Source of the DNA: Pseudacidobacterium ailaaui
GTDB taxonomy: Bacteria; Acidobacteriota; Terriglobia; Terriglobales; Acidobacteriaceae
Direction: 5' to 3'
Length of the DNA: 64,000 nucleotides
Assembly: GCF_000688455.1 (NCBI RefSeq)
Contig: NZ_JIAL01000001.1
Coordinates: 2,511,001 to 2,575,000 of the forward strand
Program-made: the position numbers and the translations under genes
Notes under the pieces: generated by a model
Databases searched by the model: none
What the model was told of the DNA's origin: nothing
What the model saw: only the letters and a program-made list of their open reading frames with translations
Part shown: positions 1 through 64,000 of the stretch, piece after piece
How the letters are laid out: every line of letters begins with the position of its first letter
How positions within the stretch are numbered: the stretch's first letter is position 1

Positions 1-196
1 TCACCAGCTCAACCCGTGGTGGAATCGGGGGGGGCAGAGCAGGCAGAGCAGGATAATGGGCCATGGCTGATGGCGGAGGTACAGGGGCCTGGGCCTGTTG
101 AGGAAGCAGGGGCTTCTCCTTGTGACTGCACCCGGTCACAGAGAGCAGGAAAGAGAGTGCTGCTGCGAGCACCGCGGTCCGACAGGCGGTGTTCAT
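1..196 (-). CDS. Lipoprotein, N-terminal part (runs off the left edge)
   Basis: Reading the minus strand from ATG at 196 gives a signal peptide with an Arg in the n-region, a hydrophobic core and the lipobox V-T-G-C at about residue 23, followed by a Pro/Ala/Gln-rich tail that is still open at base 1. The start overlaps the stop of the histidine kinase in an ATGA tetranucleotide (196-193), the usual sign of translational coupling. It is therefore the third gene of the two-component operon. The Pro-rich mature region suggests a linker or surface-anchored protein; the function cannot be told from 65 residues. Confidence is high that it is translated, low for role. Confidence 0.72.
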   Translation of the reverse strand, partial: MNTACRTAVLAAALSFLLSVTGCSHKEKPLLPQQAQAPVPPPSAMAHYPALPALPPPIPPRVELV

Positions 197-2139
197 CCCC
201 AAGGCTCCTTTGCAAAAGGCATGCTTTTAACCGCATCTGCATCCAGATGCCCACGCAGTCTGGAGTCGGAAGCGGTCAGGGCCGGAATCTGCAGAGTGAA
301 AGTTGTTCCTTTGCCTACCTCTGATTCTACGCTAATCTGTCCGTTGTGCATCTGAACGATGCGATAGGTCATGGCCAGCCCGATTCCGCTGCCTTCCTTT
401 TTGGTTGTGAAGTAGAGATTAAAGATTTTTGAGCGGATGTCAGGGGGAATGCCCTCGCCTTCATCGCTGATCCGCAGATAGCCCCAGCGCCCATCTTCAC
501 TGAGAGTGACGCGGAGAACACCCCCTTCCGGCATGGCCTGTGCCCCGTTCAGGACAATATTCAAAACAGCCTGCTTCATCAGGTCTGCATCGATTTTGGC
601 CATGACCGGATGCGCGGGCATGGAATGGACAACATGTACATTCCTTGTTTCCAGTTCAGCCGAGGCGAGGGCCAGCACGGCGTAGACTACCGGTCGGAGG
701 TCCTGCTCCAGGAGTTTCAGCTCAACCGGCCGTGAGAAATCGACCAGCGTTTGGACGACACGGTCCAGGCGCTGAATTTCATTCTGGATAACATCGAGGT
801 GGCGTTTGGCAGAAGCGTCGTTGGTGGTAAGTTTATTGCGCAGCAGTTCCAAATGTACCACGATTGCATTGATGGGGTTCTTTACCTCGTGGCCGACTCC
901 GGAAGTAAGCTGGCCAAGGGCGGCCATGCGGCGCGAGATTTCCAGCTCTGACTCGATTTCCTGCACGGATTCAAGATCATGCAGAGTGAGCAGAGATCCA
1001 AGGCCATGCCGCTGCTGTGAAGCACGATCGTCATAAATAAAGTCCAGTGAAATTTCGACACGCCGTCCTGTTTCTGTTGTGATCTCTTCCTGTACCAGTC
1101 CGAGCCCGCGGTCGAATGCTTCACGCACAATCCTGCCGAGAATTGTGGAGGAATCGAAGATTTCCTGTGCGCTGGCGCCGAGGATCGTATTACGGTCCTT
1201 CCCGAGAAAACGCTCTACTGAGCTGGACACCAGAACGGCACGGCCGTCGCGTGTGAATAAAATAATGCCATCCTGCAGGTTGGAGAGGATCTGATCAAGG
1301 TTTTCCTTCAGAGAAGAAAAGACCTCTTCCACATTCCTCATGCGCCTGCCGAGGCGTTCAATTTTGTTGGAGACCTGAAGAATCGCGTCACCATTGTGGT
1401 CTGAGGGTTCAGGTTCAGTTGCTACGGGGCCAGTTTCCTGCGCCTGGATCTCTGCGGTCAGTAGATCAAGACGTTTGCTGATTCCTTCGATAGGTTTGAA
1501 GGTATAGGTGGCCACAAGTGCCGCGACCACAAGAGAGATGACCACAGCAAAACCAATCAGGCTGGCCGCTTCCAGAAACCATGGGCGGAAGGCATTGCTT
1601 AAAAACGTGGTCCGGATGCCAATGTGCACAGTCACAAAAGGCTGGTTGTTGCGCTCCAGGGCAAGAGAAACATCGTAAACGCGCGGCGGACCGAAGACCA
1701 CCTTCAGAATCTGCACCATAGACGCCTTGCGAAGAGAAGCATAGGCAGGACGCTGAGGAACAATCTGGTCCTGAAGAACGGGGTCGGTGCTCAGATAGGC
1801 GCGGCCGTTCTGGTCAGCAATGGAGATGTCAAAGACCGTGGGCGAGTAACTGATTACAGAATTAAGAAGCGCTGTCAGCGCGGTGTCTTGGCGCAGCGCA
1901 TTGCTTACGGCCGTGCGCACGGCAGCCGGATCATTTGGGTCAAAGGGCTGGTTGCGGGTCCCATTCTCGATGGCCTGCCGCGTCGCGAACAAGAGCTGGT
2001 GCGCAACAATGTCGGTTGCATTGTAAGACTGGTCAATGTGCTGTTGCAGCAACTGGCTGAAATAAAGCCAGGAAAAGACGGACACTACGGCAAACACGAG
2101 TCCGGTAATCGCAAGAACAAGTTTCGTCTTCAGCCGCAT
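193..2139 (-). CDS. Membrane sensor histidine kinase, NtrB/AtoS type
   Basis: This 648-aa protein has a transmembrane segment at about 9-31, an extracytoplasmic sensor region to about 185, a second membrane segment near 190-213, a HAMP-like coiled linker, a PAS domain (about 275-385), a HisKA dimerisation domain with the H-box S-G-V-G-H-E-V-K-N-P (phospho-accepting His near 415) and a HATPase_c domain with N, G1 (D-E-G-E-G-I) and G2 (G-S-G-I-G-L-A) boxes. The H-E-V-K-N-P form is typical of NtrB/AtoS kinases that serve sigma-54 activators, and such a regulator lies directly upstream at 2246-3646. The sensed ligand is unknown; the large periplasmic loop suggests an external signal. Confidence 0.93.
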   Translation of the reverse strand: MRLKTKLVLAITGLVFAVVSVFSWLYFSQLLQQHIDQSYNATDIVAHQLLFATRQAIENGTRNQPFDPNDPAAVRTAVSNALRQDTALTALLNSVISYSPTVFDISIADQNGRAYLSTDPVLQDQIVPQRPAYASLRKASMVQILKVVFGPPRVYDVSLALERNNQPFVTVHIGIRTTFLSNAFRPWFLEAASLIGFAVVISLVVAALVATYTFKPIEGISKRLDLLTAEIQAQETGPVATEPEPSDHNGDAILQVSNKIERLGRRMRNVEEVFSSLKENLDQILSNLQDGIILFTRDGRAVLVSSSVERFLGKDRNTILGASAQEIFDSSTILGRIVREAFDRGLGLVQEEITTETGRRVEISLDFIYDDRASQQRHGLGSLLTLHDLESVQEIESELEISRRMAALGQLTSGVGHEVKNPINAIVVHLELLRNKLTTNDASAKRHLDVIQNEIQRLDRVVQTLVDFSRPVELKLLEQDLRPVVYAVLALASAELETRNVHVVHSMPAHPVMAKIDADLMKQAVLNIVLNGAQAMPEGGVLRVTLSEDGRWGYLRISDEGEGIPPDIRSKIFNLYFTTKKEGSGIGLAMTYRIVQMHNGQISVESEVGKGTTFTLQIPALTASDSRLRGHLDADAVKSMPFAKEPWG

Positions 2140-2245
2140 TTCTGGTCCTTAAAAAGTAAGAAAGAGGAGGGAACAACTCTACAGCCCTCTTTGCTGCTGA
2201 ATGTGCATTATTGTATCGCCAACCAGGCGAATGGCTGGTGAAATC

Positions 2246-3646
2246 TTAATCGTCAGACTCAACGCCGTTTCCGGATCCCCCATATTCTTTCAGCTTGTTG
2301 TGAAGGGTCTTGAGGCTGATGCCCAGGATCTCTGCTGCTTTCGTCTTATTGTTGTTCGTGGATTCCAGGGTCTTCATAATCAGACGGCGTTCGGCCTCAT
2401 CGACGGTGGTGCCTACCTCGACCTGAACAACATTTCCTGGGCCCTCCGGCAGATGTTTGGCAGGTCTGCTGCCAAATCCTGGGGGGAGATGTTTCGGTTC
2501 CAGATAACCATTGCCACATAGAATCACGGCGCGCTCAATCGTATTCCGTAATTCACGAACATTTCCGGGCCAGTCATAGGCCATCAGACGGTCCATCATC
2601 TCAGAAGTCACCCCTGCCACCTGACGGTCATGCTTTTCGTTCATGTCGCGCAGCATGGAGTCTACAATTTCAGCGATGTCCTCTTTGTGTTCGCGCAGGG
2701 GAGGCATGTGGATATTGAAGACATTCAGGCGGTAATAGAGGTCTCCGCGGAGGTGGCCGTCCGCTACGGCGGTTTCGGGGTCTTTGTTTGTGGCGGCCAG
2801 GACCCGAACATCGACCGGGGATTCGACTTTGCTGCCTAGACGGCGTAATCTTCGGTCTTCCAGCACACGCAGAAGTTTTGCCTGTGTGCCAATTGGCATT
2901 TCACCGATTTCATCCAGCAGCAAAGTACCCTCTTCGGCCAGCTCAAAGCAGCCGGCGCGACGCTCCAGCGCGCCTGTGAAAGCACCTTTCTCATGGCCAA
3001 AGATTTCACTTTCGATCAGAGTTTCCGGGATTGCGGCGCAGTTTACGGCGACAAAAGGCTTGCTTTTGCGCGGGCTCAGGTCATGAAGGGTACGTGCTAC
3101 AAGCTCTTTGCCGGTACCGCTTTCACCGGTAATCAGAACAGAAACATTGTTGCAGGCAATGCGCTCGATGAGAGCATAAAGCTCCTGCATTTTTCTGGAG
3201 GAACCTACCAGATGGCCGAGTACCCCGGTTTCGCGCAGTTTACGGCGCGTCACCTCAAGTTCCAGCTGGGTTTCCCGCTGGCGAGTAGCATTGGCAAGAA
3301 TTGTGCGCAGGCGGTTGGGATCAATCGGCTTCTGGATGAAGTCGTAGGCGCCCATTTTCATGGCCTCTACGGCCTGTTCAATGCTGCCCTGAGCGGTGAG
3401 GACGATGACTGCAAGGTTCTCCAGCTTCAGCTCTCCCAGACGCTCCAGAAGCTGCAGGCCGTCCATGCGAGGCATCTTCAGGTCAGTGATAATAATCCCT
3501 GGCTGCCAGGCTTGGGCACGGTCCAGTCCTTCTAGCCCATCGCGCGCTGTCTCTGTTCGGTAACCCCAGCCGGAGACCAGTTCTGCCAGTCCCGTCAGAG
3601 CATTTTCTTCGTCTTCAACGATCAGGACTTTTTCTTGAATCGGCAT
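2246..3646 (-). CDS. Sigma-54-dependent response regulator, NtrC family
   Basis: A 466-aa NtrC-type activator. The N-terminal receiver has the acidic pair E-D-E and the phospho-acceptor Asp in D-L-K-M-P-R-M-D-G. The central AAA+ domain carries Walker A G-E-S-G-T-G-K-E, the sigma-54 contact loop G-A-F-T-G-A and Walker B L-L-L-D-E-I-G-E-M. The C-terminus is a Fis-type helix-turn-helix (A-A-E-I-L-G-I-S-L-K-T-L). The start is placed at ATG 3646 because AAGGA lies about 12 nt before it and the receiver begins right after; the frame stays open to 3694. It lies 106 bp upstream of the kinase on the same strand and is its likely partner. Confidence 0.93.
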   Translation of the reverse strand: MPIQEKVLIVEDEENALTGLAELVSGWGYRTETARDGLEGLDRAQAWQPGIIITDLKMPRMDGLQLLERLGELKLENLAVIVLTAQGSIEQAVEAMKMGAYDFIQKPIDPNRLRTILANATRQRETQLELEVTRRKLRETGVLGHLVGSSRKMQELYALIERIACNNVSVLITGESGTGKELVARTLHDLSPRKSKPFVAVNCAAIPETLIESEIFGHEKGAFTGALERRAGCFELAEEGTLLLDEIGEMPIGTQAKLLRVLEDRRLRRLGSKVESPVDVRVLAATNKDPETAVADGHLRGDLYYRLNVFNIHMPPLREHKEDIAEIVDSMLRDMNEKHDRQVAGVTSEMMDRLMAYDWPGNVRELRNTIERAVILCGNGYLEPKHLPPGFGSRPAKHLPEGPGNVVQVEVGTTVDEAERRLIMKTLESTNNNKTKAAEILGISLKTLHNKLKEYGGSGNGVESDD

Positions 3647-3886
3647 AGATACTGCGCATTTCCTTGTTGAAAGAGGCTCTTTCGTTTGTAACACGGGGCC
3701 GCTTGGTTTGACTCACAAAAGGCGAGTCAGGAAAGGTCTGATGCAGCTCCTGTTTTGTAGTAAAATAAGAGTGCATATCCGAGGTCCTTCTTCCGGAAGT
3801 CCGGATACCCCAAAGCTTTGTTGGCGAGCTTTCCAGCCCCTGAACATAGCGACACTTAATGATGATTTTGAGGAGACAGAGTTTCC

Positions 3887-4066
3887 ATGGCTAAAATCGC
3901 CAAAACAGCAGACCGCAAAAAGGTAATGGATACGTCTAAGAGCACCGACTGTCCAAAATGCAGTAAGCCTACCAGAATTGTAAAGCGAGTTAAGGACCGT
4001 GAGCGCGGGATTCCCGGTGGAATCTACATCTCATGCTCTGCCTGTGATTTCTACGAAAAACTCTAA
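3887..4066 (+). CDS. 59-aa zinc-ribbon protein
   Basis: A short gene starting at ATG 3887 with GAGGAG about 11 nt upstream. It encodes a basic N-terminus (M-A-K-I-A-K-T-A-D-R-K-K), then C-P-K-C and, 25 residues later, C-S-A-C, followed by D-F-Y-E-K-L and TAA. Two CxxC knuckles at this spacing make a treble-clef or rubredoxin-like zinc ribbon, as in small ribosome- or nucleic-acid-associated proteins. It has its own leader of over 100 bp and is followed by two stem-loops, the second a canonical terminator, so it looks monocistronic. No specific family is recognised. The strong ribosome site, cysteine pattern and terminator support it being a real gene. Confidence 0.78.
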   Translation: MAKIAKTADRKKVMDTSKSTDCPKCSKPTRIVKRVKDRERGIPGGIYISCSACDFYEKL

Positions 4067-4129
4067 ACTCTGGTATAACGACGCGAAGGGCCGGCATCGA
4101 TTTTTCGGCCTTTACGTTTTAACTCCAGG

Positions 4130-4155
4130 AGCAGCCTTGCGAGGCTGCTTTTTTT
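4130..4155 (+). terminator. Rho-independent terminator of the zinc-ribbon gene
   Basis: The stem AGCAGCC / GGCTGCT (7 bp, loop TTGCGA) runs straight into seven T residues. A weaker 8-bp stem with one G-T pair lies just before it at 4086-4113 (AAGGGCCG / CGGCCTTT) and may act as a first stop. Confidence 0.88.
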
Positions 4156-4197
4156 GTCCTGTTGTGCCGCTTCCCGGATTCTTTCTCGAAAAAGAAA

Positions 4198-4225
4198 GCG
4201 GTAGCAGGTTCCGCAATGCTACCGC
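4198..4225 (-). terminator. Terminator of the giant lipoprotein gene
   Basis: The perfect 9-bp inverted repeat GCGGTAGCA / TGCTACCGC with a 10-nt loop lies 31 bp beyond the stop at 4256. Read on the minus strand the stem is followed by TTTCTTTTTC, the expected U-rich tract. Confidence 0.75.
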
Positions 4226-4255
4226 CCAAAAAGCCTGAAAAGGCAAACTTGAAGC

Positions 4256-7200
4256 TCATGGTCCTTGCACGGCTATGCCAAGGACTGTATAAGCAGGCAC
4301 CTGAATATTGGCGGTGTATGATCCGTTCGACTGTGTAAGTGCCAGCGACTGGCTGTTGATTCTCTGCCCATCCACAATCTGGTAAAGCACGGCGTGAGGA
4401 GAAGAGTAGCCGGTGTTTTGCAGATTGATCGTGATGGAGGAATAGTTTGCTGACGTCGGGTTGATGATCAGCAGAGAATCCTGGTTGGGCGTATAGAATG
4501 CAGTGGTTACTAAACCTCCGCCACCCGAGGGCGGGGCAATAGAAGCTGCCATGTAACCACCGGAGTTCATGTCCAGATAACTGGAGGAGGCCATGAGCTG
4601 GTAGGCGTAGAACTGCGGGTACGGTTGCGGAGTGCTATTGGTAGTGTATTGGCAATCCATATGGCTATCCCAGGTCCCGATGATGCAGAAGTAGGGATAG
4701 TTTGTAGCGGCGTAATAGGCCAAATCCCCTGGTACAGCTGCTGTTCCGGAGTAAACGGTGTTGAGCAGATCACTGACGTACATCGCGTTCCAGAGGGGAG
4801 CATAAGTGGGGTCGTTCCGGCAGCAGTCCTGAATAAATGCCCAGTTGGTATTGAATTCATCCACGTAGATGGGTGTGAGTGCGCCTGCGGGCTGTTGTCC
4901 CGCCGCAACCAGGGACGCCACCTTTGCAAACTGCGATGCCGCGCCTCCCGGTGCCTGAGTTCTTTGATACAGAGAGTTGTTGCCGTTGTAAGTGTCCCAG
5001 GTGGCATTCACATCCTGACTAGCCATGATGTAGTTGTGGTAACTTACGAAGTCCACATAAGGCGCGGTGGAAGAATTGGTAAGCAAGGCTGTGATCCAGG
5101 TCTGGTTGGCCCCGGCTGTGGTTGGGCCTCCGACGCGGATGGTGGCGCCATCGGCAGCGGCCTGCTGCTTCATAAGCGGAGCAGCGGCAGCATAAAGTGC
5201 GAGATAGGTATTCAACCGGTTCGTGTTACCACATAAGCTTCCGGAATCTGGCTCATTCCAGATCTCATAGTCGGTCACAACTCCGGGAAATTTCTGATCC
5301 ATATGGGCGACGTAGGAAGCTGCCAACTGGGCCCAGGTATTGATGTTTGTCGGTGCGACAGTGGTATTTCCCGCTCCGCAGGGGTTGGGATTCGGTTGCA
5401 GCCAGACCGGAGTATAGGCAACTTGCAGGATGACATGGACTCCAAGTGCTTGCAAGTTAGCAATTAACGGATCAATCTTGGTCCAGTCTGGAGTTTGAGT
5501 TGCATAAACCAACGGCACGTTCGCGTAAGTGCGCGAGACCTTGAATCCAGCACTAGCTGCCAGTGCCATATCTGAGGGATTGTGTAGGCCGTCCAGGTGA
5601 TTAATGGCCAGAATGCCTGATGGAATGGGGTACTTCGTGTTGTTTCGAGAACCAAAATCAACACTGATTCCAGAAAAGACGTTGACGACGGCACCACTTG
5701 TTTTGTTGAGAGTGGGATCGGTGACCCGAACCGTATGTTTTCCCGGAGTGGCCGGTGCTGTATAGAGGCCATCGCCGGCGATGGTACCAACGGTCGTGTT
5801 GCCTCCCACGATGTTGTCTACCGAAAAGGTCACATTATTGTCAGGAACATTGCAGATCTGTCCCTGGAAGGTCTGCTGTCCATTCACGGGAATGGAAGAG
5901 ACGTAAGGATCAATGGTGAACAGCGGGCTGGTCGTAACGCTGATGGTAGTAGAAGCGGAGGCCGATGTTACCGCCTGGCTTACCGCTTTGACGGTATGCG
6001 TTCCAGTCGATGCCGGGGCTGTATAAAGTCCTGAAGTAGAGATGAAGCCAACGCTGCTGCTTCCATTCTGGACTCCATCCACATACCATGTCACAGCCTG
6101 ATTAGAGTTATTGCGGACTGTGGCGGCGAACTGCTGCTGGCCCGAGGGCAGAACACAGGAGGAGCGTGGCGTAATTTGAACGCTTGTTGATGTATCTCCC
6201 ACGATCCCTGTGCCGGTGTAGGAAACTGTAGCCGGGCTGCCGGATGCATTAAACGATACGGTGAAGGCGCCGGAAACGGATCCTGTCGCAGTAGGAGTGA
6301 AGACTACGCTGATCGAGCAACTGGAGTTTCCAGCTAAGGTGCCGTTACTGCTTCCGTTGGGAATGCATGTATTGGTTACCTGGAACTCGTTGCTGCCGGT
6401 GACGGCAATGGAATTGATGGTGAGCGGCGTGGGCTGCTGATTAGTCAGGGTCACGGTTTGCGGCGTGCTGGAGCGGCCTACAATCTGGTTGCTGAAGCCC
6501 AGACTATTGTTGCTCAGCGTTACGGGAGCATAAGCGTTGCCCGCAATGGCAACCGTTTGCGGCGAGTTGCTGGCATTGTCGGTGATGGTAAGGTTTGTAC
6601 TACTGTACCCAACTGCGGTGGGAGCATAGGTGATGGAGATGGTGCAGGAACCGCCTGCTGCCAGCGTCCCTCCGCAGTTATTGGTCTGCTGAAATGGTGC
6701 GGAAATCTGTATCGAAGAAATGGTAATGGCCGTAGATTGTCCATTCGTGAGTGTGATCGTCGCCGGAGAACTGGTTGTGCCGATCGGCTGATTTGCAAAG
6801 GTGTACTGTTTTGGCGAAACCGTAACGTTGCCCGTACCTCCTGTTGAAGTCGACGAACCTGTTCCCGAACCTGAAAGATAGAGCTGCGTGACCGCACCAG
6901 TGCTCAGCTTCGCATTTACGACACCAGTAAAGGCCCCGGCCGTTGCAGGTGTTGAAGTTACTGAGATGTTGCAGCTGGCGCCAGCAGCCAGAGTATTCGG
7001 ACTGATCGGGCAAGTGTTTGTTTGTGAGAAATTGCCGTTCACCGTGATGGTGTTCAGAGTTAGCGCTCCTGTGGTGGTATTCGTGAGCGTGGCTGTCTGC
7101 GGAGAACTCTGTGAGCCTGTGGTTACAGGATCAAAGCTGAGTGAGGTTGGATTAAACAGTAAGGACCCTGTTGTCCCCGTACCTGTGAGCGGAACAGACT

Positions 7201-10192
7201 GCGGGCTACCGGAACCGTTATAGGTAAAGGTAGCAGCCTCGGCTTTGCTACCAGTAGAAAGCGGACGGAAAGCCACCGATATGGAGCAGGATGCCCCAGC
7301 GGCCAGAGAAGCCGGCGATGTAGGGCAGGTATTTGATGTTGTGATGAAGTCCTGTCCCAGGCTGATCGAGGACAGGGTAATTGCCGTAGAAAGTCCATTC
7401 GTGACTGTAAGGGTCTTTGCGCCGGAAGTTTGGCCGACGGCTGTGGTCCCCCACGATAAATTTGTTGGTGAGAAAGCTATCCCGCCGGAAGTACCGCCAC
7501 TGGGGGCACTGGCTGTTGCCGTTAAATAGAGCTGCGTGACCGCTCCGGTGCTGTCCTTAGCGTTGACGGTACCAGTAAAGGTTCCGCTGGCTGTAGGGTT
7601 TGCCGTCACCGTGACGGTACAACTCGCGCCAGCAGCCAATGAGCTTGGACTTATCGGGCAATCATCGGTCTGAGAAAAGATCCCATTGACCGTGATGCTT
7701 GTAAGCACGATAGGGGAGGATGTCTGGTTAGTCAGCGTGGAGCTTTGCGTGGCGCTGGAAGTTCCCGCGGTCAAAGAGGAAAAGGTGAGCGAGGAGGTGT
7801 TGTAAAGCAGGGGACCAACCGTGCCTGTTGCAGTGACTGGGACTGACAAAGGAGTGTCAGAACCACTATAAGCAAAAGTCAAGGGCTCACTCTTGGTCCC
7901 GCTGGAGAGCGGACGGAATGCCAGCGTAACCGAGCAGGAAGCACCAGACGCCAATGTATTTGGAGACAAGGGGCAGGTATTTACTGTTTGTACAAAGTCC
8001 TGTCCTGAGGTGATGGATGTGATTGTTAATGGCGTGGACTGGCCATTATTGAGCGTGATGCTTTTGCTACCCGAGGTCTGCCCTACCGAAACCGAACCCC
8101 AGGACAGGCTGGAGGGTGAGCTATAGACCGTGCTTCCTGTTTGTGGCGTTGTATCTGCTGGGGAATTGGCCGTGCGTATATCACTTGGTACTCCGCCCAT
8201 GCCGCTTAGATAGAGCTGTGTCGTGTTGTTCGATCCATCCTTCACATTGATCGAACCGACGGTGCTGCCATACCCAACAGGATTCGAGGTAACGGTAATG
8301 GTGCAGCTGGCCTGGGGAGCCAGAGTTCCTGGGCAATCGTTGGTTTGGGCAAAGTGTCCGCTGACGGTAATGCTGGCCACTGTAATCTGCGAAGATGAGG
8401 TCTGGTTTGTCAGCGTGGCTGTTTGCGGCGGACTTACGGTGTTCGGCGGAACACCAGCAAAAGAAAGGGACGGAGGACTGAAGAGCAGTGACCCGATTGT
8501 TCCCGTCCCCTGTAATGTGACATTCTGCACACCGCCAGCAGCATCATCGGTGATGGTGAGGTCTTCATTTTTGATGCCAGATGAGAGTGGACGAAAAGCG
8601 ATCGTGAGTGAGCAGGATGCGCCAGCGTTCACCATCATTGGAGCAGTAGGGCATGTAGTGGACGAAAGGATAAAATCCTGCCCCAACGAAATCGAGGAAA
8701 TCGTAAGGGGGACCGTCTGATTGTTCGTAAGAGTGACGGTCTTCGGGCCTGAAGTCTGGCCTACGGAAATTTTTCCCCACAAAAGTGAATCTGGCGAGAA
8801 GGTCACCTGCTCGGTCGTGCCTCCAAGCCCTTTCAGATAAAGCTGCGTTGTATTTCCCGATCCATCTCGAACATTGACTGAGCCAGTGAAAGTACCTGTG
8901 GCAACTGGATTGGATGTAACGTTGAACGTACAACTGGTCTGCGGAGCCAAGGTGCCGGGGCAGTCATTTTTTTGAGCAAAATGGCCGCTTACTGTGATGG
9001 TTGCAAGGGAAACATTGGCTGAGCTTTGATTCATCAAGACAGCCTGTTGCGGTGAACTTGCCTGTCCTGGAGCCACTCCGGCAAAAGAGAGGGAAACGGG
9101 ATTAAAGATGAGAGATCCCGTTGCGCCGGTGGCGCTTAATAGTGCAGAGTGCGGACTTCCAGGAGCATTGTCAATCAGTGAAAGAAGCTCTGTCTTGGAT
9201 CCTGACGAAGTCGGACGAAAAGCAACGGAAATTGTGCAGGATCCGCCTGCCGGGATTGTAGCGGGGGCGAGCGGACAGGTTCCGCCGGTCTGGATAAAAT
9301 CTGGCCCTATGCTGATATAAGAAATCGCAAGGGATGTGGTCTGGTTGTTCGTGACAGTGATGATCTTCGAACCGGAAGTCTGTCCCACGGTCACAGTGCC
9401 CCAGGTCAGCGATACGGGAGAAAAGCTCACAGACCCCACAACAGGTTGTCCACTGTCCGATCCTGAAAGATAAAGCTGAGTTACATTTCCGAAGTTGTCC
9501 CTAACATTGATCGAACCAGTGATGCTGCCGGATGCGACGGGTTTCGAGGACACCGTGACTGTACAGCTTTCACCGACTCCCAAGGTGCTTGGTGCGATAG
9601 GGCAGTTCGTGCCTTCTACAAAATGACCGCTGACAGTAATGCTTTGGATGGTCACTGGAGAGGACTGCTTATTTGTCAGTGTCGCATTTTGCGGCTGACT
9701 TGTGGACCCGGCCGGAACTCCAGGAAAAGAAAGAGAAGTGGGGGAAAAAATGAGGGAACCAGTCGAACCTTTGGCAGCGAGAGCAACATTGTGAGGGCCG
9801 TCCCACGCATTGTCATTAATCAACAATGACCCGGAAACATTGCCAGTAGAAGTGGGCCGGAATGCAACAGATATCGTGCATGAAGCACTGGGGGCCAGAG
9901 TAGCGGTTCCTGTCGGACAGGTATTTCCGGTTACGAGGAACTGATCGCTCGCAGTAACAGAAGCGATCGAAACTGCGACGGACTTGCTCATATTTGTGAC
10001 CGTCACGGTCTTCGAGGAGGAAGTCTGCCCCACATTGACACTGTGCCAGGACAGAGAGCTGGGAGATACAGACAATTGAGCAATCGGATTGGCATGGATC
10101 CCGCACCCGCAAAGGTTAAGGAGGAAAAGACCCAAAAATAGGACCTGGATTTTGCTGAAATCTACGAGAATGCCTGATCGATTGCGTCGCAT
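4256..10192 (-). CDS. Giant ASH-repeat lipoprotein with GH-A type glycosidase domain
   Basis: The 1978-aa protein starts with a signal peptide and lipobox L-C-G-C (lipidated Cys30). Residues about 40-1325 form about 12 choice-of-anchor-D (ASH/SPD-2/Hydin-like) beta-sandwich units, most with one Cys pair. Two Ig-like units follow (about 1334-1490; each has G-L-Y-T-A-P-A). The C-terminal domain (about 1505-1880) resembles clan GH-A barrels such as GH39: an acid/base candidate Glu in Y-E-I-W-N-E-P near 1643 and a nucleophile candidate Glu in Y-V-D-E-F-N near 1777. A short beta domain ends the protein. It is likely a surface-tethered polysaccharide hydrolase on a long stalk. The AAGG ribosome site is 5 nt before ATG. 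Substrate is unknown; the GH39 placement is tentative. Confidence 0.85.
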   Translation of the reverse strand: MRRNRSGILVDFSKIQVLFLGLFLLNLCGCGIHANPIAQLSVSPSSLSWHSVNVGQTSSSKTVTVTNMSKSVAVSIASVTASDQFLVTGNTCPTGTATLAPSASCTISVAFRPTSTGNVSGSLLINDNAWDGPHNVALAAKGSTGSLIFSPTSLSFPGVPAGSTSQPQNATLTNKQSSPVTIQSITVSGHFVEGTNCPIAPSTLGVGESCTVTVSSKPVASGSITGSINVRDNFGNVTQLYLSGSDSGQPVVGSVSFSPVSLTWGTVTVGQTSGSKIITVTNNQTTSLAISYISIGPDFIQTGGTCPLAPATIPAGGSCTISVAFRPTSSGSKTELLSLIDNAPGSPHSALLSATGATGSLIFNPVSLSFAGVAPGQASSPQQAVLMNQSSANVSLATITVSGHFAQKNDCPGTLAPQTSCTFNVTSNPVATGTFTGSVNVRDGSGNTTQLYLKGLGGTTEQVTFSPDSLLWGKISVGQTSGPKTVTLTNNQTVPLTISSISLGQDFILSSTTCPTAPMMVNAGASCSLTIAFRPLSSGIKNEDLTITDDAAGGVQNVTLQGTGTIGSLLFSPPSLSFAGVPPNTVSPPQTATLTNQTSSSQITVASITVSGHFAQTNDCPGTLAPQASCTITVTSNPVGYGSTVGSINVKDGSNNTTQLYLSGMGGVPSDIRTANSPADTTPQTGSTVYSSPSSLSWGSVSVGQTSGSKSITLNNGQSTPLTITSITSGQDFVQTVNTCPLSPNTLASGASCSVTLAFRPLSSGTKSEPLTFAYSGSDTPLSVPVTATGTVGPLLYNTSSLTFSSLTAGTSSATQSSTLTNQTSSPIVLTSITVNGIFSQTDDCPISPSSLAAGASCTVTVTANPTASGTFTGTVNAKDSTGAVTQLYLTATASAPSGGTSGGIAFSPTNLSWGTTAVGQTSGAKTLTVTNGLSTAITLSSISLGQDFITTSNTCPTSPASLAAGASCSISVAFRPLSTGSKAEAATFTYNGSGSPQSVPLTGTGTTGSLLFNPTSLSFDPVTTGSQSSPQTATLTNTTTGALTLNTITVNGNFSQTNTCPISPNTLAAGASCNISVTSTPATAGAFTGVVNAKLSTGAVTQLYLSGSGTGSSTSTGGTGNVTVSPKQYTFANQPIGTTSSPATITLTNGQSTAITISSIQISAPFQQTNNCGGTLAAGGSCTISITYAPTAVGYSSTNLTITDNASNSPQTVAIAGNAYAPVTLSNNSLGFSNQIVGRSSTPQTVTLTNQQPTPLTINSIAVTGSNEFQVTNTCIPNGSSNGTLAGNSSCSISVVFTPTATGSVSGAFTVSFNASGSPATVSYTGTGIVGDTSTSVQITPRSSCVLPSGQQQFAATVRNNSNQAVTWYVDGVQNGSSSVGFISTSGLYTAPASTGTHTVKAVSQAVTSASASTTISVTTSPLFTIDPYVSSIPVNGQQTFQGQICNVPDNNVTFSVDNIVGGNTTVGTIAGDGLYTAPATPGKHTVRVTDPTLNKTSGAVVNVFSGISVDFGSRNNTKYPIPSGILAINHLDGLHNPSDMALAASAGFKVSRTYANVPLVYATQTPDWTKIDPLIANLQALGVHVILQVAYTPVWLQPNPNPCGAGNTTVAPTNINTWAQLAASYVAHMDQKFPGVVTDYEIWNEPDSGSLCGNTNRLNTYLALYAAAAPLMKQQAAADGATIRVGGPTTAGANQTWITALLTNSSTAPYVDFVSYHNYIMASQDVNATWDTYNGNNSLYQRTQAPGGAASQFAKVASLVAAGQQPAGALTPIYVDEFNTNWAFIQDCCRNDPTYAPLWNAMYVSDLLNTVYSGTAAVPGDLAYYAATNYPYFCIIGTWDSHMDCQYTTNSTPQPYPQFYAYQLMASSSYLDMNSGGYMAASIAPPSGGGGLVTTAFYTPNQDSLLIINPTSANYSSITINLQNTGYSSPHAVLYQIVDGQRINSQSLALTQSNGSYTANIQVPAYTVLGIAVQGP
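6217..10075 (-). repeat. Coding tandem repeats: alternating A/B ASH units
   Basis: About twelve units of 100-115 codons each. Odd units (A type) open with a W-G-x-V-x-V-G-Q-T-S-G core and end near V-A-F-R-P-x-S-S-G. Even units (B type) open with S-L-S-F-x-x-V and A-T-L-T-N, and most end in T-Q-L-Y-L-S-G. Units 1-10 form five A/B pairs; units 11 and 12 depart from the pattern. Diverged codons indicate old duplication rather than a recent expansion. Confidence 0.75.
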
Positions 10193-10762
10193 GGGAACCT
10201 TCTTCTGTGAACTGGACAGTTTTTAATAACAAAAAATAGTGCAATGAAAGAAGCAATTAGTTAACTTGTTTTGACTTAGATATGTTTGAGACTAAGTAGC
10301 TCCGGAATAAACTTAAAGCGTGAATGGCTTTGATGCCGGTCACGCGGAAATGGATATCCCTCCACAACAAACATTTCGGTACGACTATGCTTTTCCAGAC
10401 GTTTCTGCCTATCTCGCTCGTGAACAAATAGGACAAATCGCATGTGGAATAACATCCGCTTCTAGCTCCAGTCGGGATGACCAGATCTTGCATCGTTGAG
10501 TAAAAACTAAAAAATCAGACCCTATCTTATCTTTTAAATAGAAAATTCACACGAGGTATTTAGTAACATTAGAGGGCAATTACTATACTCCTACTCGCAT
10601 GAGTATTTATTCTTATCACGCGATGAGAGTTTTATCTCCAAAGGGAAAGGCGAGAGATATTAGAGGCCAGGCAGGGTACGGGACTTACGCCATGAATCGA
10701 GAAATTCCATGTGCCTGGTAAAGAAATTTCATGGGAAGCGTGGACAGGAAGAGAGAGGCGAA
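10193..10762. other. 570-bp AT-rich intergenic region, no gene seen
   Basis: No convincing reading frame was found on either strand. The stretch is clearly more AT-rich than the flanks. It should hold the promoter of the minus-strand giant gene (ribosome site AAGG just before 10192) and the 3' end of the LuxR-type gene transcript. Visible symmetry: ATACTC-N10-GAGTAT at 10585-10606, and two near-identical GAAATT(C/T)CATG copies near 10700-10735. No strong terminator hairpin was seen. Confidence 0.6.
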
Positions 10763-11446
10763 CTAGCGGGAAACCATGCGACGGCTCATCGCGTAAAGGA
10801 TGGCTTCGGTCCGGCTGGAGACTCCTAGCTTGTCGAAGATGTGAAACAGATGGTTTTTAATGGTGTGCTCGCTTAGATTCAGTGAGGCGGCCATTTCGCG
10901 ATTAGTCAGGCCCTCAGCCAGCAGGTGCAGGACCTCTTCCTCCCGCGTGCTCAGGATCGCGTCTCCCTTAGAATCAACAATTCTCAGAGACTTGAGACTG
11001 GACAGCGATTCAATCAGATATCCTAGCTGCTCACTATTTGCCCAGACTTGTCCTTTATGAACGCATGTCACACACTTGCAAAGTGTGGCAAAGTCTGTAT
11101 GGTCCGCAGCGAGTACACCGCGGGCCTGTGCGCGGAAAAAGGCTACCACATGCTCTTTGGTCAGATTGGAAGAAAGCACGATCGATCGCGCTGAGGGGCA
11201 CATGGCAGAGACTTTATCCAACACAGTAATAGCCTGAGGCTGGTCTTTCTTGTCTGAGCACTGAATCAGAACAATGTCGGGTTGTTTTTGGGAGAGGAGC
11301 CTGGTGAGTTCATCCAAATTTTTTACGCAACCCAGGATGGAAAATTGAGGATGTTTGGAAAAGGCCTGTTCAAGCAGCTCCGAAGTAATTCGAGTCGAAT
11401 CAACAATGACAATAGAGATACGCGACTGAGTAGGGAAAGTGCTCAT
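10763..11446 (-). CDS. LuxR/NarL-type regulator with degenerate receiver domain
   Basis: The 227-aa protein has a receiver-like fold (about 8-130) and a C-terminal LuxR helix-turn-helix (about 160-225; L-S-T-R-E-E-E-V-L-H-L-L, L-T-N-R-E-M-A, S-E-H-T-I-K-N-H-L). The receiver looks unable to take a phosphate: the strand that normally ends in the acceptor Asp reads D-I-V-L-I-Q, and the usual Lys near the fifth strand is replaced (G-V-L-A-A-D). A central insert is Cys-rich (C-K-C-V-T-C-V). It is probably a phosphorylation-independent or redox/ligand-responsive regulator. It sits upstream of the giant lipoprotein on the same strand but 570 bp away, so regulation of that gene is only a guess. Confidence 0.85.
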   Translation of the reverse strand: MSTFPTQSRISIVIVDSTRITSELLEQAFSKHPQFSILGCVKNLDELTRLLSQKQPDIVLIQCSDKKDQPQAITVLDKVSAMCPSARSIVLSSNLTKEHVVAFFRAQARGVLAADHTDFATLCKCVTCVHKGQVWANSEQLGYLIESLSSLKSLRIVDSKGDAILSTREEEVLHLLAEGLTNREMAASLNLSEHTIKNHLFHIFDKLGVSSRTEAILYAMSRRMVSR

Positions 11447-11748
11447 ACATGCCTTTCGTTACAAATACTTATATCCTATGGCAGTTTATAAGAAATGAGA
11501 AATTACAAAAAGTCGTTGCCGGGCGAGGATATTATTTTTTGTGGTTACACCGGTTTATCAAGCTATGCAGATGCAATGATTGAAATTGCTATGCAGAGCT
11601 AAGTTTATAGCGAAAATACAGTTTTTGTGCTTATCAAAAAAGTAACGAATACTGATAGCGGCAAGAGTAATCAAAATGATCAATCAAATATTACTTTTGC
11701 AGTGATCCGGAGTTCCCATTTCCTATTTGATGCCATTTCGTCCTAAGG
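11447..11748. other. 302-bp AT-rich intergenic region with a 10-bp direct repeat
   Basis: No gene is visible. The region is AT-rich and lies upstream of the LuxR-type gene and downstream of the permease, both on the minus strand. GCTATGCAGA occurs twice, at 11562-11571 and 11588-11597 (26 bp apart, start to start), a spacing near 2.5 helical turns. No clear terminator was seen for the permease. Confidence 0.5.
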
Positions 11749-14166
11749 TTATTTCTCATTTTCTGCCTGGCGGGAGGATGGGCCGGGAGTAGGAACTGGA
11801 TAATCGAAACCTTCTCTGGTTTTTCGGCTATAGGCCGGTCCTGAGGCCGGCTGCTTTCCGTCAGAAGTGTATCGTCTAAGATCACGAAGCGTTTCCTGTT
11901 TGTCCCAGGCATACTCTATGGCGAGACGAGTCAGGGCATAGGTCACAATATCGCTGTGGTGAAGGTCCTGCATCTCAGGGTCTCGGCGGAAATTCAACCA
12001 TAAGCGATGGACGAGCTGCACATCATCTGCCTGGAGGGCAGGGGCATGAGGACCAATATGGAAGCCCTGCGCTTCTCCATTGGACATGACCACGTAAAAG
12101 GTAAACTGCCGCTTCGGCTCCGGAAGGTTTTCCCAAGCCTGACCAATGTGGTAGGCCTGCTCCTGCGCAGACATTTTGGTGGAAAGCCCGGAGACCAGGG
12201 CAGACACTTCAAGAGCATTGGCAGTTTGGACTAATGCGGCAAAAATATCACCTGCCGGGACTACCAGCAATGAAATGTGTTTTCCAAAGCTCTCGGCAAT
12301 GGACACCGCCTTGGTAAAGATCATCTGTTCATGCTCGCTGAACAGCTGGTCTGCGGCCTCGATGTATTCCGGGCCGCCCGCACCTACCATGCGCGCGGTC
12401 AACACCACAATGTCCTGATCATCAGTGTTTGTGCGGGAAAGGGCCCATTTGAGCGCAAGGGGGTTGGCAGAATCGCGCATTGTAACCAGAACTCCGCCTG
12501 GCCGAATGCCAAGTGTTTCCCGGCTTATGGTGCCCTGGTTTTCGAGCTGGAAATGCTCCTTCATCTGTTTGACGGTGGCGGCATGTTTCTTTTTGTTCCG
12601 GCTCTCTGAAACAGTAAAGATGGCATAGAAGGCCGCTGCGAAGGCGACGCCGCTTTCCGTAGCTACGCTTTTGGTGAAGAGATTTACGATGGCGATGGTC
12701 AGAAGGGTAAGGAAGACACACAACAGGCCAATCGGCAGCTCGGTGTTGCCAATGCGGACGTTCAGCGGGACTTTCCAGCCACGATCCCCCTTGTATTTCC
12801 AGCGCAGGACCAACATGGCAAGCGAGTTGAAGGTAAAGCTCCAGATGACGCCAAAGGCATAGGCTTCACCCAGCGTAATGACATTTCCGCGGCTTACGAT
12901 GATGGTGAATAGCTGCAGCGCGGTCACAAGATTGATGATGCGATAGCTGGTACCAAACTTCCGGTGGGGCTTGCGAAACCAGTCCGTCAGCACTCCGTCT
13001 TCGGAGATGCGCATGAGAACGCCGGTGGACCCGATGAGGGAAGTATTGATGGCCCCGGAGAGTATCAGAAATCCGACGATGACGACAAAGACACGGAAAA
13101 CAATGCGCAGAGAGAGCGGTCCGACCATATACATGGCCAGTCCGGCAATCAGATTGTCGCGGTAGACCGGAACACGCACCGAATCGGGAATAATCATCAC
13201 TGCAAGCAGCGAGACGATTCCTGTAAAGACAAAGCTGTAAATGGCGATGACAATGGCTGCGCGCTTGAGGTTTTTCAGCTTCGGATGTTCAATTTCCCGA
13301 TTGACCTGGGCCAGTGTTTCTTCGCCGCTCATGGCGAGAATCGAATGGCCAAAAGCCATCAGAATGCCGAAGAGCCCGAGCGATGTCGCAAACTTTGTTC
13401 CCGCCAGAAAGCCGAGGGCGTCCTTTGAAAAGTGCAGATTGGACGGTACCGGAAGCGGGGGCAGGCTGGCGCCTACATGAAACGCTGTATAAAAACCCCA
13501 GGCCAGCAAAAGAACAACCATAATGGTGGTGATCTTCATCACCTCCAGGGCTTTATCGCTGGATTCCTCAATGCCCTTGATGTTCTGCCACCAGTAGTAA
13601 ATTGTGACAGCGGCGCAAAAAAAGGCCGATGTTTCATTCATCGGCAACTGGCGTGCGGTGTGTGCGGCGCTTAACAGGGCAGGAGGCAACCAGCCGTGAG
13701 AAGCGCCAACTTGCATCAGTTCATTTAATAAGCCGGTAATGTACTGGCCGGCAGATACCCCAGAGATCGGTCCGGTCAGAATGTAGTCAAACATCAGTGC
13801 CGAGACGCTGAGTTTAGCGAAAGTACCGCCCAGTGCCTCCTTGACTACACGGTAGACGCCGCCGCGCGTAAACATGGAGCAGCTTTCCACGTATACGGCA
13901 CGAACGGCGAAAGAGAAAAGCATGACACCCAGAATGAACCATGGAGCTGCTTTTCCAACGGCCTCCTCTGCAATGCCACCGGCATAGAAGGCCGATGATC
14001 CCAGATCGTTCAGGACGACGGCGGCCGCGCGCCAGAACGAAATAAATGTGAGCATCACCGAGGAGGCAACAACCAGCCGTACCCGGTTTGATTGTGGAGC
14101 GGAAAAGGTCTGACCAACAGGCATGGTTATGGGTGAATCGTTTGCTACCCAATGCAGGGCGAACAT
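11749..14166 (-). CDS. APC-superfamily amino acid/polyamine permease with USP-like C-terminal domain
   Basis: About 805 aa. Residues up to about 520 hold roughly 12 transmembrane helices typical of the APC superfamily; the N-terminal helices have the R-G-G-V-Y-R-V-V-K-E-A-L-G-G element. The remaining ~280 residues are soluble, starting with a universal-stress-protein-like segment (G-G-V-L-V-T-M-R-D-S-A-N-P) and ending in a charged tail. ATG 14166 is used: GAGG lies only 4 nt before it. A TTG at 14178 and an ATG at 14124 are alternatives and none has a textbook ribosome site. The substrate is probably an amino acid or other cation, but the sequence does not fix it. Confidence 0.85.
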   Translation of the reverse strand: MFALHWVANDSPITMPVGQTFSAPQSNRVRLVVASSVMLTFISFWRAAAVVLNDLGSSAFYAGGIAEEAVGKAAPWFILGVMLFSFAVRAVYVESCSMFTRGGVYRVVKEALGGTFAKLSVSALMFDYILTGPISGVSAGQYITGLLNELMQVGASHGWLPPALLSAAHTARQLPMNETSAFFCAAVTIYYWWQNIKGIEESSDKALEVMKITTIMVVLLLAWGFYTAFHVGASLPPLPVPSNLHFSKDALGFLAGTKFATSLGLFGILMAFGHSILAMSGEETLAQVNREIEHPKLKNLKRAAIVIAIYSFVFTGIVSLLAVMIIPDSVRVPVYRDNLIAGLAMYMVGPLSLRIVFRVFVVIVGFLILSGAINTSLIGSTGVLMRISEDGVLTDWFRKPHRKFGTSYRIINLVTALQLFTIIVSRGNVITLGEAYAFGVIWSFTFNSLAMLVLRWKYKGDRGWKVPLNVRIGNTELPIGLLCVFLTLLTIAIVNLFTKSVATESGVAFAAAFYAIFTVSESRNKKKHAATVKQMKEHFQLENQGTISRETLGIRPGGVLVTMRDSANPLALKWALSRTNTDDQDIVVLTARMVGAGGPEYIEAADQLFSEHEQMIFTKAVSIAESFGKHISLLVVPAGDIFAALVQTANALEVSALVSGLSTKMSAQEQAYHIGQAWENLPEPKRQFTFYVVMSNGEAQGFHIGPHAPALQADDVQLVHRLWLNFRRDPEMQDLHHSDIVTYALTRLAIEYAWDKQETLRDLRRYTSDGKQPASGPAYSRKTREGFDYPVPTPGPSSRQAENEK

Positions 14167-14236
14167 CTGCCTCGGCAAGGACGCTCAGCGCTGAGTGTAT
14201 GTCCTGACCTCAATGCAGTCAAATCCTGTGCTCGGC

Positions 14237-14434
14237 TCATTCTCCGAAAAGCTCCTGCAAGTCTTCAATAAAACTGATGATAATTACAATGGCCGAACCC
14301 GCAAGGCCGATAAAGAAAAGTATCGTCAGCAGGTGCATCCCGAAGTGAATGAGCGCGCTCACAATGAATATTGTACCGCCAGGCCAACCAGACAGTGTTA
14401 GACTCAGCCTCGGATGCGACTTTTGACCCGTCAC
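14237..14434 (-). CDS. Small membrane protein, 65 aa
   Basis: Starts at GTG 14434 and overlaps the divergent lnt start by 21 bases. Residues about 18-35 and 38-56 are strongly hydrophobic (F-I-V-S-A-L-I, then T-I-L-F-F-I-G-L-A-G-S-A-I-V-I-I-I), followed by the acidic end F-I-E-D-L-Q-E-L-F-G-E. The composition is what a real two-helix membrane peptide shows, not a shadow frame. It lies just upstream of the permease on the same strand (gap about 70 bp) and might be co-transcribed with it. No family is recognised. Confidence 0.6.
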   Translation of the reverse strand: MTGQKSHPRLSLTLSGWPGGTIFIVSALIHFGMHLLTILFFIGLAGSAIVIIISFIEDLQELFGE

Positions 14435-16042
14435 CCTGTGCTGCTGGGGCTGATTTCAGGTATTCTGCTGGATTTGCCGTTTCCGATTGCAGGCCCTTTA
14501 CCGCTGTGGCGCGCGGTCTTTGCCTGGATGGCCTTCGTGCCATTGCTCTATGGGATCCTCAGCGAAGCCAATCTCCAGCATCCACGTTATTTGCGTCGTA
14601 GTGCTCTGGCTGGTTACACGTGCGGAGTATCGTGGTATGTCCTGAACTGTTATTGGATCTACGACACCATGCACATTTACGGCAATGTGCCGGGGCCGGG
14701 CGCGGCAGGAATTCTGCTGCTTTACAGCATGGTGCTTGGCCTGTACTTTGCCCTGTTCGCACTGCTGATGGCCATCTGCCGGAAAGCCTTCAGCAAAGCT
14801 GCCATTGTACTGGCATGCGCACCTTTTTTCTGGGCAGCCATTGAACTGGCTGCTTCGCGCATAACCAGCGTTCCCTGGGACCAGCTTGGATATTCGCAGG
14901 TGGACAACTTTCTTCTGACTCGACTTGCCCCCTACACCGGCGTTTATGGTATCTCTTTCACCCTTATGGCGGGAAACTCGCTGCTGGCTGCCGCCTTGCT
15001 TGCGCATTCCGTACATGTAAGGCTGCGGACAGGCGTAGGAACAGTCCTGCTGATTCTTTTGCTGCAATCCGGGTCCTTCGTTCGGCCCAAACCGGAACCG
15101 ACCTCGGACTATGCTGTGCTGCTTCAGCCCAATCTGGACGTAGGCGTTTCAAATTTATGGGTCGGGCCCGAATGGAATGAGAATGCCATGCAGATTCTCA
15201 ATCAAAGTCTGGTCCACTGCACGCCCATGATCGCCGGAATGCCTTCTGTTCATGCAGCGGTCGTGCAACCAAAGTGTCCGCAGGACCTGCCTGCTCCGGG
15301 ACTGGTCGCATGGCCTGAGTCCCCGTCAGCCTTTCGCAGCAATGATCCACGCTTTGTTGCTCTGATGAGAGAGATTGCTACGGCAAACCGCAGTCCTGTA
15401 ATTGCAGGGGCCATTGGAGAAGACGAGACGGGCGAGTACAACTCGGCGGTTTTTACGGCCCCCGATGGCAACATCATCGGACGCTATGACAAGATCCATC
15501 TGGTGCCGTTTGGCGAGTTTGTCCCTTACCGCGAGATCTTTTTCTTTGCAAAGCACCTTACGCAGCAGGTTGGAGACTTTAACCGGGGCAGATATCGCCG
15601 GGTCTTCCGTGCCAATGGGCATGAGTTTGGAATCTTTATCTGCTATGAATCGATCTTTGCCGACGAAGTGCGTCAGTTTGCCGTGAATGGAGCACAGGTT
15701 TTTGTCAATATCTCTGACGACGGCTGGTATGGGGATACCAGCGCTCCATGGCAGCACCTGAATATGGCGCGAATGCGCGCGATTGAAAATCATCGGTGGA
15801 TCCTGCGCGACACAAACAATGGGGTCACAACGGCCATTGACCCGCTGGGGCGTGTGACCTACAGTGCTCCCCGGCATGAAAATACATCCCTGGCGGTCCG
15901 CTATGGGTATGAAAATGGTCTCACCTTCTACTCACGAAACGGTGATGTCTTCGCGGGGCTTTGTGGGATAATTTCCATAGCAGCGATTGCGCTGGCATTG
16001 CGTTTTCGTCTGCAAATCAAGGCAAAAGTCAGGTCTCATTAG
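14414..16042 (+). CDS. lnt: Apolipoprotein N-acyltransferase
   Basis: Lnt adds the third acyl chain to the N-terminal Cys of lipoproteins at the inner membrane. The 542-aa protein has about six N-terminal membrane helices, a periplasmic nitrilase-fold domain and a C-terminal helix (about 515-533). The Glu-Lys-Cys triad is present: W-P-E-S (Glu near 302), Y-D-K-I-H-L-V-P-F-G-E-F (Lys near 360), I-C-Y-E-S (Cys near 410). The stop at 16040-16042 is followed without a gap by the GTG start of prfB in the same reading frame, so the two are co-transcribed and likely coupled. Several lipoproteins in this window would be its substrates. Confidence 0.95.
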   Translation: MRLLTRHPVLLGLISGILLDLPFPIAGPLPLWRAVFAWMAFVPLLYGILSEANLQHPRYLRRSALAGYTCGVSWYVLNCYWIYDTMHIYGNVPGPGAAGILLLYSMVLGLYFALFALLMAICRKAFSKAAIVLACAPFFWAAIELAASRITSVPWDQLGYSQVDNFLLTRLAPYTGVYGISFTLMAGNSLLAAALLAHSVHVRLRTGVGTVLLILLLQSGSFVRPKPEPTSDYAVLLQPNLDVGVSNLWVGPEWNENAMQILNQSLVHCTPMIAGMPSVHAAVVQPKCPQDLPAPGLVAWPESPSAFRSNDPRFVALMREIATANRSPVIAGAIGEDETGEYNSAVFTAPDGNIIGRYDKIHLVPFGEFVPYREIFFFAKHLTQQVGDFNRGRYRRVFRANGHEFGIFICYESIFADEVRQFAVNGAQVFVNISDDGWYGDTSAPWQHLNMARMRAIENHRWILRDTNNGVTTAIDPLGRVTYSAPRHENTSLAVRYGYENGLTFYSRNGDVFAGLCGIISIAAIALALRFRLQIKAKVRSH

Positions 16043-17177
16043 GTGCTGAACGATCTCGAATTCGCTTATGCTCCCGTGCGCGACAAAGTGCGCGACCTGC
16101 GGGAGTATCTTTGACCCGAACGGGTTACGCAAACAACTAGCGCAGATTGAAAGTAAACTCTCCGACCCCGGAATCTGGGCCAATGCGGCCGCGTCACAGC
16201 CTCTGATGCGTGAACGTAAGCGTATGGAAGAACAGCTTGCCGCAGATGAAGAACTTGTGCGCCGTACCAGCGACATTGAAGCGTATTTCGACCTGGCACG
16301 GGAGGGGGAGCCAGTTGAGGAAGATCTTGCGCGTGAAATCAAGGCGCTGGATGAGTATGCAACGAAACTGGAAGAGCGCACGATGCTCTCCGGCGAGACC
16401 GATCCGCTCAATGCAATCGTGACAGTCCATCCAGGAGCCGGTGGAACAGAGAGCCAGGACTGGGCTGAGATGCTGATGCGTATGTATCTCCGCTGGGCCG
16501 AACAGCAAGGGTTCAGGACGGAAATGAACGATTACCAGGATGGCGAAGAGGCCGGAATCAAATCCGCAACCTTTACCATTTCGGGAGAGTATGCATTCGG
16601 ATTGCTTTCGGGGGAAAGCGGAGTGCACCGTCTGGTGCGCATCTCCCCTTATGATGCAGCGAAGCGCAGGCATACTTCATTTGCATCTGTCTTTGTTTCT
16701 CCAGAAATTGATGATTCGATTGAAGTGGAAATCAAAGCGGAAGACATTCGCGTAGACACGTATCGCTCGGGCGGCAAAGGCGGACAGCATGTCAATACCA
16801 CCGACTCCGCGGTGCGCATTACGCATATTCCTACCGGGATTGTAGTCTCTTGCCAGAATGAGCGGTCTCAGCACAAGAACCGTGACAAAGCAATGAAGAT
16901 GTTGCGTTCGCGGCTCTATGAATACGAGTTGGAAAAGAAGAAGGCCGAAACAAAAAAGCTTGAAGACGCGAAGCTGGACATCAATTTCGGATCGCAGATA
17001 CGTTCTTATGTGCTGCAGCCTTATCGCATGGCCAAAGATCATCGCACCAAAGTAGAAGTGGGTGATGTTGATCGGGTCCTGGATGGTTATCTGGAGCCGT
17101 TTATCCGCGGATATCTGCTTATGCGCAGAAACGGTGGCATACCGGCTGCCGCCGATGCAGAAGACGACCTGGAGTAG
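16043..17177 (+). CDS. prfB: Peptide chain release factor 2 (programmed +1 frameshift)
   Basis: RF2 reads UGA and UAA stops. Translation begins at GTG 16043, directly after the lnt stop, and reads 23 codons to CTT followed by in-frame TGA (16112-16114). A +1 slip at CTT-T moves to GAC (16113) and continues for 354 codons, giving 377 aa. The product runs R-D-L-R-E-Y-L then D-P-N-G-L, as expected at this conserved junction. The hydrolysis motif G-G-Q is present (R-S-G-G-K-G-G-Q-H-V-N). The stop-recognition tripeptide is S-P-Y rather than the usual S-P-F. A naive call from ATG 16068 would give a wrong Cys-rich N-terminus. Confidence 0.96.
16100..16115 (+). promoter_or_regulatory. RF2 autoregulatory +1 frameshift site
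   Basis: CGGGAG-TAT-CTT-TGA-C: an internal Shine-Dalgarno-like GGGAG three bases before the slippery CTT, then the in-frame stop TGA followed by C (a weak termination context). This matches the known bacterial prfB element in which low RF2 lets the ribosome slip +1. Confidence 0.95.
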
Positions 17178-17195
17178 GCTCACTGAAGGAGAGGT

Positions 17196-17227
17196 GGCCG
17201 GGTTCTTCCCAAGAGATGGACCCGGCC
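17196..17227 (+). other. Strong stem-loop after prfB, no T tract
   Basis: GGCCGGGT / ACCCGGCC is a perfect 8-bp stem with a 16-nt loop, 19 bp after the prfB stop. No U-rich run follows, so it is either a Rho-dependent 3' end stabiliser or a weak terminator. Confidence 0.45.
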
Positions 17228-17325
17228 CTCTGCTTCAGATTCAGAAGGCCAAAGTCTTTTTTGATGGGTCTCAACCCTCCTCGCGGGGCTTCTGTCCCGC
17301 CATCTGGGACAGGGAGCTGAATGAC

Positions 17326-17369
17326 TTGACAAATCTCTCTTTGAATGATTACGTTGGCAACGTTTCCAA
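17326..17369 (+). promoter_or_regulatory. Promoter with LacI/GalR-type operator for the receptor operon
   Basis: TTGACA (17326-17331), 17 bp, TTACGT (17349-17354), then TTGGCAACGTTTCCAA (17354-17369), a near-perfect palindrome with the central CG and half sites typical of LacI/GalR repressors. It lies 81 nt before the receptor start codon. The second receptor gene has the same arrangement at 54240-54296. Confidence 0.68.
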
Positions 17370-17450
17370 GCCTGCACCTTTCGCATAGGTTTTGTTGGAT
17401 GTTACAGCAGAGGGCAGGGGAAATGAGATGTAGTTTTTCGAGGAGGCGGT

Positions 17451-20400
17451 ATGAAATCGGTAGGCCGGGGTCTTCTTGCCTTTCTGGCGGTAGTTTTCAT
17501 GATTGCTGTGACGATGTTGCCGCTTACGGTCCATGCTCAGGCCGTTTCCGCGACATTATTGGGCAGCATCACTGATAAGACCGGGGCGAGCATCCCCAAC
17601 GCAAGAATTGTTATCCATGAGCTTTCTACTGGCATCCAGCATGAAACAGTAACTAATGGAAGTGGTAACTACACCTTCCCCGACCTGCCACCGGGTGCAT
17701 ACTCCGTTACAGCAGAAGCCACCGGATTCAAGAAGGAAACCCGTGCTAGCGTGGATGTTGTTGTAAATACCGCTACGCGTGTAGACCTGGAGCTTGAGCC
17801 CGGAAGCGCTACAGAAACCATCACGGTGACGGATGTTCCTCCGATTCTGCAAACAGACCGTGCTGATGTGAGCACGAAGTTTGAGGCGCGTCATGTGGAG
17901 GACATGCCATTGAGCGTAAACCGTAATTTTCAAGGCTTGTTGAATCTGGTGCCGGGAACGACGCCCGCCACGTTTCAGCACTCACAATTTTTTAATGCGC
18001 AGAGCTCGCTTCAGACAGAAGTAAATGGGATACCCCGGATGGGGAACAGTTATCAGATTGAAGGGATTGATGACGATGAGCGGACCGGTCTGCTGCAAAT
18101 CATGATTCCACCTGCTGATGCCATACAGACAGTAGACATTTCTACCAACAACTTCGAAGCAGAGCTGGGCCGCGCCATTGGAGCAGTGACCAATGTGACA
18201 TTAAAGTCCGGTTCCAATGCTTTTCATGGTTCGGCGATTGAATATCTGCAAAATAGTGCGTTTGACGCGCGATCATATTTCAGCAAAAAAGTCGGCCATG
18301 TAGCTTACAACTACTTTGGCGGGAACTTCAGTGGCCCGATCATTCGAAACAAGCTTTTCTTTTACGGGGACTACTATCGCACATCCGATCATGAGGCCAA
18401 TTCCAATACACTCACCATTCCTCCCAAAGAGTTTTATACGCCGAATGCGAATGGTTACATTGATTTGAGCGCGCCTTTGAAGAGCGATGGTACGGGCCAG
18501 ATTTACGACCCGAATACGGGAAACCCTGATGGCAGTGGGAGGACACCATTCCCGAACAATCAGATTCCCTTCAATCGGGTCAATCCTGTTTCCTTAAAGC
18601 TGCTGCAGCTTCTGCCAGCTGAGATCCCGGGTAGCTCGCTCGCGGCACCCAGTAACAACTACTTTGCTGTGCTGCCCTTTCAGAAGACGGCAGATTCATA
18701 TGACGCGAAGATTGATGCACAGCTTACTGAGAAAGACCATCTGAGCGGTCGATTCAGTTATCAGCATGTGAGTGTATTTCAGGCACCGGTTTTTGGAGAC
18801 ATTGCCGGTGGTCCGGCGCAGGGAGCATTTGAAGGAACGGGAATCCAGAATGCCATGAGCACTGGAGTCAATTATGACCGTGCATTTTCGGCCACATTGC
18901 TTACCGAGGTCCGTATTGGCGTTGCGCACTACCACAACGATGCGACGCCGGCAGGGTATGGCCATGACTATGCAACGCAGATTGGTGTTCCTGGCGTGAA
19001 TATCAGTCAGTTCACAAGCGGACAGGTAGGGATTGATCTGGGATCGTTCAGCAGTCCGATTATCGGGTACTCAGCATCATTGCCGTGGAGGCGTGGTGAA
19101 GCGAATATTGATTTCGTTAATCACTGGACAAAAATCCTCGGCAACCACACTTTCAAGTTTGGTGGAGACCTGCGCCGGGTCCAGGACAATCTACTGCAGG
19201 ATCAGACTTTCAGTCCGCGCGGAGTGATTCAGTTCCGCGAAAATCAGACTTCGATCAAGGGCGGCAAGACGAACGTCGCCAATGATATGGCCAGCTTTCT
19301 TCTGGATGTACCGAGTCAGGTGGGACGCGACATCAACACTTACTCTCCGGCGTATCGGCAGTGGTGGTTGTTTCTTTTTGCGGGAGATAAATGGCAGGCC
19401 TCTTCTAAATTGACCTTGGACCTTGGACTACGCTGGGAGTTTTATCCTCCAGCTACGCCTGGCAAAGCCGGCGGGTTTTCCAATTATGATCCAACAACCA
19501 GTACGCTGGTCATTGCTGGAGTGGGGAACAATCCTTCAAACCTTGGCATGAAAACACGCTACACCTATTTTGCGCCGCGTACAGGGTTTGCCTTCCGCGC
19601 AACGGACAAGACGGTGCTGCGAGGCGGATTTGGCATCAGCTATATGCCCTTTCCTGACAATACTTACGCTTACAACTATCCAGTGCGCGCCAACAACAGT
19701 TATCAGCCGCTGGGTGCTTATACCGCTGCTGTATTGGACAATGGCCAGATTGCTACATTCCAGGCAGGATTTCCGGCGCCGAAGCCAATCGAGGTCCCCT
19801 CAAATGGTTTGCTGGCTGCGCCTAAGAACCAGTCTTATGTCGTAATTCCGAAGGACTATCAGAATCCTTATGTAGAGTCATGGAATGTTGCTCTGGAGCA
19901 GGCCTTGGCCGGGCAGTTCACCATGCAGCTGTCCTATGTGGGCAATCATGGTGTCCGTATTGGTGCGGCACAGAACATAAACCTGCCACCCGCGCTGGGA
20001 TTGGGTCCGACCGCAGAACCAGAGGCCATTGCGTTTGGCCGTACTGCCGCTACCAACGTGTATTTCCTTGGCTTTTCATCGAATTATCAGGCGCTTCAGG
20101 CGCAGCTTCGGCGGAGATTTACCAATGGTCTGGCCACAGAAACCGCGTTTACCTGGGGTAAAGGGCTCGGCTACCAAAGCGGCGATGATGGAGGATTGAC
20201 CTTCTGGATTGATCAGCGCCGCAACTATGCTCCTAACGACTATGATCGTCGCCTGAACTTTGAGGAGAGCTTTACGTATGAGTTGCCATTTGGAAAAGGA
20301 AAGCGTTGGCTGAACCGAGGCGTTTCCTCTGTTGCCTTCGGAGGATGGAAACTGTCAGGCATCATTTCCATTGTGTCAGGAACGCCATTTACGGTGACTG

Positions 20401-20843
20401 CAAATGGTGGCTCAATCAATACACCCGGTCAAACGCAGACGGCAAACCTGGTGAAGCCCTTCCATGTCCTTCATGGAATTGGTCCGGGCAGGTCATGGTT
20501 TGATATCACCAGCTTTGCTCAGCCGGTGGGATGCACCGGCACCCCTTGTGCTGTTCAGTATGGAATCACGATGGGCAATACCGGGCGCAACCAGTTCTAT
20601 GGGCCGGGTTTTATTCAGGACAACGTTTCTGCCTTTAAGACCTTTCCTCTTTGGGAAAGCCTGACACTGGAGACCCGTGTGGACGCCTTTCAGCTAAGCA
20701 ATACGCCGCAATTTGCAAATCCAAGCTCTTCTTATACCAGCAGCACGTTTGGTCAGGTCACTTCCACCATTGGCAGCGGATCGGGTGTGAATGGGACCGG
20801 AGGCGGTCGCGCACTTCAGCTCTCTGGAAAGATTCGGTTTTAA
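17451..20843 (+). CDS. TonB-dependent receptor, Oar-like, with carboxypeptidase-regulatory-like domain
   Basis: 1130 aa; start set by GAGGAGG 4 nt before ATG. A signal peptide ending in V-H-A-Q-A is followed by a carboxypeptidase-regulatory-like beta sandwich (about 35-125; G-S-I-T-D-K-T-G-A-S-I-P-N-A, Y-T-F-P-D-L-P-P-G-A-Y), a plug domain (about 125-250) and a large outer-membrane barrel with repeated Y/F-rich strands to the C-terminal F. Such receptors move large ligands, often saccharides, across the outer membrane using TonB. Three sugar-type genes follow on the same strand with gaps of about 107, 4 and 17 bp, so a carbohydrate ligand is likely. No TonB box was assigned. Confidence 0.9.
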   Translation: MKSVGRGLLAFLAVVFMIAVTMLPLTVHAQAVSATLLGSITDKTGASIPNARIVIHELSTGIQHETVTNGSGNYTFPDLPPGAYSVTAEATGFKKETRASVDVVVNTATRVDLELEPGSATETITVTDVPPILQTDRADVSTKFEARHVEDMPLSVNRNFQGLLNLVPGTTPATFQHSQFFNAQSSLQTEVNGIPRMGNSYQIEGIDDDERTGLLQIMIPPADAIQTVDISTNNFEAELGRAIGAVTNVTLKSGSNAFHGSAIEYLQNSAFDARSYFSKKVGHVAYNYFGGNFSGPIIRNKLFFYGDYYRTSDHEANSNTLTIPPKEFYTPNANGYIDLSAPLKSDGTGQIYDPNTGNPDGSGRTPFPNNQIPFNRVNPVSLKLLQLLPAEIPGSSLAAPSNNYFAVLPFQKTADSYDAKIDAQLTEKDHLSGRFSYQHVSVFQAPVFGDIAGGPAQGAFEGTGIQNAMSTGVNYDRAFSATLLTEVRIGVAHYHNDATPAGYGHDYATQIGVPGVNISQFTSGQVGIDLGSFSSPIIGYSASLPWRRGEANIDFVNHWTKILGNHTFKFGGDLRRVQDNLLQDQTFSPRGVIQFRENQTSIKGGKTNVANDMASFLLDVPSQVGRDINTYSPAYRQWWLFLFAGDKWQASSKLTLDLGLRWEFYPPATPGKAGGFSNYDPTTSTLVIAGVGNNPSNLGMKTRYTYFAPRTGFAFRATDKTVLRGGFGISYMPFPDNTYAYNYPVRANNSYQPLGAYTAAVLDNGQIATFQAGFPAPKPIEVPSNGLLAAPKNQSYVVIPKDYQNPYVESWNVALEQALAGQFTMQLSYVGNHGVRIGAAQNINLPPALGLGPTAEPEAIAFGRTAATNVYFLGFSSNYQALQAQLRRRFTNGLATETAFTWGKGLGYQSGDDGGLTFWIDQRRNYAPNDYDRRLNFEESFTYELPFGKGKRWLNRGVSSVAFGGWKLSGIISIVSGTPFTVTANGGSINTPGQTQTANLVKPFHVLHGIGPGRSWFDITSFAQPVGCTGTPCAVQYGITMGNTGRNQFYGPGFIQDNVSAFKTFPLWESLTLETRVDAFQLSNTPQFANPSSSYTSSTFGQVTSTIGSGSGVNGTGGGRALQLSGKIRF

Positions 20844-20950
20844 TGACAGAGATACCGGTTTCCGGTACAGAAGTGACGGGCCAGTTTTCCCAATGTAAAA
20901 AAATCATGCGAACGGTTTACCATGAATTTGTCTGCAATGCAGGAGGTTGA

Positions 20951-21916
20951 ATGTCGACGTCGCGCCGCGCGTTCCTGGCCGGATTTGCTGCAACCGGAGT
21001 CATGTCTCAGATGCGAGTCATGGCCCAGCGCATGAAAAACTGCCCCTTCCGTCTTTCAGTCATCAACGACGAGATAAGCCAGGATTTTGACCATGCCTGC
21101 TTCGTGGCGGCCAATGATTTCGGCCTGGACTGGATTGAACTCCGCGGGATGTGGAACAAGAACATCAGCAATCTGGATGCGAGTGAAATTGCGGAGTCGC
21201 AGCGCATTCTTTCGAAATATAAGCTGCGCGTAACAGACATCGCGAGTCCGCTATTTAAGACCGACTGGCCTGGGGCCCCAGTTTCAAAGTTTTCCGAGCA
21301 CCGCGACCAGTTTAAAGCCAGCTTCGATTTCAAGCAGCAGGATGAGCTGCTGGATACCTGTATTGAACTGGCCAAAGCTTTCAAGACTGAGCGGATCCGG
21401 TGCTTTGATTTCTGGCGGTTGGACGATCCGCAGAAATACCGTGCGGCCATCAACGACAAGCTGCGCGAAGCCGCGGCAAAATGTGCAAAGCACAATCTGA
21501 TTCTTGTGCTGGAAAATGAGATGTCCTGCAATACCGCCACTGGAGAAGAGGCAGCAGCTGTCCTTAAGGCCATTCCCGACAGAAATTTCATGTTGAACTG
21601 GGATCCAGGCAATGCGGCAACTTTTCCTGACAACACACCCTATCCCAATGGATATGATCGATTGCCCAAAGACCGCATTGGCCATTGCCATTGCAAAGAT
21701 GTGAAACGCCTGGCCGGTGGGAAATATGAATGGGCCCCGGTCGGAGCCGGTGTTGTGGACTGGGTAGGTCAATTCCGGGCCTTGAAGCGTGATGGCTATC
21801 ACTACGCAGTGAGTCTGGAAACACACTGGCGTGGTGCAGGAACTCCGGAGGCTTCAACGCGCATCAGCATGAAAGGCCTGAAGGACACATTGCAAAAGGC
21901 CGGAATCGAGTGCTGA
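20951..21916 (+). CDS. Tat-exported sugar phosphate isomerase/epimerase-like TIM-barrel protein
   Basis: 321 aa, with a twin-arginine signal M-S-T-S-R-R-A-F-L-A-G-F, so it is exported folded. The mature part is a xylose-isomerase-like TIM barrel (AP endonuclease 2 superfamily): E-L-R-G-M-W early, V-L-E-N-E-M, N-W-D-P-G-N-A and H-C-K-D near the C-terminus, then S-L-E-T-H-W. These Glu, Asp and His positions are where the family binds a divalent metal. Members in such clusters isomerise or epimerise keto sugars. The start has AGGAGG upstream (AGGAGGTTGA-ATG). It is followed 4 bp later by apbE, a tight operon link. Confidence 0.87.
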   Translation: MSTSRRAFLAGFAATGVMSQMRVMAQRMKNCPFRLSVINDEISQDFDHACFVAANDFGLDWIELRGMWNKNISNLDASEIAESQRILSKYKLRVTDIASPLFKTDWPGAPVSKFSEHRDQFKASFDFKQQDELLDTCIELAKAFKTERIRCFDFWRLDDPQKYRAAINDKLREAAAKCAKHNLILVLENEMSCNTATGEEAAAVLKAIPDRNFMLNWDPGNAATFPDNTPYPNGYDRLPKDRIGHCHCKDVKRLAGGKYEWAPVGAGVVDWVGQFRALKRDGYHYAVSLETHWRGAGTPEASTRISMKGLKDTLQKAGIEC

Positions 21917-21920
21917 GGCC

Positions 21921-22940
21921 GTGTCCTGGAAGCTTACGTTTTTGCTTTCCTTGCTGTGCAGCATAGGCTGCAATGCTTTGGCGCAAAGCAAGCCGCAGCT
22001 TTTCACGATTACGCATCCGGCAATGGGTACGGTCTTCACCTTATACATTTATGCAGGCAGCAGGGAAGAGGCTGATGCTAAGGCAAATCCTGTTTTTGAT
22101 GAGATTGACCGGCTGGATGACCTGCTCAGCAACTATAAGGAAACCAGCGAGCTTTCCCGCATCAACCGTCTGGCAGCCATACAACCGGTCACAACAGATC
22201 CAGAAACATTTCAGTTCCTGGCTGAGGCCCTTGACTGGAGTGCGCGAAGTGATGGTGCATTTGATATTACCGTAGGAAAACTGATGAAGGCGTGGGGATT
22301 CTTCCGCAAACAAGGGCGCGTTCCCATGCCGGCGGAATTTGCGACACTACGCAAGCAAACCGGATGGCAAAAAGTCAGACTGAATGCCGCCAGGCGTACC
22401 ATTCGATTTACCTCGCCGGGGATTGAGCTTGATCCAGGAGGTATTGGCAAGGGTTTTGCTGTTGACAAGGCCGTCAGCATACTTCGCTCAGAGCAAGTTG
22501 CGGCTGCAATGTTGTCGGCGGGCAGCAGCACAATCTACGCTTTAGGTGCGCCTCCGGGGGAGACCGGGTGGAAGGTGGAGGTCCCGGACCCCCGCAATCC
22601 TGCAATTGTGCTTTCGACAGTTACATTAAAGGACATGTCGCTTTCAAGCGCCAATTGCTCTGAGAAGCATTTTGTTCTGAATGGTCATCTCTATTGCCAC
22701 ATTATGGACCCGAAGATGCTGCGGCCTGTAGAAGGGATGTTACAAGTAACGGTAACGGACCCGTCGGCCACGAATAGTGATGCTCTGTCGAATATTTTGT
22801 TTGTCAGAAACCCAGAAGACAGCAGAGCGTTGATGCACTCACTGCCTGAAGATTCTGCACTTGTGATTGCCGGAACACAACAGAAATCCGTTTGCTATTT
22901 GATGAACTGGAAGGCCCCGGTGGCTCCAGGCCACTGCTGA
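21921..22940 (+). CDS. apbE: FAD:protein FMN transferase (ApbE family)
   Basis: 339 aa from GTG 21921 with a signal peptide (M-S-W-K-L-T-F-L-L-S-L-L, cleavage after A-L-A). ApbE proteins split FAD and attach FMN covalently to Thr/Ser of exported electron-transfer proteins. Family features: T-H-P-A-M-G-T-V-F-T near the start, F-D-I-T-V-G-K-L-M-K-A-W-G-F, the L-D-P-G-G-I-G-K-G-F-A-V-D-K motif, H-I-M-D-P-K in place of the common H-I-I-D-P, and D-A-L-S-N near the end where the metal-binding Asp lies. No obvious flavinylated target is encoded next to it. Placement between an isomerase and a Gfo/Idh enzyme is unusual. Confidence 0.9.
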   Translation: MSWKLTFLLSLLCSIGCNALAQSKPQLFTITHPAMGTVFTLYIYAGSREEADAKANPVFDEIDRLDDLLSNYKETSELSRINRLAAIQPVTTDPETFQFLAEALDWSARSDGAFDITVGKLMKAWGFFRKQGRVPMPAEFATLRKQTGWQKVRLNAARRTIRFTSPGIELDPGGIGKGFAVDKAVSILRSEQVAAAMLSAGSSTIYALGAPPGETGWKVEVPDPRNPAIVLSTVTLKDMSLSSANCSEKHFVLNGHLYCHIMDPKMLRPVEGMLQVTVTDPSATNSDALSNILFVRNPEDSRALMHSLPEDSALVIAGTQQKSVCYLMNWKAPVAPGHC

Positions 22941-22957
22941 AGTGAGGGACAAGAAAC

Positions 22958-24193
22958 ATGAACCGCAGAGAATTTGTGCAAGGTATTTCCAGCGCCGCTG
23001 TTACGGGCGCGGTACTTCGTACTTCCGGGGCGAAGGCGCTTTCCGCCAATGACCGCGTACGCGTGGGAGTCATCGGCCCGGGTAGCCGCGGGCAGGAGCT
23101 GATCCGCCAGCTTCTGCATCTTCCTGGTGTTGAAATTGCAGCGGTGTGTGATGTCTATGATCCTCGTTTTGCTCAGGTGAACCATCTGGTAGGCAGACAG
23201 GTGCCTGGATATCAAGACTACCGACAGCTGCTTGCGCGCAAGGACCTGGATGCAGTTGTGGTATCTACTCCGGTTTCGCTCCATGCAGAGCATGTCATTG
23301 CCGCCGTTCGTAGTGGGCGGCCGGTGTATGGAGAAAAAGCGCTCGGATTCACCCCGGAGGATTGCAGAAAGATTGTGACCGAGGTAGAGAAAAGCGGGCA
23401 GGTCTTTCAGATTGGTCACGAATATCGCTATGCAGCCTGGGTACAGGAGAGCATCAAGCGCGTTCATGAAGGCCGCATCGGAGAGCCCACACATATCTAT
23501 GCTTATTGGCATCGTAATAACAATTGGCGCAGACCAGTTCCGCAGCCTGATCCGGAAGGCAAGTTGGAACATCTGATTAACTGGCGGCTCTACCGCGAGA
23601 CATCGGGCGGTCTATTGACCGAGCTTGGCTCACATCACATTGATCTTGCTAACTGGGTCTTTGGCGAGCAACCATCCAGTGTGCTGGGAACCACCAGTAT
23701 TGTGAAGTATCACGATGGCCGAACGGTGGGCGACAATGTGCAGGCGGTCTTCAAATATTCCAAAGGCAGACGGCTCTTCTTCAGTTCGCTGACAGACAAC
23801 GCTTCCTTAGGGAACCAGCTCTGGATCTACGGTACCGAAGGGAGTGTACAACTGACGATTGAAGATGCAACCTTCTATTACGAACCCAAAACGCACCACG
23901 CAACGCTTGCACAGGAGACTGTAATCCAGCGAGGAATTACTACTGGTGCCTCTTATCAAACCAAAAATGAGATGCCCTATCGCGGCCCCGGGGAAAAAGT
24001 GAATACCCCAGACGCCGAAGACCCGACTTTGGCCTCGTTGCGGTCGTTTATCGAGTGTGTTCGGACCAGGCAGAGGCCCTTTGCCGATGTCTATGTCGGT
24101 TATGCCTCTGCAATTGCGACTTCGATTGGAAACCAGGCCTTGGTAGAAGACAATGTTCTTGCAATTCCGAAAGCCGACCAGCCAGCCCGATAA
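22958..24193 (+). CDS. Tat-exported Gfo/Idh/MocA family oxidoreductase
   Basis: 411 aa. The N-terminus M-N-R-R-E-F-V-Q-G-I is a twin-arginine signal, followed by a Rossmann fold (V-G-V-I-G-P-G-S-R-G) that holds NAD(P) and the catalytic-type E-K-A loop (E-K-P in most relatives). The C-terminal substrate domain has L-G-S-H-H-I-D-L-A-N-W, the usual His/Asp pair. Exported relatives such as Zymomonas glucose-fructose oxidoreductase carry their cofactor through the Tat pore. With the TIM-barrel isomerase of the same operon it probably oxidises or interconverts a sugar, perhaps at C3, in the periplasm. Substrate is not determined. Confidence 0.9.
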   Translation: MNRREFVQGISSAAVTGAVLRTSGAKALSANDRVRVGVIGPGSRGQELIRQLLHLPGVEIAAVCDVYDPRFAQVNHLVGRQVPGYQDYRQLLARKDLDAVVVSTPVSLHAEHVIAAVRSGRPVYGEKALGFTPEDCRKIVTEVEKSGQVFQIGHEYRYAAWVQESIKRVHEGRIGEPTHIYAYWHRNNNWRRPVPQPDPEGKLEHLINWRLYRETSGGLLTELGSHHIDLANWVFGEQPSSVLGTTSIVKYHDGRTVGDNVQAVFKYSKGRRLFFSSLTDNASLGNQLWIYGTEGSVQLTIEDATFYYEPKTHHATLAQETVIQRGITTGASYQTKNEMPYRGPGEKVNTPDAEDPTLASLRSFIECVRTRQRPFADVYVGYASAIATSIGNQALVEDNVLAIPKADQPAR

Positions 24194-24209
24194 GGGCCAC
24201 TCGGTATTC

Positions 24210-24286
24210 TGGTAGGCGAGGCAGGGATCGAACCTGCAACCTACGGCTTAGAAGGCCGTTGCTCTATCCAATTGAGCTACTCGCCC
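24210..24286 (-). tRNA. tRNA-Arg (anticodon TCT)
   Basis: A 77-nt cloverleaf on the minus strand: acceptor GGGCGAG / CTCGCCT, D arm GCTCAATTGGATAGAGC, anticodon loop C-T-TCT-A-A, T arm with GGTTCGATCC, and CCA encoded. It decodes AGA. Its first ten bases contain the stop codon of the upstream gene at 24277. Confidence 0.96.
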
Positions 24287-24837
24287 GTGGAAGGTGCTGT
24301 CTCTATTGTAACGGTGATTGCGTGATTCAGCGCAGTGGCAAAGACGGACTGCGCGGCGCTCAGGCTGTTGGAACACGCTGTGACGTAAAGTGTTATGCCG
24401 TAGCCCTCATGATGATTCACGACAGCCGGACGAAGGACCCAATCGGCGCGGCATAATGGTTGTTTCACCCGCCGAAGAGAGAGCGCTGCAGTGCGGACCC
24501 AGGCTTCATGAAGATCGAACGCGGCAAAGAGTTTCGGGTCCCGCAGTAGGATGTCGATGTAGCAGGCAATTCCGGTATGGGCAGATTCTTGTCCGGCATC
24601 CAACTCGTAAGGATCCAGATCGGCGGCGCCCAGAGGCCAGAGATCACATTTGGAGGTAAACACCGGCGAGCCTGGTAAATGGAGAGTGTGCAGTGCATCA
24701 GCCAAAGCTGGATTGCCTGCCGCCTCGGATATTTTGCGCAGATCCAGGACCTCCTTCCGCAGATCTACAAATCCATGCCAGGGAACAACAATCACTGGCA
24801 AATCGGGGCCGATTTCGGCAGACCAGTCAGCTTCCAT
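24277..24837 (-). CDS. Conserved-looking hypothetical protein, 186 aa
   Basis: No signal peptide or membrane segment. The N-terminal region contains V-I-V-V-P-W-H-G-F-V-D-L-R-K-E; the middle is hydrophilic and rich in Asp and Leu; no family is recognised. The start overlaps the hydrolase gene by 11 bases and the TAG stop (24279-24277) lies inside the 5' end of tRNA-Arg. Coding-like composition and tight coupling support it being real. It may be an amidohydrolase-like or N-formylglutamate-amidohydrolase-like fragment (the text P-W-H-G and H-E-A-W are suggestive), but this is a weak impression. Confidence 0.62.
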   Translation of the reverse strand: MEADWSAEIGPDLPVIVVPWHGFVDLRKEVLDLRKISEAAGNPALADALHTLHLPGSPVFTSKCDLWPLGAADLDPYELDAGQESAHTGIACYIDILLRDPKLFAAFDLHEAWVRTAALSLRRVKQPLCRADWVLRPAVVNHHEGYGITLYVTACSNSLSAAQSVFATALNHAITVTIETAPSTGE

Positions 24838-25921
24838 TGGTTACGATTCCGGTTGTAGCAAGAAGGAACCCGAAGAGGGTCTTCTCGGCCCAATATCCGT
24901 CATCACCCAGGCCTGGTGCAAGAAAAGCACAATGGCCGCCATGCCCGGTTTCGATGAAGCTTACATGCGGATTGTTGAGGAGAGCCTGACGGGTTTCCGG
25001 GCGCATGCGGATGAAAGGGTCATCGAGGGAGTGAACAATCAGCACGGGCAGTCCCAACTGTGCCGCTACGTGGGAGCTGGCCACGGCATCGTAGTAATCA
25101 TCGGCACTGGCGAAGCCTCCGAACGGTGCGACCACGTATTCGTCGAAGTCCCTCATGCTGTGGATTTTCTGAAGAATGCGGTTGGTACAAAGCGACAGAT
25201 ATAGGCGAGGGAACAGATCTGCTTTCCGCCGGATGCGTGCCAGCATCGAGCGTAAAAAGTATTGCTCGTACACCCGGTTTTGCGGCTCATGCAGCGCGGA
25301 AGAAGACACGGCCAGGTCCATCAGGGGAGAAATTCCGATTGCGGTCTTTAGGTAAGGCGGAACATGATTGCCGAACTGACCGGCATAGTTGAGCACCAGA
25401 TTTCCACCCATGGAATAGCCGATGAGGGCGACGGCATGCAAGTGGTGCTGTTGTACGATGTGCTCCACCACCCGCGCCACATCCTGCCAGCAGCCGGAGT
25501 GATAGATGGCTGGAGAAAGTCTGTCGGTTGCGCCGCAACTCCGCATATTCATGCGGACCACGTTGCAGCCGGCCTTCCAGGCGCGGAGTGCGTTTCCGAG
25601 CATGTACTGCGAGGCAGAGGAGCCTTCCAGCCCATGAACCAGAAGAACGGTCAGCCGTTGCGAGCGGACCTGTTCGGGCTGCCAGTTGACATGACACAGG
25701 ACGCTGGAAGGCCCGTATTCCTCATACCCGGGAATAGGGTCCTGCACTTTGACCAGAATTGCTTCCGGTTCAGGGAGAGGGCCGTGAGGACGTGGCAGGA
25801 AGTTGCCGGCCAGGGTCATCAGATGGCCATTGCGCAGAAGGCGGCGTGGGGTGAAATCGGTACACCATCCGTTTGCGGAAGCGTTCTCTGCCAGCTTGAT
25901 GAATGTGTTTGTGCCGCTCAT
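24827..25921 (-). CDS. Alpha/beta hydrolase, YheT family
   Basis: 364 aa. The fold and motifs match the YheT/embryogenesis-associated hydrolases: R-N-G-H-L-M-T-L near the start, V-L-L-V-H-G-L-E-G-S-S, the nucleophile elbow G-Y-S-M-G-G-N, an Asp in H-S-L-D-D-P-F-I and the final His in T-G-H-G-G-H-C-A-F. Family members are carboxylesterase-like with poorly known physiological substrates. Its ATG overlaps the stop of the DUF72 gene (ATGA at 25921-25918). Confidence 0.9.
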   Translation of the reverse strand: MSGTNTFIKLAENASANGWCTDFTPRRLLRNGHLMTLAGNFLPRPHGPLPEPEAILVKVQDPIPGYEEYGPSSVLCHVNWQPEQVRSQRLTVLLVHGLEGSSASQYMLGNALRAWKAGCNVVRMNMRSCGATDRLSPAIYHSGCWQDVARVVEHIVQQHHLHAVALIGYSMGGNLVLNYAGQFGNHVPPYLKTAIGISPLMDLAVSSSALHEPQNRVYEQYFLRSMLARIRRKADLFPRLYLSLCTNRILQKIHSMRDFDEYVVAPFGGFASADDYYDAVASSHVAAQLGLPVLIVHSLDDPFIRMRPETRQALLNNPHVSFIETGHGGHCAFLAPGLGDDGYWAEKTLFGFLLATTGIVTNGS

Positions 25922-26637
25922 GCAGGCCGCAGCTCCTGGAGCAGGGTGGCCGCGTGGAGAACGCCCTCCGGTGTTTCTTCGTGCTTGAAATAGGCGAAAA
26001 GGTCGCCTTCTGCGACACGCATTTTGATCAGATTGCGTATCCGCGCCAGTTCCTGAGCAGGATAGCTGCTTTTGCGAAAGCGATAACAGGAGAAGGGTGC
26101 GGTTTTTTCATCTGGTGTGCTCAAATCATCGCTTTCTGCCACGCAAAGGGCCGTCTGATGTTTGCCGAGGATGGCGTAGACCTCTTCTGTAAACCAGGAG
26201 CGGTGACGAAATTCAAAGGCCAGACGCAACTCTGTGGCTGCGGCCTCTGCGAGGAAGGAGGCGAGCCGTTCCGGATGCGCCGGAAAATTCGGCGGCAACT
26301 GAAAGAGAACGATGCCCATCCGTTTTGCATCCAAGAAAGGTTGAAGAGAACGAAAGAAGGCGGCCAGGCTCTCCTGGTACCCATCGAGACGAAGGATGTG
26401 CGTGATACGCTGGGGCGCCTTAAAGGAGAAACGGAAGTCCGAACCTGTAGCGGCAAGCCAGGCCTGCGTCATGGAAGCGGAGGGAAGGGCGCGGAAAGTG
26501 TAGTTGACCTCGACGGAATTTACGCGCTGGGCATAAAATTCAAGGAATTTTTTCGAGGAGAGTTTCTGAGGGTAAAAATCCGGTTTCCAGCTTGAATACG
26601 CCCAGCCGGAGGAGCCGAGATAAATCGTTCCAGACAT
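25918..26637 (-). CDS. DUF72 domain-containing protein
   Basis: 239 aa, the full length for this TIM-barrel family of unknown activity. Typical features are the opening I-Y-L-G-S-S-G-W-A-Y-S-S-W, the N-S-V-E-V-N-Y-T-F strand, F-S-F-K-A-P-Q-R-I-T-H and a late Y-F-K-H-E-E-T. No Shine-Dalgarno sequence precedes the ATG. The start lies 25 nt after the 3' end of tRNA-His on the same strand, so it may be translated from an mRNA released by tRNA processing. Confidence 0.92.
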   Translation of the reverse strand: MSGTIYLGSSGWAYSSWKPDFYPQKLSSKKFLEFYAQRVNSVEVNYTFRALPSASMTQAWLAATGSDFRFSFKAPQRITHILRLDGYQESLAAFFRSLQPFLDAKRMGIVLFQLPPNFPAHPERLASFLAEAAATELRLAFEFRHRSWFTEEVYAILGKHQTALCVAESDDLSTPDEKTAPFSCYRFRKSSYPAQELARIRNLIKMRVAEGDLFAYFKHEETPEGVLHAATLLQELRPA

Positions 26638-26662
26638 TCAGAATTTGGGGAGGTCAGAGCCC

Positions 26663-26738
26663 TGGGGCGGCTAGTGGGGATCGAACCCACGACATCCTGA
26701 GCCACAGTCAGGCGTTCTGCCGCTGAACTATAGCCGCC
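26663..26738 (-). tRNA. tRNA-His (anticodon GTG)
   Basis: A 76-nt cloverleaf with the extra G(-1) paired to C73, the histidine identity element. D arm GTTCAGCGGCAGAAC, anticodon stem-loop CCTGACTGTGGCTCAGG, T loop GTTCGATCC, encoded CCA at 26665-26663. Confidence 0.96.
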
Positions 26739-26769
26739 GTACAGATATTGATTGTAGCATTTTTTGAAC

Positions 26770-27303
26770 ATGAAGCCGCAGATCTTGTCACAGGCAAGTG
26801 GAAATCTGAAGTCGAGGACACGGCTGGGGTCCGGGCTCTTCGCAAACGAGAATCTGGACCTGCTCTCGCGTGTGCTGGATGAATGGTTTCGGATTCCCGG
26901 CACCTCCATCCGGTTCGGCCTGGATGGTATTGTCGGATTGGTGCCCTGGGCCGGCGATGTATTGGCGGGGTTCGCTTCATGCATCATCCTTGTGGCGGCA
27001 TGGTTTCGCGGCGTGCCCTACGTCACACTCGTGCGAATGCTTGTGAACCTGGGAGTCGATGTGGTGGTCGGTGCAATCCCGGTCATCGGAGATATTTTCG
27101 ACATTGCATGGAAGGCAAACCGGCGTAACTATGCGCTGCTGGCGAGGCATCTGGATCAGCCGCATCGTCACACCTGGAAAGACTGGACATTCCTGCTGCT
27201 GATGGCAGTGGTCCTTCTGATGATTTTTGCTCTACCCTTGTTTTTGCTGCTTCTGGCTGTGGAGTGGTTGAAGGCCCACATGATGGCGGGTGGTCCCCAC
27301 TAA
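26770..27303 (+). CDS. DUF4112 domain-containing membrane protein
   Basis: 177 aa. The N-terminal half has the DUF4112 pattern: [32 protein letters not shown] and a mirrored [18 protein letters not shown]. Membrane segments lie near 50-80, 90-110 and 140-165. ATG 26770 is chosen over TTG 26764. There is no ribosome site; TAGCAT about 10 nt upstream could be a -10 box, which would make the mRNA almost leaderless. Function is unknown. Confidence 0.88.
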
Positions 27304-27339
27304 TCAAGGACCAAACTTCCTGTACAATGAAAGAGAAAT

Positions 27340-27416
27340 CGGGGCGTAGCGCAGTCTGGTAGCGCATCTGCTTTGGGAGCAGAGGGTCGGGGGTTCAAAT
27401 CCCTCCGCCCCGACCA
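27340..27416 (+). tRNA. tRNA-Pro (anticodon TGG)
   Basis: A 77-nt cloverleaf: acceptor CGGGGCG / CGCCCCG, D arm GCGCAGTCTGGTAGCGC, anticodon loop T-T-TGG-G-A, T arm GGGGGTTCAAATCCCTC, A73 and CCA encoded. The acceptor pair C1-G72 is the usual bacterial proline identity feature. Confidence 0.97.
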
Positions 27417-27567
27417 TTGAGATCCTGCTATTGATTCAAGCGAGGCGGCCTATCTCGGCCGACACACCCGCCTAGTTCAGTTTCGTCGGATGGATTGGAT
27501 CTGCTGAAATCGTCTGGTTGCTTTTATGTTTGGAGTGGAAGGCAAGATGGGGTTTCAGCAAAGAGAA

Positions 27568-27590
27568 AAGGCCGGGATGGTCCCGGCCTT
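27568..27590 (-). terminator. rpsT terminator
   Basis: AAGGCCGGGA / TCCCGGCCTT, a 10-bp stem with a 3-nt loop, 21 bp after the rpsT stop; on the minus strand TTTTCTCTTT follows. Confidence 0.88.
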
Positions 27591-27611
27591 CGTGACTGAT
27601 TTGAATAAAGC

Positions 27612-27887
27612 TTACGCTGCTTTTGCTGAAAGCGCCTTCAGGCGTGCAGCCAGCCGGCTTTTATAGCGGGAAGCTGTATTGTCGTGCAAAATCCCCTTTT
27701 GCACGCTTTTGTCAATCTGAGAAACAGTTTTGCGGAACTGCTCGCTTGCCGCCGCCGCATCGCCCTTGGCAAGTGCCTCACGCAAGGCACGGATGGCCTT
27801 GCGGACCCGGCTTCTGTTGGCGCGGTTGACTGCAGTCTTTCGTTCTGTCTGACGGGCGCGCTTGAGCGCCGAAACATGGTTCGCCAT
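27612..27887 (-). CDS. rpsT: 30S ribosomal protein S20
   Basis: 91 aa, highly basic, the usual S20 length and sequence: [46 protein letters not shown]20 binds 16S rRNA early in small-subunit assembly. The start has AAGGAA 5 nt upstream. It is monocistronic, with its own promoter at 27961-27989 and a strong terminator. Confidence 0.98.
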
Positions 27888-27960
27888 TGTATTCCTTCAA
27901 TTTCCTTTGGAAATGGGATGCTGGCAGAAGAGACGCTTGCCGCATCCGCCGCAAAATATA

Positions 27961-27989
27961 AGTTTACTGATTTCAGGAATGCAGGTCAA
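27961..27989 (-). promoter_or_regulatory. Probable sigma-70 type promoter of rpsT
   Basis: On the minus strand TTGACC (27989-27984), 17 bp, TAAACT (27966-27961). Transcription would begin near 27954, leaving a leader of about 67 nt before the rpsT ATG. Confidence 0.6.
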
Positions 27990-28037
27990 GATGAGTGCCA
28001 GGCGCGAATCCTTGAAGGTGCAGGTGCTTTGAACAGA

Positions 28038-29942
28038 TTAGGGAGCCTGTTTCCCGCTTAGTACTTTCAGAACGATGACGGTTTCATCATCAAAACGCTC
28101 TGTAGTCTTTTGAAATTTGCCCACTTCAGTCATAATCGCATCGGCAATTTTTGATGCGGATTTGTGCATGTTCTTTTTAACGACTGCGGCCAGGCGTTCG
28201 CTGCCGAACATCTCTCCAGCCGCGTTCTGGGCGTCTACAATGCCATCGGAGTAAAAGATCAGCGAGTCACCGGGCTGGGTGGAAAGGGTGAACTCCTCAT
28301 ACTTTACATTGGGGAAAAGTCCAAGAGGAAATCCTTCTGCTTTGACAGTTTCCACTTCTCCATCCCGGCAGAAGAGCGGCTGGACCGCCCCGGCATTTGA
28401 CAATTGCAAAGTTAGATTTTCATCGTTCCATACGGCATACAGCATCGTGACATACTGCGAATCAAGATGGCGCTCCTGCAGAGCATCGTTGAGGGTCTTG
28501 AGCATTTCCGACGGGGAGAGCCTGTGCGTGGCTTCAGAGCGCATAATTCCACTCACCAGAGCAGCATAAAGTGCAGCAGGAGCGGCCTTTCCGCTGACGT
28601 CGCCCAGCACAATGGCGCTGCGGCCGGATTCGTAAGGGATGAAATCATAAAGATCGCCGCCGAGGGTACTGGCAGGCAAAAATCGCGCTGAGAGCTCCGC
28701 GCGTGTATGTTTCGGCTTTACTGCCGGCAGCAGGCGAAGCTGGACTTCGCGGGCCATGGCCAGGTCAGCTTCCAGGCGCTGTTCCTGCTGGGCCACTCGC
28801 TGATACAGCCGCGCATTTTCAATCGAAATGGCCACCTGAGCAGCCAGAGTGGTGATGGCCCTTTCATGGTCCTCGTTAAAGAAATGAGGGCGTGTATGTT
28901 CGATGTCAAGAATGCCAATGACCTTGCCCTTATAGATGAGAGGCATGGCCATCTCGGACCGCGTCTCCGGATTAAACATGCGATAGCGAGGGTCTTTGCG
29001 CACATCGGGGGCGTGTATCAGCCGCCTTTCGGCGATGGCAGCGCCCACCAGTCCCTGATCCAGGGGAAGTTTCTCCTCAGGATAGAACCGCTCTCCGAAA
29101 CGCAGGGCGAAGCGGTTTTCCAGCACCTGCTCACGTTCGTTCAGAATCCAGATGGAAAACATCTGGTAATCAATCACACGGCGCAAAAGCGTACCGATTC
29201 TCTCCAATAAGGACTCAAGGTCAAGAATCGAGGTGATTTCCCGGCTGATTTCATTCAGCACCTGGAGCATCTGTGCCTGCCGGGCCACTCGCGTATACAG
29301 GCGAGCATTCTCAATGGCCTGCCCAATACGGGATGCTGTGAGCTTCAACAGATGCAGATGTTCCTGCTGGAAGTAATCAGGCTGCTCGGATTGGATATCA
29401 ATGACCCCGATGACCCGATTTTTCACAATAAGCGGTACGGCCAGTTCAGAGCGTACATCCGGATTGACATTGATGTAGTTGTCGGCAACTGTTACGTCTG
29501 GCACGAGTACCGGTTCTCGCGTGAGCGCTGCCTGGCCAACCACCCCCTTGCCCATGGGGATGCGCATCCGTTCAGCCTCCGGGGTATGGCCGATCTGGAA
29601 GCGCATGCGCAATTCATTGGTTCGGTCGTTGAGCAGAAGGATGGCAAAGATCCGATAATCGATGACCGCGCGCACCAGATCTGCCGTGCGCTGCATGAGT
29701 GTCTGGAGGTCGAGCGTCGTATTGAGCGCATCTGCCAGGCGGACAAGAAATTCCGTCTGCAGCGGCTCAACGCGCACCTGGGTTTTCGGTGGAACTGGGG
29801 ACGGTGGTCTATAGTCGCCCTCAAAGGAATGGTCTTCGGGGCGTGCCTCGTCTCCGTTCCGGGCCCTGACTTGCTCTTTGCTCACGAAACTCCTGTTGCG
29901 CCCCAGTCGAAAAAAGGTACAGGAGCCATCATATCGCGTCAC
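28038..29942 (-). CDS. GAF-GAF-PP2C (SpoIIE/RsbU-type) serine phosphatase
   Basis: 634 aa from GTG 29942. Two GAF sensor domains (about 70-215 and 235-385) are joined by a coiled-coil to a PPM/SpoIIE phosphatase domain (about 420-632) with the metal ligands in G-G-D-L-Y-D-F, L-G-D-V-S-G-K-A, Y-S-D-G-I-V-D-A and F-D-D-E-T. RsbU-like enzymes dephosphorylate STAS anti-anti-sigma proteins. Such a STAS/kinase pair is at 55634-56474, so this may be its phosphatase, though 26 kb away. No Shine-Dalgarno sequence precedes the GTG and the first ~65 residues look poorly ordered, so the true start is uncertain. Confidence 0.9.
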   Translation of the reverse strand: MTRYDGSCTFFRLGRNRSFVSKEQVRARNGDEARPEDHSFEGDYRPPSPVPPKTQVRVEPLQTEFLVRLADALNTTLDLQTLMQRTADLVRAVIDYRIFAILLLNDRTNELRMRFQIGHTPEAERMRIPMGKGVVGQAALTREPVLVPDVTVADNYINVNPDVRSELAVPLIVKNRVIGVIDIQSEQPDYFQQEHLHLLKLTASRIGQAIENARLYTRVARQAQMLQVLNEISREITSILDLESLLERIGTLLRRVIDYQMFSIWILNEREQVLENRFALRFGERFYPEEKLPLDQGLVGAAIAERRLIHAPDVRKDPRYRMFNPETRSEMAMPLIYKGKVIGILDIEHTRPHFFNEDHERAITTLAAQVAISIENARLYQRVAQQEQRLEADLAMAREVQLRLLPAVKPKHTRAELSARFLPASTLGGDLYDFIPYESGRSAIVLGDVSGKAAPAALYAALVSGIMRSEATHRLSPSEMLKTLNDALQERHLDSQYVTMLYAVWNDENLTLQLSNAGAVQPLFCRDGEVETVKAEGFPLGLFPNVKYEEFTLSTQPGDSLIFYSDGIVDAQNAAGEMFGSERLAAVVKKNMHKSASKIADAIMTEVGKFQKTTERFDDETVIVLKVLSGKQAP

Positions 29943-29989
29943 AATGGGCTGCTGTCACGCCGCATGGATGAGGAAGATGGTTCCTGTCA

Positions 29990-30739
29990 TTACTGTGCGT
30001 CAAACTCGTGCAGGATGCTGACCGAAGCGCTGGCCCCGATGCGGTTGGCCCCAGCTTCCAGCATCGCCCGTGCATCGGAAAGGGTACGGATCCCGCCTGA
30101 GGCCTTTACGCCACATCGTGAACCAGCTACGCCGCGCAGCAGCGCTACGTCCTGAGGAGTAGCTCCTCCAGTGGAAAACCCAGTACTGGTTTTCAGATAA
30201 TCTGCTCCTGCGGCAATCACCAGTTCTGAAGCCCGCAGTTTTTCCTCAACATTCAGCAAGCAGGTCTCAAGAATCACTTTTACCAGTGCACCTGCCTCAT
30301 GCGCCACCTCTACCACCCCATGAATGTCCTGCTGAACACGGTCATTCATACCGGATTTCAGCATGCCGATGTTCAGGACCATATCGAGGTCATGCGCGCC
30401 CAGCTTGATCAGCTCCACGGCTTCTTCGCGTTTGGTAACGGAAAGAGAGCTTCCCAGCGGAAACCCGAGGACCGTACCAACGCGGACACCAGTTCCAGCA
30501 AGAACAGAACAGGCTGTGCTTACCCACGACGGATTGACCATGGCACAAGCAAAGCCATATTGCGCAGCTTCTTCGCAGAGCCGCACCACTTGATCTCGGG
30601 TGGCTTCCGGTTTCAGCAACGTATGATCGATTACGGCAGCCAGATGGGTCCGGCTTGAAAGGGCTTGACCTGCAAAAGCGGCTGCATCAAAAAATCCATT
30701 ACGGAACTCTTCTTCAACGGTTGCAACTTTGGTCGTCAT
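29990..30739 (-). CDS. deoC: Deoxyribose-phosphate aldolase
   Basis: 249 aa. DeoC cleaves 2-deoxyribose 5-phosphate to glyceraldehyde 3-phosphate and acetaldehyde. Motifs: I-D-H-T-L-L-K-P near the start, V-G-T-V-L-G-F-P-L-G, V-K-V-I-L-E-T-C-L-L (a catalytic-site Lys) and D-Y-L-K-T-S-T-G-F with the Schiff-base Lys. It lies 25 bp after hpt on the same strand; together they serve nucleoside salvage. Confidence 0.96.
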   Translation of the reverse strand: MTTKVATVEEEFRNGFFDAAAFAGQALSSRTHLAAVIDHTLLKPEATRDQVVRLCEEAAQYGFACAMVNPSWVSTACSVLAGTGVRVGTVLGFPLGSSLSVTKREEAVELIKLGAHDLDMVLNIGMLKSGMNDRVQQDIHGVVEVAHEAGALVKVILETCLLNVEEKLRASELVIAAGADYLKTSTGFSTGGATPQDVALLRGVAGSRCGVKASGGIRTLSDARAMLEAGANRIGASASVSILHEFDAQ

Positions 30740-30764
30740 CTTTGAAAGAACTACTCCACGGCGA

Positions 30765-31310
30765 TTACTCGGGATAATCCGGGGGCATCAGACAGATATC
30801 AGGGAGGTTACGAAAGCGTTCTGCATAGTCCATTCCATAACCCACGACGAACTTGTTCGGAATGCTGAATCCTACATAATCCGCATCGATTTTCACCAAC
30901 CGGCGGGAAGGTTTGTCCAGCAGTGCGGCGATGCGCAGAGACCGGGGCCGATGCTGTGCAAAAAGCTTCTTGAGAAAGTCGAGCGTGAGCCCGGTATCAA
31001 GAATATCTTCCACAACAATAACGTTTTTGCCTTCGATGGGTTGGTCTACATCTTTGATGAGTTTGACTGCGCCGCTGGTTTTCTGTCCCTTGCCATAGCT
31101 GGAAACCGCAACAAAATCAAATGTATTCGGTACGGTAATGTGCCTTGCCAGGTCTGCCAGAAAGATTGCAGCTCCTTTCAGCACACCCAGCAGAACGATG
31201 TTCTCTCCGGCATAATCCTGGTCAATCTGGCGTCCCAGCTCAGCGACACGTTCTGCAATCTGCTCACGGCTGAAGAGGACCTGGAGATCGGGCGAGGTTT
31301 TCGTGCTCAT
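30765..31310 (-). CDS. hpt: Hypoxanthine phosphoribosyltransferase
   Basis: 181 aa from ATG 31310 (a GTG at 31313 is in frame and could be the start of a leaderless message). It turns hypoxanthine or guanine plus PRPP into IMP or GMP. The PRPP loop is V-I-V-V-E-D-I-L-D-T-G-L-T; the family Lys-Gly element and D-F-V-A-V-S-S-Y-G flexible loop are present, as is the C-terminal V-V-G-Y-G-M-D-Y-A-E-R-F-R-N-L-P. It is read divergently from lgt across about 30 bp. Confidence 0.96.
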   Translation of the reverse strand: MSTKTSPDLQVLFSREQIAERVAELGRQIDQDYAGENIVLLGVLKGAAIFLADLARHITVPNTFDFVAVSSYGKGQKTSGAVKLIKDVDQPIEGKNVIVVEDILDTGLTLDFLKKLFAQHRPRSLRIAALLDKPSRRLVKIDADYVGFSIPNKFVVGYGMDYAERFRNLPDICLMPPDYPE

Positions 31311-31318
31311 CACTGACT

Positions 31319-31336
31319 AGAATAGCCCGCTATACT
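31319..31336. promoter_or_regulatory. Symmetric divergent promoter for hpt and lgt
   Basis: AGAATAGCCCGCTATACT is an imperfect palindrome holding TATTCT on the minus strand and TATACT on the plus strand, six bp apart. Each -10 box ends 6-8 nt before its gene's first codon (GTG 31313 and GTG 31344), so both mRNAs would be leaderless. No good -35 box is visible for either. Confidence 0.6.
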
Positions 31337-31343
31337 CAATTAC

Positions 31344-32138
31344 GTGTACCCTTTTATCCACATTGGCAGATTTTCCATTGGTACCTTCGGCATCATGCTC
31401 TGGCTGGCTGCGGTCTGCGCCTGCTGGGTGCTACACCGCAACTTTCGCCGCTGGAAGATAGACGCGGATGCAATCGGAATTGTTGCGTTATCCACGGTGG
31501 CCGGTGTCATCGGCGCAAAGTTGTGGCACGTGCTGGAAAGTCCGCAGGTTCTCCTAGAGAACCCCTGGGGAACGCTTCTGGACCGCGCCGGGTTCGCCTG
31601 GTTCGGCGGTCTGGTGCTCGGGATCCTTGCCCTTCTTTGGCAAAGTAAAGGCGCTGGTTTAAGCAGGCTGGGGATGCTGGACCTGGCTGCTCCTGCGGCG
31701 GCCGTAGGCTACGGTGTAGGTCGGTTAGGTTGTCTTACTTCCGGAGACGGCGATTACGGGATCCCGACGAACTTGCCCTGGGGTATGAGCTTTCCCAATG
31801 GTCTTGTACCGACCCCGCCGGGTGTTAAAGTACATCCTACGCCGATCTATGAATTGATTGCCGCATTGCTGATTGCGTGGTTTCTCTGGAAGCGGGGAAG
31901 GCCTTCCACCGGACGTCCAGCGGGAGAAATCACGGGCGAATATCTGGTCCTGAGCGGTCTGGCGAGATTCCTGGTTGAGTTTATCCGGATCAATCCCAGG
32001 ATCTACTGGGGAATGAGCAATGCTCAGGTTGCTAGTATCGGATCGGTCCTTGCGGGCCTGCTGCTGATTTTGTGGGCCCGCAGGGCCCGGAGACCGGTCG
32101 TGATTCCGGCAGCGCCGCAGGCGAGCCAGACCCGTTAA
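31344..32138 (+). CDS. lgt: Prolipoprotein diacylglyceryl transferase
   Basis: 264 aa from GTG 31344. Lgt transfers diacylglycerol from phosphatidylglycerol to the lipobox Cys. About seven hydrophobic segments are seen. The Lgt signature, G-R-I-G-N-F-x-N-G-E in E. coli, reads G-V-G-R-L-G-C-L-T-S-G-D-G-D-Y-G here, keeping the Arg but changing the Asn and Glu positions; H-P-T-P-I-Y-E is conserved. There is no Shine-Dalgarno sequence and TATACT ends 7 nt before GTG. It ends 10 bp from the convergent channel gene. Lnt at 14414 completes the same pathway. Confidence 0.9.
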   Translation: MYPFIHIGRFSIGTFGIMLWLAAVCACWVLHRNFRRWKIDADAIGIVALSTVAGVIGAKLWHVLESPQVLLENPWGTLLDRAGFAWFGGLVLGILALLWQSKGAGLSRLGMLDLAAPAAAVGYGVGRLGCLTSGDGDYGIPTNLPWGMSFPNGLVPTPPGVKVHPTPIYELIAALLIAWFLWKRGRPSTGRPAGEITGEYLVLSGLARFLVEFIRINPRIYWGMSNAQVASIGSVLAGLLLILWARRARRPVVIPAAPQASQTR

Positions 32139-32148
32139 GTCCCTTCGA

Positions 32149-34101
32149 TCAACTGCGGATGACCGAGCGTATCTGAGGCAGCCCCTGGACCGAAGCGCTC
32201 ATTTCCGTGTTTCTGTTGATTTTTTGAATCAGATTTCGGGTGATTTCCTCATCTGTTTCCGTGCTGTTCTGCAGGCTTACTGGATAACGGACAACAGCCT
32301 CAAGTCCGCTGCTTGTCAGCTGCAATTGCGCTGTTGGTTTCAGCGGAGCAAGGGGAAGTTCATAGCGTCGTTCCAGATTGCCATGCTGGCGGTCCAGCGT
32401 TTCCTGATATTTCTTGTATGCGTTGTTTACGACATCGAGCATGATGGATTCTACCAGCTCATAGTTACCCGAAGGTTGCAGCGAGATGGCCACTTCATGC
32501 CAGGTATAGGCTGTGCCTGGCACTTGACGGAACATGGGCGTGGTGGACTGAAAGAGAACGGAATTGGCAAAGGCAACAATCCTTCCTGTGGGATGCAGAT
32601 CGGCGCCTGTTCCTGATAGTTCCAGCAGGTAAAAGCGGACAAAACCAACGTCAATGACATCTCCGGTAACACCAGCGATACTGATGCGGTCACCCACTCG
32701 GATGCCATAGCGCCCGATGAGAAAAAAATAGGCGGCCACGCAGAGAAGAATTGTTTGCAGTCCTACGGCCAGACCAGCTGTAATAAACCCGGCAAAGGTG
32801 GCCAACGAGCTGAATTCACTCACCACACTGAAGATGAGTACCAGGCCAATTAAAAATCCAATCACAAATCGGCGGACGACAAGAAACTGCCTTCTTCTTC
32901 TTGCGTCAGTGACATAACGAAAGATGGCACGCTTCCATAAGTTAGAGACCAATAGAAGAATGCCCAGAATGCCCAGCAGAACAGCCACAGTGATGAAGAT
33001 AGAGCGAAGAATGGAACCGTATTGGCCGGCGATGGAGGCGCGCCAATCAAGAAGGTTGGCCTTGCTTTCTTCCAGAGCAGCCGCTTCTTTGCCTAAAGGA
33101 ATTTCGACCGCGGCAAGCTGGTTGAATTTGGCCGCAAGCGCATCAAAATCCTGCCTGGTGGGGACGGCCTGACCAGCCTGGGGATTGTCTGCCGCAGCCG
33201 ACAGTGCGCGTCCCTGCTGGACGGTCTCCTTCATCGCGTTGCGCAGAGGAGTACGCATGTTGTTGATCAGGTCTTCCAAGCGCGCCGTCTGATCGGTCAG
33301 TGTGTCCAGTTCATGCAGTGTCAGCGATTGTGTATAAAGACGCCGCAATTGCCCAAGAAGCCCATTGGAAGGGGTGGATTGTGGAGAACTAGCTGGAGTG
33401 GATGGTTTGGTGCCGGGATTGAAGACTTCCGGAACAGAGTTCTTTAACTGCGCCACACTGGCAGCGAATCCGTTCTGCGGGACCTGCGTTTTCTCCGGAT
33501 TTTGTTTGTCTTTCTGGCTTTGTTTTGCGTTGACTGCAATCGGGTTGGAGGTTTGCGTGAGTTGCGTGAGCGCGCCCACCATGGACTGGCCAAGGTCCAG
33601 TTCTCCCTGAAGACGGTCCCGCTGCTCTGTCAGAGCTTGGACGTTTCTTCGGGGGGCCACAGAAATCTGGTTATTTAACTGGGTGATTTGCTGTTGCAGG
33701 GCGGCGTTATGGGCCTTGGTGTCTTCGAGAAACTTAAGCATTTGCTGCCGCGAAGTCGAGGTTGCGGATGCGTTATTGTCATTCGGGAACAACGGTGCAG
33801 CATTTTCAGCCGATGCAAAGGCATCGGTTACCACCTGGGCAGCTATGGATTCCGCGTTGGCCTGGTAGAGTGCGTCCGTGGGCAGACCGGCGGGTTCCAC
33901 CTGCGTCTTGATATTTCGGTACCAGGTAATGACATCATTCAGATGCTGAAGGACCTGGTCGTCAGTCAGCAGCGGCGCATTTGCTTGCTGGGCAGAAAAA
34001 GGCAATGCCGCAAAAAAAATTGCAACCCCAGAAAGGCCGCGTGCGAGCCGGGGAGAGCTGAACAATCGCATGATTTTCATTGTAAGGGGCTTGTCTTTCA
34101 A
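32149..34101 (-). CDS. MscS-family mechanosensitive channel with long N-terminal domain
   Basis: 650 aa. A signal peptide is followed by a ~300-residue periplasmic helical region with a coiled coil (about 105-150, Q-Q-Q-I-T-Q-L-N-N-Q-I), then three to four membrane helices (about 358-465) and the MscS beta domain with the Gly-rich pore helix G-F-I-T-A-G-L-A-V-G-L-Q-T and R-V-G-D-R-I-S-I-A-G-V-T-G-D-V. It resembles the larger MscK/YnaI-type channels that release solutes on osmotic downshock. TTG 34101 has GGAGG 11 nt upstream; ATG 34080 is the alternative start. Confidence 0.88.
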   Translation of the reverse strand: MKDKPLTMKIMRLFSSPRLARGLSGVAIFFAALPFSAQQANAPLLTDDQVLQHLNDVITWYRNIKTQVEPAGLPTDALYQANAESIAAQVVTDAFASAENAAPLFPNDNNASATSTSRQQMLKFLEDTKAHNAALQQQITQLNNQISVAPRRNVQALTEQRDRLQGELDLGQSMVGALTQLTQTSNPIAVNAKQSQKDKQNPEKTQVPQNGFAASVAQLKNSVPEVFNPGTKPSTPASSPQSTPSNGLLGQLRRLYTQSLTLHELDTLTDQTARLEDLINNMRTPLRNAMKETVQQGRALSAAADNPQAGQAVPTRQDFDALAAKFNQLAAVEIPLGKEAAALEESKANLLDWRASIAGQYGSILRSIFITVAVLLGILGILLLVSNLWKRAIFRYVTDARRRRQFLVVRRFVIGFLIGLVLIFSVVSEFSSLATFAGFITAGLAVGLQTILLCVAAYFFLIGRYGIRVGDRISIAGVTGDVIDVGFVRFYLLELSGTGADLHPTGRIVAFANSVLFQSTTPMFRQVPGTAYTWHEVAISLQPSGNYELVESIMLDVVNNAYKKYQETLDRQHGNLERRYELPLAPLKPTAQLQLTSSGLEAVVRYPVSLQNSTETDEEITRNLIQKINRNTEMSASVQGLPQIRSVIRS

Positions 34102-34170
34102 AGAATCTTTTGCCTCCAGACTGCTTTTTGCGCATTTTCTGCTTCTTAGTGGAAGTCAAAAGGTACAGCT

Positions 34171-34731
34171 ATGAAGAAAACTGGACCGGCATGGTTATTT
34201 TTGGTTGCAGGGATGACAGCAATGGTTGTCAGCGGATGTTCGGGAAGCAAAAATAAAGCAACAGCGGAAAATTTTCAGGCGGCGCTGAATACGTATTTCG
34301 CCACTCGCAGCCAATGCCTCTTTCCTATCGCACTGCATTTTCCGTATGAAGTGGATCCATCCACCAGCCCGAAAGTGGAACAGGCCCGCATGGACGCGCT
34401 GATGCATGCTGCGTTACTCAAGCGGGAAGCAGACAAGAGCATCCATGTGTATATCTATTCACTGACTCCGGCAGGAGAGAGAGCCACCAGCAGCTTCTGT
34501 TATGGTCACCGGCAGATAACCAGCATTGATCATTTCACGCCCCCGGCAAAAGCGAACGGATTTCTGCAAACCCAGGTGAGCTATCACTACACCGTGACCG
34601 AGGTCCCGGTCTGGGCGAAGACTAAGGAAATTCAGGATGCTTTTCCTGAGTTGGCAAAGGCGTTGGCTGGAAATGCAACCGGAAAAACGACTCTAGCCAA
34701 TGCTGGAGCGGGCTGGCAGGTACCTGAATAA
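34171..34731 (+). CDS. Hypothetical lipoprotein, 186 aa
   Basis: The signal peptide ends in the lipobox V-S-G-C (Cys near 23). The mature part has A-L-N-T-Y-F-A-T-R-S-Q-C-L-F-P, a second Cys in S-S-F-C-Y-G-H and a beta-rich end with V-S-Y-H-Y-T-V-T-E-V-P-V-W-A, a mixed alpha/beta pattern. No family is recognised. It diverges from the MscS gene across about 70 bp and converges with mnmA with a 2-bp gap. Confidence 0.82.
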   Translation: MKKTGPAWLFLVAGMTAMVVSGCSGSKNKATAENFQAALNTYFATRSQCLFPIALHFPYEVDPSTSPKVEQARMDALMHAALLKREADKSIHVYIYSLTPAGERATSSFCYGHRQITSIDHFTPPAKANGFLQTQVSYHYTVTEVPVWAKTKEIQDAFPELAKALAGNATGKTTLANAGAGWQVPE

Positions 34732-34733
34732 AC

Positions 34734-35852
34734 TCAGACAATCCAGCCGCCGCCCACAACTTCGTCGCCGTCGTAGAAGACGACAGCCTGACCCGGCGTA
34801 ACCGCCCGCTGCGGCTGGTCAAATGTGGTGAGGACTTCCGCCGGGCCACACATTTCAATCGTGGCCCAGGCAGGTTCGTGGCGGTGCCGGATCTTGGCCT
34901 TGACGCGCATCGGCGCTTCGAGCGAAGGGACGGAAATCCAGTTCAGATCGCGGGCCCGAAGGGTCCGGCTCATGGTCTCAGGCTCTCCGCCAACGGTTAC
35001 CCTGTGGGTGACGCTGTCAATCTGAATCACGTAAAGCGGTCTAGGCGAGGAGACACCGAGGCCCTTCCTCTGGCCGACGGTGAAATTGTGGATGCCCTGA
35101 TGATGGCCGATGACTTCGCCTGAGGTCGAGACAAGTTCGCCAGAGGTGTCAGGCATCGCTTCTCCCTGTTCGTCCAGATAAGCGTCAATGAAGCGCTTGT
35201 AGTCACCGCCGGGGATGAAGCAGATCTCCTGCGAGTCCGGCTTGACTGCGATGGCGAGCTGATGCCGGCGGGCGATGTCGCGGACCTCAGGCTTAGTAAA
35301 CCCGCCAAGCGGAAAGAGGGTGCGCGAGAGCTGCTCCTGTGTCAGGCCGAAGAGGAAGTAAGTCTGGTCCTTGCTCAGGTCAGCGGGGCGCTTCAGGATC
35401 CACCGGTTGCGCTGCGGATCATACTCATTACGGGCGTAATGGCCAGTGGCAATGCGGTCGGCGCCAATCTGACGCGCACGAACAAGAAGCTGATCAAACT
35501 TGAGGTGATTGTTGCAGAGCGAGCAGGGAATCGGCGTGCGTCCTGCGAGGTATTCCGAGACGAAGGGGCGGACGACATCAAGCTCAAAACGCTCCTGTTC
35601 ATTGATCAGGTAGTAGGGAATGTTTAGCGCTTCGGCGACACGACGGGCATCATAGACGTCATCGATGGAGCAGCAGCGGCCCTGCACCTCAGCGGGCATT
35701 CCCTCGCGTCCGGCAAGGCGGCGCTGGTTCCAGAGCTGGAGCGTCAGGCCAACGAGTTCGTAGCCCTCGTCCTTGAGCATGGCAGCGACGGTGGAGGAGT
35801 CCACGCCGCCGGACATGGCCACAGCTACCGTATTGTTGAAGGTCTCGTGCAT
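34734..35852 (-). CDS. mnmA: tRNA 2-thiouridine(34) synthase
   Basis: MnmA thiolates the wobble uridine of tRNA-Lys, -Glu and -Gln. 372 aa from ATG 35852, with the PP-loop A-M-S-G-G-V-D-S-S, L-T-L-Q-L-W, catalytic Cys in P-C-S-L-C-N, the second Cys in S-Q-E-I-C-F-I-P, K-D-Q-T-Y-F-L-F-G and the C-terminal beta barrel (P-G-Q-A-V-V-F-Y). A GTG at 35885 is an alternative start without a ribosome site. The cysteine desulfurase that may feed it sulfur is encoded at 38072, not adjacent. Confidence 0.95.
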   Translation of the reverse strand: MHETFNNTVAVAMSGGVDSSTVAAMLKDEGYELVGLTLQLWNQRRLAGREGMPAEVQGRCCSIDDVYDARRVAEALNIPYYLINEQERFELDVVRPFVSEYLAGRTPIPCSLCNNHLKFDQLLVRARQIGADRIATGHYARNEYDPQRNRWILKRPADLSKDQTYFLFGLTQEQLSRTLFPLGGFTKPEVRDIARRHQLAIAVKPDSQEICFIPGGDYKRFIDAYLDEQGEAMPDTSGELVSTSGEVIGHHQGIHNFTVGQRKGLGVSSPRPLYVIQIDSVTHRVTVGGEPETMSRTLRARDLNWISVPSLEAPMRVKAKIRHRHEPAWATIEMCGPAEVLTTFDQPQRAVTPGQAVVFYDGDEVVGGGWIV

Positions 35853-35979
35853 GGGGTCCGCTCTTACCAGTATCTCATTTTCCACAGGTCTGCGCCGGCG
35901 TCGTTCAGCGTGGCTTCAGACGTTTTTCAGGCAGGCTTCAGGTCGCGTTTCTACAGTGAAGTCACGAGGAGAACTTGTT

Positions 35980-36438
35980 ATGAAGCCAATCATCACAATT
36001 GCAGTCGTCAGCATTCTGGGCATGGCCAGCGCGGCCATCGCAGAGAAACCGATCAGAAAATCAGAGATGCCCCCAGCCGTGCAAAAGACCGCAGACGAGC
36101 AGAGTGCGGGCGCAACGGTCCGGGGCTATGCCAAAGATGTGGAAAACGGAAGGGTGGAGTACGAAGTGGAATTGCTCGTGAATGGGCATACGAAAGACAT
36201 AACGATGGACCCGCAGGGCCGTGTGACTGAGATAGAAGAGCAGGTGGAAATGGCCTCGTTGCCGGTGGGTGTGAGGGAGGCGCTGCAAAAGCGCGCCACT
36301 TCGGGAAAGATTGTGAAGGTGGAGTCATTGACCAAGCATGGCAGCTTGGTTGCCTACGAGGCCCAGGTGGTCAAAGACAGCAGGCATTTTGAGGTTCAGG
36401 TCGGCCCGCAGGGACAAACGCTGGACCATGAGGAGTAA
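35980..36438 (+). CDS. Exported PepSY-like protein, 152 aa
   Basis: The start is ATG 35980 with AGGAG 9 nt upstream; an upstream in-frame extension would overlap mnmA on the other strand and is rejected. A signal peptide (cleavage after A-I-A) leads into two PepSY-like units: P-P-A-V-Q-K-T ... V-E-Y-E-V-E-L-L-V-N-G ... I-T-M-D-P-Q-G-R-V, then L-P-V-G-V-R-E-A-L ... V-A-Y-E-A-Q-V ... V-G-P-Q-G. Such small periplasmic domains are often peptidase inhibitors or sensors. It is monocistronic, with a terminator right after its stop. Confidence 0.85.
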   Translation: MKPIITIAVVSILGMASAAIAEKPIRKSEMPPAVQKTADEQSAGATVRGYAKDVENGRVEYEVELLVNGHTKDITMDPQGRVTEIEEQVEMASLPVGVREALQKRATSGKIVKVESLTKHGSLVAYEAQVVKDSRHFEVQVGPQGQTLDHEE

Positions 36439-36481
36439 GAGGAGTGTCCCAGGTGTCGGAAAACCTGGGACATTCCTCTTT
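36439..36481 (+). terminator. Terminator abutting the PepSY-like gene
   Basis: A 16-bp stem (36439-36454 with 36463-36478, one G-T pair, loop 8 nt) starts on the base after the stop codon and is followed by a short T run. It is long and stable. Confidence 0.78.
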
Positions 36482-36497
36482 CGGCTGGATCTGGTGC

Positions 36498-37907
36498 CTA
36501 CTGACACTGTGTGAAGGCAAGGGTCTGTACGTTTACGGTGAAGGCATTGGAAAGGGTATAAGACTGGCTCTTGATCTCCGACGGATTGCAATCAGTAACT
36601 CCTCCCGAAGAAGGCACGAATGCCTGTCCGTCGATGACATACGTCGCCAGAGGCGCACTGAGAGTAAGAGTGATGCCGCTGGACGAATAAGTGCCTATGT
36701 AAGCACCTCCGGCTGGAAGCACCATAGAGTAATTTACGCAGTCTGTTCCCGTGGAGCAGGAAGAATTGGCCGCTGTTTCTACGGTGAGTGTGGCTGCGGA
36801 CTGGCTATGAATACCCGGCACAAGAGGCAGGGTGTAGGTCGCACTGTTGACTGTTTCCAGAGCGCTTAATTCGACATCGGTCACGGCCCCGGCATTGGAG
36901 CTATTCTGCGAAGTCACCAGTCCGGAGAACGTAGCTGTGCTGTTCGTGACGGTTCCTGGCCATAGGTCTACGTTTCCAACGGTTTGACCATTCGCCACTC
37001 CGGTGATAATCGAAGGCTGATAGGCGGTGCCTCCGGAGGTGACGCCTAAAATGACCACATCATAAGTACCTGCGGGAATCGGGCAAAATACGAAGGACCC
37101 ATCCGCTCCGGCCAGAGTGGACATGATGATGCGGTCCACGCCGGTAGAGTCTTTCTGTTCGAGTGCGACGAGGACCGTACCATTGACAGGCTTTCCGGTA
37201 GACTGGTCCAGCACCGTTCCGTTGATGGAAGTGGAAGTAGTGCTGACTTCTCCGGCGTGGAGCACTGGTTTCAGACGATACTGACCGTTGCCTTCCTGTA
37301 CGATCGAGGCGCAGGTATTGAAATCAATATTTAAATCTTTAGTTTGGCCCGCGGCGATGTTAAATCCGCCATTTGCGATTTGCCCCGAAGGTATTTTCAA
37401 GCCCGTCTTTGACTCACTTGAAAGCTGGAGTGTGTGGATGCTGCCGTCTGAGGCAAGGACAACGCAGTTTGCTGATCCATTGCAGGCATTGTTAGAAATG
37501 CTCATGCTATTGTCGGCGAGAATGAGGCGAATCTGCTGGTAATTGCCTGCCTGAAGCTGCTGTGCATCTCCCAGTGTGGCAAGAAAACATTGGTTGTTTG
37601 CCTGTCCAAGGAGGTCAATCTGCTTAGGACTGGATTTGAGACTAGGAGTCAGGTCCTGCCAGCCGGAATCATTGTCGCCCGCTGTAGGACTAACGTTCGC
37701 CTGGACGTCGGTTATGGTGACATAGACATGGGCGAATGGACCATCAGGGCCAGCGCAGGTTGCTGGGTCACTGATGCTTACCGTCGCCATGCCCATGCCG
37801 CTGCCTGAGCCTGCTGAATTCGCGCTGCTTCCGCAGGCTATGGCGACAAGGCCAGCGAGCAGTACGCCACTGGACAAACAGAGAGAAAGAAGGATCTTGC
37901 ATTTCAT
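36498..37907 (-). CDS. DUF4382 lipoprotein with carboxypeptidase-regulatory-like domain
   Basis: 469 aa from ATG 37907, chosen because AAGGAAG lies 6 nt upstream and a signal peptide starts there; the frame stays open to 38018. The signal peptide ends in A-I-A-C. Residues about 40-210 match DUF4382 (V-S-I-S-D-P-A-T-C, V-Y-V-T-I-T-D-V-Q-A, I-D-L-L-G, G-N-Y-Q-Q-I-R-L-I-L-A), followed by a regulatory-like beta sandwich (I-N-G-T-V-L-D-Q-S-T-G-K-P-V, P-I-P-A-G-T-Y-D-V) and a C-terminal beta region with a Cys pair. Surface-exposed, role unknown. Confidence 0.88.
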   Translation of the reverse strand: MKCKILLSLCLSSGVLLAGLVAIACGSSANSAGSGSGMGMATVSISDPATCAGPDGPFAHVYVTITDVQANVSPTAGDNDSGWQDLTPSLKSSPKQIDLLGQANNQCFLATLGDAQQLQAGNYQQIRLILADNSMSISNNACNGSANCVVLASDGSIHTLQLSSESKTGLKIPSGQIANGGFNIAAGQTKDLNIDFNTCASIVQEGNGQYRLKPVLHAGEVSTTSTSINGTVLDQSTGKPVNGTVLVALEQKDSTGVDRIIMSTLAGADGSFVFCPIPAGTYDVVILGVTSGGTAYQPSIITGVANGQTVGNVDLWPGTVTNSTATFSGLVTSQNSSNAGAVTDVELSALETVNSATYTLPLVPGIHSQSAATLTVETAANSSCSTGTDCVNYSMVLPAGGAYIGTYSSSGITLTLSAPLATYVIDGQAFVPSSGGVTDCNPSEIKSQSYTLSNAFTVNVQTLAFTQCQ

Positions 37908-38071
37908 GTTTTTCTTCCTTTCGTGGGTCTTCTCACACACAAGGAAGGAACCAGGGCGCGTTCTATGAGAACACTGGACCAGGAGAAAAGTTGCATTTCC
38001 TCCTTTTATCGGCTGCAAAGGTGTTTTGAAAGGGAAGTTGCGGTCTCCTGCTGACCGGGCGCTTCGAGGAG

Positions 38072-39232
38072 CTAGCCCAGAGTACCCGCGTTTACGGGGG
38101 CCAGCTCACGCAGACGGGCAGCCGCCTGCGGAATGATTTCAAGCGCAAAGGTGATGTCGTCTTCAGTGTTGAGCTTGCTGAGCGAGAAGCGTAGGCTGGC
38201 GCGCGCCCTGGCCGGAGGGAGACCCATCGCGGAGAGGACGTGAGATGGCTCTGTGGCTCCCGAAGCGCAGGCAGATCCGCCAGAGGTGGAAAGCCCCTTC
38301 AGGTCCAGCGCGATGACCAGGGCTTCGCCTTCGAGGTTGTCGAAGTAAATGTTCGTGGTGTTTGCGACACGAGCCACCTTCCGGCTGTTGACCCCGGTGT
38401 CTTCTACCTCCGCGAGGATGCCCTGCTCCAGGCGGTCCCGGAGCGCTTTGATGCGCTCGATGGTGCCGTCCGTGAGTGCAGCGCAGGCAACTTCAGCAGC
38501 TTTACCGAGGCCCACAATGCCGGGAAGGTTCTCTGTGCCGGCGCGACGCTGGCGTTCGTGGGCCCCGCCAAAGAAAAGGGGTTCCAGCTGGGTGCCACGG
38601 CGCACGTAGAGGATCCCTGTACCTTGCGGCGCGTGCATCTTGTGTCCGGAGATGCTGAGCAGATCGCAGCGTAGACTCTGCACATCGATGGGGAGTTTGC
38701 CTGCAGCCTGGACCGCATCGGTATGGAAGTAGATGTCGGCCTCCGAGGCGATGCGGCCGATTTCGCTCACTGGCTGAATGGCCCCGGTTTCATTGTTGGC
38801 CATCATGATGCTGATGAGCTTTGTGTTGGGGCGGATGGCGCGGCGCACCTCCTGCGGGTCTACGACGCCCTCACTCGATACGGGCAGGAAGGTGACCTCC
38901 ATGCCACGCTCGCGTAGCTTTTCGGCAGCGTGGAGGACGGCGTGGTGCTCGATGGACGAGGTAATCAGATGGTCGCCCTGCTGCATAAGACCGAACAGTG
39001 CCATGTTGTCACTCTCGGTGCCACCTGAGGTGAAGACAATTTCCGCCGGTCGGCAGTTGAGCAACGCGGCCACAGATTCGCGCGCGTGTTCGACCGCAGC
39101 GCGGGCCTGCTGGCCCTGCTGGTGGATGGAGGAGGCGTTGCCAAACCGCTCAATGAAGTACGGGCGCATGGCTTCGAGCACCTCGGGCAGCAAAGGTGTC
39201 GTTGCATTTGCGTCCATATATACCCGTTTCAT
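38072..39232 (-). CDS. Cysteine desulfurase (NifS/IscS family)
   Basis: 386 aa, PLP-dependent. It takes sulfur from Cys for Fe-S clusters and tRNA thiolation. Motifs: M-D-A-N-A-T-T-P, S-G-G-T-E-S-D-N, H-T-D-A-V-Q-A-A-G-K, the PLP Lys in S-G-H-K-M-H-A-P-Q-G (near 196) and the active Cys in S-G-G-S-A-C-A-S-G (near 322). The preceding AGGGAGAGG is a good ribosome site. No iscU or iscR lies next to it, so NifS-like and IscS-like roles cannot be separated; it is the likely sulfur donor for MnmA. Confidence 0.93.
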   Translation of the reverse strand: MKRVYMDANATTPLLPEVLEAMRPYFIERFGNASSIHQQGQQARAAVEHARESVAALLNCRPAEIVFTSGGTESDNMALFGLMQQGDHLITSSIEHHAVLHAAEKLRERGMEVTFLPVSSEGVVDPQEVRRAIRPNTKLISIMMANNETGAIQPVSEIGRIASEADIYFHTDAVQAAGKLPIDVQSLRCDLLSISGHKMHAPQGTGILYVRRGTQLEPLFFGGAHERQRRAGTENLPGIVGLGKAAEVACAALTDGTIERIKALRDRLEQGILAEVEDTGVNSRKVARVANTTNIYFDNLEGEALVIALDLKGLSTSGGSACASGATEPSHVLSAMGLPPARARASLRFSLSKLNTEDDITFALEIIPQAAARLRELAPVNAGTLG

Positions 39233-39384
39233 TGTGATGGCCTCTCCCTGTAGAGTATTTTACGGCCTTGCGGAGGAGAAGAATCTCTGAGTTTTGTGGT
39301 TCAGTCTCAACGAAGATTTGACGCACATCGTATGCGGCTTCTGTTAGGCTTTGTGGCGCAATCATTTTCAAGAGGAGGAACGAC

Positions 39385-39945
39385 GTGAAAGCAATCAGGG
39401 TCTTTGGTATTGCGTTGCTTTGTTGTTTGATGGTCCCGACAACGCGGGTTTCAGCACAGGGCACGGCGGCGCAGGAAACTCCTGCGCAAACTTTTAACGG
39501 TCTCATGAGCCTTCTGGAAAAGGAAGTTGTGAGTGCAGCAGAGGCGATGCCCGCCGACAAGTATAACTTCGCTCCCACGCAGGGCGAGTTCAAGGGCGTA
39601 CGCACTTTCGGCGAACAGGTGAAACACGTGGCAGAGGCGAACTACGGGTTTTTTCAGGGATGGAGCGTTCCCGGTGCGGTGAAGAGCGGGGACATCGAAA
39701 AACTAACGGGCAAAGACGACATTGTGAAGGCGCTGCGGGACTCATACGCATACGCGCACAAGGCCCTGGATACGCTGACTCCGGCCAATGCGTTTGATGA
39801 GATGAGCTTTGGTCCAGCGAAGACGACGCGGACAGGGATTGCTGCCTTCTGCATTGCGCATTCCATGGACCACTATGGGCAGATGGTAGTGTATCTGCGT
39901 ATGAATGGGATTGTTCCCCCGGCCAGCCGAAGAGGCAATATGTAA
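39385..39945 (+). CDS. Exported DinB-family protein
   Basis: 186 aa with a signal peptide (cleavage after V-S-A). The four-helix DinB fold is suggested by the metal-ligand histidines in V-K-H-V-A-E-A-N and H-S-M-D-H-Y-G-Q-M; these normally bind zinc or nickel. Similar secreted DinB proteins are common in Acidobacteriota and have no known substrate. AGGAGG precedes the GTG-adjacent start ATG region (AGGAGGAACGACGTGAAA), so the real initiation codon is GTG 39385. Confidence 0.87.
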   Translation: MKAIRVFGIALLCCLMVPTTRVSAQGTAAQETPAQTFNGLMSLLEKEVVSAAEAMPADKYNFAPTQGEFKGVRTFGEQVKHVAEANYGFFQGWSVPGAVKSGDIEKLTGKDDIVKALRDSYAYAHKALDTLTPANAFDEMSFGPAKTTRTGIAAFCIAHSMDHYGQMVVYLRMNGIVPPASRRGNM

Positions 39946-39957
39946 GGCCACAAATGC

Positions 39958-39992
39958 AAAAAGCCCGGGTCTATGTGAATCCCGGGCTTTTT
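39958..39992. terminator. Bidirectional terminator between DinB and citrate synthase genes
   Basis: AAAAAGCCCGGG / CCCGGGCTTTTT, a perfect 12-bp stem with an 11-nt loop; the A and T tracts serve both convergent genes. Confidence 0.93.
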
Positions 39993-40013
39993 GTCAGGCG
40001 TGTTTCTGGCCCG

Positions 40014-41147
40014 CTATCGTTGCTGCAAAGGGATATATTTTGCAGGATAAACGGGTCCGATGTATTCGGCGCGCGGGCGGATGAGGCGGTTATCATCAAG
40101 TTGTTCGATAACGTGCGCTGCCCATCCTGCAATGCGACTGATGGCAAAGATCGGAGTGAAGAGGTCGAGATCAATTCCCAGGGTCGTGTAGGTCGAGGCT
40201 GAATAAAAGTCTACGTTTGCGTTCAGCTTTTTCTCTGCCTTGATGAAGGCCTCGATCTTCTGGGACATCTCAAACCATTTTGTATTGTTGGCTGAGCGTC
40301 CTAGGTCTTCTGACATTTTGCGCAGGTGCGTAGCGCGCGGGTCTTCAGTGTGGTAGACGCGATGTCCAAAGCCGGAGACCTTTTTCTTCTGCGCCAGCAG
40401 GCCCTTGACGTATTCTACGGGGTCCGTACCCTGCTTTTCGATATCAAACAGCATCCGCATGACGGCCTCATTTGCACCGCCATGCAATGGGCCTTTAAGT
40501 GCGCCGATGGCACCGGTGATTGCGGAATGAATATCGGAGAGGGTTGCGGCGATCACACGCGCTGCAAAGGTAGAGGCATTCAGTTCATGGTCGGCGTGGA
40601 GGATGAGCGCGACATCGAAGGCCCGGGTCGCCGTCTCTGAAGGCTTTTCTCCATTGAGCATCCAGAGAAAATTTCCGGCATGGGAAAGCGATTTGTCTGC
40701 TTCCACAACAGGCTTGCCTTTACGGATGCGGTCAAAGGCCGCGACAATCATGGCAATCTGTGCGGTAAGCGCAAAGCTCTTCCGTACGTTGGAGTCGTGG
40801 TCAACGGCCTTTTCATTTTCGTCGTAGAAGCTCAACGCGGATACGGCAGTCCGCAGGACCTCCATCGGAGTAGCTGTTTTGGGAAATTCTTTGAGAAGTT
40901 TCAGGATGTCCGGAGGAAGTTGGCGGGCATCAGAGAGTTTTTTCTTAAAGGCTTCAAGTTCAGACGCCGTAGGAAGTTTTCCATTCCACAGCAAATATGT
41001 GGTTTCCTCGAATGTTGACTTTTCGGCCAGTTCATGAATGTCAATACCGCGGTAGGCCAGCACCCCGGCATCTCCATCAATCCAGCAAATGCCAGAGTTG
41101 GCTGCAACAATCCCTTCGAGTCCTTTAGCGGCTACTGCGGTTGACAT
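40014..41147 (-). CDS. Citrate synthase, short type
   Basis: 377 aa from ATG 41147, matching the length and start (S-T-A-V-A-A-K-G-L-E-G-I) of Bacillus-type citrate and 2-methylcitrate synthases; the frame extends to 41270 but only in non-coding-like sequence. Catalytic parts are H-A-D-H-E-L-N-A-S-T-F-A-A-R, G-P-L-H-G-G-A-N-E-A-V and G-F-G-H-R-V-Y-H-T-E-D-P-R. It condenses acetyl-CoA with oxaloacetate, the entry step of the TCA cycle. No methylcitrate-cycle genes are near, so citrate synthase is preferred. GGAGG is 13 nt upstream. Confidence 0.94.
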   Translation of the reverse strand: MSTAVAAKGLEGIVAANSGICWIDGDAGVLAYRGIDIHELAEKSTFEETTYLLWNGKLPTASELEAFKKKLSDARQLPPDILKLLKEFPKTATPMEVLRTAVSALSFYDENEKAVDHDSNVRKSFALTAQIAMIVAAFDRIRKGKPVVEADKSLSHAGNFLWMLNGEKPSETATRAFDVALILHADHELNASTFAARVIAATLSDIHSAITGAIGALKGPLHGGANEAVMRMLFDIEKQGTDPVEYVKGLLAQKKKVSGFGHRVYHTEDPRATHLRKMSEDLGRSANNTKWFEMSQKIEAFIKAEKKLNANVDFYSASTYTTLGIDLDLFTPIFAISRIAGWAAHVIEQLDDNRLIRPRAEYIGPVYPAKYIPLQQR

Positions 41148-41344
41148 GCTGAGTAAGGTTCCTCCAATGCAGAATGAACGTTGTTTTGATGCGGCCCCCG
41201 AATGCGGGGAAGCGGAACTTTTCGCGTAGCAAGACGCGACCCGGAAGCCAGAATCGCGTAAGAATCCCAACTATTTTTTATATCAGTGCAGCGATTGGGT
41301 TGTCACTTTGCAGCAGCGGAGTGGCCTGCCACATTCGCGATTTC

Positions 41345-42622
41345 TCAGGGCAATTCCGCTGCCATAAGCTCTTCTACTGTTTCCCGTCTGCGTATCAGGC
41401 GATGCTTTTTGTCTTCTACGAGCACTTCGGCGGCGCGAGGGCGTGAATTGTAATTTGAGCTAAGAGAAAACCCATAAGCTCCCGCATCCAGAATGGCGAG
41501 CAGGTCTCCGGGCTGGACTTCCTGCAGCTTGCGGTCGCGGGCAAAAAAGTCGCCTGTTTCACAGACAGGGCCGACGACATCCACTGTCCGTTTCCGCGCA
41601 TCCTTGTGCGGGAAGACGGGAAGGATCTCATGATGGGCCTGGTACAGCGCTGGACGGATCAGGTCATTCATGGCGGCGTCGGTGATCACGAAGGTCTTTT
41701 TCCCGTTTTTCTTTCGATAAAGTACGCGGGTAAGCAATGCTCCTGCCTGCGCAACGATGAACCTTCCCGGCTCCAGCAGTAACTGCACATCCTTGAGAGG
41801 ACGAAGTGCCTGCAACAGGGCCAAGGCGTACTGGTGGATTTTCTGCTTTGGATCAAAGCTCTGTCCGGCGTGATATTCGATCCCAAGCCCTCCGCCTACA
41901 TCCACGGCGCGGATGGGTAGGCCGTCGCTGCGCAATTCGAGGACGAGTTGCGCGATGCGGTGGGCTGCTGCTCCAAACGGGTCCGCGCTGCGGATTTGGG
42001 AGCCAATGTGCACGCTTACTCCATGGGGGAGCAGGTATTTCTGCTTGGCCGCTGATAGGTAGACACGGCGCGCTTCGCGGATGTCTATGCCGAATTTATG
42101 CTCGCGCAGCCCGGTAGAAATATAGGGGTGGGTCTCAGCGAAGACATCAGGATTGACGCGCATCGCCACTCGCGCGCGGATGCGCAGTCTGCTGGCGCGT
42201 GCGGCGAGCAGGTCAAGTTCGCCAGCGCTTTCCACATTGAACATGAAGATGCCTGAGCGGAGCGCCAGGTCGATCTCTGCTGCGGTCTTGCCCACCCCGG
42301 AAAAGACGGTACGGCCTGCGGCCTCTTTGCTGACGCGCAGAACACGCTCCAGTTCACCTCCGGAAACGATATCGAAACCGGCCCCTTGTTCCGCCAGTAG
42401 CTTCAGAATGGCCAGTGAGGAATTGGCCTTGACTGCATAACAGACAAGGTGAGGCACCGTCTGAAAGGCCTTTGTAAAGAGCTGCAGGCGGTAAAGGATC
42501 TGCTGGGCCGAATAAACATACAGGGGAGTGCCATATCTTTTTGCCAGAATGTCAAGGCCCACACCATCACAGGCGAGTGGTGAGTGCGCATCAGGGTATA
42601 CAAAAGGGCGTGACGGATTCAA
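41345..42622 (-). CDS. lysA: Diaminopimelate decarboxylase
   Basis: 425 aa from TTG 42622, with TGAGG 5 nt upstream. It decarboxylates meso-diaminopimelate to lysine. Fold III PLP enzyme: the PLP Lys is in C-Y-A-V-K-A-N-S-S, followed by F-D-I-V-S-G-G-E-L, H-K-F-G-I, H-I-G-S-Q, the glycine-rich D-V-G-G-G-L-G-I-E-Y, E-P-G-R-F and the active Cys/Glu loop in V-C-E-T-G-D-F-F-A. dapA and dapD of the same pathway are 7 kb away at 48-50.6 kb. Confidence 0.95.
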   Translation of the reverse strand: MNPSRPFVYPDAHSPLACDGVGLDILAKRYGTPLYVYSAQQILYRLQLFTKAFQTVPHLVCYAVKANSSLAILKLLAEQGAGFDIVSGGELERVLRVSKEAAGRTVFSGVGKTAAEIDLALRSGIFMFNVESAGELDLLAARASRLRIRARVAMRVNPDVFAETHPYISTGLREHKFGIDIREARRVYLSAAKQKYLLPHGVSVHIGSQIRSADPFGAAAHRIAQLVLELRSDGLPIRAVDVGGGLGIEYHAGQSFDPKQKIHQYALALLQALRPLKDVQLLLEPGRFIVAQAGALLTRVLYRKKNGKKTFVITDAAMNDLIRPALYQAHHEILPVFPHKDARKRTVDVVGPVCETGDFFARDRKLQEVQPGDLLAILDAGAYGFSLSSNYNSRPRAAEVLVEDKKHRLIRRRETVEELMAAELP

Positions 42623-42697
42623 GCTGCCTCAGAAGATGACTCAGGGAGTTAATTTGAGCCTAAATATCTTTCCGTTCGACGTCCAGTCCTGGAGCAT

Positions 42698-43183
42698 CTA
42701 CCGGATGGGTGGGTAGGGCGGATATGCAGAATATTTGCGTCGGCGGATCAGCGCGACCAGGCCATAAAGGATCAGGACGAGAATGATGACAGGCAATACA
42801 AAAATCACAAGAGGAAGTTGTACGCTGTCTCCGTTGATGGAGGCATCATCACTGCGATCGAGCGGCGCCCCGAAAACAACGCAATCCCCTCCAATGTGTG
42901 CATCTCCGTTCAGCTTGACCGGACCGAAGAAGGAAACGACGTCCCCGCTGGCTTCTGTATTGTTCAGCAGCACCCCGCCAAAGAAGGACACAACATCTCC
43001 ATTTATTTTCCCGTCGGCATGGACAGTGCAAAAAAAGCACACTAGGTCATCGGTCTCCTCTGCTGCGCTTACCTTGATGTCGTGAAAAAAGGAAACCCGG
43101 CTGCTGGAGGCATAAGCGCGCGGTACAAAACTACATACACAAAGCAAGACGATACAGAAAAGATGCAGCAAACGGCGTGACAT
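42698..43183 (-). CDS. Small exported beta-repeat membrane protein, 161 aa
   Basis: ATG 43183 with GGAG 6 nt upstream. A signal peptide precedes four short strand repeats: N-G-D-V-V-S-F-F-G-G-V-L-L-N, S-G-D-V-V-S-F-F-G-P-V-K-L-N, G-G-D-C-V-V-F-G-A-P-L and N-G-D-S-V-Q-L-P. They look like turns of a small beta-helix, as in bactofilin-type polymerising proteins. A C-terminal membrane helix ends in R-R-R-K-Y-S-A-Y-P-P-Y-P-P. The two Cys in C-F-F-C lie before the repeats. Function unknown. Confidence 0.8.
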   Translation of the reverse strand: MSRRLLHLFCIVLLCVCSFVPRAYASSSRVSFFHDIKVSAAEETDDLVCFFCTVHADGKINGDVVSFFGGVLLNNTEASGDVVSFFGPVKLNGDAHIGGDCVVFGAPLDRSDDASINGDSVQLPLVIFVLPVIILVLILYGLVALIRRRKYSAYPPYPPIR

Positions 43184-43229
43184 GCGGACTCCTCTCTGCA
43201 AATACGCTCATCGGCTTTTCTTGGTTCCA

Positions 43230-44036
43230 CTACCCAGCTACGGAATCAAAGAAACGTCGCAGAATGGGACCAACCGTTTCCGGTTGCTCCCAGGGAGCAT
43301 AGTGACCACCGTCATGCAGGACATGGAATTCAGCGCCGTGGCCTCCGTTCCGGATCGCTTCGGCAAGCAACTTCATGTCCTCCACAGTACTGCCGGGGTC
43401 TTCTGCGCCGGCGATGACACAGCAGGGTACGCTGATTGTGCCTGCGGTGGCCACCGAGTCGGGCCGGGCGGCAAGGCCTTGCTGTACGGCGATGACGGCC
43501 TCAGGTGTCATTGCCTCCATCATCTTCCGCGCTTCAGCTAGCTTATGGGGGAATCGGCGCTGTGCCGTGGGTCCAATGAGAGTATGCAGCATCTGTTCAA
43601 AGAAATCTCCGGTTCCATGCAGCCGGATGGCCTCCATCCAGTCGTGTCGCTTGAGGCGTGAAGCTTCAGAATCGGCTTGCGGACGGCAGCAACAGAAGGC
43701 AAGAGCACGAACACGCCCTGGTGCCCGTCGCCAAAGCTCATACAGCGTATATCCGCCGATCGAGCATCCTCCGAAAAGCGCCTGATGGATGCCAAGCTCC
43801 TCAAGCAGCCGTTCGACATCTGCGGCGAGCTTTTGAATGGTGATGGGACCATCGCCTGCCTCGGATCTTCCATGACCCCGGAGATCTGGCAGAATGACGC
43901 GGTACTTCTGCGCCAGCATCTCGGCTACAGGGACCCAGAAGGTGTGATGGACCGGAGTAGGATGGAGGAGGACAACGTCCTCTCCTTCCCCCATAATCTC
44001 TGCGAAAAGGCGTGCTCCGTCTGAGGTGTAAAACAC
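43230..44036 (-). CDS. Alpha/beta fold hydrolase
   Basis: 268 aa. The pattern is V-V-L-L-H-P-T-P-V-H-H (oxyanion region), P-D-L-R-G-H-G-R-S, a nucleophile elbow G-G-C-S-I-G-G-Y, the acid Asp in G-A-E-D-P-G-S and the catalytic His in D-G-G-H-Y-A-P-W. It resembles 3-oxoadipate enol-lactonase-like and general esterase members; no aromatic-pathway genes are near, so the substrate is open. It is followed by no close partner and lies 10 bp from the PspC gene. Confidence 0.88.
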   Translation of the reverse strand: MFYTSDGARLFAEIMGEGEDVVLLHPTPVHHTFWVPVAEMLAQKYRVILPDLRGHGRSEAGDGPITIQKLAADVERLLEELGIHQALFGGCSIGGYTLYELWRRAPGRVRALAFCCCRPQADSEASRLKRHDWMEAIRLHGTGDFFEQMLHTLIGPTAQRRFPHKLAEARKMMEAMTPEAVIAVQQGLAARPDSVATAGTISVPCCVIAGAEDPGSTVEDMKLLAEAIRNGGHGAEFHVLHDGGHYAPWEQPETVGPILRRFFDSVAG

Positions 44037-44045
44037 AACTCTATT

Positions 44046-44378
44046 TTAGCTGTCCGTAGGCTGAGGGTGGCCTTGAGAGGGAGGGAGCGCCAAGTGTTCT
44101 TCTGGCATCACCACCCAGAAGACAATATATGCGATAAGTCCCGCGCCGCTTGAAAAAATCGTCGCAAGTACTGTAATCACGCGCACCCATACCACGTCCC
44201 ATTTGTAGTGAACTGCCAGGCCTGCGCAGACCCCTGCAACCATGCGCCCTGTGCGTGGCCGATATAATCTTGTCTGCGCGAAAGGAGCAGCCGGCGCATA
44301 AAGAGGTTTTCCGCATCCGGAACAGAAACGTGCATCCTCTCCCAGAGACTTTCCGCAATGACTACAGTAAATTGCCAC
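44046..44378 (-). CDS. Zinc-ribbon plus PspC domain membrane protein
   Basis: 110 aa. The N-terminal zinc ribbon (C-S-H-C ... C-S-G-C) is followed by a PspC domain: R-P-R-T-G-R-M-V-A-G-V-C-A-G-L-A, V-W-V-R-V-I-T-V-L-A-T-I and a final helix G-L-I-A-Y-I-V-F-W-V-V-M-P. PspC proteins sense or relieve membrane stress. AGGAGGG precedes the ATG at ideal spacing. No pspA is in the window. Confidence 0.9.
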   Translation of the reverse strand: MAIYCSHCGKSLGEDARFCSGCGKPLYAPAAPFAQTRLYRPRTGRMVAGVCAGLAVHYKWDVVWVRVITVLATIFSSGAGLIAYIVFWVVMPEEHLALPPSQGHPQPTDS

Positions 44379-44510
44379 GATGCCCTCCTATATTGATGCC
44401 GGAGAAAGTACGTAAAAAATCTTTTCCCAGGAAAGTACGCAAAAACCGAATCGTCTGTTCCCGGGTGGCGCTGCACATGATTGTATTCCTTCAGATACTG
44501 GTATGCGTGG

Positions 44511-45731
44511 CTACTTGCCGGTATAGGAGGTTTTCATAAATTTCTGCGCCTGCTGGCCCTGGACGGTATCAGCACCCATGTCGATTACGGCCTGATATTG
44601 CTCCTTGGCCCTGGCATGGTCGCGCATCAGGTCGTAGACCTCCCCTGCGGCGAGCAGGCAGCGGCGCTTTAGCTCAGGACTGGTTGTGGGCTGGAAGGCG
44701 CCCTCACGGTAGGCCTCAACCGCGTCGGCATACATTTTTTGTCCCCGCAGGCTGTCGCCCAGGCCGAAATAAACAAGCTCCAGATGCGTAGCAGGGAAAT
44801 AGCCAGGCTTCTTTGCCAGATCGACAACTTGGCGATAGCTGGCAATGGCCACAGGACCAAGGCCGGCATCCTTTTGCAGGTTGGCGACTTCAAGCCGAAA
44901 CAGAAAGTCGCGTGGATACTGGGAAACCAGCGACTCGGCGATTTGGGTTGCTTCGGCATATCTGGCCTCACGGCGCAGAAACAGCATCATGCATGTGCGC
45001 GATTCCACAGAGGTAATGATCCCCCGGGCGGCTGCATCCCGCAGCATCTCCATGCCGGTGGCCTTGGAGCCGTGAATCCCCGCAATTCCAATGAGGAGCT
45101 TAAAAGGGAGGGGAAGTGCGCCGACAACATACTCGTACACACCTACCACCAGCTTTGCATCCACATAATTCGGATCAAGCTGCAGTACACGGACGTGGTC
45201 ACTGCGTGCCGAAAGGGCCAGATGCAGGGCCGGGCCGAAGCTGCGCTCCACCATGGCAATGTAGGTTGCCTCCAGACTCTTTGCCCACCCTCGCGCAAAG
45301 AGGGCATTGACGTCGTTCTGGTTGGATTGAAGCTGGATGTCTGCCTGTCTCACAGCTTTGTCTGCCAAAGATTTAATCTGGTCGCGCACCTGCGGGTCTT
45401 CCACCACCGTGTGGCGTCCGGTCAGGAAGCCATCGTTGGCATAAAAAGTTGTGTCCAGAAGGTCAAGCCGGAAGAGCTCCTTAAAGAGGGTCGCGTAGAG
45501 CAGGTAATCCGTAGTGAGAGGACTCGTGGGGTGCTCGCCCTGAATGGTTTCAAAGCGGGAGATGGCCCCGTTGTAATCCATGATGTAGAAACGGTCAAAG
45601 GCCTCGCGGACTTTGGTGTCGCGGTTCAAGGGGTCGGTGTCCACGGTATCTGCATGGACCAAGATGGCTCCGCCCAACAGAAGGGAGCTGGCCACGACTC
45701 TCCAGGCCGATCGGATACGCAGAAGCATCAT
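44511..45731 (-). CDS. Exported TPR-like protein, 406 aa
   Basis: Starts at ATG 45731 (or 45728), where a signal peptide begins; the frame is open upstream to 45857 but that stretch overlaps non-coding-like sequence. After the signal (cleavage near V-H-A-D), the protein is helical with tetratricopeptide-type units: the first near F-D-R-F-Y-I-M-D-Y-N-G-A-I, later A-I-A-S-Y-R-Q-V-V-D-L-A and Y-A-D-A-V-E-A-Y-R-E-G-A-F. Such periplasmic TPR proteins scaffold envelope complexes. Specific role is not known. It is 126 bp from carbonic anhydrase. Confidence 0.82.
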   Translation of the reverse strand: MMLLRIRSAWRVVASSLLLGGAILVHADTVDTDPLNRDTKVREAFDRFYIMDYNGAISRFETIQGEHPTSPLTTDYLLYATLFKELFRLDLLDTTFYANDGFLTGRHTVVEDPQVRDQIKSLADKAVRQADIQLQSNQNDVNALFARGWAKSLEATYIAMVERSFGPALHLALSARSDHVRVLQLDPNYVDAKLVVGVYEYVVGALPLPFKLLIGIAGIHGSKATGMEMLRDAAARGIITSVESRTCMMLFLRREARYAEATQIAESLVSQYPRDFLFRLEVANLQKDAGLGPVAIASYRQVVDLAKKPGYFPATHLELVYFGLGDSLRGQKMYADAVEAYREGAFQPTTSPELKRRCLLAAGEVYDLMRDHARAKEQYQAVIDMGADTVQGQQAQKFMKTSYTGK

Positions 45732-45857
45732 TCGTTCTGTCAATCTTAGACGAAAGCAGGCAAGTATTTGGACGACACAAAAAGGGCGCTTTCCTGAGGA
45801 TCTTCCCGTCTTCTGCTTTTCTGCCGGACAAGCGGAAGACGGGATTCCCACTCGCAC

Positions 45858-46502
45858 TTACTTTGCGTGGACCGGTAGTGGCATCTGATCAAGAGAAAGA
45901 AATTGACTGCTTTCAGGATGGAACGCCTCAACGATGCCATGGGGAATGTCATAGGTCCATCCGTGGAGCAGAAGTTGTCCGCTGGCCAGGGCCGCAGCTA
46001 CCGAAGGATGTGTGCGGGCATGCTCCATCTGGCGGACCACATTTGCCCGGATCAATGTCTGAAGGCGCTGGTCGTACGAAGCCTCGGGACCAAGCGTTTT
46101 TTCTATGGTCTCCAGAGCAGGCCGGGAAAAACGCAGCCACGAGGCGGCATTGGGCAGGCTGTCGAGGCTGCGGTGATTGAGCAGGCCTTTCATGGCCCCG
46201 CAGTCGGAATGCCCACAGATGATAAAGTGCCTTACTTTCAGCACACTGACGGCATACTCGATGGTGGCGGAAACACCTCCCGGCATTTCTCCGTAAGGAG
46301 GCACAATGTTGCCCACGTCGCGGCAGTGGAAGAGGTCTCCGGGGCCCGTTTGCAAGACCAGGTCCGGGACAATGCGCGAATCTGAGCAGGTCAGAAAAAG
46401 CGCTTGAGGGTTCTGCGATTGCGCCAGCTGCTGGAACAGGTCCTGCTTTTCAGGGTAGACTTCGGAACGAAATTTCTTATATCCCGCAATTAATTTTTCC
46501 AT
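45858..46502 (-). CDS. Beta-class carbonic anhydrase
   Basis: 214 aa. Interconverts CO2 and bicarbonate. Zinc ligands: C-S-D-S-R (Cys, with the Asp-Arg dyad) and H-S-D-C (His and Cys), with G-N-I-V-P-P and A-T-I-E-Y-A-V between. The length is normal for a beta-CA, with an added C-terminal beta strand. It is divergent from murJ. Confidence 0.95.
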   Translation of the reverse strand: MEKLIAGYKKFRSEVYPEKQDLFQQLAQSQNPQALFLTCSDSRIVPDLVLQTGPGDLFHCRDVGNIVPPYGEMPGGVSATIEYAVSVLKVRHFIICGHSDCGAMKGLLNHRSLDSLPNAASWLRFSRPALETIEKTLGPEASYDQRLQTLIRANVVRQMEHARTHPSVAAALASGQLLLHGWTYDIPHGIVEAFHPESSQFLSLDQMPLPVHAK

Positions 46503-46563
46503 GGCAGTTCTATCTTAATGAATCTCGGCAAAGGATGTATTTGTTTGGCCTTCCCTCTTCGGG

Positions 46564-48171
46564 ATGCTCGCCCCGTATAATCATGATTTGACTGCGACAA
46601 CTCCCAGTAAAACTTCTTCTTCCAAAGCGGCGGCAGTTGCTGTTGCCTCAGGAATTCTATTCAGCCGCGTGATTGGTCTGGTCCGGGAGCGCGTCTTTGC
46701 GCATTATTTTGGTACTTCCGCTGCGGCAGATGCCTTTCGCGCCGCCTTCCGCATCCCCAATTTTCTGCAGAACCTCTTCGGCGAAGGCGTGCTCTCGGCA
46801 TCGTTCATCCCGGTATATGCCCGTCTGCGTGCGGAGGGACGTCATGAGGAAGCTTCCCGGCTGGCTGAGGCCATCTTCGCCCTGCTTTTTCTGGTGACGT
46901 CTGTATTGGTCGGGGCCGGAATCTTTGCCGCTCCCTGGCTGATTGATGCCATTGCTCCCGGATTTCATGGAGAAACCCGTCTATTGACCATCCGGCTGGT
47001 ACAGTTGCTCTTTCCCGGGGCTGCCCTGCTGGTTTTTTCTGCCTGGTGCCTGGGGATCCTGAACAGCCACCGGAAATTCTTCCTCTCCTATGCGGCCCCG
47101 GTGGTGTGGAATTTGGCCATCATCGCTGTTCTTGTCTGGAAGGGTGGGAATCAGACCGAATCCAGACTGGCGGTGACTGCGGCCATTGGATCGGTAGTGG
47201 GCAGCGGATTGCAGTTTTTGATCCAGCTCCCAAGGGTGATGCGGTTTTTATGGCCCCTCCGGGCGCATTTACAGCTCGGTTCTGAACAGGTACGGGCTGT
47301 GACGCGGAGCTTTACGCCGGTGTTTTTCAGCCGCGGCGTGGTACAGATCAGCGCTTATGTTGACTCGCTGCTGGCCAGCTTTCTTCCTCAGGGCGCTGTG
47401 GCCGTTTTGAGCTATGCACAGACCCTCAGTCTTCTGCCGGTCAGCCTTTTTGGAATGGCAGTTTCTGCGGCGGAACTGCCAGCCATGTCGAGCGAGCTGG
47501 GCACCGAGGAGGAAGTTGCTTCTGCGCTGCGTAAGCGTCTGGCCGCCGGACTGCAGAATATTTCTTTTTTTGTTGTGCCTTCGGCCGTTGCGTTTCTGGC
47601 GCTGGGCGACATGATTGTCTCCATCATCTACCGTTCCGGAAGGTTCCACGGCAGTGATGTAACCGTCGTCTGGAGGGTGCTTGCCGGCTCGGCAGTTGGT
47701 CTACTGGCCTCCACTTCTGGAAGACTCTATTCATCGGCCTTTTACGCCTTGCGTAATACCAGGACCCCGCTGTATTTTGCGCTCATCCGCGTAGCATTGA
47801 CGGTTGCTCTGGGCTATTGTTGCGCCCTTCCTCTGCCCCGGATGCTGGGAATCGACCGCCTATGGGGCGTGGCCGGGCTTACATTTTCAGCCGGGATTGC
47901 AGGCTGGGTGGAATTTATGCTGCTGCGGCATGCTTTGCACCGCCGGATTGGAACGGCCCCGTTCTCCGGGGTACGGCTGGCAAAGCTCTGGATGGCTGCA
48001 GCGTTGGCGGCGGCCATTGCTTACGGCGTCAAGCAGATTTTTTCCGCACAGCGGACGTTGGTTCTGGCTGCTGGGGTTCTGGTGGTCTATGCGCTGTGCT
48101 ATCTCACACTGACAATGATGCTGGGGGTGGCTCTTCCGACGAGGCTGAAGCGGCTCCTGCGGCGGGAATAA
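46564..48171 (+). CDS. murJ: Lipid II flippase MurJ
   Basis: 535 aa with about 14 hydrophobic helices. MurJ flips the peptidoglycan precursor lipid II across the inner membrane. Family marks: the opening A-S-G-I-L-F-S-R-V-I-G-L-V-R-E, F-R-I-P-N-F-L-Q-N-L-F-G-E-G-V-L-S-A-S-F, and Q-I-S-A-Y-V-D-S. A TATAAT box sits inside the first codons (46576-46581), so the real start may be TTG 46588. The first ~20 residues are polar and would be dispensable. It diverges from carbonic anhydrase. Confidence 0.93.
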   Translation: MLAPYNHDLTATTPSKTSSSKAAAVAVASGILFSRVIGLVRERVFAHYFGTSAAADAFRAAFRIPNFLQNLFGEGVLSASFIPVYARLRAEGRHEEASRLAEAIFALLFLVTSVLVGAGIFAAPWLIDAIAPGFHGETRLLTIRLVQLLFPGAALLVFSAWCLGILNSHRKFFLSYAAPVVWNLAIIAVLVWKGGNQTESRLAVTAAIGSVVGSGLQFLIQLPRVMRFLWPLRAHLQLGSEQVRAVTRSFTPVFFSRGVVQISAYVDSLLASFLPQGAVAVLSYAQTLSLLPVSLFGMAVSAAELPAMSSELGTEEEVASALRKRLAAGLQNISFFVVPSAVAFLALGDMIVSIIYRSGRFHGSDVTVVWRVLAGSAVGLLASTSGRLYSSAFYALRNTRTPLYFALIRVALTVALGYCCALPLPRMLGIDRLWGVAGLTFSAGIAGWVEFMLLRHALHRRIGTAPFSGVRLAKLWMAAALAAAIAYGVKQIFSAQRTLVLAAGVLVVYALCYLTLTMMLGVALPTRLKRLLRRE

Positions 48172-48189
48172 ACTTCATGTTTCCCGCCG
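48160..48189. other. Stem-loop over the murJ stop codon
   Basis: CGGCGGGAA / TTCCCGCCG (9 bp, 12-nt loop) between convergent murJ and dapD. No T run follows on either strand, so termination is not sure. Confidence 0.4.
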
Positions 48190-48208
48190 TAAGAAGATGT
48201 TCAGAGGG

Positions 48209-49054
48209 TCAACGTAGCAGGTCTTCCAGCATAAGGCTAAGTTCTGTCTTTTCGTCACGATATTTGACGATTACCGGAGTGTAGATGCTGAGTCCCCAGT
48301 CACGTCCTTTGCCTTTCGTGACCGCACGCGCGCCCGGTACCACTACGGCATTTTCGGGAATGATCAGTGGAGTTTCGCCAGATGCCCGCAGGATCGTTTC
48401 ATTCACGATGTCATAGACGGGGGTGCCGCGGGTCAGCACTGTTCCGGCGGCAAGCACGGCTCCTCTGCGCACGATCGTGCCTTCATAGACTCCGCAATTT
48501 CCCCCGATCAGTACATCGTCTTCCAGAATCACAGGGCTCGCGTTTACCGGCTCCAGTACGCCACCAATTTGTGCGGCAGCACTCAAGTGGACGCGTTTGC
48601 CGATCTGCGCGCAGCTTCCTACCAGAGCATGAGAGTCCACCATGGCTCCTTCGTCGACATAGGCACCCACATTGATATACATCGGAGGCATGCAAACGAC
48701 GGATTTTGCCAGATATGCGCCGGAGCGGACCGATGACCCCCCGGGGACGATGCGAATACCGTCTTCCGGAGTGAATCTACGCACTGGATACGTGTGTTTG
48801 TCGACAAACGAAAGGTCTTCTCCAGAGGCAACCAGTTTTCCGAGTCGGAAACCCAGCAGGATGCCCCGCTTCACCCAGGCATTGACCCGCCAGCCTGTAG
48901 GAGCAGCAGGGTCCGGTTCGGCAGAACGCAGCGTGCCGTTTTCCAGGCAGTCGCACAGTTGTTGAAATGCCGCCATGGCCGCCGAATTGCCCACAGCCGC
49001 AGCGCCAGCAGCAAAATACTCTTCAATACTTTTCTGTAGATCGTTGGTCTGCAT
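48209..49054 (-). CDS. dapD: 2,3,4,5-tetrahydropyridine-2,6-dicarboxylate N-succinyltransferase
   Basis: 281 aa from ATG 49054, matching the E. coli DapD start; a GTG at 49090 would overlap the upstream gene. It makes N-succinyl-2-amino-6-ketopimelate on the way to diaminopimelate and lysine. The left-handed beta-helix hexapeptide repeats are visible ([36 protein letters not shown]). It follows a secreted protein gene and dapA on the same strand. Confidence 0.94.
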
Positions 49055-49083
49055 CACAAAACCGAGTCTATCAATTTTGCCGC

Positions 49084-49704
49084 CTACCACTCGTCAGCAT
49101 ACTGAAGCCAGCGCAGACACTCCGCAGAACAAGGGATGCGCAGATATTGCCTTTTAGATTCGCTGTAACAAGACAGCCCGGTCTGAGCTGAGGAAAAATG
49201 GGTAAGCAGAATAATTTCAGGAAAAGAAGTGCCCGTTTGCACACGGCTGACGAAACCCCAGCCGCCTCCAGCACTGGTGCCGAGTTCTTTTTGCCATGGC
49301 ACCATGGATGTGGCCCCAGATGGCCCCAGACGGACAATCCAGACGGGGCAATTGTTATTTTCACCGCACATCGTATTGGATTGATAGCTAATGAGCAGGA
49401 GCTGGCCTTGAAGCGCCGGACTTTTGACGGCCTGAAATTGCAGTCGATCAGAAACATATTGCCGGTAGGCGGATTTGCTCCTCTCCGTACTGGCCAGATC
49501 AATTTCCGACAACTCCGCAATATCATCGTCCAGCGCGCGGAGTATTTTCTTCTGCTGCTCTTTAGGAAGAGAGGAAAGCGGAGCAGAGTTTTTAAACGAA
49601 TGAATCCTTGCGGCGCAGGAAGAAGGGCCGGAAGCACCCTTGGAGGCTGGTACAAGACCCAGCAACAGCAGGAAAACAACTACCGGGCTGGCAGGTAAGC
49701 GCAT
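49084..49704 (-). CDS. Exported hypothetical protein in the dapA-dapD group
   Basis: 206 aa with a clear signal peptide ([11 protein letters not shown], cleavage near S-K-G-A). Six Cys residues after the signal suggest disulfides, with C-G-E-N-N-N-C central and C-S-A-E-C-L-R-W-L near the end. It starts 1 bp after the dapA stop and ends 29 bp before dapD. Function is unknown and the link to lysine synthesis is positional only. Confidence 0.78.
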
Positions 49705-49705
49705 G

Positions 49706-50605
49706 CTAGGGGATGGCCTTGATCAGCAGACCTGCTTCACTGGCCACCTTTTCCAGCCTAGATCGGGTAGCAGGTGTGACTGGAATAATAGGCAGCCGGC
49801 AATGTTCCTCGATGCGGCCCATCATGGCAAGGATGGCCTTCACCGGAGCAGGATTCGTCTCCCAGAAATTGGCCTGCATCAGGCGATAGTAGGTGCGATT
49901 GATGCGGCGCGCTGTGTCCCAGTCACCTTGAAGCGCTGCCTGGACCATCTGCGCCATTTCGCCAGGAATTTCATGAGAAGCAACCGAAACAAGGCCGGCC
50001 CCGCCGACTGCGATGACACCGAGGGCCATGTTATCGTCTCCGGCATATACGTGAAAGTGCTGCGGCGTTTGCGTAAGCAGTTCAGTGATCTGAGGCAGAT
50101 TGCCACTGGATTCTTTGATGCCCACAATGTTCGGAGCATTTTCAATCAGACGCAGAACAGTGGCCGGTTCGAGGTTGGTGCCGGTGCGTCCGGGAATGTT
50201 GTAGAGAATGACGGGGAGGGACACGGCATCTGCGATGGCCTTGAAGTGCTGATACTGACCCTCCTGGCCAGGTTTGTTGTAATAAGGGTTTGCCACCAGA
50301 ATTGCAGAGACGCCAGGGATCTGTGCTGCTGCCTGTGCTTTGCGCACAGCCTCCCGGGTTGCGTTGTGTGTGCATCCTGCCCAGACGGGAACACGGCCCG
50401 CCGCCGCATCCGTCACAATATGAATGACCCGCAGCCATTCGCCTTCATCAAGCGTGGGAGTCTCTGCCGTTGTTCCACAGGCCACCAGCCAGTTGATTCC
50501 GCTTTCGATTTGCCAGGCGGCAAGTGCTCGCAGTGCCGGTTCGTCAATGGCGCCATCGGCGCGAAACGGAGTCACCAGTGCGGTGCCGCAACCTTTTAAG
50601 TCCAT
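49706..50605 (-). CDS. dapA: 4-hydroxy-tetrahydrodipicolinate synthase
   Basis: 299 aa from ATG 50605 (a TTG is one codon upstream). DapA condenses pyruvate with aspartate semialdehyde. Motifs: G-T-A-L-V-T-P-F, A-C-G-T-T-A-E-T-P-T-L, P-Y-Y-N-K-P-G-Q-E-G, L-Y-N-I-P-G-R-T-G and the Schiff-base Lys in V-G-I-K-E-S-S-G-N. It heads the dapA - exported protein - dapD group. Confidence 0.96.
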   Translation of the reverse strand: MDLKGCGTALVTPFRADGAIDEPALRALAAWQIESGINWLVACGTTAETPTLDEGEWLRVIHIVTDAAAGRVPVWAGCTHNATREAVRKAQAAAQIPGVSAILVANPYYNKPGQEGQYQHFKAIADAVSLPVILYNIPGRTGTNLEPATVLRLIENAPNIVGIKESSGNLPQITELLTQTPQHFHVYAGDDNMALGVIAVGGAGLVSVASHEIPGEMAQMVQAALQGDWDTARRINRTYYRLMQANFWETNPAPVKAILAMMGRIEEHCRLPIIPVTPATRSRLEKVASEAGLLIKAIP

Positions 50606-50668
50606 CAATCATGAGTTTACACGGGAATGAGATGGGGGATTTTGTGACTTTTACAGTACTCAAAGTCT

Positions 50669-50693
50669 GGGCGATACCTTGAGAGTATCGCCC
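50669..50693 (-). terminator. Stem-loop after the second receptor gene
   Basis: GGGCGATAC / GTATCGCCC, a perfect 9-bp stem with a 7-nt loop, 24 bp after the receptor stop. The minus-strand 3' side reads AGACTTTGAG, only a weak U tract. Confidence 0.6.
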
Positions 50694-50716
50694 ATAGTCC
50701 TGCGAAGAGAATAACT

Positions 50717-53700
50717 TCAGAACTGATAACGCAGACTGAACTGCAACTGACGATCGGAGGCATATGTGCTGCCTTTTGTCGTCACCTTTCCAAAGGTACT
50801 GCTGGTCGGATTTGTGTCTGGATTGCTTAGGTTGGGATGGTTCGTGAAGTTAAATGCTTCCGCCCGGAAGATGAGCTGATTATTTTCATGAGAAGGAATT
50901 ACAGGGAATGCTTTCTGCATGGCTATATTCCAGCTCTGGAAACCGGGGCCGTAGATCTGGTTGCGGGTCTCACGGGGAGCAAACGTGCCCGCCGCGGGTT
51001 TTTGGAAGATCTGCTTGTTGAACCAATAAGCATTTCTGGAATTATTCGGGGAACTCTGTTTTAGCATCTGTACCGGGCCCGTTCTTACCCAAAGCTGATT
51101 GCCAGAGCCCGGACCGACGCCAGCAAAATCGTCTCCCGTGGATACCGATAAGGGAGATCCGCTTTGGAACTGCGATGTTCCGGAAATCTGCCACCTTCCA
51201 AACACATTTCGGATGGCCCAGCTAGAAGAGCTGTTGGCAAACGGGATGTTCCAAACATAATTGATGACAACGATGTTCCGGGTGTCATAATCGCTGGGTC
51301 CCCAGAATTCCATTGGATCGTAGTAGTTGGGAATATTGTTCCCCGCGTCGGATGTGGAATCCATACTTTTCGACCAGGTATAAGCGATGCCAAACATGAG
51401 GCCGTGGGTCACGCGCCGCCGCAGGTCCGCCTGCAAAGCGTGATAGATGGATTTGCCATCATTGGTCTGCTGCTGGATGACCGAATACCCCTGATAGGTA
51501 CGAAGGACATCCGGCTTGCTGACTGGAGTTCTGATGAGAGTCCCGGGCAGCAGCTGGTTGATGTTTTCCAGGTGCTGAAGGTGAAGACCGCGCCGTCCTA
51601 CGTATCCAAGCGTGAAGACACCGACTTCAGAAAATTCATGCTCTGCTGTGAGGGTCCACGACCATGCTTCCGGAGAGGGGAAGTGATAGGCGTAGGAAGT
51701 CATATTGATGGGATAGTTATTGGTTCCAATGCCGCCGGGATTGTCTACGGAACCAAAGCTGACGGTACCAGAGGGCTGGAACGGTGGATTGCCGCCGAGG
51801 TGCACGGTATCGCTTACGCCCAGGCGATCAAAGTAGCGGCCGCCGCCTGCACGGAGTACCGTTCTTGGATCCAAAGAATAGGTGATACCAACGCGCGGCT
51901 GGATGTTGGTCCAGACGACGGGGTTATAGCCCCGGTCAAATCCGTGGAAGAGTGTTTTGTAATAGCTGTTATTCAAAATGTTGTCTGGAACGTGGCCCTT
52001 GGCCGAGTCAGGAAATCCGCTCCCCGGAATCACAATGCCATCCATCAGATTTGATCCGGAAACAAAACCGGTTGTGGGATTGACTGTGGGTGCTGTAGCC
52101 GGGTCGTAAACGGCCGGGGAAAAGAATGTCTGGTTTCCCCACTTCGCATAGTAAGGAAGCATGATGCTATGCCGGACACCGTATTCAATCACCAGATTGG
52201 GCGTGGCGCGCCAAGTGTCCTGAGCAAAATACTCGTACATATTGCTCAGATAAATTGTGTAAGAACGAATACCGATTTCGCCATAAGTATCAAACAAGCC
52301 AAGGGCAGCGTTGGCGACCGCAGCCTTTGAGGTGGGAGCGCCACCATGCGTATCCGTAAAACGGAACAGACCATTTTGGTTGTTGGTCGCTCCGGGCGTA
52401 GTTGAGCTGACGTTAATCTGGTCAAAGTCATTCTGGCTTTCACGTTCATAAAGAAACCCAAACTTCCACGTATGTTTGCCAATGACCTTCGTCAGACTGT
52501 CTCCGAAGTCCCAGACCACCCCGCCTGAATGGGACGGATAAGGGCCGCCGTCGAGCGTATCGAAGTTTGCAATGTTAATGGTAGGAATTTTGTTTGGAAT
52601 TTCCTTGTCTGCTGCTGGGAAGAGATAGGGGTAATTGATGCCGTACTTTGTGCGATCGTACAGTCCCTTGGAAAGGTCATAGCCGATCCGCACGTGGTCT
52701 GCACTGCCGGAAACATACGCATCATTCACTGTGGAGGGGTTTATTGTCCATGTGTAGTGGACGACGGCAACCTGGTTTGGCCGGTGCCAGACCTGCGGTG
52801 TGCGATTAAAGTTGCCATAGTGAGGAGAAACGCTGTCATAGTTATAGTTCAGTAGCGAAAACCGCAGGTGATGGTTGTCGGCAGGAACATAATCTACAAC
52901 CAGCGTGTCTTTGCGCTGATCTTCAGGATAAATGGCAGCGTCAATCCAGTTATAGCTAGGATTGCTCACATTGGGTGCCGGATAAGCATTCAGAAGGCCC
53001 AGGCCGTTGCTGCTCCGTTCATTTGCAGGAATGAGGTTGTTTGGATAATTCGCGCCTGTATTCGGGTCAACAAGCTGAATGGATTTTCCATAAAAAATAT
53101 TACTGGGATTCAGGAGTTCGCTGAAATCGCCCTGTCGCATCAGTAGCGTCGGTACTTTACGAGTGACGGTGTCGTCATGGCGATATCGCAAATACTCCTG
53201 ACCAGCCAAAAAGAAAAGTTTTCTACGGCCCTCATTGAAATGAAGTCCAGGAATGTAAACGGGCCCGCTAAAGTTCCAACCGAACTGATTGAAACGAAAA
53301 GCGGAGGGGTGGTTGCGGATGTTCTCCGGGTTCGAGGGAAGCTTGCGGACCCAGGTATTTGCATTAAAAAACGAGTTGCGCAGATATTCAAAAAGTGAAC
53401 CATGAAACTCGCTGGTACCGCTTCGCGGAACAATGCGGATGAGCCCTCCGGACGCCCGGCCGTATTCAGCGGGATATGCGGCGGTGAGAATCTGCATTTC
53501 TGACGTGGAATCCACATCAGCTACGCCGACACTGGTCCCATTGCCGCGACTGCGTACCATGGGCGCTCCGTCCCATATCTGACCGTTCTCACGATAATTT
53601 GAGCCATTGATATTGAATGGGTTGTCCAATCCAAAACCAAAAGCTGAAATTGAGTTGCCACGGCGTACACCAGGCTCAAGTTGTGCCAGATAGATCGGGT

Positions 53701-54160
53701 TGCGTCCGTTGAGTTGGATGGCCTGCACCTGTTGTCTGGTGACTAGCTGGCCTACCGCAGCAGTTTCTGTCTGGACCACATTCGCATTTGCAACCACATT
53801 GACCGTGGTAGAGGAACTGCCAATCTTCAGGGCCGCATCCACGCGAAGCCCAATGCTGGGGTCGAGATGGGTATGTTCCTGAACGAAGGTTTGAAAACCC
53901 TGGGCCTCGATGTGGATGGTATAGTTCCCCGGTGGCAAGTTAGAAGCTGTGTAAAAACCAGCATCATTGGATATCGCGGTCCGGGACTCTGATGTGGCTT
54001 CGTTCCTTATCGTGATGGTTGCATGCGGAACAACGGCCCCTGCTGAATCGGTGATTGTTCCGGAAATGGATGATGAATCAGACTGCGCCAGCATCATTGG
54101 AGTCAATCCAAAGAATGCGAGGGCAAGCAGCGTCAGGCGAGTCCGCCAGCGGACAGGCAT
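50717..54160 (-). CDS. TonB-dependent receptor, Oar-like, with carboxypeptidase-regulatory-like domain
   Basis: 1147 aa from ATG 54160, set by GAGGAGG 6 nt upstream and a signal peptide ending in M-M-L-A-Q. The regulatory-like sandwich (I-S-G-T-I-T-D-S-A-G-A-V-V-P-H-A, N-L-P-P-G-N-Y-T-I) is followed by a plug (V-T-R-Q-Q-V-Q-A-I-Q-L-N-G-R-N) and a long barrel ending in L-Q-F-S-L-R-Y-Q-F. It has the same architecture as the receptor at 17451 but is diverged and has no obvious sugar genes beside it. Ligand unknown. The promoter layout is also shared with the other receptor. Confidence 0.9.
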   Translation of the reverse strand: MPVRWRTRLTLLALAFFGLTPMMLAQSDSSSISGTITDSAGAVVPHATITIRNEATSESRTAISNDAGFYTASNLPPGNYTIHIEAQGFQTFVQEHTHLDPSIGLRVDAALKIGSSSTTVNVVANANVVQTETAAVGQLVTRQQVQAIQLNGRNPIYLAQLEPGVRRGNSISAFGFGLDNPFNINGSNYRENGQIWDGAPMVRSRGNGTSVGVADVDSTSEMQILTAAYPAEYGRASGGLIRIVPRSGTSEFHGSLFEYLRNSFFNANTWVRKLPSNPENIRNHPSAFRFNQFGWNFSGPVYIPGLHFNEGRRKLFFLAGQEYLRYRHDDTVTRKVPTLLMRQGDFSELLNPSNIFYGKSIQLVDPNTGANYPNNLIPANERSSNGLGLLNAYPAPNVSNPSYNWIDAAIYPEDQRKDTLVVDYVPADNHHLRFSLLNYNYDSVSPHYGNFNRTPQVWHRPNQVAVVHYTWTINPSTVNDAYVSGSADHVRIGYDLSKGLYDRTKYGINYPYLFPAADKEIPNKIPTINIANFDTLDGGPYPSHSGGVVWDFGDSLTKVIGKHTWKFGFLYERESQNDFDQINVSSTTPGATNNQNGLFRFTDTHGGAPTSKAAVANAALGLFDTYGEIGIRSYTIYLSNMYEYFAQDTWRATPNLVIEYGVRHSIMLPYYAKWGNQTFFSPAVYDPATAPTVNPTTGFVSGSNLMDGIVIPGSGFPDSAKGHVPDNILNNSYYKTLFHGFDRGYNPVVWTNIQPRVGITYSLDPRTVLRAGGGRYFDRLGVSDTVHLGGNPPFQPSGTVSFGSVDNPGGIGTNNYPINMTSYAYHFPSPEAWSWTLTAEHEFSEVGVFTLGYVGRRGLHLQHLENINQLLPGTLIRTPVSKPDVLRTYQGYSVIQQQTNDGKSIYHALQADLRRRVTHGLMFGIAYTWSKSMDSTSDAGNNIPNYYDPMEFWGPSDYDTRNIVVINYVWNIPFANSSSSWAIRNVFGRWQISGTSQFQSGSPLSVSTGDDFAGVGPGSGNQLWVRTGPVQMLKQSSPNNSRNAYWFNKQIFQKPAAGTFAPRETRNQIYGPGFQSWNIAMQKAFPVIPSHENNQLIFRAEAFNFTNHPNLSNPDTNPTSSTFGKVTTKGSTYASDRQLQFSLRYQF

Positions 54161-54239
54161 CGTGGTCCTCCTCGTGGAAAATAAAATCCGGCCATCTTTC
54201 GGCCAACATGGAAACGCTACCCTTTTGCCTTTTGCAGGT

Positions 54240-54296
54240 CTGGAATCGTTTCCAATTTTCCGCCGCAATGTAATGGCTGGCGAAGACAATTGTCAA
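54240..54296 (-). promoter_or_regulatory. Promoter with LacI/GalR-type operator for the second receptor
   Basis: Minus strand: TTGACA (54296-54291), 17 bp, TTACAT (54273-54268), then TTGGAAACGATTCCAG (54255-54240), a palindrome sharing 13 of 16 positions with the site at 17354-17369. The operator lies about 80 nt before ATG 54160, as in the first receptor gene. Confidence 0.68.
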
Positions 54297-54441
54297 GAGG
54301 TACAGGAAAAAGAAGGCTAAGCCTATGTAAATCTTTCACAAATTTTTCTTTGCCAAAATGCCGTGCTTCTTCCTGAAGAGGCGGGAAACGAAGAATTCCT
54401 GATTGCGCTGTAGACGCGAATGCCGTACTCTCATCAACAAA

Positions 54442-55578
54442 ATGAAGATACTTTCTCCTACAGAAGCGGTTGGCCCGGCATTCCGGCGCACCCGCGAAGT
54501 AATGGCAAGCCCGTTCCACCTTGGTTTTTTTCTCAAAATTGCCGTTGTCGCGGCTTTAACGCAGCCCGCATTTTATTCCGTTATGGTCTCGTATCCATTG
54601 CAGGCTGTGCAGGTTGTCGCTGGCAGTATGGCTGCAAGACACCCGCTCAGGAGCGGTTTTAACGCAGCGTGGCAGCCAGGTATGAGTACGGTTACTGGCG
54701 TTGTCCTCCTTGCGGTCCTGCTCCTGCTGGGCCTCTTTTTCTGGGCCGCAGTGGTCTATCTTTTCTGCCGTTTACGCTTTACGCTGTTTGACCTGATTGT
54801 TTACAAGCAGGGTAGCATCCGCCGGTCCTGGATCAAATATGGGTCGCAGGCGTGGCGGTATGTTGGGGTGATGCTGCTTGCTTCTCTGGCTTTTTTCCTT
54901 GTCGCTGCCATTTCAACCGGCCCGTTTTTTCTGAAAATGCTACGGGCCATGAGGGCCGAGGCGCTGCAGGGTTCCAATCCCAACCCTCTGCCATTGTTGG
55001 CCGCGATGCTTCCAGTTTTGGTAGTCCTTTTTTTGCTTGCACTCTGCTGGATGATTGTGGACACCGTCCTGCAGGATTTTGTGCTGCCGCCGATGGCCCT
55101 CGAAGACGCCCCGATTGGAGGAGCGTTTCGCAGATTTTTCCTGCTGCTGCAGGAAGGCCCAGCCATGTTTTTGGGATATCTGCTGGTGCGCTTCGTTCTG
55201 TCGATTGGCATAAGCTGGGTATTGCTTACTCTGGTAGGCATTGTGCTTCTGGTGGCCGGGGCAGGATGCGGTCTGGTCAGCCTGCTCCTTTATCGCACGA
55301 TGTGGCATGGTGGGGTGGTGATGCAGTTTGGCTTTGTTCTTATCGTAGCAGTCCTGGCTGTAGTTTTGATTGCACTGTATCTGATGGCGATGGTCTCGAT
55401 ATACGGCACGGTAGGAGTCTTGAAGGAGTCCTATGCGGTGTTCTTCTATGGGTCCCGCTATGCAAGGCTGGGAGACCTGTTGGAACCTCCTGAGAAAGAC
55501 AGAACGGATGTCCAGACAGTATTTCCTCAGGATCTTTCTGGTTCATTGCCGGAAGCGTCCCCGCCGGACGTAATCTAA
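54442..55578 (+). CDS. Polytopic membrane protein, 378 aa
   Basis: Start at ATG 54442. About seven membrane segments. The cytoplasmic-facing loops contain F-R-R-T-R-E-V-M-A-S-P-F-H, R-F-T-L-F-D-L-I-V-Y-K-Q-G and V-L-Q-D-F-V-L-P-P-M-A-L-E-D-A-P-I-G-G-A, a layout like DUF7544-type membrane proteins, but this family match is from memory and weak. The C-terminal ~40 residues are soluble. It diverges from the second receptor gene and converges with the STAS gene. No ribosome site is clear. Confidence 0.78.
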   Translation: MKILSPTEAVGPAFRRTREVMASPFHLGFFLKIAVVAALTQPAFYSVMVSYPLQAVQVVAGSMAARHPLRSGFNAAWQPGMSTVTGVVLLAVLLLLGLFFWAAVVYLFCRLRFTLFDLIVYKQGSIRRSWIKYGSQAWRYVGVMLLASLAFFLVAAISTGPFFLKMLRAMRAEALQGSNPNPLPLLAAMLPVLVVLFLLALCWMIVDTVLQDFVLPPMALEDAPIGGAFRRFFLLLQEGPAMFLGYLLVRFVLSIGISWVLLTLVGIVLLVAGAGCGLVSLLLYRTMWHGGVVMQFGFVLIVAVLAVVLIALYLMAMVSIYGTVGVLKESYAVFFYGSRYARLGDLLEPPEKDRTDVQTVFPQDLSGSLPEASPPDVI

Positions 55579-55593
55579 TCCGCAAAAAAGCAC

Positions 55594-55615
55594 AGGCTGC
55601 GCATCTGCGCAGCCT
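55594..55615 (-). terminator. Terminator of the STAS/kinase pair
   Basis: AGGCTGCGCA / TGCGCAGCCT, a 10-bp stem with a tiny loop, 18 bp after the STAS gene stop. On the minus strand the stem is followed by GTGCTTTTTT. Confidence 0.82.
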
Positions 55616-55633
55616 TATGAGAAAGAACAGACC

Positions 55634-55984
55634 TTATGCGCGAGAATAAGATGCGATGGCGCTTGCCTCATCGTCTTTGATATCAAAGACGGTATACAGC
55701 TTGGTAATTTGCAGCAAGTCGTGGACTTTCTTGGTCAGATTCAGGAGCTTCAGCTCACCCCCCTGATTCCGGACAGTGGTGTAGGCGCTTACCAATTCGC
55801 CGATCCCCGAACTGTCAATATAGTTCACGTCGGCCAGATTCAACAGGATCTTTTTCTGGCCTTTACCCAGCAAATCACGAATGGCGTCACGCAACTGGAC
55901 ACTGCCTTCGCCAAGGGTAATACGGCCACTGAGATCAAGAATGGTTACACCGTCAACCTGACGGGTGCTCAACTTCATGCTCAC
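55634..55984 (-). CDS. STAS-domain anti-sigma factor antagonist
   Basis: 116 aa from GTG 55984 (GGAGG 8 nt upstream; ATG 55978 is possible). SpoIIAA/RsbV-like: [12 protein letters not shown], then [11 protein letters not shown] with the phosphorylated Ser. Unphosphorylated it would bind its anti-sigma kinase. It is 19 bp after the kinase gene, so the pair is one operon. No sigma factor gene is adjacent. Confidence 0.93.
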
Positions 55985-56003
55985 GTAAAATTCCTCCTTA
56001 AGA

Positions 56004-56474
56004 CTAACTGCCGGTATGGGCGGGCCCCAGATGTTTGATGAGCGTCAGCTCGGTTCCTGGATGCAATTGTTTGAAGTGTACCTCATCCATGAAAGAACGG
56101 ATAAGAAAGATTCCGCGTCCCGACCCGCGCAGGAGATTTTCTGGTGCCAGGGGGTCAGGGAGCGTGCTGGGGTCCAATCCTTTTCCCTGGTCGGCAATAC
56201 GGATGACCAAAGAGTCTCCTGTATTTTCAAAAGATGCAGTAATTCTCTTTTCGGGATCGTAGGAATTTCCATGGAGGACAGCGTTGACTGCTGCCTCGCG
56301 GACGGCCATGGCAACCCGGAAGACCTCATCTTCCTCCATCCCTGCCTTTTTCGCCATCTGTTCGGCGGTTTGTTCCACCCGGTTCACGCTGTCCAGCGAG
56401 GATTCGAGTGTATAAGTGATCCGGCTTGCCTTCGATCCTGTCAAATGGTCTTCCCTGCCATGGTGCCTGGACAT
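56004..56474 (-). CDS. RsbW/SpoIIAB-like anti-sigma serine kinase
   Basis: 156 aa from ATG 56474 (a GTG at 56492 is in frame). A GHKL ATPase with the N-box [13 protein letters not shown]1 I-A-D-Q-G-K-G-L-D and G2 G-S-G-R-G-I-F-L-I. It would phosphorylate the STAS protein downstream. With a PP2C phosphatase such as that at 28038 this makes a partner-switching circuit. The sigma factor or other target is not in the window. Confidence 0.92.
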
Positions 56475-56687
56475 CCGCGTATTTACCCCCACGAGCCGAA
56501 ATCACGCAAGTTGGGGAGTCCGGTGATATTACCTATTGAGGGCAGTTTGCTTGCTTGGAAGAACAATGTCAAGCGGGAGGATAAAATTCCCACAAAAAAT
56601 AAGCGTTAGAACGGATTTTATTTTGAAGATTCAGACAAGCGTTTGGACACGAACGAAATCTGGATTCGCTGTCAGGGAGGCCCTCGT

Positions 56688-57446
56688 TTACTGAAAACAA
56701 GCGAGCAGCACAAAGATAAAGATCCAGAAAATTCCCATGGTATGCCAGTACCAAGCGGTGCAGTCTACAGCAATCTGGCGCATTTCCACCTTGCGCAGGA
56801 AAAACAGAGAGCAAAGAGCAATGGCCAGGGCCAGAATTCCCAGCGCCAAGTGAAGGCCATGCGTTGCGGTGACCAGGTAGAAGAAGTGGCTGTTCTGGCT
56901 GGTAGCAAAAAATTGTCCCTGTGAGGCCAGCTGCTGCCATGCCATCCATTGACCGGCCAGAAAAAGGCCGCCCAAAATGGCTGTGCTGATGAGCCAGGGA
57001 GCTGCGCGACGAACCGCAGGGCGACCGAGGCCGAGCCACTCCTCCATAATGTCTATTTCATGAAAGAGATGGCGCCGGGCCATCTCCATTGTCAGACTGC
57101 TGAGAAGCAGGACAGCGGTATTGATCCAGAGGATGGGAGGAATCGCAAGTGGGTGCCAGTCAGAAACATAGTTGTCGCGGGCATCGAAGTGTCCCGCAGT
57201 TTGACGGACGAAGAATGCGCTGACCAGTGTGATAAAGAAAACCAAGTCGCCTGCAAGCGCGAAGAAAAGGCCAAGACGATAGCGGGAGAGTAACTCACGT
57301 GGGCCGCGCCGCCCTTGTGGGTGATGATCCCAGTTATCATCGCCCCCTCCGCCACCGGTCGGCCTGCGGTCTACGGGTGGTTTCCCCCCGATTCCAGTGT
57401 CTTTCCGATCGATATCCGTAGTGGAACGGGTGAAGGTGGCGGGCAT
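56688..57446 (-). CDS. coxC: Cytochrome c oxidase subunit III
   Basis: 252 aa. After a polar Gly/Asp-rich N-terminus (residues 1-50) there are about five membrane helices with the subunit III pattern: L-F-F-A-L-A-G-D-L-V-F-F-I-T-L-V-S-A-F-F, then S-H-F-F-Y-L-V-T-A-T-H-G-L-H-L and the final W-Y-W-H-T-M-G-I-F-W-I. Subunit III stabilises the core. It is 25 bp after coxA. No subunit IV gene follows within the window. Confidence 0.92.
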   Translation of the reverse strand: MPATFTRSTTDIDRKDTGIGGKPPVDRRPTGGGGGDDNWDHHPQGRRGPRELLSRYRLGLFFALAGDLVFFITLVSAFFVRQTAGHFDARDNYVSDWHPLAIPPILWINTAVLLLSSLTMEMARRHLFHEIDIMEEWLGLGRPAVRRAAPWLISTAILGGLFLAGQWMAWQQLASQGQFFATSQNSHFFYLVTATHGLHLALGILALAIALCSLFFLRKVEMRQIAVDCTAWYWHTMGIFWIFIFVLLACFQ

Positions 57447-57471
57447 GGCGCAAATCCCTCTGCCAATCAGC

Positions 57472-59163
57472 TTACTCCTGTTTTTGAGCGATGGAGCATT
57501 GCATCACAGGTTTCCATGCATTTCCATCAAAACGGTATTCGTAGGGTGCGTGACTGACCCGGCAAGGGCTTGAGCCGAAAGCGGTCCATTCAAGGGTGGT
57601 TGCCTGCCAGGGGTTTACAGAAGCGAGGGAACCGCGGCGTGCGCTCCAGGCCAGGTTGATCAGGAAGAGAAGCTGCGCGCTGGCGAGAAAAAGTGCCGAG
57701 TGTGTGATTCCAGTCTGAAGCGGCACGAGCGCTGCCAGAGAGGAGGTACTTCCCGTGAGCTGGGCAAAGTGACGGGGCATTCCGGCGAGTCCGGCAAAGT
57801 GCATGGGGAAGAATGTGCCGTAGGCACCAAAGAGCGAGAGCCAGAAGTGCCATTTTCCAAGGCCCTCGTTCATCAGGCGGCCTGTCATCAGAGGAAACCA
57901 GTAGTACACGGCCGCGAACAGGGCGAAGACCCCGGCCATGGCCATAATGAGATGAAAATGCGCGACGACGAAGTAAGTGTTGTGCAGATATGCATCCAGG
58001 ATAGGCTGGGCCAGGATAGGACCGGTCAGTCCTCCGGCAATAAAGAAGGAGAGAAAACCCAGGGTGAAGAGCATCGGTGTGGGCAGGGGATGGATACGGG
58101 TTGAGCGTCCCCGAAGCAACATGGCCAGCCAGCCCAGGACTTTTCCGGAGCTGGGGACGGCAATGGCCATCGTGATAAGCCCGAAGGCAGTCCCAGCATA
58201 GGGATTCATGCCGCTGACGAACATGTGATGTCCCCAGACCATGAGGCCAAGCGCGCCGATGGCGAGGGTGGTCCCAACCATGAACCGATAGCTTATGGGC
58301 GGACGGCGTAGAAAATTTGCCAGAAGGGAAGTCGTGGTCCCCATCGCTGGCAGGATGGCAATGTAGACCTCAGGGTGGCCGAAGAACCAGAAGAGATGCA
58401 GCCAGAGCATCGGGGAGCCGCCCGGATGCGGGTGCATACGGTCGTATAGCATTCCGTTAACAACTTCGCCTTTAGGAATGAAGAAGCCAGTGGCGAAGTG
58501 GCGGTCGCTGAGCAGGAGCACGACGGCGACAAGAAGAATGCTGAAGGCGAAGAGCATCAGCACCGCAGTTACGAGCCATGACCATGCGGTGAGCGGCAGC
58601 CGCATCAACGTCATCCCTGCGCAGCGTTTGGTGATGATGGTGGTAAGCAGGCAGATGGCGTTCAGTACGGATGCAACGCAGAAGATGCCGATGCTGAGGA
58701 GCCAGAGGTCCATTCCAGTGGCCTGACCGGGGCCTGCGGCGGCGATTCCGCTGAGAGGGGGGTAGCTGGTCCATCCGGAGATGGGTGCGCCGCCGGGAAC
58801 CAAGAAGGCAGCGAGCAATACAACGAGTGAAAGTGCCGTGAGCCAGAAAGACAGCGCATTCAGTCCGGGCAAAGCCATGCTGCGGGCGCCAATCTGCGCA
58901 GGGAGAATGAGGCTGGCGAATCCGTTGACCGGGGCCGAGGTGAGTACGAAGAAGACCATCAGTGTGCCGTGCATGGTCACCAGCGCAAGATAGCCCTCTG
59001 GCGGAACAACGCCGAAGAGAGGCAGCTTCAGTTCCGGCGCAATGATGTGGACCCGCATGAAAACAGAGAGCACGGTGCCCATACTTACCGCGCAAAGGGC
59101 GAGCAGGAGGTAGTTCATCCCGATACTGTGGTGGCCAGCGGAGAGGGGGCGATAGCGCTCCAT
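57472..59163 (-). CDS. coxA: Cytochrome c oxidase subunit I (A1-type heme-copper oxidase)
   Basis: 563 aa from ATG 59163; AAGGAG 7 nt upstream. It reduces O2 and pumps protons. Low-spin heme His in M-H-G-T-L-M-V-F-F, Cu-B His and cross-linked Tyr with the A1-type Glu in W-F-F-G-H-P-E-V-Y, Cu-B His pair in G-H-H-M-F, heme His pair in V-A-H-F-H-L, K-channel Lys in P-S-S-G-K-V. The loop before the Cu-B region carries an insert (G-E-V-V-N-G-M-L-Y-D-R-M-H-P-H-P). Start overlaps the coxB stop by one base (TGATG). Confidence 0.95.
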   Translation of the reverse strand: MERYRPLSAGHHSIGMNYLLLALCAVSMGTVLSVFMRVHIIAPELKLPLFGVVPPEGYLALVTMHGTLMVFFVLTSAPVNGFASLILPAQIGARSMALPGLNALSFWLTALSLVVLLAAFLVPGGAPISGWTSYPPLSGIAAAGPGQATGMDLWLLSIGIFCVASVLNAICLLTTIITKRCAGMTLMRLPLTAWSWLVTAVLMLFAFSILLVAVVLLLSDRHFATGFFIPKGEVVNGMLYDRMHPHPGGSPMLWLHLFWFFGHPEVYIAILPAMGTTTSLLANFLRRPPISYRFMVGTTLAIGALGLMVWGHHMFVSGMNPYAGTAFGLITMAIAVPSSGKVLGWLAMLLRGRSTRIHPLPTPMLFTLGFLSFFIAGGLTGPILAQPILDAYLHNTYFVVAHFHLIMAMAGVFALFAAVYYWFPLMTGRLMNEGLGKWHFWLSLFGAYGTFFPMHFAGLAGMPRHFAQLTGSTSSLAALVPLQTGITHSALFLASAQLLFLINLAWSARRGSLASVNPWQATTLEWTAFGSSPCRVSHAPYEYRFDGNAWKPVMQCSIAQKQE

Positions 59164-59984
59164 CAGCGTGACTCCTTTGGTAGATGGGCAGCGAGCCATT
59201 TTTCATATTCTCTTTCTGGAACCACGCGGAGATGCGCCTGCATGCGGGCGTGGCCCAGTCCGCAGACCTGGGAGCAGAGAATGGGGTAATCTCCCGGAAC
59301 GGTGGGGGTGAAATGAATGTGCATCTCCATGCCGGGGACGGCGTTCTGTTTGACGCGCATGCCGGGGATGAAAAACCCGTGAATGACGTCAAATGAGCGG
59401 ATGCCGAGGTCAACTTCTCTTCCAGCAGGCAGGACGAGGGTGCTGGAGACGATGTCGTCTTTGCCCTGCGGATCGGTGGGATCAAGGCCGAGCGGGTTTC
59501 CCGCAGGTGCGTTGACCAGATCAGGACGTGTGGCGCCAAAGGCCGCATCCTGCCCGGGATAGCGAAAATACCACTGGAACTGCACACCGGTGACTTCAAC
59601 CTGAAGGGCCTGTGGGGATGCTCCCTGAAAGCGGTTGGCGGCCCAGAGACGCTGGGCAGCAATGGCCAACCCGGTGTAGAGGATGGTGAGCGCGATGAGC
59701 GGGAAGAGTTCGTATTTCCAGAAAAGTATTTTTGCACGGGAGAAGAAATGCAGGTCCTTCAACTCCGTTTTCTCCCGCTCTGGAGAACAAAAGTTTTGTT
59801 GGTTCCGGCGAAACAAGCTGTAGGCGAGCAGGACCTGTGACAGTAGAAACAGCAATCCTAACCCCACCAGGTTCAACCACATCAGGTGGTCGGCGACAGG
59901 GCCATGTAGAGAGCCATCAGGAGGCATCCACCAGATACGGCTGCCGCTGTAACTCATTACGAGAAAACCTGCGGCCGCACACAT
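59163..59984 (-). CDS. coxB: Cytochrome c oxidase subunit II
   Basis: 273 aa. Two N-terminal membrane helices (about 37-58 and 90-112) and a cupredoxin domain with the Cu-A ligands in I-H-G-F-F-I-P and C-S-Q-V-C-G-L-G-H-A-R-M. The Gln in C-S-Q replaces the Glu of mitochondrial-type enzymes, common in other bacteria. There is no attached cytochrome c domain. ATG 59984 or 59957 could be the start; neither has a strong ribosome site. It begins 14 nt after the pdxT stop. Confidence 0.93.
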   Translation of the reverse strand: MCAAAGFLVMSYSGSRIWWMPPDGSLHGPVADHLMWLNLVGLGLLFLLSQVLLAYSLFRRNQQNFCSPEREKTELKDLHFFSRAKILFWKYELFPLIALTILYTGLAIAAQRLWAANRFQGASPQALQVEVTGVQFQWYFRYPGQDAAFGATRPDLVNAPAGNPLGLDPTDPQGKDDIVSSTLVLPAGREVDLGIRSFDVIHGFFIPGMRVKQNAVPGMEMHIHFTPTVPGDYPILCSQVCGLGHARMQAHLRVVPEREYEKWLAAHLPKESR

Positions 59985-59998
59985 ATTTTGATTTTCAC

Positions 59999-60604
59999 TC
60001 AGACGGGCCGAATTTGCTGCTCGCGTACCAAATTCAGAAATAACTGATGGACCCGTCGGTCAGAAGAGAGCTCCGGGTGAAACGTGGCCGCCAGAAGATG
60101 TCCCTGTCGGATGAGGACTGGAAAGCCATCACGCGCAGCAAGCACTTCGACGTCCGGACCCGTCTTAAGGATGCGCGGCGCGCGGATAAAGACCATTTCC
60201 AGGGGTCCTCCGGGGAGCTTGGTTTCCAGTGTCTGGATGGAGCTGTCAATCTGGCGACCATAGGCATTGCGCTCGACAGTAGCATCTAAGACGCCAAGGC
60301 TCTCCTGCGCAGGGTTGCGGACCTCTCCGGCCAACAGGATACAGCCGGCGCACGTGCCGAAGGTGGGTTTGTGGCCCACGAAGGACTGGAGTGTGTCGAG
60401 GAAGCCGTCCCGGGCAAGAAACTTGAGGAATGTTGTGGACTCGCCGCCAGGGATAATGAGGCCGTCGATGTTGGCGAGTTCTGCTGGCTTGCGGATGAAG
60501 ACCGCATCTGCGCCAACGTCGCGTAGCGCCTGGCCATGGGCGTCGTAATCGCCCTGAATGGCGAGAACGCCGATGAGAGGTGCTTTTTGTCTAGCGATGT
60601 CCAG
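59999..60604 (-). CDS. pdxT: Pyridoxal 5'-phosphate synthase glutaminase subunit (CTG start)
   Basis: PdxT frees ammonia from glutamine for PdxS. The full protein (201 aa) is only seen when translation begins at CTG 60604: L-I-G-V-L-A-I-Q-G-D-Y-D-A-H, I-I-P-G-G-E-S-T-T, then the nucleophile Cys in F-G-T-C-A-G-C and the catalytic His/Glu in T-F-H-P-E-L. The first conventional start (GTG 60379) would lose the P-G-G-E-S-T motif. The CTG has GGAGG 7 nt upstream. The GTG just upstream at 60610 is out of frame and hits TAG. A sequence error is the alternative explanation. Confidence 0.86.
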   Translation of the reverse strand: MDIARQKAPLIGVLAIQGDYDAHGQALRDVGADAVFIRKPAELANIDGLIIPGGESTTFLKFLARDGFLDTLQSFVGHKPTFGTCAGCILLAGEVRNPAQESLGVLDATVERNAYGRQIDSSIQTLETKLPGGPLEMVFIRAPRILKTGPDVEVLAARDGFPVLIRQGHLLAATFHPELSSDRRVHQLFLNLVREQQIRPV

Positions 60605-60671
60605 AGTACACCCTCCCCTTGTTCCTAAGGAGTTCGTTTGTTTTGCTTCAGCGCTTGCCTGAACGGCGGGT

Positions 60672-61622
60672 TCACCAGCCGCGGGTTTGCAGCAGCTGTT
60701 CCTGTTCGAGAGCAGTCACCGCCAGGCCTTTCATCGTGCCCGTGACTTGTTCTGAGGCCTCGGCTACGATCTTGGGGTCGTTGTAGTGCGTGGTGGCGAT
60801 GACAATGGCACGGGCGCGAGAGACGGCCTCGGCGCGCTCTTCCGGGTTGTGTTCCACGTCGAGCGGAGTAGCGCGCTCCTTCATAAAGATTCCTGAGCCA
60901 ACGAAGACCGATTCGGCACCGAGCTGCATCATCAGGGCCGCGTCCGCTGGAGTGGCAATGCCTCCGGCAGAGAAATTGGGGACGGGCAGTTTGCCGTTCT
61001 TCGCCACCATGCGGACCAGTTCGTAGGGCGCGCGAAGCTCTTTAGCGGCAGCATACAGTTCGTCTTCGCCCAAAACCGTCAGGCTGCGGATTTCCTTCAT
61101 AAGGGTCCGCATGTGTTTGACGGCGTGGACGACGTCCCCCGTGCCGGCTTCGCCTTTGGTGCGGATCATGGCTGCGCCTTCTGCGATGCGGCGAAGGGCC
61201 TCGCCGAGGTCGCGTGCGCCGCACACAAACGGTGTGGTGAAGGCGTGCTTGTCGATATGATGTTCCTCATCAGCCGGGGTCAGGACCTCGGACTCGTCAA
61301 TGAAGTCTACGCCGATTTCCTGCAATACCTGGGCTTCCGCAAAGTGACCAATGCGGGCCTTTGCCATCACGGGAATGGAGACGGCGCTCATGATCTCCTT
61401 GATGAGTTTTGGATTCGCCATGCGGGCCACGCCGCCCTCTGCGCGAATCATGGCGGGGACACGTTCCAAAGCCATAACGGAAACAGCGCCAGCTTCCTCA
61501 GCGATGCGTGCCTGCTCGACGTTCATGACGTCCATGATGACGCCGCCTTTGAGCATTTCGGCCAGGCCGACTTTTAGGCGAAGAGTGGTGCTGGAAGTTC
61601 CATGATTTGTATGTTGTGTCAT
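60672..61622 (-). CDS. pdxS: Pyridoxal 5'-phosphate synthase lyase subunit
   Basis: 316 aa from ATG 61622 (GAGGG 5 nt upstream; ATG 61634 is in frame). PdxS builds PLP from ribose 5-phosphate, glyceraldehyde 3-phosphate and ammonia. The sequence is the highly conserved family: [53 protein letters not shown] and [14 protein letters not shown]. Its partner pdxT follows 67 bp later. Confidence 0.97.
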
Positions 61623-61711
61623 GTGGTCCCTCATGTAGCGGCGCAGATCTCTGGCACGCGACGAAAAGTTGTTCTGAACCTATTAGTTTAGCAGCTTTAA
61701 GAGAGCACAGT

Positions 61712-62158
61712 TTATGCCCGAGATGGGGTAAGCTTGCTGCGGTCCACTGTGACAAACAGAGCTTTTCCCCGGGCAAGGAGCATACCCGACGCATCGTGAA
61801 TTTCCGCTTCACAGAAGTTTCTGCGCCCTTGGCATGAGGTGCGCCTTGCCGTCAATGTGAGTGGCTGCTTCAGCGGAACGGGGCGAAAATATTCGACTTC
61901 CATCTGGCGCGTCATGGCAATGGTTCCATGAATGCGGTTGGCCTTGCTCATGGCTTCGTCGAGGAGTGTGGCGATGATGCCGCCGTGCGCGTGTCCGGGA
62001 GGGCCGGCAAAACGGCGGGCCAGACGTACAAAGCAGACAATCTGCTGCTGTTCATCTACCTGAAAGCGCAGACGTAGACCGGCTTTGTTTCCCATGCCGC
62101 AGCCGAAGCAATCGTTCAGGGAGCTATGTGCTAGAGGCAGTAACTTTAGGAATTTCAT
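61712..62158 (-). CDS. PaaI-type hotdog-fold thioesterase
   Basis: 148 aa. The hotdog pattern is clear: C-F-G-C-G-M-G-N-K-A-G-L-R-L-R-F, then G-P-P-G-H-A-H-G-G-I-I-A-T-L-L-D-E-A-M (the catalytic His-Gly-Gly and Asp/Glu helix) and V-E-Y-F-R-P-V-P-L. Members hydrolyse acyl-CoA thioesters. Substrate is unknown. It lies 89 bp upstream of pdxS on the same strand. Confidence 0.9.
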   Translation of the reverse strand: MKFLKLLPLAHSSLNDCFGCGMGNKAGLRLRFQVDEQQQIVCFVRLARRFAGPPGHAHGGIIATLLDEAMSKANRIHGTIAMTRQMEVEYFRPVPLKQPLTLTARRTSCQGRRNFCEAEIHDASGMLLARGKALFVTVDRSKLTPSRA

Positions 62159-62281
62159 TCCGTGCGTTCTTTCCGGACAATCATGACAATGACATAGGAA
62201 AAGCTAGCTGGGCAAGGAAGGGCCTGTTTCGGTATCCATCATGTTCGTGGCCCGATTCAGGCTGTAGACGAAGGCCGGCGA

Positions 62282-62287
62282 TATAAT
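62282..62287 (+). promoter_or_regulatory. -10 box of miaB, close to the start codon
   Basis: TATAAT ends 8 nt before ATG 62296, putting transcription start at about 62294. No Shine-Dalgarno sequence and no -35 match are present, consistent with a near-leaderless message. Confidence 0.55.
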
Positions 62288-62295
62288 CAGAGTGA

Positions 62296-63666
62296 ATGAT
62301 GGCGGAACCTCAAATCGTGGATGCCCTGCAGGAAAAAGAAGTGCCTGCGCGCTCCAAAACCTTCTACCTGGAAACCTTTGGCTGCCAGATGAATGTGCAT
62401 GACTCGGAAAAGGTCATTGGCACCCTGGTGCAGCAGGGATACCGGCAGGTGGAAACGGAAGAGGATGCGGACCTGATCCTCTATAACACCTGTTCGATTC
62501 GCGATAAGGCGGAGCAGAAGGTTTTTCATCGCCTCAACGACTTCAAGAAACTTACCGACCAGGGAAAGCGCTTTGGCGTGCTGGGGTGCGTAGCGCAGCA
62601 GGAGGGCGAGCATATCTTTGAGCGTGCTCCGCATGTTTCGCTGGTGGCCGGGTCGGCTTCCTATCGCAAATTGCCGGAAATGCTGGTACGCCTGGAGCTT
62701 GGTGACCGGCGCATCACCGGGCTGGACGATCGCCAGACAGAGGAGACATTTGAAACCGAGTTCACGGTCCGGTCCAACCCCCATCGGGGCTATATCACGA
62801 TTATTGAAGGTTGTGACAAATTTTGTGCGTACTGCGTGGTCCCATTTACGCGCGGCAAAGAGCGGAGCCGGACTTCAAGCTCTGTCCTGGCCGAGGCGCG
62901 CCGCATGGCGGATGCAGGTTATACCGAGATCCAGTTACTTGGACAGAATGTAAACTCTTATCGCGATCCGGAAGGAAAGAAGTCTTTTGCGGAGCTGCTG
63001 GCGGCCGTGGGCGAGGTCCCAGGCATCCGGCGCGTGCGGTTTACGACTTCGCATCCGCGCGATTTTACGCGAGACATTGTCGAGGCAATGGATGCCGTTC
63101 CAACCCTTTGCGACCACGTACATCTTCCGGTCCAAAGCGGGTCATCCCATGTGCTGAAGCTGATGCAGCGAGAATACACGCGCGAATGGTATCTGGAGCG
63201 CATCTCATGGATCAAGGCGGCAAAGCGCCAGATCAGCATGACGACAGACATCATTGTCGGCTTTCCCGGAGAGACCCCGGAAGACTTTGAGCAGACGATT
63301 ACTCTTTTGCATGAAGTGCAGTATGACGGTGTGTTTGCGTTCAAGTACTCTCCGCGTCCCAATACTCCGGCGCTTTCGATGCCAGACTCAATTCCGGACG
63401 AGGTGAAATCACAGCGATTGCAGATTTTGCTCGACCGTCAGCGCGAGATACAACGCGTAAACTATAGCAAACATATAGGACATGTTCTTGAAGTGATGGT
63501 TGAAGGTTATAACCAGACCCGGGGACAGGTAATCGGGCGTACGTCACAGAACAAAACGTTGAACTTTACATCCAGCCAACCGATCCTTCCTGCGGCCGGC
63601 AGCTATGTGCAGGTAAAAGTGACAAAAAGTTTTCCGAATAGTTTGCTGGGAGAAGCAGTAGCGTAA
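62296..63666 (+). CDS. miaB: tRNA-2-methylthio-N6-dimethylallyladenosine synthase
   Basis: 456 aa. A radical-SAM enzyme that adds the methylthio group to i6A37 of tRNAs reading UNN codons. Three domains are visible: the N-terminal methylthiotransferase part with Cys in T-F-G-C-Q-M-N, N-T-C-S-I-R and L-G-C-V-A-Q, the radical-SAM cluster C-D-K-F-C-A-Y-C-V-V-P-F, and a C-terminal TRAM domain. Length is as usual. The downstream gene begins 14 bp later. Confidence 0.96.
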   Translation: MMAEPQIVDALQEKEVPARSKTFYLETFGCQMNVHDSEKVIGTLVQQGYRQVETEEDADLILYNTCSIRDKAEQKVFHRLNDFKKLTDQGKRFGVLGCVAQQEGEHIFERAPHVSLVAGSASYRKLPEMLVRLELGDRRITGLDDRQTEETFETEFTVRSNPHRGYITIIEGCDKFCAYCVVPFTRGKERSRTSSSVLAEARRMADAGYTEIQLLGQNVNSYRDPEGKKSFAELLAAVGEVPGIRRVRFTTSHPRDFTRDIVEAMDAVPTLCDHVHLPVQSGSSHVLKLMQREYTREWYLERISWIKAAKRQISMTTDIIVGFPGETPEDFEQTITLLHEVQYDGVFAFKYSPRPNTPALSMPDSIPDEVKSQRLQILLDRQREIQRVNYSKHIGHVLEVMVEGYNQTRGQVIGRTSQNKTLNFTSSQPILPAAGSYVQVKVTKSFPNSLLGEAVA

Positions 63667-63679
63667 AGGGGGGTGCCAG

Positions 63680-64000
63680 ATGGAAATTGAGATGAAAATC
63701 CGTGGCCTGATGGTGGATCCCTCGACGAACGCTCCCATTGTGATTTTGAAGGATGTTCAGGGAGATACTGTGCTTCCCATCTGGGTGGGTCTGTATGAAG
63801 CCAATGCCATTGCCCTGGAGGTAGAGAAGGCAACCACGCCGCGCCCCATGACCCACGATCTGCTGAAGAATGTCATGCAGGGGCTGAATGCGACCCTACA
63901 GCGTGTAGTAGTCACGGAACTTAAAGATGACACCTTTTATGCCGTGCTCTGGCTCGAACAAGATGGAGAGACGGTAACGATTGATTGCCGCCCTTCGGAC
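63680..64000 (+). CDS. Bifunctional nuclease family protein, N-terminal part (runs off the right edge)
   Basis: Starts at ATG 63680 with AAAGGGGGG about 8 nt upstream and is open to base 64000 (107 codons). The sequence has the BFN/DUF151 pattern: M-K-I-R-G-L-M-V-D-P, P-I-V-I-L-K-D-V-Q-G, L-P-I-W-V-G-L-Y-E-A-N-A-I-A-L-E and R-P-M-T-H-D-L-L-K-N. The family includes plant nucleases and many bacterial proteins of unclear role. It lies 14 bp after miaB and is probably co-transcribed with it. Confidence 0.93.
   Translation, partial: MEIEMKIRGLMVDPSTNAPIVILKDVQGDTVLPIWVGLYEANAIALEVEKATTPRPMTHDLLKNVMQGLNATLQRVVVTELKDDTFYAVLWLEQDGETVTIDCRPSD

Follow-up and report, generated by a model that had tools for sequence, protein, structure and literature searches.

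Glucose-fructose oxidoreductase (GFOR) is an exported enzyme whose nicotinamide cofactor stays bound to it beyond the cytoplasm; fructose reoxidises this cofactor, and GFOR is not known to have an ApbE partner. We also know of no covalent flavin in the oxidoreductive sulfoquinovosidases, and no open-access paper on an oxidoreductive NADH sulfoquinovosidase was found. The 3-keto-glycoside pathway (BT2157, and LacABC with DUF1080; PMC9007349) offers a setting of periplasmic sugar oxidation, and ApbE is not mentioned in the main text of that paper. Flavinylation of DUF2271 and DUF3570 proteins has been demonstrated by co-expression and Thr/Ser to Ala replacement, and these proteins combine an orphan apbE with a neighbouring gene encoding a conserved [S/T]GA[S/T] motif, as described in the main text of Meheust et al. 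2021 (PMC8238504). In addition, there are known enzyme folds in which an inserted or appended segment has brought in a flavinylation motif, with apbE nearby. The locus described here resembles both cases. However, its candidate substrate is a predicted Gfo/Idh NAD-type oxidoreductase, and unlike the motif-gaining folds, whose relatives bind flavin non-covalently, Gfo/Idh proteins bind NAD(P); neither Gfo nor MocA is mentioned in the main text of PMC8238504 or in that of the paper on the motif-gaining folds. A paper tying ApbE to Gfo/Idh was not found in the open-access literature (articles apart from their supplements), nor was one on ApbE flavinylation in Acidobacteria or on flavinylation together with Gfo. 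The one paper there in which ApbE and Gfo co-occur as words is a seaweed transcript comparison (PMC3207994).

The window, the whole 64-kb stretch of DNA that was analysed, contains four ORFs on the same strand, which the original prediction had called a receptor, an isomerase, an ApbE, and a Gfo/Idh protein. The ORFs were confirmed at the predicted coordinates, and the gene group is real and operon-like, with gaps of 107, 4, and 17 bases in gene order. The features are as follows.

17451-20843, plus strand: Oar/SusC-like receptor of the outer membrane, carrying a carboxypeptidase-regulatory domain at its N-terminus (Pfam PF25183 OMP_b-brl_4, 2.7e-214; PF13620 CarboxypepD_reg, 2.3e-22)
20951-21916, plus strand: xylose-isomerase-like TIM barrel with a twin-arginine-type N-terminus, read by eye (Pfam PF01261 AP_endonuc_2, 2.6e-30)
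21921-22940, plus strand: ApbE, FAD:protein FMN transferase, with a GTG start and a Sec-type N-terminus, read by eye (Pfam PF02424, 7.4e-70)
22958-24193, plus strand: twin-arginine Gfo/Idh oxidoreductase, the proposed ApbE substrate (Pfam GFO_IDH_MocA and two C-terminal domains)
23933-23953, plus strand: codons of residues 326-332 (GITTGAS), the loop to which FMN is proposed to be attached, with Ser332 at 23951-23953
24210-24286, minus strand: tRNA-Arg, following the four-gene group

The Gfo/Idh protein exceeds the cut-offs of PF01408, PF02894, and PF22725. For the TIM barrel there is no NCBIfam equivalog above cut-off and no match at 0.001 among the PDB sequences. The twin-arginine motifs (SRRAFL and NRREFV) were read by eye; the NCBIfam Tat model does not match the window proteins at E<=0.001 and is above cut-off for the homologous locus L114 and for a neighbour in L156. 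Among 43 Gfo/Idh homologues R3 does not vary, and R4 shows at least 90% conservation. The export of the Gfo/Idh protein that had been proposed earlier is thereby upheld as a prediction from a motif read by eye.

The four genes had also been regarded as a set whose order might be conserved in Terriglobia. Because, apart from the window, just one of 30 other genomes inspected (L068) showed the full order of receptor, TIM barrel, ApbE, and Gfo/Idh, the four-gene operon as a conserved unit had to be rejected. Homologues of the isomerase are found in seven loci, the window included, and in one locus (L056) a receptor homologue is directly followed by the isomerase (XI) and Gfo genes, without ApbE. 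The conserved unit is the apbE gene together with the twin-arginine Gfo/Idh gene, and the TIM barrel and the receptor are local add-ons, optional neighbours of this pair. Neighbourhoods around the pair vary from genus to genus, and Gfo/Idh is the sole neighbour common to the close ApbE loci. Close homologues of the two proteins occur together in 31 Terriglobia genomes, and in 30 of these the apbE gene lies directly upstream of the Gfo/Idh gene, the exception being a genome (G278) whose ApbE, 58% identical, is 1.3 Mb distant. Therefore, a chance neighbourhood is hard to accept, and the earlier view that ApbE belongs with Gfo/Idh holds. Other acidobacterial families have the inverted order, Gfo before ApbE (16 loci), and one further genome (G171) also has ApbE ahead of a more distant Gfo; L093, in which three genes separate Gfo and ApbE, was excluded from the pair alignment. 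In a class sample of 299 genomes, ApbE matches below 1e-90 and Gfo matches below 1e-120 fall into the identical 27 genomes, with thresholds that were chosen after the lists had been inspected and with only part of the first-look Gfo candidates scored in many genomes. Of 60 genomes of family f1, examined as another sample that shares some genomes with the first, six have ApbE, and these six also have Gfo. Against the pairing stand several other f1 genomes with a more distant ApbE and no close Gfo, and a genome (G056) with a weaker Gfo/Idh homologue (site SGES) and no ApbE. Genes in the compared genomes were called with a home-made caller, which yielded no gene calls for L091.

It had been proposed to look for ApbE target motifs in co-occurring genes; the Gfo/Idh protein itself contains the ApbE-type motif [S/T]-G-A-[S/T] as TGAS, ending in Ser332, but lacks the upstream Asp of the full D-x-x-[S/T]-G-A-[S/T] (as given in PMC12052999), having G where D is expected. 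Both the missing Asp and the Ser in the acceptor position count against the site. According to passages of the ApbE review (PMC12052999), changing the Asp to Ala has only a minor effect, and Ser is a less efficient flavinylation site than Thr. All 31 close homologues have [TA][GST]AS in the motif column (TGAS in 18, TSAS in nine, TTAS in three, AGAS in one); that S or T replaces the motif G in 12 of them counts against the site. The 16 acidobacterial homologues with reverse gene order all have AGAT at the same alignment column, where D[GA][VY][STA][GS]A[ST] (e.g. DGVSGAT) is found in 39 of 78 more distant homologues, mostly Bacteroidota, and D[GA][VY][ST][GS]A[ST] in 33 of the 78. Over 112 non-redundant homologues (143 thinned at 90% identity) the site column holds Ser or Thr in 108 and the preceding residue is Ala in 101, in an alignment that could favour bringing motifs into register. 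Two proteins of L110 without the site and that of L112 with Lys at the column were excluded as out-of-family paralogues (108 of 115 if included), and the fragments L124 and L166 (at most 300 aa) were kept out. With the border between family and other Gfo/Idh ORFs set by us at 250 bits, D-x-x-[ST][GS][AS][ST] occurs in 33 of 144 family ORFs versus none of 38 others, D[GAI][VYLI][STA][GS]A[ST] in 39 versus none, and the loose [STA]GA[ST] in 102 versus five. The loose form is also present in 166 of 2131 unrelated ORFs, and thus the motif of the window protein on its own proves little.

Members of the Gfo/Idh family occur in records of Acidobacteriota, Bacteroidota, Armatimonadota, and Calditrichota. 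PF02424 was looked for in 40 of 80 loci of distant homologues and is present in 38 of these 40 genomes; in one of the two genomes without it (G378, locus L162) the Ser/Thr is gone (AGPN). Several observations count against a strict coupling: L142 retains TAAT although a search of its genome record revealed no ApbE, L141 lacks the site though its genome has ApbE, and ApbE is present in seven of 14 unrelated control genomes. In other phyla and classes ApbE is found beside the homologue in six loci (L178, L174, L186, L171, L139, and L140). In Dyadobacter (L178) it is three bases from the Gfo/Idh homologue, whose motif is DGVTGAT, whereas the motif is irregular in L171 and the aligned column has no Ser/Thr in L139 and L140, which again counts against the coupling. 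In L111, ApbE is directly upstream and the site reads GGPS.

The best explanation overall is that the apbE and Gfo/Idh genes encode an enzyme-substrate pair, which we consider probable. Because the Gfo/Idh protein carries the motif, it is the most likely target of ApbE, and Ser332 would very probably be the residue that receives the FMN. The AlphaFold model of the Gfo/Idh protein has a mean pLDDT of 88, and residues 326-333 are below 50, so that the motif loop is left disordered. Judged from the alignment, the NAD-site residues are intact: G40, G42, and G45 of the Rossmann GxGxxG, D65, and E126-K127 of the EK motif are invariant in 43 homologues. For this reason the protein is likely to be exported folded with NAD bound. 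ApbE, acting outside the cytoplasm, would move FMN from FAD to Ser332 in the flexible loop of the Tat-exported enzyme. The enzyme would then oxidise a sugar or glycoside outside the cytoplasm, and the electrons of its trapped NADH may pass first to the FMN that it carries covalently, then to an outside acceptor. We give this relay an even chance.

It is also possible, although we consider it unlikely, that the Gfo/Idh protein is flavinylated but resembles the oxidoreductive sulfoquinovosidases in cleaving glycosides with NAD and without net redox change, the FMN only rescuing an accidental NADH form. NAD-dependent sulfoquinovosidases (8qc8, 8qc2, and 8qc5) are indeed its best VIA-align matches (Z about 39, rmsd 2.4-2.5), but at 22% identity. 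A common fold shows no function, and levoglucosan dehydrogenase, 1,5-AF reductase, and GFOR (1h6d, Z 36, 17% identity) follow within about 3 Z units; to our knowledge, glycosidases of this type require no flavin. The glycosidase explanation overlaps the enzyme-substrate pair in its claim on the substrate.

Less probable still is the separate carrier suggested in the original prediction, an exported electron carrier encoded elsewhere that is flavinylated by ApbE and reoxidises Gfo/Idh, whose own motif would be coincidental. ApbE-flavinylated proteins have so far mostly been electron-transfer proteins (main text of PMC8238504), and our search covered FMN_bind, DUF2271, DUF3570, and one DNA pattern among the possible carriers. 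However, FMN_bind is absent from 26 of the 27 genomes with the ApbE-Gfo pair, the own genome among them, and DUF3570 from all 27, and therefore ApbE is present there without these known substrates. DUF2271, searched in the own genome only, is absent, and the DNA pattern for D-x-x-T-G-A-T matched this genome three times versus six for the reversed control, revealing no candidate carrier. The canonical motifs of the Bacteroidota homologues at the same column and the position of Gfo/Idh as the only common neighbour further argue for Gfo/Idh itself as the target.

It is very improbable that this ApbE has diverged into an FAD hydrolase or an inactive relative, with the Gfo/Idh linkage due to something else. 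The usual TSG and TG signatures are altered in window-type ApbEs (by eye), and the DAL aspartate is Glu in six of 16 reverse-order ApbEs. However, the window ApbE scores 235.9 bits against PF02424 (gathering score 25.6), matches the FMN transferase 7esa (1.3e-34), finds no second match at E<=0.001 in the genome that encodes it, and retains both the HIxDP histidine (equivalent by eye to Vibrio His257), which 58 of 59 aligned ApbEs share, and the DAL aspartate, the presumed Mg-site residue, shared by 31 of 31 close ApbEs, among changed nearby signatures. Equally remote is an ordinary periplasmic 3-keto-glycoside pathway member (BT2158/BT2159/DUF1080 type) with apbE beside it by chance. PF06439 matches the own genome twice at other places, which would fit this reading, as would the hydrolase-type genes near distant homologues given below, but the adjacency in 30 of 31 genomes and the scores of 70 bits for BT_2158_fam (NF058561, cut-off 750) and 34 for BT_2159_fam (cut-off 650) speak against it; both NCBIfam equivalog assignments were rejected. 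The keto-sugar setting proposed earlier is plausible, since a 3-keto-disaccharide-hydrolase-type gene lies at most three genes away in 17 of 55 loci of Gfo/Idh relatives, mostly Bacteroidota, but a BT2158/BT2159 membership fell away.

In soil bacteria this gene pair appears to yield an exported, putatively sugar-oxidising enzyme with a flavin attached by the product of the neighbouring gene, a combination that we have not found described. Tentatively, and with somewhat less than even confidence, we propose that exported Gfo/Idh dehydrogenases of several phyla form one family, whose members would hold NAD and, on the same polypeptide, an FMN attached covalently by ApbE, regenerate their own trapped cofactor, and feed extracytoplasmic sugar electrons to respiration. 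In the main text of Meheust et al. (PMC8238504), an apbE with no known substrate remains in 4% of their genomes, and further substrates are inferred. The apbE-linked Gfo/Idh family is a concrete candidate for such a missing substrate and, if true, would explain some of the genomes in which ApbE is still an orphan. It would also suggest how NAD-dependent sugar dehydrogenases that are exported may dispose of their electrons without a soluble NAD pool.

The four genes of the group lie on one strand, with intergenic gaps of 107, 4, and 17 bases, and are followed by a tRNA-Arg gene on the opposite strand:

17451-20843, (+): Oar/SusC-like receptor
20951-21916, (+): xylose-isomerase-like TIM barrel with an N-terminal twin-arginine motif, recognised by eye
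21921-22940, (+): ApbE-family FMN transferase with a Sec-type signal, recognised by eye
22958-24193, (+): Gfo/Idh oxidoreductase with an N-terminal twin-arginine motif, recognised by eye

The original prediction treated all four genes as one operon, but as a conserved unit this is too large. With the window ApbE and Gfo/Idh as queries, 100 relatives and 299 genomes of the class were searched, the neighbourhoods fetched, and genes predicted with a home-made caller. In the class sample, ApbE matches below 1e-90 and Gfo/Idh matches below 1e-120, cut-offs chosen post hoc from lists already inspected, are found in an identical set of 27 genomes. These represent nine genera and, because the genomes are related, not 27 independent events. 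Weaker ApbE matches are frequent (148 of 299 class genomes at 1e-25). Among the relatives, both proteins are present in the same six of 60 genomes of the Terriglobia family f1; two of the 27 class genomes recur in this sample. Across the pooled samples apbE is located directly upstream of the Gfo/Idh gene in 30 of 31 genomes. The exception is a natural split of the pair in genome G278, in which receptor, isomerase, and Gfo/Idh are clustered without apbE (locus L056) while an ApbE with 58% identity is encoded 1.3 Mb away (L055). The remaining neighbours recur among some close genomes and change from genus to genus. Seven loci encode an isomerase homologue, and the full order is present in the Terriglobia neighbourhoods only in the window and locus L068. 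The conserved unit is therefore the apbE-Gfo/Idh pair. Two pair loci, L034 (at 11807-12703) and L037, encode a second xylose-isomerase-like TIM barrel in addition to the first.

In addition, apbE has other surroundings within the Terriglobia. In 16 loci of other families and of one f1 genome (G059) the Gfo/Idh gene immediately precedes apbE, and these Gfo/Idh proteins are more distant (31-38% identity to the window protein). In the two inspected loci of family f6, L042 (Pfam-checked) and L048, a related apbE resides within a nusA-infB-rbfA-hemE run, and the Gfo/Idh match of these genomes is located elsewhere. The gene run there (L042, 6707-16278) is nusA-infB-rbfA-apbE-hemE-amine-oxidase-like, an odd site for a flavin transferase. 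An ordinary type of ApbE locus is present in the same class in L046 (5831-10012, Pfam-checked) and L047, where a 41% identical ApbE is accompanied by FMN_bind and PepSY_TM proteins.

The original prediction suggested an electron carrier as a possible ApbE target and a look for target motifs in co-occurring genes. A target-type motif was found, in its loose form, in the Gfo/Idh itself. The own genome revealed neither an FMN_bind nor a DUF2271 protein. DUF3570 is missing from all 27 pair genomes and FMN_bind from all but one. This check comprised FMN_bind, DUF3570, and, for the own genome, DUF2271, out of a published set of substrates that also includes Flavodoxin_4, FMN_red, PF00890, and NqrB/RnfD. 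According to Meheust et al. (PMC8238504), genomes with apbE and without a known substrate are termed orphan, the target motif is given as [S/T]GA[S/T], and further substrates are still to be identified.

A single loop carries [TA][GST]AS in all 31 close Gfo/Idh homologues (TGAS 18, TSAS 9, TTAS 3, AGAS 1), AGAT in all 16 reverse-order proteins (14 as [DN]W[WM]AGAT), and A[GSN][ASP][ST] at the equivalent place in seventeen homologues from families f6 and f13. A search of genome contigs with six of these proteins, in alignment, as the query resulted in 80 loci, some from genomes already examined, spanning Acidobacteriota, Bacteroidota, Armatimonadota, Calditrichota, and others. D[GA][VY][STA][GS]A[ST] is present in 39 of 78 full-enough proteins, mostly from Bacteroidota, with Ser or Thr before the Gly in 33 (e.g. 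DGVSGAT, DGVTGAT). In a joint alignment the motif types end at one column, Ser332 of the window protein. Of 112 sequences below 90% identity, 70 have Thr at this column, 38 have Ser, and four have another residue, a count leaving out the paralogues L110 (two) and L112 that have no Ser/Thr there and were judged out-of-family. The preceding residue is Ala in 101 of the 112, and the loop columns on either side mostly vary far more. The strict D-motif occurs in 33 of 144 family ORFs versus none of 38 control Gfo/Idh-like ORFs from the same loci that fall outside the family, and the loose [STA]GA[ST] in 102 of 144 versus five of 38 and 166 of 2131 unrelated ORFs. Taken alone, the window protein has the loose form only. 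In three Armatimonadota homologues (L139, L140, L160), LDAxxT or LDGTAT takes the place of GA[ST] in the vicinity of the site, possibly as a variant ApbE target.

PF02424 was found in 38 of the 40 genomes searched, which cover 40 of the 80 wider-scan loci, versus seven of 14 control genomes. In one of the two lacking it, G378, the Ser/Thr is lost (L162, AGPN); the other, G364, retains TAAT (L142). Among Terriglobia, G238 has neither ApbE nor site and G056 has SGES without ApbE; PF02424 is present in G322 and G342, where the window ApbE gives weak matches, and also in G113, where it gives none at 1e-25. ApbE is encoded inside the fetched region in 17 of 80 loci; in Dyadobacter (L178) it begins three bases after a Gfo/Idh with DGVTGAT. 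In L139, L140, and L171 ApbE is adjacent, yet the site is shifted or irregular, and in L141 the site is absent and ApbE present in the genome.

The AlphaFold model of the window Gfo/Idh (43 sequences) has a mean pLDDT of 88, with residues 326-333 below 50, and the DGVAGAT motif (319-325) of the L154 model likewise falls in a stretch below 50. A protein-modifying enzyme would require such a flexible loop. Across 43 homologues, neither the NAD-site glycines nor the EK pair varies. Among solved folds, NAD-dependent sulfoquinovosidases match best, followed by sugar dehydrogenases and GFOR; Foldseek's own ranking starts with RgNanOx.

The Gfo/Idh is most likely itself the ApbE substrate, judging from the gene linkage, the joint occurrence of the two proteins, the absence of the alternative substrates searched for, and a motif that is shared between phyla. 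According to a review of ApbE (PMC12052999), the upstream Asp is replaceable with minor effect and Ser is taken less well than Thr; the window GITTGAS would thus be a usable target, not an optimal one. ApbE would transfer FMN onto Ser332 of the exported Gfo/Idh, which would oxidise its sugar using bound NAD; the electrons would pass to its own FMN and then to an acceptor. We infer this NAD to covalent FMN to acceptor relay. The main texts of PMC8238504, PMC11334425, and PMC12052999 do not mention Gfo or MocA, and in the open-access papers searched ApbE and Gfo appear together only in a seaweed transcript list, and flavinylation and Gfo nowhere. Because subscription journals and supplements are outside this scope, the novelty of the pairing is provisional.

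Concerning the metabolic setting, a gene belonging to one sequence cluster is located within three genes of Gfo/Idh in 17 of 55 loci (L139-L193); the cluster member that was checked encodes a 3-keto-disaccharide hydrolase (PF06439, 2e-92). The hydrolase-type gene is usually accompanied by a second Gfo/Idh; the one scanned matches NCBIfam BT2158 best, below cut-off. The window Gfo/Idh is neither a BT2158 nor a BT2159 equivalog. SDR and UxuA genes are present in eight loci, two of which also have the hydrolase-type gene. The eight are mostly flavobacterial (L144, Pfam-checked, L153, L157, L161, L169, L179, L189, and L192), and six also contain a UxaC-type gene. Such neighbours point to uronates as probable substrates in those eight relatives. 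The hydrolase-type and UxuA/SDR neighbours speak for a role in the oxidation of sugars, glycosides, or uronates.
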